A stretch of 48,684 nucleotides of DNA from Woeseiaceae bacterium (GTDB taxonomy: Bacteria > Pseudomonadota > Gammaproteobacteria > Steroidobacterales > Woeseiaceae), in the NCBI GenBank assembly GCA_021773155.1, contig JAJFKQ010000253.1:1-48684 (forward strand). Direction: 5' to 3'. Shown here piece by piece: positions 1 through 48,684 of this stretch. The notes under the pieces were generated by a model. It was not told the DNA's origin. It searched no databases and saw only the letters and a program-made list of their open reading frames with translations. The translations under genes were made by a program, and so were the position numbers. Position 1 is the first letter of the stretch; each line of letters starts with the position of its first letter.

Positions 1-380
1 GCAAGATAGCGTTCAAGGCGCGCAACGTTGAAATCGCGGTTTGCTGACGTAACGATGAATAGTGTGTCTACATTGGCGGCAATAGCCTGAATATCGCCCG
101 CTGTACCTGCGGCCCGTCGCTGAAACAATGCGAACGGCTGCAGACGCGCCGTAATCTGAGATTGCTCTGCATCAATCAACACCCAGTCCCCAACGGTCAA
201 TCCCAGAGTCGCGCTGGTTCCGTGCAAATCAATTGACGTATGACCAGTTTCACCGGCAATTTCGACGCGCCCGCGATGCACGCTCATTACGCGCGCTGGT
301 GTATCAGCCCTGTCCGGGTCGACCTGCGACTGGAAATGCTGTCGCCAACCCAGCGTTGTTAACGAAACCTTGGTATTCAT
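1..380 (-). CDS. rsgA: Ribosome small subunit-dependent GTPase A, N-terminal part (truncated by window edge)
   Basis: Minus-strand translation from ATG at 380: MNTKVSLTTLGWRQHFQSQ...VGDWVLID...AANVDTLFIVTSANRDFNVARLERYLA, the RsgA OB-fold and the start of the GTPase domain; open to window edge. Confidence 0.85.
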   Translation of the reverse strand, partial: MNTKVSLTTLGWRQHFQSQVDPDRADTPARVMSVHRGRVEIAGETGHTSIDLHGTSATLGLTVGDWVLIDAEQSQITARLQPFALFQRRAAGTAGDIQAIAANVDTLFIVTSANRDFNVARLERYL

Positions 381-422
381 GAGATACACTGGATATCACG
401 ATACGTGTCTGTGGGGAAGGTC

Positions 423-1157
423 ATGAGCGTTGCTCTTGTTACCGGCGCGAGCTCCGGCATCGGTGCCGCGACCGCAATCGCTTTCGCCGAGGCCGGTTGG
501 GAAGTCATGGCGGCTGGGCGTGATGAAGGCCGACTGGAAGAAGTCGCGGATGTTTCCGACAGCATCGCGATCTGGACCGGCGACCTGACCGAGTCCGATG
601 ACTGCGATGAACTGATTGCCGATACCATTGACGAGTATGGAAGTCTCGATTGCCTCGTCAACAGTGCTGGAGTCATTATTCGCGCCAATGTCGCCGACAC
701 CAGCGACGAGGACTGGCGTTATACCATGGGCATCAATGTCGACGCCCCTTTCTACTTGAGCCGAGCCGCACTACCGCACTTGCTACAGTCCACCGGCAGC
801 ATCATCAATATTGCATCTGATTGGGGGCTTAAAGGTGGCGATCGTGCCGCGGCCTACTGCGCCAGCAAAGGCGCCATCATTCAACTCACGAGGGCGATGG
901 CGATCGACTACGCACGAGATGGGTTGCGCGTGAATGCCGTGTGTCCGGGTGACATCGATACGCCAATGCTGACCAACGAGGCAGACGACAAGGATATTGA
1001 TCTTGACGAGTTCCTGGCACAAGCGGCCGAGGAAAGTCCCAACGGCCGCATCGGTACGCCCGAGGAAGTCGCGTCACTGATCCTTTTCCTGGCCAGTGAC
1101 GCAGCAACGCACATCACCGGCACCACCATCCCGATCGACGGCGGTGGGTCGGCGTAA
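423..1157 (+). CDS. SDR family oxidoreductase
   Basis: TGASSGIG cofactor motif, YCASK catalytic motif, C-terminal GTTIPIDGG; ATG at 423 preferred over upstream GTG 405. Confidence 0.9.
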   Translation: MSVALVTGASSGIGAATAIAFAEAGWEVMAAGRDEGRLEEVADVSDSIAIWTGDLTESDDCDELIADTIDEYGSLDCLVNSAGVIIRANVADTSDEDWRYTMGINVDAPFYLSRAALPHLLQSTGSIINIASDWGLKGGDRAAAYCASKGAIIQLTRAMAIDYARDGLRVNAVCPGDIDTPMLTNEADDKDIDLDEFLAQAAEESPNGRIGTPEEVASLILFLASDAATHITGTTIPIDGGGSA

Positions 1158-1161
1158 CGCC

Positions 1162-2478
1162 TCAGACTCCGGAGAAATCGACATCCGCGAAGACCAGCGA
1201 TGGCGACAGCGTGGACGAGTACGGATAAATGTCATTGCCAACCATTTCCAGGCGACTGAACAAGTCCCGTAAATTACCCGTCACGTTCATCTCGCCCACC
1301 GGGCGACCAATCTGACCGTTCTCTATCATATGACCACGTATGCCCAGTGAGAAGTCACCGGTTGTCCTGTCGGCGTTTCCACCGAGCCAGGACGTCACGT
1401 AAACACCATCGCCAACATCGACCAACAACCCGGCGAGTGATTGTTCACCCGTACCAAGCCTTCGATTCGACGGCGAGCCTGTCGTGGGCCTCAACCCTGC
1501 TTTTCGACCGTAGTAAGTGTCAACATACAGATTCTTGATCACGCCGGCTTCGACGATAGGAATAGCCCGCGCCGATATGCCTTCGTTATCGTAATGACGT
1601 GACGAGAAACCACGTTTAATTAAAGGATCATCGACAATCGTCAGTGTGTCACTGAACGCTTTTTCGCCAACCAGCCCTCCCCAATAGGACTGTCCCTGCT
1701 GAACGCTTCGTGCGTTGGCAGGAGACAGCAGCCTGCCGATCAACGACCCAGCCACTCGCGAATCCACGACCATCGTCGTCTTGGCCGTCGGGCCTTTCTC
1801 CGAATTCAAGCGCGACAGCACTCGATTGAGCGCAGTGCTCGCGACGATTGTGGCTTCTGGCAAACTGGCAACATGGGGGTTGCCGACGTAGAAGCCGTCT
1901 TCCGCTCGCTTATCGCCCTTGTCCATCATGGTGATGCTCGATCCGTACCAGCAGTAGGTGGATTGCTGAGTACCGGAAAAGCCGTTGCTACTGACTGAAG
2001 CTGACAAACTGCTACCGTCGTAGACACCTGCAGTCGCGGAAATAACTTTCTCATTATCCCTGGCGACAGTATCGAGTTCTTCACACCAGGCAAGCCGTTG
2101 GTCGCGCGTGATCTCTGCAACGGCAGGGTCCACGAGGTCCAGATCAATGTCGGGTCTGTTCTGAAACAGCTCTTCCGGCGTGATTTTCCGGAAATCATCA
2201 GGCTCCAGCGCTTTGGTAATCGCAACCGCTTCAGCGACAAAACTCTTAAGCCTTTCAGTATTCAAGTCGGTGGTCTGGTGGCTCGAGTAACGACCTGCTG
2301 CAAACACCTGTATGCCGAGACCCTGCGATGTCGTGTCCTTTACTTTCTCGAGAGCACCATCACGATACTCGAAGGTGACATCGCGGCTTTGTCTGATCGA
2401 TGCCGCGACTTCATCAGCGCCGGCAGCTTTGGCGAGTTCAACGGCTTTGAGCGCCTGGTTTGTAAGATCAACTGACAT
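1162..2478 (-). CDS. TldE/PmbA-type metallopeptidase-family protein
   Basis: 438 aa, TldD/PmbA family sequence; no signal peptide visible; start overlaps the stop of the upstream TldD gene. Confidence 0.85.
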   Translation of the reverse strand: MSVDLTNQALKAVELAKAAGADEVAASIRQSRDVTFEYRDGALEKVKDTTSQGLGIQVFAAGRYSSHQTTDLNTERLKSFVAEAVAITKALEPDDFRKITPEELFQNRPDIDLDLVDPAVAEITRDQRLAWCEELDTVARDNEKVISATAGVYDGSSLSASVSSNGFSGTQQSTYCWYGSSITMMDKGDKRAEDGFYVGNPHVASLPEATIVASTALNRVLSRLNSEKGPTAKTTMVVDSRVAGSLIGRLLSPANARSVQQGQSYWGGLVGEKAFSDTLTIVDDPLIKRGFSSRHYDNEGISARAIPIVEAGVIKNLYVDTYYGRKAGLRPTTGSPSNRRLGTGEQSLAGLLVDVGDGVYVTSWLGGNADRTTGDFSLGIRGHMIENGQIGRPVGEMNVTGNLRDLFSRLEMVGNDIYPYSSTLSPSLVFADVDFSGV

Positions 2479-4009
2479 TTTCGCCTCCTACAGTCATCTT
2501 GGAGACAAGAACAGTTGGGATACCCTGTGACACCGGCACGCTCTGCCCATTCTTGCCGCAAGTCCAGCCACCCGTATCCAGCCTGGCATCGTTTGCAACC
2601 ATCGTGATTCGTTTCAGCGACTCCGGTCCATTGCCGATGATATTGACATCCTTGATAGGCGCGGTGATCTTGCCACCCTCGACCATCCATCCGTTCTTGA
2701 CGTAGAACGTATAGTCGCCAGCTCCAATCTGTACCTGACCGTTGGTGTAGGTTTCACAAATAATGCCGTGGTCGACTGCGGCAATGATCTCGTCCTTCGT
2801 GTGCGGACCGTCTTCCATGAACGTACAACTCATACGCGGCATCGGTGCATATTGATAGGACTGGCGACGACCCGATCCCGTCGGCTTGAGGTCGTATTGT
2901 TTCGCGCTGATTTTATCGTGGAGATAGGATTTCAGTATGCCGTTCTCGACCATTACGGTTCGGCCGGCCTTGTTGCCCTCGTCGTCGTAATTCAGAGCGC
3001 CGCGTTCGTGCGGGATATCTGCCTGATCAACGACCGTTACGAATGGCTCGGCAACCTTCTTGCCCATCATGTCGGAATAAATACTGGTGCCCTTGCGGTT
3101 AAAGTCGGCTTCCATTCCGTGACCAATCGCCTCATGCAGCAAAATACCGCTCGCACCTGCTGCCAAAATGACGGGCATCTCGCCTGCCGGCGGGCGTTTT
3201 GCCTCGAACTGGATCATCGTACGATCGACAGCTTCATCGACCATCTTTAACAGCCGCTCCTCTGAGAACCAGGAAAACTCTTCGCGTGCGGCAATATTCG
3301 AATAGCCGGACTGGGTTTCGTCGCCCTTCTTCGCGGTAATGACAACCGTCACACGAGCCATGGGACGGTGATCAGTGACGAGCTTACCGTCCAGTGTCGC
3401 AATCATGACGCGTTCATCACCATCACCCCAATACACAGCAACTTTCTCGATCGCGGGGTCCTTCGACTTCGCGTGCTGCTCGATAAACTTCATGACTGGC
3501 AGTTTCTGATCGACGCCGACATCAGCCCACGGCACAGTCGTTGTGTACAAATTGCCCGTCTCCAGCGGATTGAACGACTGCGGAGCAACGATTTGACTAC
3601 CGGATGCTATTGCAGATGCGGTTTGTGCTGCGGCGAGCATTGATTGCAGGGTCAGGTCTTCCGTAAACGCATAGCCCGTCTGATCACCGATAACTACGCG
3701 TAAGCCCACACCTTGCTGAATTCCGGAATTCGCACTGCTGACGATGCCATCCTCGAGAGTCAGAGAATTATTTCGCGTATGCTGAAAGTACAGGTCAGCA
3801 TTGTCCGCGCCTCGCGATGTCAGTTCCGACATCACTCGTGCGACCACTGCCTGATCGACACCGAACCAATCCATGAACGGATTCTCGGGCGTCGCGGATG
3901 CGATTGCTGTCGCGGTCTGTATCCCACAACCGGATAAAAAGCCCGGCATCGTAACAATCGCGCTGCCAGCAGCGACGGAACCGAGAAAATCTCTGCGTTT
4001 AATGGTCAT
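2468..4009 (-). CDS. tldD: TldD family metallopeptidase with Tat/lipoprotein-like N-terminus
   Basis: HEAIGH motif (LLHEAIGHGMEADFNRKGTSIYSDMMGKKV); N-terminus MTIKRRDFLGSVAAGSAIVTMPGFLSGCG has twin-arginine and LSGC lipobox-like features. Confidence 0.85.
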   Translation of the reverse strand: MTIKRRDFLGSVAAGSAIVTMPGFLSGCGIQTATAIASATPENPFMDWFGVDQAVVARVMSELTSRGADNADLYFQHTRNNSLTLEDGIVSSANSGIQQGVGLRVVIGDQTGYAFTEDLTLQSMLAAAQTASAIASGSQIVAPQSFNPLETGNLYTTTVPWADVGVDQKLPVMKFIEQHAKSKDPAIEKVAVYWGDGDERVMIATLDGKLVTDHRPMARVTVVITAKKGDETQSGYSNIAAREEFSWFSEERLLKMVDEAVDRTMIQFEAKRPPAGEMPVILAAGASGILLHEAIGHGMEADFNRKGTSIYSDMMGKKVAEPFVTVVDQADIPHERGALNYDDEGNKAGRTVMVENGILKSYLHDKISAKQYDLKPTGSGRRQSYQYAPMPRMSCTFMEDGPHTKDEIIAAVDHGIICETYTNGQVQIGAGDYTFYVKNGWMVEGGKITAPIKDVNIIGNGPESLKRITMVANDARLDTGGWTCGKNGQSVPVSQGIPTVLVSKMTVGGENVS

Positions 4010-4066
4010 AATTATCCCCTGAATTGACCCTTTTTAGATGCAACAAGGGCCTGAAACGTTGCAAAC

Positions 4067-4657
4067 CTATGCGCGCCTTGCGAGTGCTAATCCTATTCCT
4101 GCAGTAGTCAGAAAAACACCGGTGATTTTGTTTCGCAAACGCGAATATCGAGTGAGTAATTTGCGGGCTGAACTGGCGAACAATGCCCACGTCAGGTCAC
4201 CAAGAAAAATAACGCCGAGAAAAACGGCGCCAACCAGCGCAAACTGATTCGCCGAGCCACCGTCGACGAACTGTGGCAGAAAGGCCGCATTGAATAACAA
4301 AGTCTTTGGATTGATAGCCGCCAGCATGCAGCCGCGCAAGAACATCACCGGCGCTGCCGTAATCTTTTCAAGGCCTGTTGCCGGTTCGCGCCAGGTCCGA
4401 ATGCCAAGCCAGATCAGATAAACCACACCTGTCCAGCGTATCCAGGTCAATGCGCCGGCGGCGAGTTCGACTAACGTCGCCATGCCGACGACGACGAATC
4501 CTAGTTGCAAAGCTATACCAGCCGTTGTGCCGAGGACCGTCATCACACCCATGCGAAAGCCATGCTGCAGGCTGTTCGCAACGATTAGCGCAACGTTCGG
4601 TCCCGGAATCATCACCAGAGCGGTCGTCGCGATGACAAGTGAGGCCAATTCAGCCAA
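4067..4657 (-). CDS. LysE family amino-acid exporter
   Basis: LVMIPGPNVALIVANSLQHGFRMG motif and multi-TM; a TTG at 4657 with GGAGGAGG SD (4663-4670) fits better than the ORF-track start 4714, which overlaps the M50 gene. Confidence 0.8.
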   Translation of the reverse strand: MAELASLVIATTALVMIPGPNVALIVANSLQHGFRMGVMTVLGTTAGIALQLGFVVVGMATLVELAAGALTWIRWTGVVYLIWLGIRTWREPATGLEKITAAPVMFLRGCMLAAINPKTLLFNAAFLPQFVDGGSANQFALVGAVFLGVIFLGDLTWALFASSARKLLTRYSRLRNKITGVFLTTAGIGLALARRA

Positions 4658-4676
4658 AAAAACCTCCTCCTGGAGT

Positions 4677-5345
4677 CTAAATCCCTGCCAGGCCGAAAAA
4701 GAAACCAGCGACAATCATAATGATCGGGCCAACGATCTTCCAAAGTACGCCAAGCACCATGAGCGCAATGATAATCATTAGTCCATAAGGCTCGATCTGG
4801 TCAAAGCTGGCCGCCGTCCTTGGCGACAGGAAGCCACTTAATACGCGACCACCATCCAGCGGCGGGATCGGCAGCATGTTGAAAACGGCCAGAATGACGT
4901 TAAAAAAGACGCCGAAATACGCCATATACAGTAATAATTCCGCTGTCCCCGCACCGCGACTCATGTTGCTGGCAATAGCCAGCACGAGTGTCCAGATTGC
5001 AGCCATCGCAATATTTGATGCTGGTCCCGCTGCGGCGACGATAGCCATATCCCGACGTGGTTTTCGAAAGTTTCGAGCTGCGACGGGCACCGGTTTCGCC
5101 CAGCCAAAAAGAAACAAGGGCCCGCCGGAAACCTTGGCCATCGCAAGCAGTGCCAGTGGCACCAGCACTGTGCCTATTGGATCGATATGCTTCAGAGGGT
5201 TCAGCGTCAGCCGTCCGAGCATCTCCGCAGTTCGGTCACCAAAGAAGCGTGCCGCGTAGCCGTGAGATGCCTCGTGTACGGTAATCGCGAATAACGCGGG
5301 AATAGCATAGATAACAATCGACTGAAATATTGACAGATTCTGCAT
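4677..5345 (-). CDS. Site-2 protease family (M50) membrane metalloprotease
   Basis: HEASHGYAARFFGD (HExxH) and NMLPIPPLDGGRVLSGFL (second metal motif); multi-TM. Confidence 0.88.
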   Translation of the reverse strand: MQNLSIFQSIVIYAIPALFAITVHEASHGYAARFFGDRTAEMLGRLTLNPLKHIDPIGTVLVPLALLAMAKVSGGPLFLFGWAKPVPVAARNFRKPRRDMAIVAAAGPASNIAMAAIWTLVLAIASNMSRGAGTAELLLYMAYFGVFFNVILAVFNMLPIPPLDGGRVLSGFLSPRTAASFDQIEPYGLMIIIALMVLGVLWKIVGPIIMIVAGFFFGLAGI

Positions 5346-5413
5346 ACAACTCTTCTACAAACTTGATCAATGCAACCTTAGCATTACTGAATTCCGGCGT
5401 CGCGATGTCGACC

Positions 5414-7114
5414 TCACCAGCCGCCGCCTCCGCCACCACCGCCTCCGCCACCGGAGGAGCCACCACCGCCGCCACCCGACGACGAACCCGGTGCCGTGAC
5501 CGAAGAACTGACAGCAGAATTCAGACCGCTTGAAAGTCCATTCGTTGCTTTCGACAGGTTCGATGAATTCCACTTGCCGTCGTACCAGCTTGGACTGTAG
5601 GACTTGCCACCGGGTTCCCGAATTGAAGCCAGCAGACTGGCGAATCGTTCGGACCACTGTTGATCAACACCCAGCGCCAATGCGAAAGGAAGATAAGTCT
5701 CGAAGAGTGCCGGCGTTTTTGCTGGTGGATTGCGAAGATTGAGTTCCTCTTTCTCGGCAATTTCAAGGTAATCCTTGAAGCCGAGCATTTCATCGAGCAG
5801 TTTTCTGCCGCGCATCGTCGGTCGCTTCATAATGATGGCGAAGAAAATCATGGTAAGGAACATAAGGGCGATCGTAGCAACAACCAGAAACGTCGGCCCG
5901 TTACCCGTTTTCAGCGCAAGAACCGTGGCCACCAGAACAATCACGATCGCCGGAATATTCAGAGCACCGTTGGTACGAAAATATTTCTGGTTGTAGTCGG
6001 CCGCAAGCGATTTCTTATGCTCACTGCGAGCCTTGCCGAGTAATTCGTGATTGAATTGCTTCAGCGTTACAACATCGTCCTCTTTGAACAACGCGGCGTA
6101 CAGCTCTTTCTCACCGGCCGCAAGACTCGGACGGAGCGGCCCGGACTCCAGCTTCCTGACGGAATGCGTACCCCCCTTCTTCTTGATTTCCAGATAACCT
6201 TTGACGGCGAGGTTAACGATAGCGGCCGTCATCACCTTATCGTCGTAGTACATCTGTCGGATGTAGCGCAGTGACGCCGGAGAAAAGTCCTTCGGTGGGT
6301 CGTATCGAGTAATGACGACACCTTCGTCGGGATCCTTGCCGTGGCTACGCCAGACCGGGATGTAATAGGCAAACAAAAGTAGCAAGCCAATGACGGCTAT
6401 CAGCAGGTTGCGATTGTCGCTGAGTAACCAGCCAATGCGTTGCATTGGTGTGGGCTCGACAACCAGGCCTTTTGGCCAGCCAACAACAATTGTTATGCCG
6501 TGCGCAGCCGGTAGTGGATTGTCAGCACTGAAGTGAACCGCCCCCGCCTCATCCATGTAACGGCTGTATTCCTGCGCCTTGGATCCGAGTCGGCCTGTAT
6601 ACCCCTCGACCATAATTGAGTCACGAGGCGCATCAAATTCCAGCGTTACGGTCACACTCGCTTTGTCGATCGGAAATGCCCAGCGATTACCGGTGACGTT
6701 CCAGTAGAGCTCATCGTGCTCATCAAAAAACCCGAGCATCCTGTTGGCGCGATACCGGTAAGTGTAGGTATGTATACCTGGCTCGAGCATTCGATTCTTG
6801 CCACCGAAATAAATACGAATATCACGTCGGTTTCGTACCGTGTGAAAGGACTCCGGCATTTCGTTACGCGACACCGCGAGTGGCTCAACCGTAATCTCGT
6901 AGCTGTTACCCAGACGGTCTTCATACTCCACCGGAAAATCGCGATAGATTCCACGCCGAATCTGATTGCCCTCGGCGCGTACCTGTATCGTCTCCGTTAC
7001 TTCGATCATGCCGTCGGTGAACACCCGAACGTCGCTGTGGAAATTCAGGATTCGCTCGTCGGAAATTGCTGCTGTTGAAAGTAACAGTGACAGAATTGCG
7101 ACTAATTTTTTCAT
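5414..7114 (-). CDS. DUF2207 domain-containing membrane protein with poly-Gly C-terminal tail
   Basis: Signal peptide, DUF2207-like N-terminal domain ([29 protein letters not shown]), TM helices, C-terminus [22 protein letters not shown]. Confidence 0.85.
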
Positions 7115-7674
7115 TCGATATTCCCCAGATCGACCAGCGGGACATTCGCGGCTTCATCTGAAGTTTTCTGGAAAAATTCTTTTGGCCCGAAATTGAACCA
7201 GCCGGCAATGACGGTGCTCGGCACGGTTTCAGTCAAGGTGTTGTAATCGCGAACTGAGCCGTTGTAATAGCGCCGCGCAAACTGCAGGTAGTTCTCGGTT
7301 TCGACGAGTTCGTTTTGCAGGTTGAGGAAGTTTTCGCTTGCTTTCAGGTCAGGATAGTTCTCGGCCAGCGCGATAATACGATCCAGGCCGGCGCTCAACT
7401 TTTCTTCGAGCTTTCCTTTCGCGCGAACCTCGGCGGTCTGCATCGCTTCGGTACGCAAAACGGTTACGGCTTCGAGCGTCGCTTTTTCGTATTGGGCGTA
7501 CTGCTTAACTGCGGCTACCAGCCTTGGAACCAGGTCGTGGCGACGCTGCAACTGAACGTCTATGTCACTCCAGGCTGTTTTTACTCTGTTACGACCGCCA
7601 ATGAGGCGATTGTAAAGCCATGCGCCAAAGAGGAATATCGCAGTTGCCGCAGCGATGGCGGCAACTTCAATCAC
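7111..7674 (-). CDS. LemA family protein
   Basis: N-terminal TM then [44 protein letters not shown]; directly upstream of DUF2207 gene with start/stop overlap. Confidence 0.9.
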
Positions 7675-7919
7675 TCCTCGGAGTTCTCCTGCTCGTCCTT
7701 GGTGCCCTCGTCGTCCTCACGAACCTCTTCGGCCTGCTTTCCTTCGGCCAGAGCTTTGTGCTCTTCAATTCGGGCTTTGTGTTCCATTTTTTCCCGGTGT
7801 TCGGTCGCTACCTGGGTTCGTTCAGCCATGTTATCTGCGGGCTTGTCGGCAAAGACACTGGTGGACAGCAGGCTTGCGCTTATAATCAACAACAGTTGTG
7901 ACGCTCTGAGTATATTCAT
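7671..7919 (-). CDS. Small secreted, highly charged hypothetical protein (82 aa)
   Basis: Signal peptide MNILRASQLLLIISASLLSTSVFA then Glu/Lys-rich helix-like sequence; stop overlaps lemA start (ATGA). Confidence 0.65.
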   Translation of the reverse strand: MNILRASQLLLIISASLLSTSVFADKPADNMAERTQVATEHREKMEHKARIEEHKALAEGKQAEEVREDDEGTKDEQENSEE

Positions 7920-7996
7920 GGTCTCTTCCTATTCGCTGAAATATCGAACCAGTTTAGCAGAATTGACGCGAAGCATGCTCGCAAGGCACGTATTGA

Positions 7997-9136
7997 TTAG
8001 TACCAGAAAGTGAAAAAGATCTGGAATATATCGGCGTCGAGCTTGTACAGCGGTTCATCACCAATGGGTGCGAGTGCAGTCAGGTCAGAAAAATTATCAT
8101 AGTCGACGTGCAGCAGGTCGACTGAGGCCGTTACTTTCGCCTTCTTGATAAAACCCCAATCATTGCCATCGTCATTCAGAAGTTCGTACGCTGCTTTCAA
8201 CTTGAAGGTGTAACTTTGTAGCGCGCTAAGTTCTTTATCGCGACCGCGAAAGTTAGTCGCCTCCGAACGCGAAAACAGGTCACTGTAAAAATGTGCGCCG
8301 GTTTGTGTGTGGTATCTGAACTTGCCGGTGAACGTAAAGTCACCCCACGGGTGAATGTAAGTCAGCGCTGCTGTATGACCTTCGATATCCCAGGTGTCGA
8401 TGAAGTAGCGATACTCGCCTTCGATCGCTGCGCGGTATGGCAGGTAATAGCGGGCACGAAGTCCCAGCGCGTTACTGGTGCGTGTGTTCGGATACAACTC
8501 GGGCTCGAAGCTGTAGCCCAGAGCGCTACCGAGGTCCGTGTAGCGTACGGAACGATACGGGTTATTGAGGTAACCCTCGTCAGTGATCGTTTCGAAATTC
8601 AATGTCGAGATCAGGTTCTTGGTCAGAACCTGTGTAAGGCCGATACTGTAAATCTGTTTGTCGAGATTGCGCTCGAACGAGGGATCATCAGAGCGCCGCA
8701 CAAGATCGTCGCCCAGGGCATAGCCCAGAGTCAGCGTCGTGAGATCCCCGAACATATCCTGGCTTACGGAAAAGCTAACCGTCTCGGCATCGTAGTCGGA
8801 CTCTTCACTACTAACGTAGTTGACGCGCATGGTCGTATTGCCACGCAGGTAATCCATGCCCAGTGACCATTGCTTACGTTCTTCGGTATAAGGGCTCGCT
8901 GTGGTGATGACATCAATTGATGCCGAGCTGACCATATCGACGTAGTAGTTACCGACGACGGAAACACTCTTGCCTATTTTTTTTCGTACCAGGATGGATG
9001 GCCCATCAATTTCGACACCACCACCGTCGTAGAGGTGATACAGAACGTCGGCGCGGTCTTCTGGCAAAACTCCCGCAACCACAGTGCCAGTCATCGCCAG
9101 CAGCAGTGCAGTCAGGGATAGTCGTCGTAATATCAT
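7997..9136 (-). CDS. DUF3570-like predicted outer-membrane beta-barrel protein
   Basis: Signal peptide, alternating beta-strand pattern, C-terminal aromatic FFTFWY; adjacent to DUF4266 gene, a known neighbour. Confidence 0.8.
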   Translation of the reverse strand: MILRRLSLTALLLAMTGTVVAGVLPEDRADVLYHLYDGGGVEIDGPSILVRKKIGKSVSVVGNYYVDMVSSASIDVITTASPYTEERKQWSLGMDYLRGNTTMRVNYVSSEESDYDAETVSFSVSQDMFGDLTTLTLGYALGDDLVRRSDDPSFERNLDKQIYSIGLTQVLTKNLISTLNFETITDEGYLNNPYRSVRYTDLGSALGYSFEPELYPNTRTSNALGLRARYYLPYRAAIEGEYRYFIDTWDIEGHTAALTYIHPWGDFTFTGKFRYHTQTGAHFYSDLFSRSEATNFRGRDKELSALQSYTFKLKAAYELLNDDGNDWGFIKKAKVTASVDLLHVDYDNFSDLTALAPIGDEPLYKLDADIFQIFFTFWY

Positions 9137-9154
9137 CGCCGAATCTTCTTGAAT

Positions 9155-9403
9155 CTAGTTACAGCCGCAGCCGCCGCCGGCGGCGCCTTCGCCACCGCGT
9201 GCGCCTTCTCGGGCTTCGTAGACGTGCTGAATATAAGATGTCGACACAGCGTCACCTTCCAACGCCATAATCGGGTCGGCAAGCTTGTCACGCTCGTAGG
9301 GCTTCACCCAGGGCTCAATCGGCCCGCAAGCGGAGAGGCCCATCAGCACCAGCAGTGCTAACAAAACACGTCCTGTCGATCGCTTGTTCATAATCATTTC
9401 CAT
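9155..9403 (-). CDS. DUF4266 domain-containing small lipoprotein
   Basis: Lipobox LSAC; CGPIEPWVKPYERDKLADPIMALEGDAVSTSYIQHVYEAREGARGGEGAAGGGCGCN is characteristic of DUF4266. Confidence 0.85.
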   Translation of the reverse strand: MEMIMNKRSTGRVLLALLVLMGLSACGPIEPWVKPYERDKLADPIMALEGDAVSTSYIQHVYEAREGARGGEGAAGGGCGCN

Positions 9404-9443
9404 ACTTTAACGACGCTTCCGAAGCCGGACTGTGACCGCCGCC

Positions 9444-10124
9444 TCAGAAGAACACCGTGAGGCCAAGATGGCCTTCAAGATTGTGAGCTGTCTTCTCTTC
9501 GCCGAGCAGATCGATGTCAAACAGATGATCCCGGAAATCGAGGTGCAAAGCGACAGAGTCAGTCAACAGGAATCGGTAGCCAGCACCTACGTTAACAGTA
9601 AACCGGTCATCGCCAGCAAAGTCCGTCGAGCCAAGACCGGCGATCAGGTATAAGTTTGTGTTATATGCATGTCCCTCTCCGAGGAACACCTCCCCGGGGA
9701 GAATGTTGTAACCGAGATTCAGGTTGTAATACGTCATCGTGCGTTGGCTATCGGTGATGAGCCGCGCACCGCCCGACAAAACCTCAAAGCTCGTCAGGCC
9801 ACCGTCCGACTGGCCAACCGTACCCTCAACGAAGAAACCTTCCGTAATGTGGTAAGCAAGACGTACGCCGTAGGAGATGTTTGAACCAAAGTCTTCGATA
9901 CCCATGACGCCGACGTAGCCGCCCACTTCGAAGTCCTCACGGTCTATCGCCGGCTCTTTAATTTCCCGACGCTCAACCTGAGGATCAATCACTTGTCCAG
10001 GCGGTTCAGCAGAAGGAGGCGGCGCCTCTTCCCGGCCGAAACCAAAAAGATTTTTTGTTGCAGCACAGCCCGACAGGCCAACAATGGCAACAATTAGAAA
10101 AAGAACGCGAAACCGACTTTCCAT
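9444..10124 (-). CDS. Outer membrane beta-barrel lipoprotein
   Basis: Lipobox LSGC; VGGYVGVMGIEDFG...LGYNILPGEVFLG...; C-terminal LTVFF; OmpA/OprF-like barrel pattern. Confidence 0.75.
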   Translation of the reverse strand: MESRFRVLFLIVAIVGLSGCAATKNLFGFGREEAPPPSAEPPGQVIDPQVERREIKEPAIDREDFEVGGYVGVMGIEDFGSNISYGVRLAYHITEGFFVEGTVGQSDGGLTSFEVLSGGARLITDSQRTMTYYNLNLGYNILPGEVFLGEGHAYNTNLYLIAGLGSTDFAGDDRFTVNVGAGYRFLLTDSVALHLDFRDHLFDIDLLGEEKTAHNLEGHLGLTVFF

Positions 10125-10888
10125 TCTTCTACTTCCTCATTTTCATCACGGCTCGTGAAAACCACGTAGCTCTTGTATTCAGCTCGCAACAGGAATCGTC
10201 GCGTTGCATAAACCCGGGCACCGACGCCGACATGTCCGATCTGATCGGTGCGGTCCTCGCCCTGGATAATCGTTGATTTTGGGCTCGTGTGTATAACACC
10301 AGCGCCAAGCGTAAAAAACGGTGACACACGCCATTCTGGAAACGCCTCGTGAACAATATTGACGCTGCCCGTCCAGCCATTCGAAAAGTTGCCCAGAATC
10401 TGCGAACCCCATAGCTCAACAGAGACATTGGGATTGAGTGAGTATCCGCCATAAAGCGACACGATGTTAGCGCCACCGAAATCACCGGCGAGCACACCCA
10501 ATTCCCATTTCGAATTGGTGAAGTCTTCCAGGTTGGCCTTGTCAAAACTGACGGGGTTGCCGTCAGGCTGGAGAGTCAGTTCCATTTGCGCCCGGTCAAC
10601 CCAGCCTTCCTTGCCCTTGTCCGTACGCACGAGATACCACTCAGTGCGCTGCATGATGACTTCGACGTTTTCGCCGCGATCAACAACGTGAAATATTGGA
10701 TAGCCGCGACCCGGTCCCGTGCGCATTTCCAGGTACGGGGCAGCAACGGTTACAGAGCGATATTCATCAGCAGCGCGAACCGGCGCTGTCAGAAAAATCT
10801 GCAGCACGATCGCAACCACACATAGGAGCCGAAGGCCTCTAGTTAGCTGGGGCGTCGAAGGGATTGTTGTAATACTGGGCTCCGACAT
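10094..10888 (-). CDS. SH3b domain plus outer-membrane beta-barrel protein
   Basis: SH3b-like VAAPYLEMRTGPGRGYPIFHVVDRGENVEVIMQRTEWYLVRTDKGKEGWVDR then barrel ending VGFAFFF; ATG at 10888 (MSEPS) overlaps the upstream stop by 50 nt. Confidence 0.78.
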   Translation of the reverse strand: MSEPSITTIPSTPQLTRGLRLLCVVAIVLQIFLTAPVRAADEYRSVTVAAPYLEMRTGPGRGYPIFHVVDRGENVEVIMQRTEWYLVRTDKGKEGWVDRAQMELTLQPDGNPVSFDKANLEDFTNSKWELGVLAGDFGGANIVSLYGGYSLNPNVSVELWGSQILGNFSNGWTGSVNIVHEAFPEWRVSPFFTLGAGVIHTSPKSTIIQGEDRTDQIGHVGVGARVYATRRFLLRAEYKSYVVFTSRDENEEVEEWKVGFAFFF

Positions 10889-13628
10889 CCAACCATTCCG
10901 CGATGAGACGTTGTTCCGCTTTGGACAAAATATCGCCGTGAATCGCATAGCTGGGATTGTTTGGATTGTTGAATCGGTCAAAGAAATCGCTCGAAGCCCT
11001 TGCGCCGGCAATTGAGGCAGGTGATGCGTACGGTATGTTCTCCAGGATGTCGTTTCCGTTCGCATCCTGACCGATAACCCGGGTCGCATCCACTACCATG
11101 CCATTGTCTAATATCTGAAGGTTATCAGTAACTAACAGCTCGCGATAGGCGATCTCGTGATCGGGCTCATCCGCCGATGGCCCGGTCTGCAATTCCAGCT
11201 GCCCGGCCGGGACTCGCGGAGCGTTGGCATTCTGCGGATCATTTGGTGTGTGGCATTGCAGGCAATTGTTGCTCACCTGTACACCATTGCCATCAAGGAG
11301 CGGTACTTCCGGCGTCGCCGGATCGCTGTCATCGTCGAACGTGACCAGTCGCGGTGCGTTCCATAGCGGATGGATAATCGACACATAGTTGATGATACTG
11401 CGGCAGTTCCACTCCCAGTCTTGCCAGCAGGCGGCCGACGTCGGCGCACCCGTCGTAAGTTCCAGATAGCGATAGTCGATATCGACGTTGTTTGCAGCGA
11501 CCACCGGATCCGCCGTCCATACGTCTCGATAAATCACGTCCATTGATGGTTCGATCGACGAACAGTCTGTCGCACACGTAATACGCGCTCGCACCTCCGC
11601 CATCGTTTCGCCGACCTCGCCGACGAACCACTGCGGATCCGTATTCGGGAATGGCGCGCCCGCCGTCGTAGCACCGGCATAGGCACTATCGAACGCATCG
11701 ATACGACCGTGCGATACGCCACTGTTCGCATCATGGCAGCCATTGCATTTCAGCTCCTGGCCAGCCGCTACCGAAATCCAGTTCCGGTGGCGCTGCGCGA
11801 TGCGCATGGCATTTTCGTCAACAATAGTAATCATCAACGCAGCATTTGCCGGAACCTTGGTGATAACGGAACCGTCCGGCTCGATCATCGTGTAGCCGAC
11901 GATTTCTTTCATACCAAAGGCTGTCGTAATACCGAACGCTGTATTGTCGATATCGCGGATATCATCATTGGGCTGCGACACGGCCTTTTCGATGCGCAGG
12001 AATCGCGCCGGGCGATTCGCCGCCGGTGTTTGCAACGGATCGGCCAGTACAGCGGGATCGATTCCCGGCAGGAATGCGCCGTCAACTTCATAAACGTTGC
12101 GAATATTCAGCAAAGCTTCGCCATTGTCAGCAAGCGTCGCATCCAATGGATAGTCGTTCAGACCGTCAAGTACCACTGGCGGTGTCGGACGTGGATCGGC
12201 GGACACCACTTCCGTGAACATGATTCCTTCTTCACCGGCAACAATCGGCAGCTGTGTGTCATCGCGCGGGTCGTAGATCCAAATTCCATACAGCGGCGGT
12301 GCAACCAGAAAGTCACCAACGACAGGTGTTGGCGGATTGGCATCATTCGGGTCAATCACCAGCACGTTCGCGAGATTTTCAGGCGTGCAGGCGACTATTC
12401 GTTCATCAATCGTACTCGGGTCGCCGTCGTCCGGCAGAATTTCAACCAGGCGACACTGGCTCCAGCTGACCATCAATCGGCTGGTGCCGTCCTGGATCGG
12501 GTAGACCGAGAAGTAGCGACCGCCTGGTGATGGCTCACCTGGCACGGTCGATACGCTATTGATCGTGGCGTCTTCCTGTGCCGGTCCAGTAAGTACACCG
12601 ATGTTATCTTTCGTCGGCTGTGTGTTTTCGAGGTATTGCGGCGTATCGATAAGGATTAACTCACCGCCGCCTTCCGTATTCGTGAACGGACGCGCTAAAA
12701 CCATGACGCGACCGTCTTCAACCTGACGCGGTTGCATGAACTGAATCGTTTCGCCGTTAGCGCCAGTGTCGTGACTCTGTTGGCCGTACAGCAGTTCCTG
12801 GTTGGAGCCATCGGGGTTCATACGATACAAGTTGATCGCGTCATTCGGCCCATTGTGATCCCACCGGCTATAAACAATCTGGCCATTGTCGAGTACTGAT
12901 GGATCCATGTCATGACTCTGGTTAAACGTGACTTGTTTCAGCCCGCTACCATCATCATTCATTACATGTATGTTGAACGTAAATTCGTTATCGTCTTCAT
13001 TCTGCGCGGGGAAACCGCCCTTGCCCTCATCGAGCAGCAACGCCTGTGACTGCGTCTGGCGCGTCGACGAAAATATGATACGTCCGTCCGGCAGGTATTT
13101 CGGCATGATGTCGTGGCCGATCTCTGCCGTGAGTGGCGACAAAATTACGCGGGTGAGCTCATCCGTAGCAAATGTGTATTGCCAGATATTCCAGGTAGCA
13201 ACCTGGTCTTCCACGGCGACGCCCGCTTCGAATGGCATACGCATCGCGAACAACAAACGGCTGCCGTCGTAGTCGATCTCAACATCGCGAACTGCCGCGA
13301 GCCCCATCGAGACACGCTCAGTAATATTGACTGGCAACGCACTGACCGAGGCACGATCACGAAAAAAAAGGTCAGCGCCGAATTCGAACGTAATTTGCTC
13401 ACGCAGATCCTGCTGCTGGAAAACTCCGTTGTCATCTGTCGGCAGCGGAGACTTTATATAGGCGATCGGAAAATCGATCACCACAGGATCGGGGTCCTGT
13501 CCCGTGCCGATCTGCACACCGTCACCCTTGCTGCACGCAGCGATCAAAACACTCACCATCGACAACGCGACCATCCTGGTCAGTTTTCCGGCAGTTCCGT
13601 TTTCAGTTTGTTGCGATAGCCTGTTCAT
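10839..13628 (-). CDS. HzsA-related lipoprotein (TolB/PD40-like repeats with two CXXCH motifs)
   Basis: Lipobox LIAACS; VRDVEIDYDGSRLLFAMR, PDGRIIFSSTR, DPSVLDNGQIVYSRWDHNG; CNGCH and CLQCH heme-binding motifs; ATG 13628 (MNRLSQQ) or 13646. Confidence 0.75.
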   Translation of the reverse strand: MNRLSQQTENGTAGKLTRMVALSMVSVLIAACSKGDGVQIGTGQDPDPVVIDFPIAYIKSPLPTDDNGVFQQQDLREQITFEFGADLFFRDRASVSALPVNITERVSMGLAAVRDVEIDYDGSRLLFAMRMPFEAGVAVEDQVATWNIWQYTFATDELTRVILSPLTAEIGHDIMPKYLPDGRIIFSSTRQTQSQALLLDEGKGGFPAQNEDDNEFTFNIHVMNDDGSGLKQVTFNQSHDMDPSVLDNGQIVYSRWDHNGPNDAINLYRMNPDGSNQELLYGQQSHDTGANGETIQFMQPRQVEDGRVMVLARPFTNTEGGGELILIDTPQYLENTQPTKDNIGVLTGPAQEDATINSVSTVPGEPSPGGRYFSVYPIQDGTSRLMVSWSQCRLVEILPDDGDPSTIDERIVACTPENLANVLVIDPNDANPPTPVVGDFLVAPPLYGIWIYDPRDDTQLPIVAGEEGIMFTEVVSADPRPTPPVVLDGLNDYPLDATLADNGEALLNIRNVYEVDGAFLPGIDPAVLADPLQTPAANRPARFLRIEKAVSQPNDDIRDIDNTAFGITTAFGMKEIVGYTMIEPDGSVITKVPANAALMITIVDENAMRIAQRHRNWISVAAGQELKCNGCHDANSGVSHGRIDAFDSAYAGATTAGAPFPNTDPQWFVGEVGETMAEVRARITCATDCSSIEPSMDVIYRDVWTADPVVAANNVDIDYRYLELTTGAPTSAACWQDWEWNCRSIINYVSIIHPLWNAPRLVTFDDDSDPATPEVPLLDGNGVQVSNNCLQCHTPNDPQNANAPRVPAGQLELQTGPSADEPDHEIAYRELLVTDNLQILDNGMVVDATRVIGQDANGNDILENIPYASPASIAGARASSDFFDRFNNPNNPSYAIHGDILSKAEQRLIAEWLDVGAQYYNNPFDAPAN

Positions 13629-13703
13629 AGCTCTCACCTTGGGCATCGTGGCAGGTTACGCTGCAATGCAGCCGACTTACCGTTAACGCGTTCACAGTGT
13701 CTA

Positions 13704-13733
13704 ATTATAAGAGACGCGATTGCACCGATGTAA
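13704..13733 (-). promoter_or_regulatory. Candidate sigma-70 promoter for the minus-strand arm
   Basis: Minus strand TTACAT (13733-13728), 18-bp spacer, TATAAT (13709-13704). Confidence 0.5.
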
Positions 13734-14075
13734 TGTCTCAAAAGTACGACACCGGGCAACAAAGCAGTCCACCCGGCACGGGAACCTTTTTGGGCAACGA
13801 ATCGTGTCATTGACGGACCCCTCCCGGAAACCGCTTTAAGTTTATCTTATTCGCGGTTGTTGTCTGGAGGCGTCACTTCCTGCCCGCCCTGTCTGCCTTC
13901 AGCGACAGTTGCGCAGCTCTTCACAATCAGTAGCTTATGCGAACTGGTCACAATGCTTGTTCGCGACTGCCGACAATCACTTGACATATCTTCATTTCGA
14001 TTTGTGCCTACTGTCAGCCCATAACCTATTGTTTTATATATTTTTTATCAAGTATTCTCGGTCCCGATCCGAGAC

Positions 14076-14091
14076 TGGCACAGCACTTGCT
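14076..14091 (+). promoter_or_regulatory. Sigma-54 (RpoN) -24/-12 promoter
   Basis: TGGCACAGCACTTGCT matches TGGCACRNNNNTTGCW at every defined position, with GG/GC at the required spacing, in a divergent intergenic region upstream of the plus-strand operon. Confidence 0.8.
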
Positions 14092-14251
14092 TTAATGATT
14101 GCAGACCTCTTGATCGCAGCGCAGACCGAAGAACAGGCAATTCAAGGACTGTGCGTGCTTTCACGGCGGTACCGCCCGAAGATTGGCAAGATTTGACGAC
14201 CAGGCTCGACGAATAACAACAGTCGATTGATGACTTAAGAGCAGAAACGAT

Positions 14252-15472
14252 ATGAATAACAGGATATGGACAAAACACATGGATGACGTTTTCAAAATCT
14301 TGTCTCGTGTAGCTTTAGCAGGACTGCTTACAGCGGTTCTTGCGATGCCGGCGAATGCGGGGGACCGCGAACAGGCCCGGCGAATTCACGATCGTCTTGC
14401 GGGCGTTCCGCCGAGCGATACTATTCTGGCGCAAATGGAAGCGGTGATGGCCGGTGGTACCGATCCACTTTGCCCGTCCGGCGTTAGCGGGCCGACGTGT
14501 GCCGCATACATCGCAATGGAAGACACGAATTTCTACAACGTAACATTGAAGAACTTCGCTGCTTCCTGGACCAATCGCGACCGGTCGGTATTTGTACCTC
14601 TTAATGATTACATCGCGACGGTTATCGGCCTGATTCGCGACGACCAGCCATTTAACGAGTTGTTTTCTCGCGATATCACGTACGTCGGTCGTAACGGTGT
14701 CGTTCCTGCCGCACCCGCTGCAAATAACAATGATCATTACGCACAACTTGAGGCGAACAACATCAATTTGCGTGATGAGCTGGAGCCGACGCAGCAGTCT
14801 GCTGTCAACAATATTCCTACAGGTGCGACGGCTGGCGTGTTGACTTCGCGTGCCGCATCGGAAGCATTTTTTATCGCCGGCACGAACCGTGCGATGTTCC
14901 GTTTCACGATGATCAACCATTTCTGCGCCGATATGGAACAGCTGCATGATCCGGCGCTGCCGCCTGACCGTATTCGTCAGGACGTGAGCCGCAGTCCGGG
15001 TGGCGACAGCCGCCTGTTTCTGAATAACTGCGTCGGCTGCCACACGGGCATGGACCCGATGGCGCAGGCTTTCGCGTATTACAACTACGACGAGGCCTCA
15101 GGTGCGCTGCAATACACGGCCGGCAATGTGCAGCCCAAGTACTTCAATAACGACCTGAACTTCCCGCCGGGATACAGGACGCCCGATGACCACTGGGATA
15201 ATTACTGGCGCGAAGGCCAGAACTCTTATCTCGGCTTTGACGACTCGCTGCCCGGCTCCGGAGACGGGGCACAATCGCTGGGTGCAGAACTTGGCAACAG
15301 CCAGGCATTTGCCGCTTGCCAGGTTAAGAAAGCATTTCGCGCGGTATGTCTGCGTGAACCGGACCTGCCTGATAACGGCACGGTTGATCAGATTATTGCT
15401 ACGTTCCGTGGTACCGGCTATCGGATGAAACAAGTTTTCGCCGATACCGCTGTTTACTGCATGGGCCAGTAG
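14252..15472 (+). CDS. Secreted protein with one CXXCH c-type heme motif
   Basis: Signal peptide VALAGLLTAVLAMPANAG; FLNNCVGCHTGMDPMAQAFAYYNYDE; ATG 14252 or 14282. Confidence 0.75.
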   Translation: MNNRIWTKHMDDVFKILSRVALAGLLTAVLAMPANAGDREQARRIHDRLAGVPPSDTILAQMEAVMAGGTDPLCPSGVSGPTCAAYIAMEDTNFYNVTLKNFAASWTNRDRSVFVPLNDYIATVIGLIRDDQPFNELFSRDITYVGRNGVVPAAPAANNNDHYAQLEANNINLRDELEPTQQSAVNNIPTGATAGVLTSRAASEAFFIAGTNRAMFRFTMINHFCADMEQLHDPALPPDRIRQDVSRSPGGDSRLFLNNCVGCHTGMDPMAQAFAYYNYDEASGALQYTAGNVQPKYFNNDLNFPPGYRTPDDHWDNYWREGQNSYLGFDDSLPGSGDGAQSLGAELGNSQAFAACQVKKAFRAVCLREPDLPDNGTVDQIIATFRGTGYRMKQVFADTAVYCMGQ

Positions 15473-15478
15473 GGAGAC

Positions 15479-18136
15479 ATGATAATGACTAAAGCAATCG
15501 GAATTGCTACCCGTGCTGTGACGAACCGTGCCCGGACGATTAAGTCACTGCGTGTATGCGTTGCACCAATCGTCGTCGCACTCGGGCTCTCGGCTTGTGG
15601 CGGCGGCGCCGCGACGACGGATAACCCTGTTTCGCAGGCACCCGGCAGCGGCAATAACTCAGCGTACACCGGACCAGCAGCGCGCGATGCGGATGTCCTG
15701 AAATTTCAGCAGGAATTCTGGGCTAATACGAAAACCACCGACCGCTGTGGCAACTGCCATAACGAAACGGTCGGTCAGCTGCCCATGTTTGTTCGCAACG
15801 ATGACGTAAACATGGCGTATGACGCCGCTGTTACGGTTGTCGATCAAGGACAGCCGTCAACATCTCGTGTCGTTGAAAAAGTCAGCTCCAAGACCGAAAG
15901 ACACAATTGCTGGGTCGAAGATCCGGGTGTGTGTGGAACGATCATGACTACGTGGATCGAAAACTGGGTGGGACCCACTGCTGGTGGTGGGCGTCAGATC
16001 GTTCTCACGCCGCCTCCGTCTCAGGACCCGGCGGATAGCAAGAACTTTCCTATCACGACAACAGCGTTTGAGCAGTTCATCTACACGCCGATACTGGCGC
16101 AGTACTGCCAGGGTTGTCACAGCTCGGAGTCTGCGACGGCACAGCAACCCTACTTCGCTGATCCGGATATTGACGTCGCCTACGAAGCGGCCAAGTCAAA
16201 GATCAATCTGGATTCGCCGATCAACTCACGATTTGTCATCAAAGTGAGCCCGAACCCTGCGATTTCCGGCGAATCGCATAACTGCTGGAACAATGACTGC
16301 CCGACAGCCGAAGCAGAGATGCTCGCGGCCATCACAGCATTTGCTAACGGCATTCAGGCGACCGTCGTTGATCCGGCACTCGTAACAAGTAAGGCGATAC
16401 GACTCATCGACGGCACACTCGCTGCAGGTGGCAACCGTTATGAAGACGCCCAGATCGCGCTTTGGGAGTTCCAGACCGGCAGTGGCCTCACGGCCTTCGA
16501 CACCAGCGGTGTTGATCCTGCGATCGACCTGAACTTCTCAGGTGACGTCAGCTGGTTTGGCGGTTGGGGAATCACGATCGGTACCGACGCGGCACAAGGC
16601 CCGGGTAAGGCCCAGGGTTCTACGACCTCCAGTAAGAAGCTGCATGACGTGCTGCAGGAATCCGGAGAGTTCTCGATCGAGGCGTGGATTGTTCCTGCCA
16701 ACGTAACTCAGGAAATGGCGCAAATCGTCAGCTACTCAGCCGGCCCTCAGTCGCGTAACTTTGCGTTACAGCAAACGCTTTATGACTACGACTTCCTGCT
16801 GCGCACCAACGCGGTTGACGCCAATGGCGATCCTTTGGTGCAGCTCGACGGCAACCCGGCACATTCAACGCCTGCAATGGACGAGGTATTGCAAGCCACG
16901 TTGCAGCACGTTGTCGCCACTTACGACCCGATCAACGGCCGCAGCATTTACGTCAACGGTGTTCTTGAATCCACAACGGATCCGACGCCCGGTGGCACGT
17001 TGATAGACTGGCAGGACAATTTCGCTGTCATTCTGGGCAACGAAGCCTCCAGTGACGGTTTGTGGGAGGGCACATTCCGCCTCGCCGCAGTTCATCGCCG
17101 TGCGCTGACACAGGAACAAATCGCGCAGAACTACGACGCTGGCGTCGGTGAGCGCTTTTACATGCTGTTCGATATTTCGGAACGTATTGGCGCACCGATA
17201 GACACGTCATTTGTATTGTTCGAGGCACAACAGTTCGACTCGTTTGCCTATTTGTTCGACAAGCCTCACTTCATCACGCTGGACGGCTCAACACCGGACG
17301 GAATTGCAATCGAGGGACTGCATCTTGCGATGAACGGTCAGGAAGTTGCCGTAGGCCAGTCTTACGCCAATATGGCGGAAACCACGGACTCTACGTTGAA
17401 TCAGGAACTCGGGCAGCCGTTGTCCGTTCTCGGTGCAGTCATTCCGCTTGAAAAAGGTCCCGGAGACGATCAGTTCTTCCTGACTTTCGACAACATCAAC
17501 GGTGCCATCTACAACCGTCCTGATGCTCCAATGCTGGTAGTCAGTCCAATCGATCTGCCTGATGCAGCGAAAATCGGGATTCGCACGTTCGACGAAATCG
17601 ATGCGACCTATGCTTCCATTCTTGGCGTTGACCGACTGATGGTGTACACAAACGACGTCAATGATGCGGCCGCCCACGTGGACGAAACCTATCAGGAACT
17701 GAGGCAATCGCTTCCGGCTATTGAGGATATCAACAGCTTCCTGTCGTCGAACCAGGTCGCTATCGCACAGCTTGCGATTCAATACTGTGACGCGGCAATT
17801 GGCACCAACGCTAATCCGAACCCGAATGCAGAAAACGTTGTCTGGACGTCATTCAGCTTCGATCAGGCAGCGGTGACGGCGTTTAGTGTCGGCAATCGCA
17901 ACAATTTTGTGGATCCCTTGATCGAACGCGCCGTCGGCCAGATCTCCGGCGCAACACAGCTGCTGTCGCAGCCAACATACGCGATTGTTTATGACGAGGT
18001 AGCTGCATTCACTGCGGCTGCCGGTCGTCCCGACAATCTTATTGACAGACTGCTTGTAGGCCAAAGTGACACGCGAGCGATTGCCAAGGGTGTTTGCGCC
18101 TCCGTACTCGGTAGTGCAGCCACGCTGGTTCAGTAG
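15479..18136 (+). CDS. LamG-domain lipoprotein with duplicated CXXCH/HNCW module
   Basis: Lipobox GLSACGGG; CGNCH (15746-15760) and CQGCH (16106-16120), each followed by HNCW...C; LamG-like FSIEAWIVP...HVVATYDPINGRSIYVNGV...RLAAVHRRALTQEQIAQNYDAG. Confidence 0.8.
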   Translation: MIMTKAIGIATRAVTNRARTIKSLRVCVAPIVVALGLSACGGGAATTDNPVSQAPGSGNNSAYTGPAARDADVLKFQQEFWANTKTTDRCGNCHNETVGQLPMFVRNDDVNMAYDAAVTVVDQGQPSTSRVVEKVSSKTERHNCWVEDPGVCGTIMTTWIENWVGPTAGGGRQIVLTPPPSQDPADSKNFPITTTAFEQFIYTPILAQYCQGCHSSESATAQQPYFADPDIDVAYEAAKSKINLDSPINSRFVIKVSPNPAISGESHNCWNNDCPTAEAEMLAAITAFANGIQATVVDPALVTSKAIRLIDGTLAAGGNRYEDAQIALWEFQTGSGLTAFDTSGVDPAIDLNFSGDVSWFGGWGITIGTDAAQGPGKAQGSTTSSKKLHDVLQESGEFSIEAWIVPANVTQEMAQIVSYSAGPQSRNFALQQTLYDYDFLLRTNAVDANGDPLVQLDGNPAHSTPAMDEVLQATLQHVVATYDPINGRSIYVNGVLESTTDPTPGGTLIDWQDNFAVILGNEASSDGLWEGTFRLAAVHRRALTQEQIAQNYDAGVGERFYMLFDISERIGAPIDTSFVLFEAQQFDSFAYLFDKPHFITLDGSTPDGIAIEGLHLAMNGQEVAVGQSYANMAETTDSTLNQELGQPLSVLGAVIPLEKGPGDDQFFLTFDNINGAIYNRPDAPMLVVSPIDLPDAAKIGIRTFDEIDATYASILGVDRLMVYTNDVNDAAAHVDETYQELRQSLPAIEDINSFLSSNQVAIAQLAIQYCDAAIGTNANPNPNAENVVWTSFSFDQAAVTAFSVGNRNNFVDPLIERAVGQISGATQLLSQPTYAIVYDEVAAFTAAAGRPDNLIDRLLVGQSDTRAIAKGVCASVLGSAATLVQ

Positions 18137-18164
18137 AAGACAGGACTTAAAGGAACTTAAGAAG

Positions 18165-19781
18165 ATGACTAAGAGACGAAATGCACGGCACTGGGATGCG
18201 CCGCAGCTTCATGGAGATCATCCGCGCCCTGTCACGCGACGCCAGTTCGTGGCACAAGGCTTCATGACGGGTGCTGCTTACACGGTTGGCGGTGGTGCGC
18301 TTAGCCTGCTGTCTGCGAATGCGATGGCAGCTCTGTCACCAGACATCGATGATCTGCGCCTGAACACCTGCCAAATCACGGATGGTGCAGGAAAAATTCC
18401 GTTCATCTGTATTGACCTCGCAGGTGGTGCGAATATTTCGGGGTCCAACGTTCTCGTAGGCCAGTCGGGCGGTCAAAGCGACTTCCTGAGCACAGCTGGT
18501 TACGAAAAAATGGGTCTGCCAGGTGACATGGTACCTGGCCTGACCGACACAAACGGCAATCCGTTTGCGAACTTCGATCTGGGCCTCGGGTTCCACTTTG
18601 ACAGCGCATTCCGCCGCGGCATCATGGCAAGCCTGACGCCTGGAACTGAGGCGAATATCAACGGTGCGGTAATTCCCGCACGTTCCGATAACGACACCGG
18701 CAACAATCCGCATAACCCAATGGCCGGTATCGCTCTGGCGGGTTCCAAGGGATCCATATTGACGCTAGCTGGATCTGAGAACACCGAATCGGGTGGCAAT
18801 TCCATGGCCCCTGCGATGTTGTACAACCCGGAGCTGCGACCCACAAAGGTCGACCGCCCAAGCGACGTCGTCAACCTGGTTGACACGGGAGATCTCGTCG
18901 GCATTCTTTCGAAAGCAGATGCCACGGCAGTTATGGAGTCTATCTATCGCCTGTCTGACCAGAAAATGGGCCGGGTCGACACCCTGGTCGCTGAAGACGC
19001 AGCCATAAAGAAATCCGTACGATGTGGTTACGTGAAAGCTGCGCATATCGCCGAAGAGTTCGGTGGCGTGCCGATCGATCCACTTCTCGATACCAACATC
19101 GTTGCCGATGATAATTCCGCGATTTTCACAACCGCCGAGTTTACAGACGGCAGCCGCAGCGCTCGCGAATTCCAGAAAACAGCTTCCGTCATGAAGCTCG
19201 TCATGAACGGCTTCGCTGGTGCCGGCTGTATCGAGATGGGTGGCTACGATTACCACGGTGGTGCACGCGCTGAGGGCGAGGTCAAAGACTTCCGTGCCGG
19301 CCGCTGTATGGGCGCAGTACTCGAATACGCTGCGCGACTGGTCAAACCCGTCATGATGTACGTATTCAGCGACGGCTCGTTGTCATCGAACGGCACCATT
19401 GATAATTCGACCGAGGGTCGTGGCAAAGGTGAATGGACGAGTGACAACTCGTCAACCGCCGCGTCATTCTTCCTTGTCTATAATCCGACTCGAAGACCAA
19501 TATTGCTGGGAGGTACGCCCGAGGAACAGGCTGTTCACCAGCAAATCGGTGCGATGGATGCGGGTGGCTCAGTGATGCGTGCGGCAACGCCGATGGCCAA
19601 TAACGTCAATTTGCTCGTTAACTCGGTCATATTGAACTACATGGCGCTGCACGGTGATCAAGGCAACTTCGGCAATCTATTGTCCCCGGGCTGGAACCAC
19701 GGCCTCGGCGGAGCCACTCAGTTGGATGCATTGACCGCATTCTCCCCGATCGTCAGTGGAACTATCGCCAATCCCGTATAA
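18165..19781 (+). CDS. Tat-exported DUF1501-like protein
   Basis: VTRRQFVAQGFMTGAAYTVGGGALSLLSANAMAA twin-arginine signal; GGYDYHGG and late-domain layout like DUF1501; ATG at 18165 after AAAGGAAC. Confidence 0.65.
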   Translation: MTKRRNARHWDAPQLHGDHPRPVTRRQFVAQGFMTGAAYTVGGGALSLLSANAMAALSPDIDDLRLNTCQITDGAGKIPFICIDLAGGANISGSNVLVGQSGGQSDFLSTAGYEKMGLPGDMVPGLTDTNGNPFANFDLGLGFHFDSAFRRGIMASLTPGTEANINGAVIPARSDNDTGNNPHNPMAGIALAGSKGSILTLAGSENTESGGNSMAPAMLYNPELRPTKVDRPSDVVNLVDTGDLVGILSKADATAVMESIYRLSDQKMGRVDTLVAEDAAIKKSVRCGYVKAAHIAEEFGGVPIDPLLDTNIVADDNSAIFTTAEFTDGSRSAREFQKTASVMKLVMNGFAGAGCIEMGGYDYHGGARAEGEVKDFRAGRCMGAVLEYAARLVKPVMMYVFSDGSLSSNGTIDNSTEGRGKGEWTSDNSSTAASFFLVYNPTRRPILLGGTPEEQAVHQQIGAMDAGGSVMRAATPMANNVNLLVNSVILNYMALHGDQGNFGNLLSPGWNHGLGGATQLDALTAFSPIVSGTIANPV

Positions 19782-19805
19782 CAAGTAATCGTTAAACGCG
19801 AGAAC

Positions 19806-19842
19806 ACGGCCAGTCGCCCCCTTACGACTGGCCGTTTTTGTT
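19806..19842 (+). terminator. Rho-independent terminator after the plus-strand cytochrome/LamG/DUF1501 operon
   Basis: ACGGCCAGTCG-cccccttа-like 8-nt loop (CCCCCTTA)-CGACTGGCCGT, perfect 11-bp stem, followed by TTTTTGTT. Confidence 0.92.
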
Positions 19843-19857
19843 GCATAATCCGATTCC

Positions 19858-21225
19858 ATGACCAACGTAACGCATCTCCTCGCCTGCCCGCGCTGTGACA
19901 AGACGCCGCTGGATTCGTCTGACGACGCATTGCATTGCAAAGCCTGCAAAGTCGACTTTCCGATGCTGGAAGGTATGCCCTGGATGTTCGCCGAACCGCA
20001 GGCGGCGCTTGGTGAATGGCGTGGCAGACTGCAGTTTTCGCTGCAGCAGCTGAGCCACGAAATTAGCAGTCTTGAAAAAGAGCTGCAGGCCAGGGATCTG
20101 AGCGCCCTGGCGAAAAGTCGTGTCGAACGCTACAAGAAAGCTGTCGAATCGCATCGGCGCTCTTTGCAGAAACTACTGCAGCCCATCGAGATGCAATCTC
20201 TGCAAGGCAACTATGAAAGTTACCTTGCGCTACGAACGAGGATGCCGTCCGATCAGGGCTTGAACACCTACTATCCCAACATCCACCGCGACTGGTCGTG
20301 GGGTGAAGAAGAAAACAAGGCGTCATTAAAGCAGGTCCGGGCGATGCTTCATGACCACGCCGAACTTGGCAATATACTGGTGCTCGGGTCAGGCGCCGGT
20401 CGCCTGGCGTACGACATTCATACAAAACTCAATTGCACGTCGACTGTGGCTATGGATTTCAATCCGTTGCTTATGCTCGTTGCCAAAGCAGTGACATCGG
20501 GAAAAACCCTCAGCCTTTATGAATTTCCGATCGCCCCACTCGCGCTCGATGATGACGCTGTACTCAGAAAACTAACCGCGCCCGAAATTGCCGGCGAAAA
20601 TTTTCATCTGGTTCTTGGTGACGCATTGCGAGCACCGTTCCCGGACGCGTCTTTCGATACTGTCGTGACGCCGTGGTTCATCGATATTATCAGCGAGGAT
20701 TTGCCAGCGCTCTCAGCACGTATCAACAATCTTTTGAAAGATAACGGTCGCTGGGTGAACTTCGGCTCGCTGGCTTTCGCGAATCCCGAGCGTGCGCGCT
20801 GCTATAGCCCGGAGGAAACCAAGGCGATCGTTGCCGAAAACGGCTTCTCCGATCCCTACGTGTCACAGGCAACGATTCCTTACATGAATTCACCGGCAAG
20901 CCGGCACGGTCGTCAGGAGCGTGTATTTTCATTTTCGGCGTACAAGGAACGCAACGCGAAAAAGCCGGAGCGATACGTGGCATTACCTGACTGGATAGTC
21001 ACCGGCAAAGATCCCGTACCACTGACTCCGTCATTCCGGCAGCAAACCATGACGACACAAATATATTCTTTCATCATGTCACTCATCGACGGTAAACGAT
21101 CGATCAAAGACATGGCGGTTGTGCTGGAAAATCAAAAACTCATGACGAAGGAAGAGGCAGAACCTGCCATTCGCTCATTTATGACAAAGATGTACGACGA
21201 CTCGAAGAAACAGTCGGGGTTCTAA
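19858..21225 (+). CDS. Class I SAM-dependent methyltransferase with Trm112-like zinc-ribbon N-terminus
   Basis: CPRCDKTPLDSSDDALHCKACKVDFPMLEGMPWMF, then ILVLGSGAGRLAYDIH and DAPFPDASFDTVVTPWFIDII-like SAM motifs. Confidence 0.8.
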   Translation: MTNVTHLLACPRCDKTPLDSSDDALHCKACKVDFPMLEGMPWMFAEPQAALGEWRGRLQFSLQQLSHEISSLEKELQARDLSALAKSRVERYKKAVESHRRSLQKLLQPIEMQSLQGNYESYLALRTRMPSDQGLNTYYPNIHRDWSWGEEENKASLKQVRAMLHDHAELGNILVLGSGAGRLAYDIHTKLNCTSTVAMDFNPLLMLVAKAVTSGKTLSLYEFPIAPLALDDDAVLRKLTAPEIAGENFHLVLGDALRAPFPDASFDTVVTPWFIDIISEDLPALSARINNLLKDNGRWVNFGSLAFANPERARCYSPEETKAIVAENGFSDPYVSQATIPYMNSPASRHGRQERVFSFSAYKERNAKKPERYVALPDWIVTGKDPVPLTPSFRQQTMTTQIYSFIMSLIDGKRSIKDMAVVLENQKLMTKEEAEPAIRSFMTKMYDDSKKQSGF

Positions 21226-22118
21226 AAGCGAGATTGAATGTAGGCACCCATCTTGTCGATGGCCTTACGCGACTCCGGCATCTTGCGCGTGAACACCTGG
21301 AACACGTGCCACATCTCGGGCCAGATCTCGAGCTCAACGTCTATCCCAGCCGCGATGCATTGGTCCGCAATTCTCTCCGAGTCGCTCAACAGAATCTCAT
21401 CATCGCCAACCTGAATAAACATGGGCGGCAAACCTTCGATGTCTGCGAAAACCGGTGAGACAAGCGGAAATCGACGCTGGTGTGGCTCGCAGTAGTAATC
21501 AGCGATGAACGACAAATCCCTGGGATGAAACCACGGATCCTGTGCTGCCCGGGTTCTTATGGACTCCCCGCTGCCAGTGACATCGAGAAACGGAGACAAC
21601 AGTACCGCTGCCGCGGGCAAAGGGTCGCCTGCATCTCGCAAAGCCAGCATCGTCGCAACTGTGAGCCCACCTCCCGCCGAGTCACCCGCGAAAATGATGT
21701 CTTCTGCCTTAATGCCCATTTCGAGCAATGATCGATAAATCGCGACTGCATCGTCGATAGCGGCCGGAAACTTGTGCTCGGGCGCCAGGCGGTATTCCGG
21801 AAGCAAAGCCCGAATACGGCCAGCCCGGGCGATATGGCTGACCAACTGGCGATGCATGTCGCAACCGCCGATAACATAGCCACCACCGTGTAAATACAGA
21901 AGCAGCTTGCCGTCCATATGATATTTAGGCGTCAGCCATTCGGCGTACAGACCGTTAATCTCATCCGGTTCTACACGCACACGAAATGCTGTGATCATCA
22001 GTTTGGTGAGCCAACGCCACAGCCCGCGGATCTTGTCGAAGTTGGCATTGGCGACGTCGATACGCTGCACGAATGCACTCGATACAGAACGAATAATTTT
22101 GGCGCGAATACTGCTCAT
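21222..22118 (-). CDS. Alpha/beta hydrolase (hormone-sensitive lipase-like)
   Basis: LYLHGGGYVIGG oxyanion HGGG motif and FAGDSAGGGL nucleophile motif. Confidence 0.9.
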   Translation of the reverse strand: MSSIRAKIIRSVSSAFVQRIDVANANFDKIRGLWRWLTKLMITAFRVRVEPDEINGLYAEWLTPKYHMDGKLLLYLHGGGYVIGGCDMHRQLVSHIARAGRIRALLPEYRLAPEHKFPAAIDDAVAIYRSLLEMGIKAEDIIFAGDSAGGGLTVATMLALRDAGDPLPAAAVLLSPFLDVTGSGESIRTRAAQDPWFHPRDLSFIADYYCEPHQRRFPLVSPVFADIEGLPPMFIQVGDDEILLSDSERIADQCIAAGIDVELEIWPEMWHVFQVFTRKMPESRKAIDKMGAYIQSRF

Positions 22119-22165
22119 TTAAGTTTATGATGGCACAGTGATTGAAAATTGAGAGTACACCACTA

Positions 22166-23068
22166 ATGAAATCGCTGCGCACGCCCGATACACGTTTTGA
22201 AAACCTGCCCGGTTACGACTTCGAACCCAACTACGTTGAAGTCGATGGTTTACGCATGCATTACGTTGATGAAGGCGCAGCCGATGGCGCTGTCGTTCTG
22301 TTACTGCACGGCGAGCCCAGCTGGTCGTATCTCTATCGCCACATGATTCCGCCGCTTCGCGATGCTGGTTTTCGCGTCGTAGCACCCGACCTGATCGGCT
22401 TTGGAAAATCCGATAAGCCGAGTCAGAAAAGTGACTACACCTACGCGGGTCACGTCGCCTGGATGCAGCAATTTCTTGAGGCACTCAACTTGAATGACAT
22501 CACGCTTTTCTGTCAGGACTGGGGCTCGCTGATTGGCCTCAGAATCGCTGCAGAAAACGAACAGCGATTCGCACGTATCGCGCTCGGCAATGGCGGACTA
22601 CCGACGGGCGATCAGAAGCTGCCGACAGCATTCAAGATTTGGCAAAATTTCGCACGTTTTAGTCCGTGGTTCCCGATCGGCAAGCTTATCCAGAAAGGGA
22701 CTGTTACAGAATTGTCAGACGCGGAAGTCGCTGCCTATGACGCGCCATTCCCGTCGGCGAAGTTTAAGGCCGGAGCGCGGGCCTTTCCATTACTGGTTCC
22801 ATCGACACCGAACGACCCCGCTACGGTCGCGAATCGAATTGCCTGGGATGTATTCAAGAATTGGGAAAAACCGTTCTTGACGACCTTCAGCAACCGGGAT
22901 CCGATCACTCGTGGTGGACAGAAGGTTTGGCAGGAGACTGTTCCGGGCGCAAAGAAGCTCGAACACGTAAAGATCAGGAACGCGGGTCACTTCCTGCAGG
23001 AAGATAAAGGACCGGAGCTCGCCGAAGTCCTGATTCGGTTTATTCGGGACTACCGCTCGAGGTATTGA
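22166..23068 (+). CDS. Haloalkane dehalogenase-like alpha/beta hydrolase
   Basis: [13 protein letters not shown], nucleophile [13 protein letters not shown] (Asp), [23 protein letters not shown] 22166 preferred over 22142. Confidence 0.85.
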
Positions 23069-23373
23069 AGCTTGTCTTTCACGTCACGCCATTCGTCGGC
23101 GTCATCCGGTGGATCTTTCATCTCGGTGATCACCGGCCAGTCTTGTGACAATTCTTCGTTGAGCTTGAGGTAGTGCTCCTGCCCCGCGGGCAATTCGTCT
23201 TCGGAGTAAATAGCTTCTACCGGGCACTCGGGCTCGCACAAAGTACAGTCGATGCACTCGTCAGGATCGATCACGAGAAAGTTCGGGCCTTCGTGGAAGC
23301 AGTCTACGGGGCAAACCTCGACACAATCGGTCAATTTGCACTTAATACAGGCTTCTGTAACAACGAATGTCAT
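23050..23373 (-). CDS. fdxA: 7Fe (3Fe-4S/4Fe-4S) FdxA-type ferredoxin
   Basis: [56 protein letters not shown]; start 23373 rather than the ORF-track 23595. Confidence 0.93.
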
Positions 23374-23530
23374 GCTGGGAACCTCAATTTCCGGAGCGCG
23401 TACGCTATGCGAAGTCGTGTCGCTAATCAAGCTGTGATTTAACACATAGACCCGCGACTTGTCGATTGCGTTAAACTCACGAGCACGCGCCTGATCTGGC
23501 ATTGACTCAATCTCAAAAAGAATATAATTA

Positions 23531-25372
23531 GTGAATAAAAACAAGGATGTAGAATCGATCGTCGTGCGCCTCGCGGGCGATTCCGGCGACGGCATACAAC
23601 TGATGGGATCACAATTTGCGGTCTCTACGGCCCTGTCGGGCGTCGATTTTGCGACGTTTCCCGATTATCCGGCCGAAATCAGGGCACCTGTCGGCACCAC
23701 GTTTGGCGTTTCTGCCTACCAGATCAATCTCGGCGGTGGCCCGATAACAACGCCGGGTGATGCACCTGATGTGCTGGTCGCGTTCAACCCGGCCGCGCTG
23801 AAGGTTAGCTTGTCGTTGCTAAAAAGGGGCGCACTCGTCATTCTCAATAATGACGGGTTCACGCCGCGCAATCTGGCCAAAGCTGGTTACGACAGCGACC
23901 CGCGAGAGGGTGACGTGCTTACCGATTTTCAGGTTATCACCGCCGACATCACACACCTCAACCTGGAAGCCGTCAAAGAATTCGGTCTCAGCAAGAGCGA
24001 AGGTGGGCGCTGCAAGAACTTCTGGGCACTCGGCGCATTGCTGTGGATGTTTGGTCGCGATCTTCAGTCGGTTGAAACCTGGATCAAGCGCCGCCTCGCG
24101 GAACACCCCACTCTCCGTGATGCCAACATCACTGCATTGCACGCTGGGCATGCGTACGGGGAGACGGCAGAGCTCGCTGCAGCTTTGCCACAAATACATC
24201 TGCCCGAAATAAAACTGGAATCGGGAGAATACCGCAGCATCACGGGCGCTGAAGCATTGGCGTTGGGTATTGCCGCGGCGGGTGAGCTTGCCGACAAGCC
24301 GATCATGTTTTGTTCCTACCCGATTACACCCGCCTCACCTTTGTTGCATCGACTCTCACGCCTCTGCGAAATGGGCGTCGGGACGTTTCAGGCAGAAGAC
24401 GAAATTGCCGCGATCTGTGCCGCGATCGGTGCATCCTACGGAGGCATGATTGGCGTGACCTCAAGTTCTGGTCCCGGCATAGCGTTGAAGACCGAGGCGA
24501 TGGGACTGGCGGTGAATGCCGAACTGCCGCTGGTCATTGTGAACTGGCAACGCGGTGGTCCATCGACAGGGTTGCCGACCAAGACCGAACAATCGGATCT
24601 TTACCAGGCCGTTTACGGGCGCAATGGTGATACACCGATACCGGTTCTCGCAGCATCGACAGCAGGTGACTGTTTTGAAATGGCGATCGAAGCGGTACGC
24701 ATTGCCTTAAGACACATGACACCTGTCATTTTGCTGGCTGACGGTTATCTTTCGAATGCCGCCGAGCCCTGGAAGATTCCTGATGTCTCCGCTTTGCGCC
24801 CCATTAAGCACCAGCCAGTTCCGGATTCCGATGAAAGCCCGGAATGCCGGGCGTTCACTCGCGACGCAGATAGTCTAGGCCGACCCTGGGTTACACCGGG
24901 TATGCCGGAGCTGATGCACCGCATCGGCGGTCTTGAGAAGGATGTCGCTACCGGGCACATCTCTTATGACCCGGCGAATCACCAGGCAATGACTGACCTT
25001 CGCGCGGCGAAAGTCGAGTTGGTCGCGAACTTCATTCCGGACCAGCAAATGGAGCTCGGCGACGATAGTGGCGATCTGGTTATTGTTGGCTGGGGATCGA
25101 CCTACGGGCCTATCTACCAGGCGGCTCGAGCTACCGGAACCAGTTTCATCCACTTGCGACACTTGCATCCGTTTCCGAAAAACCTCGGCGCTTTGCTGGG
25201 ACGATTCGACAAGGTTCTGGTTCCGGAAATGAACACCGGGCAACTAGCGACACTGCTGCGCGACAAACTTTGCCTGGATCCGATTTCATTCCCGAAGGTC
25301 AGTGGTCAACCGTTCCTGATCAGTGAGCTTGTTGAAAAAATTGCGGCAGTGAAGAAGGGGCAAGCGTCATGA
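23531..25372 (+). CDS. korA: 2-oxoacid:ferredoxin oxidoreductase, fused gamma/alpha subunit
   Basis: [19 protein letters not shown] (gamma) followed by alpha domain [16 protein letters not shown]...[47 protein letters not shown]. Confidence 0.9.
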
Positions 25373-26355
25373 CTGAAAAATTGACGGCCAAAGATTTCGC
25401 GACCTCACAGGAAGTTCGCTGGTGTCCGGGTTGCGGCGACTACGCGGTCCTGAAATCGGTGACCAAGGCACTCGCTGACGTCGGCGCCAGTCGGGAAAAC
25501 ACGGCTTTTGTTTCTGGTATCGGTTGTGCCGCGCGCTTCCCCTATTACGTTGAGACGTATGGATTCCATACGATTCACGGCCGCGCGCCTGCTATAGCAA
25601 CAGGCTTGAAGCTTGCGAATCCAGAACTTGATGTCTGGGTGGTAACGGGGGACGGCGATGGATTATCGATTGGCGGCAACCATTTAATGCACGCTCTGCG
25701 GCGTAACATTGGCCTCAAGATATTGTTATTCAACAATGAGATTTACGGTCTCACAAAGGGGCAATACTCGCCAACCTCGCGCATCGGCACGACCTCTCCA
25801 TCGAGCCCGCGAGGCTCTGTTGATGCGCCGATTTCGCCCGGACAGTTCGCGCTCGGCGCAGGTGCAAAGTTCTATGCACGTGGTGTGGATACGGACAAGG
25901 TGGGCATGAGTCACGTCCTGCAACAGGCTCATGCGTTCGAAGGCACATCTCTGATCGAGATTTTCCAGAACTGCATAGTCTATAACGAGGACGTCTTTGC
26001 AAGTTTCACAGACCGCAAGCATGCAGCGAACAATCAACTGCATCTAAAACACGGCGAACCGATGTTGTTTGGTGAGAACAGCGACAAAGGTATTTATCTG
26101 AATCGCGATACGCTGGAACTGGAAGTTGTTGACGCGACTGCGTCGCCCGAAAAGGTTCTTGTTCATGACGAAGCTAGCGCAACCATTGCACGTTTGTTAA
26201 TCGACCTGCACTTGCCAGTCGCGCTGGGCGTTATCTACCGGCAGCCGACAGTCAGTTACGAAGCGGCCTTCTACGCACATCATCCGTCGCGCATGCAGCG
26301 CACAAAGAGCATCGGTGATTTCATCAAGGGGCCGAGCAGCTGGCATGTCGACTGA
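25369..26355 (+). CDS. korB: 2-oxoacid:ferredoxin oxidoreductase, beta subunit
   Basis: WCPGCGDYAVLKSV, GIGCAARFPYY, TGDGDGLSIGGNHLMHALRRN, NNEIYGLTKGQYSPTS (TPP-binding). Confidence 0.92.
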   Translation: MTEKLTAKDFATSQEVRWCPGCGDYAVLKSVTKALADVGASRENTAFVSGIGCAARFPYYVETYGFHTIHGRAPAIATGLKLANPELDVWVVTGDGDGLSIGGNHLMHALRRNIGLKILLFNNEIYGLTKGQYSPTSRIGTTSPSSPRGSVDAPISPGQFALGAGAKFYARGVDTDKVGMSHVLQQAHAFEGTSLIEIFQNCIVYNEDVFASFTDRKHAANNQLHLKHGEPMLFGENSDKGIYLNRDTLELEVVDATASPEKVLVHDEASATIARLLIDLHLPVALGVIYRQPTVSYEAAFYAHHPSRMQRTKSIGDFIKGPSSWHVD

Positions 26356-26436
26356 TACTGAACACCCCGACGACAGCACGGCTAAGATATTCAGCCCGAA
26401 AGTGCGTTCCCGGAATAACTTTTCAACACGTTAAAC

Positions 26437-26456
26437 AATCCCTCCGCGGAGGGATT
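26437..26456. terminator. 20-bp perfect palindrome, candidate bidirectional terminator
   Basis: AATCCCTCCGCGGAGGGATT, 82 bp after the korB stop and near the 3' end of the HNH remnant; TTGTTTAA follows on the minus strand. Confidence 0.45.
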
Positions 26457-26990
26457 ATTGACCGGCGCGGAAAATTCGCCAATATCATCATCGATCATGT
26501 CCCGCGTCTGATAACCGCAACTTGGGACAGCCCTTCCATCCGTCCGTTTGAAAAACCAGCGATCCTGAAAATCACGTTCAAGACGAAACCCGCCTTCGTG
26601 GACCAAGCGATGATGGCGTGAGCAAAGCAACATCAGGTTATCGAGACTCGTATCACCGCCGGCCGACCAGTGTTTGATGTGATGAGCATCGACAAAGCGT
26701 TTGTGATGGCAGCCAGGAAAAGAGCAGCCTTTATCTCTTGCTCGCAATGCCCGTTTGATAGCTGTGGGAACGGTGCGAGTCTTACGACCCACACTCAATG
26801 GCTCGCCGTCTTCATTCTCGACGATGACAACAGCATCACCGTCACAGCATAATCGTTTCACAGACTCGATCGGCAAGCTCGACCGTCCATCGCCCTCAGT
26901 AAGTGCCGAACGATCAACGTGCACTGTGACCTGGTAGTTGTCGGCGGTAACCAACGCATCCGCTTGCTGCACGGACCAGCTTTCATCCAC

Positions 26991-27016
26991 TGCGGATTTA
27001 ACCGGTCCTCGCAACA
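26991..27016 (+). repeat. IS30 left terminal inverted repeat
   Basis: TGCGGATTTAACCGGTCCTCGCAACA. Confidence 0.8.
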
Positions 27017-27042
27017 TCTAAACTCTAAGTTCAGAGAAGAGG

Positions 27043-28212
27043 ATGTTGCAAATGAGTTATCCAACGAGGATTTACTACACAGACGCGCAGAAGAAAGAGA
27101 TGTGGGATCGCTGGCAAAAAGGTGAATCTATGAACGCCATAGGTCGTCTTTTTGATCGGAGTCATTCATCCATCCAAGGCATATTGTCAAAGATGGGCGG
27201 ACTGCCGCCAGCGCCAAGAAGGCGGTCGAGATTGTCGCTGACGTTGGCAGAACGCGAAGAGATATCACGCGGTGTTGTTGCCGGTCACTCGCTGCGTTTG
27301 ATTGCAGCGTCACTTGGTCGTGCTCCCTCAACCATCAGTCGCGAGATTAACCGCAACGGTGGCTGTCGAGATTACAGGGCGAGCGAAGCGAATCTGGCAG
27401 CCTGGGATCGGGCGCACCGGCCCAAGCGATGTAAACTAGCGGAGAACCGTGCGCTAGCCCGTATTGTGGCGAAGAAACTCAGGAAGCTGTGGTCACCGGA
27501 ACAGATCGCCGGCTGGTTGAAACGCACGTATCCGGACGATGAGAACTTCCAAGTGTCATACGAGACCATCTATCGCAGCCTCTTCATACAAGCACGAGGT
27601 GCCTTGAAAAAGGAGCTTTTACAGCACCTTAGGCGAAGGCGGGCAACGCGTCGCTCGCGTCACCATACGCAGAAGACAGATAATCACGGCAGGATCCTCG
27701 ACACAGTCTCGATCAGTGAACGGCCCGCGTCTGCTGAAGATCGAGCGGTACCCAGTCATTGGGAAGGCGATCTTATCTCCGGGTCCGGTAACACGTATAT
27801 CGCGACGCTGGTTGAACGTCACACACGCTACGTGATGCTCGCTAAAGTTGACAGCAAGAAGACCGAGACCGTGATCAACGCACTCATCAAGCAGGCGCAC
27901 AAGTTACCGCAGGAACTTTACAAGTCACTCACCTGGGATCGCGGTAAAGAGATGGCCGATCACAAGCGCTTCAGTTTGGCGACCGACATTGATGTCTACT
28001 TTTGTGATCCGCAAAGTCCTTGGCAACGTGGTTCAAATGAAAACACTAATGGACTGCTCAGGCAGTACTTCCCGAAGGGAACCGACTTGTCGGTTCACTC
28101 TCAAGCAAAACTCAATGCCGTGGCAAGACAACTAAACGAACGACCAAGAAAGACGCTAGACTATGAAACACCAGCCGAACGTTTTGACCAATGTGTTGCG
28201 ACGATCCATTGA
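27043..28212 (+). CDS. IS30-family transposase
   Basis: Two N-terminal HTHs (LRLIAASLGRAPSTISREINRNGG), WSPEQIAGWLKR, DDE core HWEGDLISGSGNTYIATLVERHTRY...LTWDRGKEMADHKRF...YFCDPQSPWQRGSNENTNGLLRQYFPKGTDL; ATG 27052 with SD AGAGG may be the real start. Confidence 0.93.
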   Translation: MLQMSYPTRIYYTDAQKKEMWDRWQKGESMNAIGRLFDRSHSSIQGILSKMGGLPPAPRRRSRLSLTLAEREEISRGVVAGHSLRLIAASLGRAPSTISREINRNGGCRDYRASEANLAAWDRAHRPKRCKLAENRALARIVAKKLRKLWSPEQIAGWLKRTYPDDENFQVSYETIYRSLFIQARGALKKELLQHLRRRRATRRSRHHTQKTDNHGRILDTVSISERPASAEDRAVPSHWEGDLISGSGNTYIATLVERHTRYVMLAKVDSKKTETVINALIKQAHKLPQELYKSLTWDRGKEMADHKRFSLATDIDVYFCDPQSPWQRGSNENTNGLLRQYFPKGTDLSVHSQAKLNAVARQLNERPRKTLDYETPAERFDQCVATIH

Positions 28213-28219
28213 ATCCGCA
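28194..28219 (-). repeat. IS30 right terminal inverted repeat
   Basis: TGTTGCGACGATCCATTGAATCCGCA; overlaps the 3' end of the transposase CDS. Confidence 0.8.
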
Positions 28220-28347
28220 ATGAGAGCTGACGTTCATTATTCGAGATTCCCCGCCCTCAACCGTCAAACACAAGACTACCCCAAAGTGTCCTTTCTAAGG
28301 GTAACTCCGAATTGCGCATACTGAAAATCGGGCGCATAGATTCGGGT

Positions 28348-28803
28348 ATGAGATACACGCAGATACGAAATGTGCTTGATGAGGCCCGTGATTTCCACGG
28401 TCAGCTCGCGGAGTACTATGGCCAGCTCTCCGATAACGCTACGCAACAGCGGGTCGGGTTGCTACTCGACCACATGAGCAGTCATGAGAGAAACCTGCAA
28501 CAAGGATTGGCGGCATACGAGGACGACGCGGCGCGGCAGGTAATGGATACCTGGGTGGACCTCAGTCGCCATGAGGAGATTCTCACGAAGTTCGTGCAAA
28601 CGCCCATTGCCGCAGATACGAGCGTGAACGGTGTTACACGGGCGGCCATGGACGTGGACCGTTGCCTGCTGCGCTTTTATCGCGATGTTGCCGAGAGCGC
28701 AGAGTCCGAGACGGTACGAGAGGTATTCAGTAACCTTATTGATATGGAGGAAGCTGAGCTTCGCAATCTTGCGTTCGGCGCTTTGCAGGCGACGGATATT
28801 TGA
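28348..28803 (+). CDS. Hypothetical protein, possibly ferritin-like/rubrerythrin-like four-helix bundle
   Basis: Mostly helical 151 aa with spaced acidic/His residues (EARDFHGQLAEYY, DHMSSHERNLQ, FSNLIDMEEAELRNLAFG). Confidence 0.5.
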   Translation: MRYTQIRNVLDEARDFHGQLAEYYGQLSDNATQQRVGLLLDHMSSHERNLQQGLAAYEDDAARQVMDTWVDLSRHEEILTKFVQTPIAADTSVNGVTRAAMDVDRCLLRFYRDVAESAESETVREVFSNLIDMEEAELRNLAFGALQATDI

Positions 28804-28821
28804 ATGGACGGTTTCATTCTC

Positions 28822-29658
28822 TCAAACCCCGGTCCAATTACCGTTGTCTCGAACCGCAGCACCGTCGTGCTGTAGCTTCAACAAATGCGCCAACAACGAG
28901 CGCTCCGCCCACCCATAGAGTTTCTTGTCCACATCCTTGTAGACATGAGGTACGAGCTCCATCGAGGTCAGCCCGGGGTTCTCCCTCAGCGCCGCGACAA
29001 CCTTCGCCTCACGCTCCAACCGATGATCAATAATCCAGTCGATAGCTCGATCCGGGTCGTGAACAAGCTCGCCATGCCCCGGCACCAGCGCCGCAGGTCG
29101 CAACGCTTTGACTTTGGAAAGCGATTCCAGATAGTGCTTCATGTTTCCATCCGGCGGATCGATAACCACCGTCGAGCCATCAATAACGTGGTCACCTGTA
29201 AACACCCAGTTCAGCTCAGCGTGCCGCAAGCAAATATGGTTCGAGGCATGTCCGGGTGTATGAATGACTTCAAGTTCCGCACCATCAACTGACAGTCGAT
29301 CACCGTCTTCCAGCACGCGGTCTAGCGCGAACGTCATGTCCTGATGGTGACCCTCAGGTGGTGGCCTGCCAAGTAACTCAGCACCAGTCACCCTTGCGAG
29401 CTCAAGCGCCGCTGGCGAGTGGTCTGGATGCGTATGCGTGACCAGCACCCACCGTATGGGTGCGCCCGCAATCTCCTGAATGATCTGCAGGTGACTATCA
29501 ATCACCGGACCCGGATCAAGTACAGCGACTTCCTCGATGCCGAACAGATACGTGTTCGTGCCCGGTCCCGTCATCATTGATGGATTCGGAGCGACCAGTC
29601 GACGCACGCCCGGTGCGAGCTGCGTGAATGCCGGCATGTCTGGACCGAAAGTCGTCAT
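28822..29658 (-). CDS. MBL-fold metallohydrolase (LACTB2-like)
   Basis: THTHPDHSPAALELA metal motif, HTPGHASNHICL, FTGDHVIDGSTVVIDPPDGNMKHYLESL; winged-helix-like C-terminus. Confidence 0.88.
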   Translation of the reverse strand: MTTFGPDMPAFTQLAPGVRRLVAPNPSMMTGPGTNTYLFGIEEVAVLDPGPVIDSHLQIIQEIAGAPIRWVLVTHTHPDHSPAALELARVTGAELLGRPPPEGHHQDMTFALDRVLEDGDRLSVDGAELEVIHTPGHASNHICLRHAELNWVFTGDHVIDGSTVVIDPPDGNMKHYLESLSKVKALRPAALVPGHGELVHDPDRAIDWIIDHRLEREAKVVAALRENPGLTSMELVPHVYKDVDKKLYGWAERSLLAHLLKLQHDGAAVRDNGNWTGV

Positions 29659-30446
29659 GAGCCCGTGCCTGGGTAATCCTTCTCACCGGGCAGCACAATG
29701 ACTCGTTTACCGTTGCGCTCTATCGTGAGCGGCACCATGGTAGTGACGCCCCACTCGACGCACGACCTTGCCCATTCGACCAGCTTGTCCATTGTTTTGT
29801 GCCGTGCAACGCTCTCCAGTGTTTTGATCGTCGGGTAATGCAGCTTCACTTCTCCGCGTCGACCGGCCGCCAGCATGTCGGTCGCGGTTGCCCAGCACGA
29901 TTCGGTCAGCTCACCACCGCAATGCGCTGCGTCCTGCCCTTCGGGCAGCGTTGTCAGGAAAAACCGCGTCGAATATCGTTTCGGCATTATTGGCGGCGTT
30001 ATCCAGTGGCTAATGTAGTGCAAATTACTGCAGTCCAATGCCAGTTTTCTCTGTGTCACGAACTCCGCCCAGTTTAATGATCCATCGTTCAGCGCGTCCC
30101 GCACCGACGCGAGGTCTTCATCAAGGCTAGAGAGGTTGGCAAGCAGCACGCCCGCCTCCTCGAATAACTCGCGAACGGCAGCACTATAATAGTCGAGTCC
30201 ATTGTCATCGATGCCCAGACGCGAGTTCGCCTCCGTGCTCGTAAGCCCGTGGCAAGACTCGTGCACCTCAGAATCTTCCGGATCCACAACGCCACCCGGA
30301 AACGCGTACGCCGAGCCGAAAGATGATTGTTCGTGGCGACGCACCATAAAAATTTCTGGGGCGCCAGCACCTGCCCTGGCAACAATCACCGTCGATGACG
30401 GTCTGATCAGCTCGGATTCAGCCAAGGTCGGCATTCTCGGGGTCAC
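29655..30446 (-). CDS. NUDIX hydrolase (NUDT19-like)
   Basis: AYAFPGGVVDPEDSE and AAVRELFEEAGVLL; ATGA overlap with MBL gene. Confidence 0.8.
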   Translation of the reverse strand: MTPRMPTLAESELIRPSSTVIVARAGAGAPEIFMVRRHEQSSFGSAYAFPGGVVDPEDSEVHESCHGLTSTEANSRLGIDDNGLDYYSAAVRELFEEAGVLLANLSSLDEDLASVRDALNDGSLNWAEFVTQRKLALDCSNLHYISHWITPPIMPKRYSTRFFLTTLPEGQDAAHCGGELTESCWATATDMLAAGRRGEVKLHYPTIKTLESVARHKTMDKLVEWARSCVEWGVTTMVPLTIERNGKRVIVLPGEKDYPGTGS

Positions 30447-30984
30447 CAGTTTCGATATGTGCTTTCAAACGCGCAAGTGCTTCGCCGATCACAAAATCTA
30501 CTGGCTCAGCAATGGTGTCGAGACCTTCCGGACGATAACCACCGACGGCATACGTAAATTTAACGTTCGTACCCGCTTCAGCCTCGTCGAACTCCCAGGT
30601 CATGTTGCCGTTGACCCCCATCAGGCCAAGTGGTCCGAGCCCACCGGTGAGTCGAATAACAATGCCCGGATTGACCATCGTGACAGTCAGATGCACAACA
30701 CCGGCACCTGCCCCAAAGCTTTCACAAAAACACCCCTGCGCGACCGGCGTGATGCTGAGACGACTGGCATCTCCCGATACCGTGTGATCAGAACTCCACC
30801 ATATTCCGATGTCTTCGACCGCCGCTTTCCATACATCCTCGCGGCTCGCGTCGATAATAACTTCATTGACGGTTGTAAACCCGCCCTTCTCAGCGTCGGT
30901 AACTTCGGCGAAGACGCTGCCCGTGCATAGGGCAAATACAAACAAACTGGTTCGAAACAATATATTCATCAGCGCTCCTGTCAT
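30418..30984 (-). CDS. Secreted SRPBCC/START-like domain protein
   Basis: Signal peptide then VNEVIIDASREDVWKAAVEDIGIWWSSDHTVSG and C-terminal helix. Confidence 0.7.
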   Translation of the reverse strand: MTGALMNILFRTSLFVFALCTGSVFAEVTDAEKGGFTTVNEVIIDASREDVWKAAVEDIGIWWSSDHTVSGDASRLSITPVAQGCFCESFGAGAGVVHLTVTMVNPGIVIRLTGGLGPLGLMGVNGNMTWEFDEAEAGTNVKFTYAVGGYRPEGLDTIAEPVDFVIGEALARLKAHIETGDPENADLG

Positions 30985-31060
30985 GACGGCCTAGCTTACC
31001 GCAAATTTGAATAACGCCACGGTGTCCCTATATAGGAATATCTGTATTGTAGGCTGGACC

Positions 31061-31945
31061 ATGAACGAAGACCTGCGCGTTGTTTTTGAAAGTCGAAACC
31101 GGCAAAGCTGTGCTGATCGAGCGCTGGTGCTCATGGCTTGTCAGATTCCGCATCAACTGATCGACGATGGCGGCTCCTGCGCGATTGTTGTTCCGGCTCC
31201 CTATTCGGCACAAGCGTCCAACCAACTGCAGCTGTACGAAGAAGAGAATCCGCCAGTGCACGCCAAACCTGTGCAACGCATCGAGTATCAGGACGCCGTG
31301 CCCGGACTGGTTGGCTATGTACTGGTTATCTGTATGGTCGCGGGAATGGCCGGCTATTCTTTTTTTCAATCGAACTGGTTCGTCGCTGGCCGCGTCGACG
31401 GTGAACTCATCCGCAATGGTGAGGTTTGGCGACTCTTTACCGCGCTGACACTGCACTCCGGCGTCAAGCATTTGCTGGGTAACATTGTCTTTGGCGTGTT
31501 CTTCGGCTTGTTCGCCGGGCGCTTGCTTGGCTCAGGTGTGGCGTGGCTCGCCATTGTCCTGGCCGCTGCCTCCGGCAATGCCTTGAATACGTTGTTGCTG
31601 GATCCAGCCCACCGCGCCATCGGCGCATCGACAGCGGTGTTTGCGGCTCTTGGGATTGTCGCCGGATACGTCTGGTCCGGCAATTTGATGTCCCAGAGCC
31701 AGAACCGCTGGTCGAATCGATACGGCCCCATTGTCGGCGGTCTCGCACTGCTCATGTACACCGGGACCGGCGGTGAGAACACCGATATCGGTGCGCATTT
31801 TTTCGGTTTTGTCTGTGGATTTGGCGCTGGCCTCATCCTCACTCGCCTCGGTACCCTTCCGAAAGATTCGCTGACACAGCTTAAGGCCGGCGCAATTGCG
31901 TTCGGATTGATCTTTGGCAGCTGGATTATTGCACTGGCTGCCTGA
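31061..31945 (+). CDS. Rhomboid family intramembrane serine protease
   Basis: RLFTALTLHSGVKHLLGNIVFGVFFG, IGASTAVFAALG (GxS), DIGAHFFGFVCGFGAG; ATG 31061. Confidence 0.88.
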   Translation: MNEDLRVVFESRNRQSCADRALVLMACQIPHQLIDDGGSCAIVVPAPYSAQASNQLQLYEEENPPVHAKPVQRIEYQDAVPGLVGYVLVICMVAGMAGYSFFQSNWFVAGRVDGELIRNGEVWRLFTALTLHSGVKHLLGNIVFGVFFGLFAGRLLGSGVAWLAIVLAAASGNALNTLLLDPAHRAIGASTAVFAALGIVAGYVWSGNLMSQSQNRWSNRYGPIVGGLALLMYTGTGGENTDIGAHFFGFVCGFGAGLILTRLGTLPKDSLTQLKAGAIAFGLIFGSWIIALAA

Positions 31946-32006
31946 TATCTCCGCTCAATCATGTAAAATTTAGCCATGGGGATATTAGTAAGCTACAGCG
32001 GCTAAC

Positions 32007-33125
32007 ATGAAAAACGTTCTGCTGTTCCTGATCATCTTGTTCGTCGTGGCTGCCACCATTCTTTGGGTTAGACACGGTGGGGGCAACTCGTATCCGGATC
32101 TTACGGATGCGCCGCAACTCGGCGGCGATGTACTTGAGGAAGTGTTGGCCTATCCGGAACCCATTGGCAACGTTGCGGTAAGCAGCGATGGCCGCGTCTT
32201 TTTTACAGTGCACCCGGAATCGAGGCCGCGCGGCAACAAGTTACTCGAATTCGTAAACGGTGCGTCGGTACCCTTTCCTTCGCTGCGCCTTCAGAAAGAA
32301 CTTTTCGATACGCCACTTGGTGTCGCGATTGATCGCTTTGATCGCTTATGGGTAATTGACCATGGCAATCACGGTACGCGTTCGGCGCGCATCGTAGCAA
32401 TCGATCTCAGCAACGGTGAAGTGATCCGGAAGCAGAATCTTGATGCTTCGATTGCGCCGGCCGGATCGATATTGCAGGACCTTCAGATCAGCGCGGATGG
32501 CCGCACCATTATCATCGCCGACGCCAGTTTCTGGCGAAAGAAACCGGCACTCATTGTTTACGATGTGGAGTCCGGTAACGCACGACGTGTGCTCGAAGGA
32601 CATCCATCAGTGGCCGCCGAGAACTACATGATCAGGACCCGCGACCAGGACATGGAGTTCCTCGGAGGGATGGTTGCACTTCGTGGCGGCGTAGACGGTA
32701 TTGCACTCGGGACAGAGTGGCTCCACTACGGCGCACTGAATGGTTCGGGTTTGTACCGTATTCGGCTCAAGGACCTTCGCAACGAAAAAATGCCCATGCC
32801 GCAGCTCGCAAGACTGGTTGAGCGGTACAGCGATAAACCGCTGAGCGACGGTTTAAGCACCGATACCGCTGGCGGCGTTTACATCACTGACGTGGAGCAT
32901 AGCGCGATCTTCAGGGTTGGTGCCGATGGTCGCTTGTCTACTTTGATCCGATCACCAAGAATACGCTGGCCGGATGCGTTGTCATTCGGGCCGGATGGAT
33001 ATCTTTACGTGGCAGACAGTGCACTGCCGGAGCTTATTTTGAAATCAACTGAACACATTCAAGCCAATGGGCCGTACCGGATATTCCGGTTTCAGCCGGG
33101 CTTTGAAGGTGTTCCCGGGCAATAG
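32007..33125 (+). CDS. Major royal jelly/yellow-like beta-propeller protein
   Basis: LGVAIDRFDRLWVIDHG, LIVYDVESGNARRVLEGHPSV, GGVDGIALGTEWLHYGALNGSGLYRI; N-terminal TM/signal. Confidence 0.75.
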   Translation: MKNVLLFLIILFVVAATILWVRHGGGNSYPDLTDAPQLGGDVLEEVLAYPEPIGNVAVSSDGRVFFTVHPESRPRGNKLLEFVNGASVPFPSLRLQKELFDTPLGVAIDRFDRLWVIDHGNHGTRSARIVAIDLSNGEVIRKQNLDASIAPAGSILQDLQISADGRTIIIADASFWRKKPALIVYDVESGNARRVLEGHPSVAAENYMIRTRDQDMEFLGGMVALRGGVDGIALGTEWLHYGALNGSGLYRIRLKDLRNEKMPMPQLARLVERYSDKPLSDGLSTDTAGGVYITDVEHSAIFRVGADGRLSTLIRSPRIRWPDALSFGPDGYLYVADSALPELILKSTEHIQANGPYRIFRFQPGFEGVPGQ

Positions 33126-33140
33126 ACAAGGACCAATATC

Positions 33141-34007
33141 GTGAACGAAGAAACCACAGCAGAAATCGCATCCTTTGACTGGACGACAATCCCCGCGCTT
33201 TTGCAGGACAAAGGCGTGGATCTGGGGATCGACTTCGGCATCAAAGTCGCAACCGCTCTCGCCGTCTTTCTGATCGGTAAGTTTCTGGTCAGACTGGTCG
33301 TCAGTGCTATCAGCAAAGTCATGCAAAAGCAGGCTGTCGACAAGACGCTGGAGACGTTTATCTGCAACCTGGTGCGAATATCACTAATGGTCGTTGTTGT
33401 CATTGCGGCTATCGGCGCACTGGGCATCCAAACAACATCGTTCATTGCAATCTTTGGTGCCGCTGGTCTGGCTGTCGGCCTGGCTCTGCAGGGCTCGCTG
33501 TCGAACTTCGCGTCGGGTGTTTTAATTGTTCTGTTCCGCCCCTACCGTGTCGGCGACTTCATTGAGGCTGCTGGTATCGCAGGAAGTGTTGAGCAGGTTC
33601 AGATTCTGACAACCATCCTGAAGACCGGTGACAACAAGCAGATCATTGTCCCGAACAGTCAGATCATGGACAGCATCATCACCAACTACTCTGCAAACGA
33701 CACGCGACGCGTTGACATGGTGGTAGGCGTTAGTTACGACGATGACCTCGACAAGGTTCGCAAGACGATCGAAGATCTCATCGCTGCTGAGGACAGAATT
33801 CTGGCCGAACCCGCGCCAACGATCGCCGTCTCGGCGCTCGCGGACAGCAGCGTCAATTTTGTAGTGCGCCCGTGGGTTAATTCAGCGGACTATTGGGGCG
33901 TCATGTTTGATATGACGGAAGCTATCAAGAAGCGCTTTGACGCCGAAGGCATCTCCTTCCCATTCCCGCAGCAGGATGTGCACTTGTACAAGCAAGACTC
34001 GGACTGA
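33141..34007 (+). CDS. MscS-family mechanosensitive ion channel
   Basis: GAAGLAVGLALQGSLSNFASGVLIVLFRPYRVGDFIE and IIVPNSQIMDSIITNYSAN. Confidence 0.93.
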   Translation: MNEETTAEIASFDWTTIPALLQDKGVDLGIDFGIKVATALAVFLIGKFLVRLVVSAISKVMQKQAVDKTLETFICNLVRISLMVVVVIAAIGALGIQTTSFIAIFGAAGLAVGLALQGSLSNFASGVLIVLFRPYRVGDFIEAAGIAGSVEQVQILTTILKTGDNKQIIVPNSQIMDSIITNYSANDTRRVDMVVGVSYDDDLDKVRKTIEDLIAAEDRILAEPAPTIAVSALADSSVNFVVRPWVNSADYWGVMFDMTEAIKKRFDAEGISFPFPQQDVHLYKQDSD

Positions 34008-34922
34008 TTAGTCAGTTACGTCAGGCTCGATAAAGCACCACTTTAAATTCGGCACGCGCGCTTTGAGCTCACGCTCAAGCGCGTTGATGCTGTCCACTGC
34101 CTGATCAATTGACTGCCCCGAACGCATTTTGATCTTGGCCGCCAGCATGGTGTCCGGGCCGAACTGCATGGTGATCGTGTTGAAACAGAATTCGATAGCT
34201 TCCTGTTCATCGATGATCGCGTCGATCGCGTCCTGAATATCGGGGTCAGCCGAGCGTCCGACCAATAGCGAGCGAATGCGCCAGGCAACGAACGCAGAAA
34301 TTATGATGAGAATGACGCCGATGCAGATCGAGCCCATCGCGTCATAGACTGGATTGCCCGTTACTTGTGCGACCACCAGGAAGCCCAGAGCGAGAATCAG
34401 CCCCAGCTGGGCACCGATATCTTCACCAAGCACAACGACCAGCTCCGAATTTCGCGTGTGCTTCAGCCACTCTTTGAAGGGCCGATTCCCCCTGACTTTC
34501 TTAATCTCGCGTAACGCACCGTACAACGACGATCCTTCCAGCAGGATCGCAAGAACCAGCACAACAATCGCTATCCATATCCGAGACAGTGGTTCCGGAT
34601 GTTGCAGCTTGTGAATGCCTTCATAGATTGAAAACACTCCGCCCATGCTAAACAGCAGGATCGCGACAACAAAACTCCAGAAATAACTCAGCTTGCCGTA
34701 TCCCAGTGGATGTTCTTCATCAGCGGGTCGCTGCGATTGCCGGAGCCCAAGATATAAAAGAACCTGATTGCCGGTATCCGCGTATGAGTGAATCGCCTCG
34801 GCTAGCATACTGCCCGACCCCGTCAGCCAGGCGGCCCAGGATTTCGCAATTGCGATACCGAAATTAGCGAGAAAAGCGTAAAGAATTGCTCTGGCGGTGG
34901 ACTCGTGGGTGGATGAAACCAT
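34008..34922 (-). CDS. Cation diffusion facilitator family transporter
   Basis: MLAEAIHSYADTGNQVLLYLGLRQSQRPADEEHPLGYGKLSYFW signature. Confidence 0.92.
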   Translation of the reverse strand: MVSSTHESTARAILYAFLANFGIAIAKSWAAWLTGSGSMLAEAIHSYADTGNQVLLYLGLRQSQRPADEEHPLGYGKLSYFWSFVVAILLFSMGGVFSIYEGIHKLQHPEPLSRIWIAIVVLVLAILLEGSSLYGALREIKKVRGNRPFKEWLKHTRNSELVVVLGEDIGAQLGLILALGFLVVAQVTGNPVYDAMGSICIGVILIIISAFVAWRIRSLLVGRSADPDIQDAIDAIIDEQEAIEFCFNTITMQFGPDTMLAAKIKMRSGQSIDQAVDSINALERELKARVPNLKWCFIEPDVTD

Positions 34923-35256
34923 AGGGATACCAAATCACTGTTAATGCACTAAACGCCTATTATGAACAAATCGAAGATGCCGGTCATTCTCATTTTCCAA
35001 ACCGGGCGTGGCCCGTGCGCTGATATGCTGGCCGCCCGCTTTGAGAGGGCCAGCAAACGATTCTAGCTCGATTTTTGGACGGTCCAGCGGTAATTGCGCT
35101 ACCTTCAACCGACACCAGTGGGTATAGTGGATCAGGCTCTGGCAGCCGGGAAATTGAGAACTAAAGCGGCATAATTAGGTCCTAGAATAACCGGGACGGC
35201 TTAACCAGACGCCGCGATGGTCAATTCAATGCCTGGATACTGATACCTAAAACAGC

Positions 35257-36738
35257 ATGACTAAAAATACGACGTATACCGCATTCGCTTTGCTCCTGTT
35301 GATGCCCCTCTTCACCGCCGCCCAGGATGAAGAGTCCGATAACGATGACGTTGTTATTGACCCACTGGAGCAAACTGTACCCGTTGCGGACGAAGACGTA
35401 TTGCCGGAGCCGACACCAGAGCCGCAACCGCACGAGGTGTCCGAGGAACGGCTGCTTACCGAGTTCGCCCGCTACCGGGTACTGCTGCAGCAAGGCACAC
35501 TTGATGAGGCGGATATTGCCGCCAAACGCATCGTAGAGATGGCGATCAAAGTGTACGGCCCCCAGTCACGTGAAACGGCCAACGCTTTGAACAATCTCGG
35601 CATCGTGCAACACAGCAGTGGCCAATTTGATGCCGCCATTCAAAACTTCACATCCTCTGTCGAAATCATTGAACTCGTTGCGGACAGACTCAACGATGCA
35701 CTCGTGAATCCACTGAAGGGACTGGGCGCCGCGCAGTTAGGCAATGGACGACCGGATCAGGCAAGAAGAACTTTTACCCGTGCCGCCCACATCACTCAGG
35801 TAAACGAAGGTCCGCACAATCTGGGGCAGATCGAGATTCTCGAATCTATCGCGGAGACCTACATCCGTATGGGTGATACAAAATCAGCCCGCAATGTTCT
35901 TGACCGTATCCACATCATCAACGTCAAGCATTTCGAGAAAAACCCGCTCGGTCTTTTGCCATCATTGATGAGTCGTGCCGACTGGCAGCACCGTGCAGGT
36001 TATTACGCTGAGGAACGCACAACCTACAGACGCGCGATCCGAATCATAGAATCCAGTTCGGGCAAAGACGATCCTTTGCTGGTCGAGCCTCTGCGTCGCT
36101 TGGGTCAGTCGTTTTATTTTGTCGATCTTTCGACGCCGACATCGCAACAACAAGGTCTGGCCTCTACGGGCGAATTGTATTTCAAACGCGCGGCGCGTAT
36201 CGCCGGGAAATCCGAAGACATGCATTGGCGCGAACGCGCGAAAGCGCAGTTGGTACTCGCCGACTACTATGTGTACATCGATTCACAGAACCGTTCGCGC
36301 AAGCTATATAAGCAAGTATGGGACCAGCTGTCCGAAGATGAAGAGAAAATCGCTCAGCGCACCGCATGGTTCAAGGACCCGGTTGCTATCCGGGCAGAAG
36401 TGTTGCCAGCATTTGCCGGTAACACGTCGCCCGGCAATCCGGCACGTGACGATATCGCGTCCGGAACAATCGTCGTTGACTACACTGTATCTGTACGCGG
36501 TCGCGTCAGAGACCTGCGCACAGAGGCGTTTCCAGAAGAATTCACCGACATGCAACGAGTTGTGCATCGCGAGATCCGCCAGCGCACTCATCGACCTCGA
36601 GTCGTTGACGGTGTTCCGATCGAGTCCGTAGACATACATTTCGAACACGATTTTTCATACTCAAAAGCTGATCTGGATTCTCTTCGTGCGGCCAAAGCTA
36701 AAGCTGATGAAGAAGACAAAGAAATAGGCAGCGACTGA
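35257..36738 (+). CDS. Tetratricopeptide repeat protein with TonB-C-like C-terminus
   Basis: Signal peptide; TPR-like [32 protein letters not shown]-terminal [24 protein letters not shown]...[20 protein letters not shown]. Confidence 0.75.
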
Positions 36739-37313
36739 TGAATACAGCCATGAATGTTGCCGATAAACACTTCGTCAATGGTAATCCGTTGCAAGGTCCG
36801 TTCGCGGAGCATTTGCAGCACGCTGTCTTTGGACTGGGTTGTTTTTGGGGTGCGGAACGCCGTTTCTGGCAAATCGATGGTGTCTTCTCCACAGCCGCTG
36901 GCTATGCCGGTGGCCATCTTCCCGACCCGGACTACCAGAGCGTTTGCAGCGGAGAAACCGAACACGCGGAAGTTGTGCTGGTCGTTTTCGACCCCGCGAA
37001 AGTTAGCTACCTTGATCTCCTTACGGTCTTTTGGGAAAACCACGATCCAACACAGGGGATGCGACAGGGCAATGACTTAGGCACTCAGTATCGGTCTGTT
37101 ATTTACACGAACAATGATCTGCAGCTGGAAGCAGCTCGGCAATCGCTGGCCGCATACCAGTCCGAACTGACCGCCGCCAACCTCGGACAAATAACCACGC
37201 ACATCGCCCCGCTGGACACATTTTACTATGCCGAGGACTACCACCAGCAATACCTCGCGAAAAATCCGGGTGGCTATTGCGGACTCAAAGGCACCGGCGT
37301 GACCTGCGTCTGA
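36738..37313 (+). CDS. msrA: Peptide-methionine (S)-S-oxide reductase
   Basis: [46 protein letters not shown] overlap with TPR gene. Confidence 0.95.
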
Positions 37314-37359
37314 GAGGTTGTGCTGGCCAAAACCCCCGGTCGCTCTGTAGTATTCAATC

Positions 37360-37965
37360 GTGGCCGCCAATAAGAAAAAACAACCCAAGCCCCGCAAGCC
37401 GAGTCGTAAGCAAGCTGAGGATGCAGTCCGTACGCTGTTGCTCTGGGCCGGTGAAGACACACGTCGTGAAGGGTTAGTCGATACGCCGAAGCGCGTGGCT
37501 CGAGCCTATGAAGACTGGTTCAGTGGCTACGGACAAAATCCGGTTGAGTACCTCGAACGCACCTTTGAGGAGGTCGAAGGCTACGATGAGATGATCGTAC
37601 TTCGTGACATTGCATTCGAGTCACATTGCGAACACCACATGGCACCGATCATCGGTAAAGCACACGTCGGTTACCTGCCGCGAAACAAAGTGGTTGGTAT
37701 TAGCAAACTGGCTCGCGTCGTAGAGGCTTTTGCACGCCGCTTTCAAGTGCAGGAAAAAATGACGGCGCAGATCGCGAATTGCATCCAGGATGTACTGCAA
37801 CCCAAGGGCGTCGGCATTGTCATCGAGGCCAAGCATCAGTGCATGACAACTCGCGGTATCCACAAGTCTGATGTATCAATGGTGACCAGCCAAATGGTCG
37901 GCAGCTTCCGCAAAGACGCGCGCACTCGAGCTGAGTTTCTGCGCATGATAGACGCCAACCGTTAA
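37360..37965 (+). CDS. folE: GTP cyclohydrolase I
   Basis: [53 protein letters not shown] start. Confidence 0.95.
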
Positions 37966-37974
37966 TCGTAGTCA

Positions 37975-39057
37975 GTGCGAACGTCTCTGGCGATAAGCGG
38001 TATTTTCCTGGCACTCGTCAGCGCATACCTGCTGCTATGGCCGGTACCGGTCGAACCGGTCGCGTGGCAAGCTCCAGTTGATCGCGGTTACGTCGATCCA
38101 TTCGCACCGAACACACAGCTCAAGTCCGCCACCGGGATAGACCTGGGCGACTTTGAGGGTCCGGAGGATGCAACGCTCGGTCGGGATGGCCGAATTTACG
38201 TGACGACGGATAGCGGCTCGGTTATTCGCATTCAAAATCGCGGCGTCAGTGAGTTCGTCAACGCCGGCGGCAGACCTCTGGGCATCGAGACGGACCTAGA
38301 CGGTTCACTGGTGATTGCAAATGCTGTTTTGGGCCTGCAACGCATTGATCGCGATGGTTCGATTACGGTCCTGCTTGATGAGTTTGAGCAGCAGCCGCTG
38401 AAGAATGCGAATAACCTGGGAATCGGTCCAAACGGCGTAATCTATTTCAGCCAATCAAGCACGAAGTTCACGGCCGATGGTTTTGGCGGTTCTTACGAGG
38501 CGAGCCTGCTGGACATTCTTGAGCACGGTGGTCACGGAAATGTCTACTCGTTCGATCCGGCGAGCGGTGCTGCCACTCGCCTGGCGACCGGCCTGAATTA
38601 CGCCAACGGTGTTGCGATTAGTAAGGACGGCAGTTTTCTTCTGATTGCCGAGACCAGCGAATACAGAATATTGAAGCACTGGTTGAGCGGTGAACTACAA
38701 GGTACGACCGAAGTATTGATCGACAATCTCCCGGCTTTCCCCGATAACATCAAGAGTGGTTTGAACGGCCGCTTCTGGATCGGTTTCGCGGCACCGAGAA
38801 ATCAGCTACTGGATAAATTGTCGGACAAGCCCTTCGCCCGCAAGATCATTCAACGGCTTCCTGCCGCAGTGCGACCGAAAGCAGAACCGTTTTCCCACAT
38901 CATTGCCGTCAACGGAGACGGCGATGTTTTGATGAACCTGCATGATCCGGACGCACGTTTTCCCACGCTAACGGGCGTTCTCGAAACCCGAGATGCCTTA
39001 TACCTGACGACCCTGTTTGGCAATCGGCTACCGCGAATCAAGAAGCGCGATCTTTGA
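37975..39057 (+). CDS. Strictosidine synthase/SMP-30-like beta-propeller protein
   Basis: GPEDATLGRDGRIYVTTDSG, LNYANGVAISKDGSFLLIAETSEYRILKHWL, LPAFPDNIKSGLNGRFWIGFAAPRNQLLD. Confidence 0.8.
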   Translation: MRTSLAISGIFLALVSAYLLLWPVPVEPVAWQAPVDRGYVDPFAPNTQLKSATGIDLGDFEGPEDATLGRDGRIYVTTDSGSVIRIQNRGVSEFVNAGGRPLGIETDLDGSLVIANAVLGLQRIDRDGSITVLLDEFEQQPLKNANNLGIGPNGVIYFSQSSTKFTADGFGGSYEASLLDILEHGGHGNVYSFDPASGAATRLATGLNYANGVAISKDGSFLLIAETSEYRILKHWLSGELQGTTEVLIDNLPAFPDNIKSGLNGRFWIGFAAPRNQLLDKLSDKPFARKIIQRLPAAVRPKAEPFSHIIAVNGDGDVLMNLHDPDARFPTLTGVLETRDALYLTTLFGNRLPRIKKRDL

Positions 39058-39059
39058 CT

Positions 39060-40748
39060 TCACTCGATACCAAGTTCGGCAACACCCTGCTGGAAAGTAA
39101 TATCTACCGGAATATTCGCGTTGGTTAGCCGATCAAGATCGTCCTGCAGCTGCGGAAGAATAATGCCGCGCGATTCCGCCAACTCTACGGCACCCTCGTA
39201 ATCACCGTCACCCTGTAACGTCAGAAGCAAGCGAGACAAATCTGTCATTGCCGTCTCCATTCGCTCGAAGTCAACGCTGTAACGCCCGGTCTCCGTATCG
39301 CGCACGAATGCGCCACTGTCCAGGAAGAAATTGAAACGCACCATGTTCGCCTTGCCGTGCGCACTGGACGCGCCGAAACGGATCGAGCGAAAAACACTGG
39401 TCATGAACGTGACGTAATAATCACGCAGATCAACATCGCCCAACTCGCCTGCCTTATGCAGTTCGGTGATCATATAAAGCCCGAGAATATCGGCCTTGCC
39501 CTCTTCCATACTGGACGCCATATCGAGCATGGCTGCACGCACCGTGCCATGACCATCAATGGTGTTTTTGATGCCCAGACCGTGCGCGACTTCATGGAAC
39601 ATTGTGTTGGCAAAAAATGCGTCAAACGAAACGTGGCCACGTTGTGATTCGTCGATGAGGACATCGGCGATAGGCTCGACGATCTTGTCGAACTTCGCGC
39701 GCATCGCGTTCTTGAGTTGCAGGCGACGCGTGCCTCTCGATAGCTGAACTTCTTCGTCGTTGGGAAGATTGATCGCGATGGTCTTGCCAGCGGCGTTACT
39801 GTCACCGGCGTAGTACACGACGTCGTAAGCATTCAGATCTGAGTCCTTACCGGGTGTTTCCCACTTGTATTCAGCCGGAACGGGCAAGCCCTCCTGCAGC
39901 GCGGGCAGGAAATCTGCAAATCGACTGAGGCGATCGCTCCATTCGAGATCTTTGACAAGCACATAGGCCTCATAGGCTGCGCGATAACCAAACAAGGCGT
40001 CCTCGTAGGTTTCGATAGGGCCGATGACCACGTCGATTTCGTTATCCCTGACATCCATCCAGAACATATCGCTGATCTGATACTCGTCACTGATCAACGC
40101 GGCGGCACGGAGCTTCAGATAACTGGCGAAATCCGTACTTTCTGCGAGCTTTGCGGCGGCGCGCAGCAAGTCGGCGGCAGCTTTGAGTTCATCGGCATAG
40201 GCAACGTGATACGGGATGAGCGTCAGGGCGCCGTCCTGATCTCGACGAATCAGGGAATACTGTCCGTTCTTGCCAGGCAGGTAAGCCGCTTCAAATTCTT
40301 CCTTGCTCAAGTCCTTTGGGTAGAAGTTGGCTCCCGGCGGCTTGGCGCCAATGCCCTCCATGAACGGCTTGTCGTCATCGAGCCGGTCCCATGGACCGTA
40401 ATTCAACTCTGCAAATCGCCGCGTGTCGGCGTCAGCAATCGACTCCAGCCAGGACTCATGGTCCTCACCGAAGGTTTGCCGCCAGAAAAGGTCGTCCATG
40501 ATTTGCGAGGCATCGATCAGCAGGCCGATCATTTCCCGCTGATTGTCGGTTAGACCGCTGAGATCTGCTGTCAGCGTGAACTCAGCGTAGATACCGGGTC
40601 GTGGTTCTACGACTTCCAGCGGTTGATAGCCTGTTTCTGGCTCGGGCTCTGCGCCACAAGATGCAATAAAAGTAACAACGACACCGGCGGCGCCCGTCAG
40701 GCGCAATATTTTTCTGAAGCTCACGGCTTCCCCCTGCAACAAAATCAA
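39060..40748 (-). CDS. Dipeptidyl-peptidase III-like (M49) lipoprotein
   Basis: Lipobox-like FIASCG; metal motifs MFHEVAHGLGIKN and MEEGKADILGLYM. Confidence 0.78.
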   Translation of the reverse strand: MILLQGEAVSFRKILRLTGAAGVVVTFIASCGAEPEPETGYQPLEVVEPRPGIYAEFTLTADLSGLTDNQREMIGLLIDASQIMDDLFWRQTFGEDHESWLESIADADTRRFAELNYGPWDRLDDDKPFMEGIGAKPPGANFYPKDLSKEEFEAAYLPGKNGQYSLIRRDQDGALTLIPYHVAYADELKAAADLLRAAAKLAESTDFASYLKLRAAALISDEYQISDMFWMDVRDNEIDVVIGPIETYEDALFGYRAAYEAYVLVKDLEWSDRLSRFADFLPALQEGLPVPAEYKWETPGKDSDLNAYDVVYYAGDSNAAGKTIAINLPNDEEVQLSRGTRRLQLKNAMRAKFDKIVEPIADVLIDESQRGHVSFDAFFANTMFHEVAHGLGIKNTIDGHGTVRAAMLDMASSMEEGKADILGLYMITELHKAGELGDVDLRDYYVTFMTSVFRSIRFGASSAHGKANMVRFNFFLDSGAFVRDTETGRYSVDFERMETAMTDLSRLLLTLQGDGDYEGAVELAESRGIILPQLQDDLDRLTNANIPVDITFQQGVAELGIE

Positions 40749-40794
40749 TCAATCATTATCGCACAGAGGAGAGTTGGCGCGCGGCGGATGGCTG

Positions 40795-41622
40795 TCAAAG
40801 ATCGACGAGATGAACGTCTTCTGCGGTCAACGGTTCACCCAGAAACTGACCACCGACACGGGCAAATCGCGTAATTCCATCTGTCGCCAGCAACCGCAGC
40901 GTACCCGGCTCAGTACTTTCGGCCAACTCGCCCCTGGCGCGCAGGATATCGCGCACCACAACAGCCGTCGTGCCTGCAGAATCGACGACCTCGACCGAGT
41001 TACCGACGGCGGCTGCTATCGTGTCACGCAATAACGGGAAGTGCGTGCAACCCAGAATGATGGAATCCGCAATGAACGCATCATTTGCCGCGTCATCCAG
41101 ATAACGCCGCACAATTGAGTCTGCGATATTGCCGCTGGTCCAGCCTTCTTCGGCCAGCGCCACCAGCAATTCACACGGCTGTTCTCTGACATGGGCATCC
41201 GGATCCCGGGCGGTGATCGCCTTGCTGTACGCGCCAAGACGCACGGTCGCTTCGGTTGCCAGCACCAGGTGCGAGCCACCGGGCCGCGCGTTAATCGCGG
41301 CCATGGCACCCGGCTCCACCACACCGATCACCGGTATGGGAGCCATTTGCTCTTGCAGCAGCTCAAGCGCCACCGCCGACGCCGTATTACAGGCGACTAC
41401 CAGCATCTTGATATCGTGCTCCAGCAGCTTGGCGGTCGCCTGCGTCGCGTAGCGCGCGATTGAGGCCGGGCTTTTTGTGCCATAGGGCAACCTGGCGGTA
41501 TCGCCCAGATAGATCAGGTTTTCGTTCGGCAAAGCCTTACGAATCGCTTTTAGAACGGTTAAACCGCCGACACCGGAGTCGAATACTCCGATGGGCAATG
41601 AGCTGTTGTCGTGGGCTGTCAT
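40795..41622 (-). CDS. murI: Glutamate racemase
   Basis: IGVFDSGVGGLTVLKAIRKALPNENLIYLGDTARLPYGTKS, VVACNTASA, ILGCTHFPLL; start 41622. Confidence 0.95.
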   Translation of the reverse strand: MTAHDNSSLPIGVFDSGVGGLTVLKAIRKALPNENLIYLGDTARLPYGTKSPASIARYATQATAKLLEHDIKMLVVACNTASAVALELLQEQMAPIPVIGVVEPGAMAAINARPGGSHLVLATEATVRLGAYSKAITARDPDAHVREQPCELLVALAEEGWTSGNIADSIVRRYLDDAANDAFIADSIILGCTHFPLLRDTIAAAVGNSVEVVDSAGTTAVVVRDILRARGELAESTEPGTLRLLATDGITRFARVGGQFLGEPLTAEDVHLVDL

Positions 41623-41697
41623 ACGCGCATTGTGCCCAATGTCTCCTTTCTGTGGAATAATCCCGCCCCGACGAACAGATAACGGAATGCTCTGAAC

Positions 41698-42714
41698 GTG
41701 CAAAAATTGATCTACGGAATCGGCGCCGTTCTCGCGCTGCTGATCATAATCGGTTTCGCCCTGCCGCGGACTCATCAGGTTGAAGTTTCGACCGAGATCG
41801 ACGCCCATCCGGCGACCGTGTTTGCGCTCATCAATGACTTTCGGCGCTTTTCGCAGTGGGCACCATGGGCGCATACCGACCCTAACGCACGCTTTCTTTA
41901 TTCGGGAGCGAATCGCGGCGACGGCGCTATCATGACCTGGGATGGCGCCATCATCGGCAGTGGAACTCAGGTAATCACAGAGAGCCGGCCGTATGATTAC
42001 GTCGAAATCGCAATGAATCCCGGCGAGCCGGGTGAGGCAAAGTCGTGGTTTCGTCTGACACCGGGCGTAGGTACTACGATCATCACCTGGGGCTTTGAAG
42101 CCGATTATGGGTTCAATATTGTTGGCAGGTACTTTGCCTCAATGTTGGGCGGTGTGGTTGCGCGCGACTATCAGGAGGGCCTCGCTGCACTCAAGGAGCT
42201 GGCAGAAAGCCTGCCCGGTGCCGATTTTAGCGATGTTGAGATCGAACATATCGTCGTAGAGGCCGATGACATCGCCTATCTGTCGGCAACATCTCGACCA
42301 GAGCCCGCGGCAATTGCTGAAGCCATGGGAAAAGCTTATTTCCAGATCCTCAATTTCATCGACAAGAACAACCTGACGGATGCCGGCGCACCCCTGTCGA
42401 TTACCCGGGACTTTAGTGGTTCTGAGCTCGCCTTTGACGCGGCAATCCCGGTTCGCGGACTGACAGACAGCACGCCACGGAATACCGTAGGAGTGAAAAT
42501 CGGGCAAACCTACGCTGGACAGGTAATTCGCGTCCGTCACGTTGGTTCTTATCGTTTACTGGCGACAACGCACCGGAAAATTTCGGCCTACCTGGCCGCA
42601 CTGGATATCAGCCGCAATGGCGCCGCTTGGGAAGCTTATGTGAGCGATCCGGGGAAAGTCCCGGAGAATGAGCTTCTGACTTATGTTTACTACCCGATAA
42701 AAAACGAGTTGTAG
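41698..42714 (+). CDS. SRPBCC family protein with GyrI-like effector-binding C-terminus
   Basis: EVSTEIDAHPATVFALINDFRRFSQWAPWA; C-terminal HVGSYRLLATTHRKISAYLAALD. Confidence 0.82.
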   Translation: MQKLIYGIGAVLALLIIIGFALPRTHQVEVSTEIDAHPATVFALINDFRRFSQWAPWAHTDPNARFLYSGANRGDGAIMTWDGAIIGSGTQVITESRPYDYVEIAMNPGEPGEAKSWFRLTPGVGTTIITWGFEADYGFNIVGRYFASMLGGVVARDYQEGLAALKELAESLPGADFSDVEIEHIVVEADDIAYLSATSRPEPAAIAEAMGKAYFQILNFIDKNNLTDAGAPLSITRDFSGSELAFDAAIPVRGLTDSTPRNTVGVKIGQTYAGQVIRVRHVGSYRLLATTHRKISAYLAALDISRNGAAWEAYVSDPGKVPENELLTYVYYPIKNEL

Positions 42715-42762
42715 GAGGCCGTCCTACGGCCGAACGGTGTCGCGCGTAAGGCGCGCTCCTAC
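42711..42762. repeat. REP-like palindromic element overlapping the upstream stop codon
   Basis: GTAGGAGGCCGTCCTACGGCCGAACGGTGTCGCGCGTAAGGCGCGCTCCTAC: terminal GTAGGA/TCCTAC with two nested hairpins. Confidence 0.7.
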
Positions 42763-43136
42763 ACAGATTTCACCAGGAACGGCGGAACCCGAGCCTCATC
42801 ACTTGCGGTAAGCGGTAAGCTGACCTGGGTGTCATCCTGCAGGCGTGCGATCTCACCGAATATTGTGACGATCGACGCGGCACACTCACTGGCTTCATCA
42901 AAAGACATCTTGCGCACCGACGCGCAAATCGGACCTTCGCCATTAAGCGGCGCAACGCCGTACATCTGCCCGCGTAAATCAGCGAAGGATTGCCTCAGCG
43001 CAAGCGGCAATTCATCTTCATTGATGCCAGCGATATTGTCCTCGTAAGCCTTTATAAGTCTTTGTTTTATATGCCCATGCCCTGCCAGCACCGTGAGTGC
43101 GGCGTGAAAGCGTTCGACGTTGTTCGTCATTACCAC
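42759..43136 (-). CDS. Conserved-looking hypothetical protein
   Basis: 125-aa ORF in an otherwise unoccupied interval with coding-like composition; no family recognised. Confidence 0.55.
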   Translation of the reverse strand: MVMTNNVERFHAALTVLAGHGHIKQRLIKAYEDNIAGINEDELPLALRQSFADLRGQMYGVAPLNGEGPICASVRKMSFDEASECAASIVTIFGEIARLQDDTQVSLPLTASDEARVPPFLVKSV

Positions 43137-43354
43137 TCCAGCGTTTCATTATTGTTTGGCCGCTAATAACCCTCTCGGCGGCTTGTACGCTTTTGTTATT
43201 GGGGTTGACTACCTCCTGTAGTCCGGCCCCCTGCAGAGCCGCTGGTCCCTCAAGTACCCCTATCTATCAAGTTGTTGCGCAGCTTTTTTATAGCAGATTT
43301 AGCAAAGGTTGTGCAAGTAGTAAAAAACGCAAGGGTTCCCTGGCCGGTTATGAC

Positions 43355-43381
43355 TTGAAACATTCTAAACTCGGTTATGAT
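43355..43381 (+). promoter_or_regulatory. Candidate promoter for Omp85-like gene
   Basis: TTGAAA (43355-43360), 15-bp spacer, TATGAT (43376-43381), only 9 nt before ATG 43391. Confidence 0.4.
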
Positions 43382-43390
43382 TAGGCCAAT

Positions 43391-45028
43391 ATGCTAGGAC
43401 GACACCTGCCAATGGCGATGATGATCGCCGTCCTGTTTTTTCAGGCCTCTCAAGCCGAATCTCCATCGCCCGAACCCGAATCCGAATCCGTCCGGGATTC
43501 CAGCGCTCAGACAACTGTCATCGGTGAGATCGAGTTACGCAAGCTCAATGTTTTTGACCTCAGCAACGAGGATGAGAACAACTGGTTGTATCGCCTCGCA
43601 AACCGCCTGCACATGGTCACGAAAGACCGCGTGATCAATGGACAGTTGCTGTTTGAGTCTGGCGCAGAGTACGACGCGCGGCTGATCGAAGAGTCCGAAC
43701 GCATCTTGCGACAGAACACCTACCTCTACGACGCCAACATAGAAACGACACTGCAGCAAGACGGTGTTGTCGACGTTGTAGTAACGACAAAAGATGTGTG
43801 GACGCTGGGACCAGACCTGTCTCTGTCGAGAAAAGGTGGCGAAAACAAGAGTCGCTTCGGTATTGAAGAGCAAAATCTCTTTGGGCGCGGCCAAATGATG
43901 CGATTCAGCCACGAAGAAAACGTTGATCGCCGATCGAACAGCTTCGAGTTCGCCGACAGACATCTTGGCCACAGCTGGACGTCAATATTCCTGCAGGTAG
44001 CAGACAATTCTGACGGCGAAACAAATCAACTCTCACTCGTACGACCTTTTTATGCTCTGGACGCACGTTGGACAGCCGGTGGCCGAGTATTGAGTAATGA
44101 TGGGCGCGATGCGCTGTACGTGCTTGGCGCTGAGAGCGCTGAATATCAGCGAGAAAGGGAACTGTTCACCGCATTCGCGGGATGGTCGAAAGGATTGCGG
44201 GACGGTTGGGCAAGACGTTGGACCGCCGGCATCGTGTACGACGACAACCAGTTTTCCGCTGTGCCTGTTCCGACCTTGCCAAGCGCAATACCGACCGATC
44301 GGAAACTCGTTTATCCATTCCTGGGTTTCGAACTTCTGCAGGACGAGTTCGAGATAACCAGCAACCGGGACCAGATCGGCAAGCAAGAAGATTTTCTGTT
44401 GGGCGCGCGGCTCACTGGGTCGATCGGTTGGGCCGCAGAGTCTTTCGGAGCAGATCGTGATGCGCTGCTGTATTCGGCAACCGCCAGTCGTGGATTCGGG
44501 TCGCTCAACAGCAAGACCCTGTTGCTTTCGGCCAGTGCCAGCGGCAGGCTGGAGTCTGGGCATTCCTCCAATGTTCTCGCGACAATTGGCGCACGCTACT
44601 ACGTAACGCAGTCGAGAAAACGCCTGTTCTTTGTCGCGCTGCAGGGGACTGCCGGCCTCGCCCTCGATCTCGACAATCCTGTGCAGCTCGGTGGCGACAA
44701 CGGCTTGCGCGGCTATCCACTGCGCTATCAAACCGGCGACAAAAATATGCTCATCACCATTGAGCAGCGCTATTTCACAGACTGGTATCCGTTCCGACTG
44801 GCCCGGGTTGGAGGCGCGATATTCGCCGATGTTGGTCGCGTGTGGGGAAGAAACCCCCTGGGCACCGAACCCCTTGGGTGGCTGAAAGATGTTGGTTTCG
44901 GGCTACGCCTCGCGCCGACACGAAGCTCATCGAACAAGATGCTCCATCTGGACATCTCGTTCCCACTCGATGGCGACCCAACGATAGATAGCATGCAGAT
45001 ATCGCTTGAATCAAAGCGTAGCTTTTAG
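43391..45028 (+). CDS. Omp85/BamA-TamA-like outer membrane protein
   Basis: Signal peptide, POTRA-like segment RILRQNTYLYDANIETTLQQDGVVDVVVTTKDVWTL, Omp85 loop motif NGLRGYPLRYQ, C-terminal Phe. Confidence 0.85.
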   Translation: MLGRHLPMAMMIAVLFFQASQAESPSPEPESESVRDSSAQTTVIGEIELRKLNVFDLSNEDENNWLYRLANRLHMVTKDRVINGQLLFESGAEYDARLIEESERILRQNTYLYDANIETTLQQDGVVDVVVTTKDVWTLGPDLSLSRKGGENKSRFGIEEQNLFGRGQMMRFSHEENVDRRSNSFEFADRHLGHSWTSIFLQVADNSDGETNQLSLVRPFYALDARWTAGGRVLSNDGRDALYVLGAESAEYQRERELFTAFAGWSKGLRDGWARRWTAGIVYDDNQFSAVPVPTLPSAIPTDRKLVYPFLGFELLQDEFEITSNRDQIGKQEDFLLGARLTGSIGWAAESFGADRDALLYSATASRGFGSLNSKTLLLSASASGRLESGHSSNVLATIGARYYVTQSRKRLFFVALQGTAGLALDLDNPVQLGGDNGLRGYPLRYQTGDKNMLITIEQRYFTDWYPFRLARVGGAIFADVGRVWGRNPLGTEPLGWLKDVGFGLRLAPTRSSSNKMLHLDISFPLDGDPTIDSMQISLESKRSF

Positions 45029-45033
45029 TCGAA

Positions 45034-45480
45034 TTACTGGTCTTCTCGTACCGGCACAACCAAAACAGGGATATCAGTATCCCTCAAAATACCGCGGCTT
45101 GAACTACCAACCAGCAGGTCATATAACGCTCCAAAGCCGTGGCTGCCGACTATCAGAAGGTCCGCTTCGAATCGTTTCGCCTCACCCAGGACCGTTTCGA
45201 TGATAGGCCCCTGGATCAGTAACCCTTTCGCATCGACTCCCGCCTCCCTGAGCGCGTCCGCGTGTGCTTGCACACCGCGATGCTCATCCCGGAATTCCCT
45301 GGCGACCTGGTCACGAACAACCTCCGGGCCGGCGTCGTAACCGACGAAGTCCGGTTCGGCCTCCGCTACGTGCAACACTCGAACAGCACCCTCTGTCGCT
45401 TTGGCGAGGTATTCGGCGACCCGAATTATTTTGGCCGTCGCATCGGAGAGGTCAACTGCGACCAGTATCTTCAATCCCAT
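45034..45480 (-). CDS. Universal stress protein (UspA family)
   Basis: MGLKILVAVDLSDATAKIIRVAEYLA; C-terminal LLIVGSHGFGALYDLLVGSSSRGILRDTDIPVLVV. Confidence 0.93.
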   Translation of the reverse strand: MGLKILVAVDLSDATAKIIRVAEYLAKATEGAVRVLHVAEAEPDFVGYDAGPEVVRDQVAREFRDEHRGVQAHADALREAGVDAKGLLIQGPIIETVLGEAKRFEADLLIVGSHGFGALYDLLVGSSSRGILRDTDIPVLVVPVREDQ

Positions 45481-45483
45481 TGT

Positions 45484-46533
45484 CTATTCTCCGTTGCTGT
45501 CATTCTGCTGCGTTCTTTCACGCTGAACGACGTGATAAAGCGCCTTGGTATATCGATCGGCCTCGCTCCCGGACATATGAGACCACTCCGGCAGCCAGAA
45601 CCCCTGCAGTTCCTCGTGGTCCATCCAATGTATGCCAAGTGCACCCGTCTTTTCGATCAGTACATCCCACGTATCAGATCGCGGGTTGTACGTCGGCTCA
45701 CTGACCGCGTAGTGACCCTCCGCGGGGTTGCGCACGAATATGATCTCAATACCCCGATCCTGCAGCTTTGTCGTCACGGCGATTGCGCGTTCGATCTGTT
45801 TGTTTCGATTCTCAAGTCTGCCTTCGAGTTCGTCCTCGCTGCGCTCGTCAATCGGTACAAAGCCCTGGGCCCAGATTTGCTTCGCGATTTCCGCATAGGC
45901 CGGATCGTTCTCGACTTTGTTCCATAAACGTGCGTTGCGATCACGCGTGTATGTTGCAAGGCGCCTCACATCTGCTTCAAAATCGACACCGGCACGAGCG
46001 GGAAACGGTTGCCGCTTTATCACAGTAAACAGGCTGTAGTCGGAATGGTAGAAAGCCAGATAGGGCTCCACGAGCATCGATATCTGCTGTCCAATCCGAT
46101 GCGCCGGTGATTCGAAAGAATACTGCTTGAAAGCCGACCCACGATATTCGAAGCCACTGAAGAAAAGGCCTGGTGCCACACCGACGATCAGCGTACCTGT
46201 GAAGTCCGCGTCATCCGCCAGGCTTTCCATGAGCGACACCGGGCTCGTTCCCTCCAGCGCGAGCTGAATCGGCCGCTCACCCGACTCCTGCTCCCAGACG
46301 TCGAGTTGCGTATTGAAGAACATACGCGATGATCCGGTGATGACGGTCTTGCCACCCTCACCATCGTTAATCCGACGTCGCTCCATTGCCCACAGACCAT
46401 CGCTATTGCGGTACGCAGGAAGCGAGCCCTCGATTCGCCAGTAAGCCTCCCATACGCTCATCAGCAGGATCGTCACTAGCAACGCGACCAACGCCGCGGG
46501 TCGTAAATCAGAATTGGAAGTAGATAAAGGCAT
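45484..46533 (-). CDS. SGNH/AlgX-J-like protein, partner of MBOAT gene
   Basis: VITGSSRMFFNTQLDVWEQ (GSSR) after N-terminal TM; overlaps MBOAT 3' end by 26 nt. Confidence 0.6.
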   Translation of the reverse strand: MPLSTSNSDLRPAALVALLVTILLMSVWEAYWRIEGSLPAYRNSDGLWAMERRRINDGEGGKTVITGSSRMFFNTQLDVWEQESGERPIQLALEGTSPVSLMESLADDADFTGTLIVGVAPGLFFSGFEYRGSAFKQYSFESPAHRIGQQISMLVEPYLAFYHSDYSLFTVIKRQPFPARAGVDFEADVRRLATYTRDRNARLWNKVENDPAYAEIAKQIWAQGFVPIDERSEDELEGRLENRNKQIERAIAVTTKLQDRGIEIIFVRNPAEGHYAVSEPTYNPRSDTWDVLIEKTGALGIHWMDHEELQGFWLPEWSHMSGSEADRYTKALYHVVQRERTQQNDSNGE

Positions 46534-47929
46534 CGCTTCCTCCCTGTGTAATGATGATAAGCGTCAGTATGACTCCCCAAACCAAACCGGTTATCCAGGC
46601 CGGCATTCTCCGGATCTCCTCGTCGAGTCGCCGCTCACGCATATACCAGTGAACCAGAAGCATGATGCCGATGGTGATTACGGTCTCCACTACATGGACT
46701 GTCGGTAATACCTTCTCGCCATCAGTGACAAAGGTCAGCATCGTGACAATCATGCGCCACGCCGTCGCGAAGTCCCCTGCGCGGAAAAACACCCAGGTGA
46801 TGTTGATTAGAAAGTACGTCACAAAAGCCAGCATTATCTGTGCCGGGAGCTTTGCCCAAATCGCATGAACACCCATTCGTGCTTTCAAAAAGCGCTCCGC
46901 AGCGAGATACAGGCCGTGCAATCCACCCCAAACCACAAATGTCCAGCTGGCACCGTGCCAAAGTCCGCCCAGCAACATGGTGGTCATCAGATTGGCGTAG
47001 GTTCGGAGATTGCCCTTGCGATTTCCGCCCAACGGGACATAGAGGTAGTCGCGCAGCCACGATGACAGTGAGATGTGCCATCGCCGCCAGAAATCGGAAA
47101 AGCCAATTGCGGCATACGGGAAGCGGAAGTTATCTGGCAGACCGAACCCGAGAGTCAGCGCCACGCCGATTGCTGTGGTTGAGTAACCTGCAAAGTCAGA
47201 AAAAATCTGGCCCGAGAACGCCAACGTTCCCAGCCAGGCATCCAGGGGATGCAATGTTTCTTTGGCCCCGAAAACGGCGTCCGCAACGGGTGCCAGCAAT
47301 CCATCCGCTACAACTATTTTCTGAAATAAACCAATGGTCATCAGACCCAGGCCCCAGTAAAGCTGTTTTTGGGTTGCGACACGTGGTGTTGCGAATTGCG
47401 GCAGCAAGTGCGTCGGCCGAACAATTGGGCCGGCGACAAGCTGCGGAAAGAATGTGACAAACAGGGCAAAGTCCAGAAACGACTTCGATGGTTCGGCTCG
47501 CTTCAAGTAAACATCAAGCGAATAAGCCATGGTCTGGAAAGTGTAGAACGAAATACCGACCGGCAAAATGATATGCCAGTCCGGTGGCTGATAGTCGATG
47601 CCGGCAGCCGCTGCCAACGTTACGAAGTTGTCGAGCAGAAACCCGCCGTACTTGAAGTATCCCAGCAAGCCGAGATTGACGATGACACTAATGGCCAGTA
47701 ACACCTTGCGGCGGTGTTTCACCTGTTCGGTAAAAAGTCTCTTCGCAACATGCCAATCGATGACCGTCGAGATCCACAGCAGAACTACGAAGGGTGGATT
47801 CCAGGCTGCGTAGAACAGGTAGCTGGCGATGAGCAGATTGGCTTTTTTGGTCGTCCAGCTAAGCGGCGCGTTATGCAGCGCCAAGACCAACACGAAAAAC
47901 ACCACGAACGTGAGTGAGTTAAATAACAC
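46508..47929 (-). CDS. MBOAT family O-acyltransferase (AlgI/DltB-like)
   Basis: VLFNSLTFVVFFVLVLALH, FFPQLVAGPIVR, WRRWHISLSSWLRDYLYVPLGGNRKG, LLGGLWHGASWTFVVWGGLHG; GTG 47929. Confidence 0.93.
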   Translation of the reverse strand: MLFNSLTFVVFFVLVLALHNAPLSWTTKKANLLIASYLFYAAWNPPFVVLLWISTVIDWHVAKRLFTEQVKHRRKVLLAISVIVNLGLLGYFKYGGFLLDNFVTLAAAAGIDYQPPDWHIILPVGISFYTFQTMAYSLDVYLKRAEPSKSFLDFALFVTFFPQLVAGPIVRPTHLLPQFATPRVATQKQLYWGLGLMTIGLFQKIVVADGLLAPVADAVFGAKETLHPLDAWLGTLAFSGQIFSDFAGYSTTAIGVALTLGFGLPDNFRFPYAAIGFSDFWRRWHISLSSWLRDYLYVPLGGNRKGNLRTYANLMTTMLLGGLWHGASWTFVVWGGLHGLYLAAERFLKARMGVHAIWAKLPAQIMLAFVTYFLINITWVFFRAGDFATAWRMIVTMLTFVTDGEKVLPTVHVVETVITIGIMLLVHWYMRERRLDEEIRRMPAWITGLVWGVILTLIIITQGGSDAFIYFQF

Positions 47930-48050
47930 TGAGCGCAACCCCCAAGACCGCGGCTGAGAGCGCAATTGGTTGCGCCGACTGCCGATTGTTTTTTTTATTC
48001 TCCGCGTGTGTTATCGCGAAAACGGTCAGCGAAGACTAACAGGTTTTGTC

Positions 48051-48684
48051 CTAAAGAGAGATTTCGATAGTCCAGCGGTCCTCGCCGAGTTCGCGATTCT
48101 CGGAATACAGCGCCTTCGACTGCCCTGTCTCCCATTGCGTAGCCAGCGTTTCGCTCATAATGTAGTCGCGATGCACGGACAGCGCTTTTTCAACCGCGTC
48201 CGAGCCCGAAACGCCCAGCGTAATCCTGTCAGAAACCTCCAGACCCGCCTGTTTGCGAGCATCCTGTACTGAGCGCACGATTTCTCGAGCAAATCCCTCG
48301 TTGACCAACTCGTCGGTGAGCGTCGTATCCAGTGCTGTCAGATAACCAGAGTCTTCGGCGCAGGCATAACCTTCAGCCGAACTTGTCTCGATCAGCACAT
48401 CCTCACCCTCAAGCGTGATCGTCTCGTCACCAACAACAATCTTGAACGTCTCGCCACTTGCCGCTGCGCTCGCGATCGCTCCACCATCTGCCTCTTCGAG
48501 TGCTTTGCGGATAACCGGAATAAGCTTGCCGTATTGCTTGCCGATACGTGGCAGATTCGGCTTGATCCGGTAGCTCACAAGACCTGCGTCACGAGCGATG
48601 AATTCGATCGCTTTGACATTGAGTTCCTCAAGAATCTGATCCTGGTGACTGTCCAGTGCCCTGGCTGCGGCATCGCCGGGCGCG
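48051..48684 (-). CDS. ileS: Isoleucyl-tRNA synthetase, C-terminal part (truncated by window edge)
   Basis: ELNVKAIEFIARDAGLVSYRIKPNLPRIGKQYGKLIPVIRKAL...GFAREIVRSVQDARKQAGLEVSDRI; open to window end. Confidence 0.88.
   Translation of the reverse strand, partial: APGDAAARALDSHQDQILEELNVKAIEFIARDAGLVSYRIKPNLPRIGKQYGKLIPVIRKALEEADGGAIASAAASGETFKIVVGDETITLEGEDVLIETSSAEGYACAEDSGYLTALDTTLTDELVNEGFAREIVRSVQDARKQAGLEVSDRITLGVSGSDAVEKALSVHRDYIMSETLATQWETGQSKALYSENRELGEDRWTIEISL

Follow-up and report, generated by a model that had tools for sequence, protein, structure and literature searches.

The two tandem CXXCH modules of an exported LamG lipoprotein, encoded by gene B in a 48,684-nucleotide window from a Woeseiaceae bacterium (contig JAJFKQ010000253.1), are probably small class I-like c-type cytochrome domains with bis-His coordination and a disulfide-braced ligand loop, which would relay electrons within a redox set completed by genes A, C and H, with the LamG domain serving for docking. 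The feature is real and well conserved, and it is of a kind, the cytochrome c domain, that is already known; its interest lies mainly in the HxC...C pattern of the ligand loop and in a gene set that is strictly kept, while the domain class itself is predicted from sequence and structural models. If this reading is correct, the module represents a further cytochrome c domain family, one without a Pfam or NCBIfam model, in which a Met-to-His ligand change is combined with a disulfide. It would also mark A-B-C plus the HzsA-like gene H as a strictly kept gene set and offer a tractable counterpart, in Proteobacteria, to the PSCyt/LamG clusters known from Planctomycetes and Verrucomicrobia (PMC5615132). 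More tentatively, this unrecognised family (disulfide-braced His for Met, in tandem) may together with A, C and HzsA-like H constitute an undescribed multi-protein redox system in the gammaproteobacterial envelope, one that might switch its heme ligands with redox state or bind NO/O2, a broader proposal that we regard as possible rather than probable.

Duplication and conservation of the CXXCH modules

Gene B (15479-18136, + strand) encodes an 885-residue lipoprotein in which, from N to C terminus, a lipobox is followed by module 1, module 2 and a LamG/concanavalin A-like domain. The lipobox (LSAC, 15587-15598, +) ends in Cys40, a residue that 83 of 84 homologues retain and that is predicted to be lipidated; the residue at +2 is Gly, which under the Lol +2 rule fits outer-membrane sorting, and the protein is thus likely to reside in the outer membrane. 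The LamG domain (PF13385; residues 383-549; 16625-17125, +; E = 2.7e-18) scores 67 bits against a curated cut-off of 27.6. Each module spans about 95 residues and consists of a helix, CXXCH, further helices, an H-x-C-W...C segment and a C-terminal helix. In module 1 (residues ~71-164 from first to last AlphaFold2 helix; 15689-15970, +) the predicted heme c site CGNCH (residues 90-94; 15746-15760, +), with His94 as its proximal ligand, precedes H142-N-C144-W...C152 (15902-15934, +), the proposed distal His and disulfide with the two Cys 8 apart. In module 2 (residues ~195-290; 16061-16348, +) the corresponding elements are CQGCH (residues 210-214, proximal His214; 16106-16120, +) and H267-N-C269-W...C274 (16277-16300, +), where the Cys are 5 apart, a spacing that is often 4-6 among homologues. 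The unit sequences and motifs quoted in the first-pass annotation recur exactly in the + strand translation of this open reading frame, and its span of 15700-16350 for the tandem modules agrees with the helix limits to within tens of bases.

The residues that would bind heme are essentially invariant. Among 84 distinct homologues, aligned without selection by motif, 75 contain an unmasked module 1, and every one of these retains C90, C93, H94, H142 and C144, while C152 occupies the same column in 72; in module 2, C210, C213 and H214 are kept at the aligned columns in 83/83 unmasked homologues, and H267, C269 and C274 in 84/84. One of the 83, a single-module homologue (L095:3302-5662), reads CGTACH (CX3CH), with one inserted residue relative to CXXCH. 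CXXCH and HxC are thus essentially never lost across the 84 homologues, which implies that both are required together. The first-pass annotation had also pointed to a shared HNCW...C pattern, of which the His and first Cys are invariant and the second Cys nearly so, but not every letter holds: N143 is variable (Gln, His), as is N268 (Phe, Arg, Gln), and the Trp is replaced by Gly in two module-1 and four module-2 rows and is therefore not essential. The conserved core accordingly reduces to H-x-C...C, and the His is left as the sole invariant non-Cys ligand in the loop. A separate alignment of 111 modules was assembled with the CXXCH...HxC pattern, so that the invariance of HxC is there partly built in and the 84-homologue alignment provides the unselected check. 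Outside both modules, Cys770 (17786-17788) is present in 84/84 homologues and Cys873 in 54/84; the latter is perhaps its disulfide partner.

That the two modules derive from an internal duplication, as originally suggested, is borne out at every level of comparison. Though only ~30% identical, the halves align by BLASTP with 41.6 bits (E = 4e-11), their Smith-Waterman score of 99 is far above anything reached in 5000 shuffles (maximum 59), and family profiles of module 1 and module 2, each built from 38 orthologues, match by hhalign over 89 columns (probability 99.0, P = 7e-18). In the maximum-likelihood tree of the 111 modules all 49 module-1 copies fall on one side of a single branch (support 98/89), so that one old duplication explains the double forms, while module 2 groups with eight single-module copies. 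The low identity between the halves is what a separate origin would predict, by which two different cytochrome domains had converged; such an origin was already disfavoured and is exceedingly improbable, since the alignment runs the full length of the module and takes in residues that are not ligands (AY.AA, P..SR.V.K), and since the profile match and the supported branch both speak against it. Whether the single-module copies are older than the duplication or have lost module 1 depends on where this unrooted tree is rooted. Two genomes (G092 and G346) carry a double and a single version side by side, and the single-module paralogues, which hold a module-2-like copy, sit in A-B-C operons of their own; the two forms are thus best described as paralogous operons. 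The single-module versions are L086, L087, L088 and L091-L095, and four of them feature HxCG instead of HxCW.

Predicted fold and heme ligation

AlphaFold2 models module 1 alone (15668-15997) with a pLDDT of 92.6 and a pTM of 0.85, and both modules together (15662-16378) with a pLDDT of 89.0. Each module contains four helices (8-21, 47-54, 67-73 and 86-101 for module 1, in the numbering of the 15668-15997 model; 134-148, 170-178, 190-195 and 213-229 for module 2, in that of the 15662-16378 model), with CXXCH just past helix one and HxC in the loop that joins helix three to helix four. The predicted secondary structure thereby follows the class I-like order, in which an N-terminal helix and CXXCH are succeeded by a pair of short helices, the ligand loop and a C-terminal helix. 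The loop His lies 48 residues past the CXXCH His in module 1 (94/142) and 53 in module 2, and it is at this loop position that class I cytochromes c carry their sixth ligand. In these models, helix order and spacing are consistent with a class I cytochrome c in which His takes the place of the sixth ligand.

We propose that heme is covalently attached at the CXXCH of each module, where the motif's His would be the proximal ligand; the motif occurs twice, conserved, in an exported protein with a lipobox, as is expected of a c-type cytochrome. The His of H-x-C would then act as sixth ligand to give a low-spin bis-His heme, and the adjacent Cys could form a disulfide with the one that opens the C-terminal helix, a bond that would stiffen the ligand loop; a distal-ligand role for the His and a disulfide for the Cys pair, both predicted, are the best reading of the conserved loop. 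The same class I-like domain could in principle bind heme with a different sixth ligand, be it the thiolate of C144 or C269 or an open site, leaving the His to catalysis or hydrogen bonding. In favour of this arrangement, the two thiols are as invariant as the His, but each module holds a second conserved Cys, which in an oxidising compartment argues for a disulfide, and we therefore deem it quite unlikely.

The heme-free models of the double and single modules returned no Foldseek match in the PDB below an E value of 5, in a search for which no control cytochrome was run; the one match to the single-module model, which is insignificant, is to TFIIS domain II. That match and the invariance of the six Cys/His ligands of each module as a set are what could be cited for a structural metal site (e.g. 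zinc), in which CXXCH and HxC...C would build a knuckle of C2HC/C4 type, its duplication giving a docking domain devoid of heme. Several lines of evidence run counter to it: the protein is an exported lipoprotein and relatives of the host carry the Ccm system, a helix directly precedes CXXCH, the module profile has significant likeness to PSCyt1-type cytochromes, and the neighbouring genes A and H encode CXXCH motifs too. We consider such a site very improbable and retain the bis-His cytochrome as the preferred reading.

Under that reading, the two hemes of the gene B product would form a short electron relay, with monoheme A, Tat-exported C and probably the HzsA-like diheme H as putative partners and LamG docking the protein to a glycan or to a partner protein; these partners, like any direction of electron flow, are part of the proposal. 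The gene B product is not a chance pattern but a real, uncharacterised protein with a presumed function in electron transfer (or gas binding), most likely as a diheme electron-transfer lipoprotein of the A-B-C/H redox set.

Relation to known cytochrome families

Pfam and NCBIfam scans of the whole protein and of the 111 modules yielded weak, CXXCH-centred matches and no model that covers the module; matches to Pfam cytochrome families stay below cut-off in the gene B product and the modules alike, and the Pfam scan of the protein found no PSD domains. The curated PSCyt1 score (PF07635) is not passed, with matches to 2 of the 111 modules (best E = 0.036). When the double and the single module were searched against PDB sequences, the matches likewise covered mainly the CXXCH segment. 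A weak NCBIfam match, NF047812 (LIC11213 family lipoprotein), occurs in 21/111 modules (best E = 1.8e-4) and could point to a distant relative.

Judged by profile comparison, the nearest profile to the module is that of PSCyt1-type cytochromes c. When compared by hhalign with ten PSCyt1-type domains of the same order, the module profile scores 47.4, whereas 60 column permutations that keep CXXCH average 25.4 and reach at most 32.8, so that the likeness reaches past the heme attachment motif. The local alignment covers 62 columns and ends just before the ligand loop, and the equivalence of HxC to MPP is thus one of position only: PSCyt1-type domains feature an invariant MPP at the ligand loop, whereas the module has HxC...C there and no MPP. 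In Verrucomicrobia and Planctomycetes, the functionally uncharacterised PSCyt/LamG proteins (PMC5615132) resemble the gene B product in the fusion of a small cytochrome c domain to LamG PF13385 and in their location beside conserved genes of unassigned function; the gene B product differs from them in its tandem cytochrome copies, its export as a lipoprotein and the missing PSD domains.

Replacement of the distal Met by His has a precedent in MtoD (PDB 4XXL), a bis-His monoheme class I cytochrome c with both His47 and His95 on the iron (PMC4412085). The spacing of 48 residues between the two His is identical to that in module 1, but MtoD is a soluble single-domain shuttle in Fe(II) oxidation, whereas the gene B product carries its modules in tandem on a lipoprotein.

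The layout of the module is also similar to that of SHP and cytochrome c'', where extra residues lie between the N-terminal helix and CXXCH and a His/Asn/Asp sixth ligand is immediately followed by a disulfide; in SHP this is C89-C97, with the Cys 8 apart, and in cytochrome c'' the sixth ligand is a His that is let go upon reduction, a release influenced by the disulfide (PMC2909971). These parallels raise an alternative within the same fold, namely that the disulfide-held His of the module leaves the iron on reduction and thereby enables NO, O2 or CO binding or proton movement. In module 1 the Cys pair behind the candidate ligand has SHP-like spacing, which would suit such a switch, as would the behaviour of cytochrome c''. 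Yet the candidate ligand stands two residues before the Cys and not one as in SHP, the Cys spacing of module 2 is frequently shorter, and kinship to the family (PF09086, 20 sequences) is rejected by a profile score of 24.8 against a permuted mean of 23.6, with CXXCH alone in common. The resemblance is one of layout only and does not imply family membership; we regard a ligand switch or gas site as unlikely and favour a bis-His electron relay.

Gene neighbourhood and distribution

Gene B lies in an operon that is strictly kept, a feature overlooked in the first-pass annotation. It starts 6 bases past gene A (14252-15472, +), which encodes a 406-residue protein with one CXXCH (residue 260) and a C-terminal PSD2/PSCyt3-like similarity below cut-off, and it is followed by gene C (18165-19781, +), which encodes a 538-residue protein with a twin-arginine (RRQF) N-terminus and no Pfam match. 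Gene A is directly upstream of B in all 77 testable loci and gene C directly downstream in all 50. Divergent from B is gene H (10839-13646, -), whose 935-residue product contains a PD40 propeller, an HZS_alpha middle domain and two CXXCH (634 and 795), and downstream of H is gene I (10094-11089, -), which encodes a bacterial SH3 and outer-membrane beta-barrel-like protein. Both H and I are found upstream in 17/17 loci with 5 kb of upstream sequence, a count that leans on near relatives, which account for most flank-rich loci; loci L096, L098 and L100 also show gene H. Counted by CXXCH, the set would hold one heme in A, two in B and two in H. A search for literature on the A-B-C/H gene set found none.

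Gene H resembles hydrazine synthase alpha in its middle domain (E = 1.3e-14) and in carrying two CXXCH, but at 63 bits it falls far under the hydrazine synthase equivalog cut-off of 800, and the likeness carries no implication of hydrazine chemistry. The gene C family is strongly conserved and of Tat type, with no Pfam match in 12 members; its GGYDYH and FSDGS blocks are only suggestive of DUF1501, a candidate that was rejected by hhalign (probability 3%, aligned at the GGWDTH/SEFGRT blocks).

Orthologues of gene B occur in 43 of 60 near relatives, and a public genome collection contributes 24 loci, mostly from Woeseiaceae. They are also present in 50/369 sampled Gammaproteobacteria genomes, or about one in seven, and every match in a phylum-level sample falls within this class. 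The maturation factor CcmE was found in all 22 good-quality relatives; the window's own genome gave no CcmE or Cytochrom_C_asm match, which, at 77% completeness, is probably due to missing sequence. Beside the operon, in the window as in many relatives, lies a methyltransferase gene (19858-21225, +) whose product is related to carnosine N-methyltransferase (PF07942, E = 5.8e-14) and combines a zinc ribbon of Trm112 type with an end that weakly resembles PqqD.
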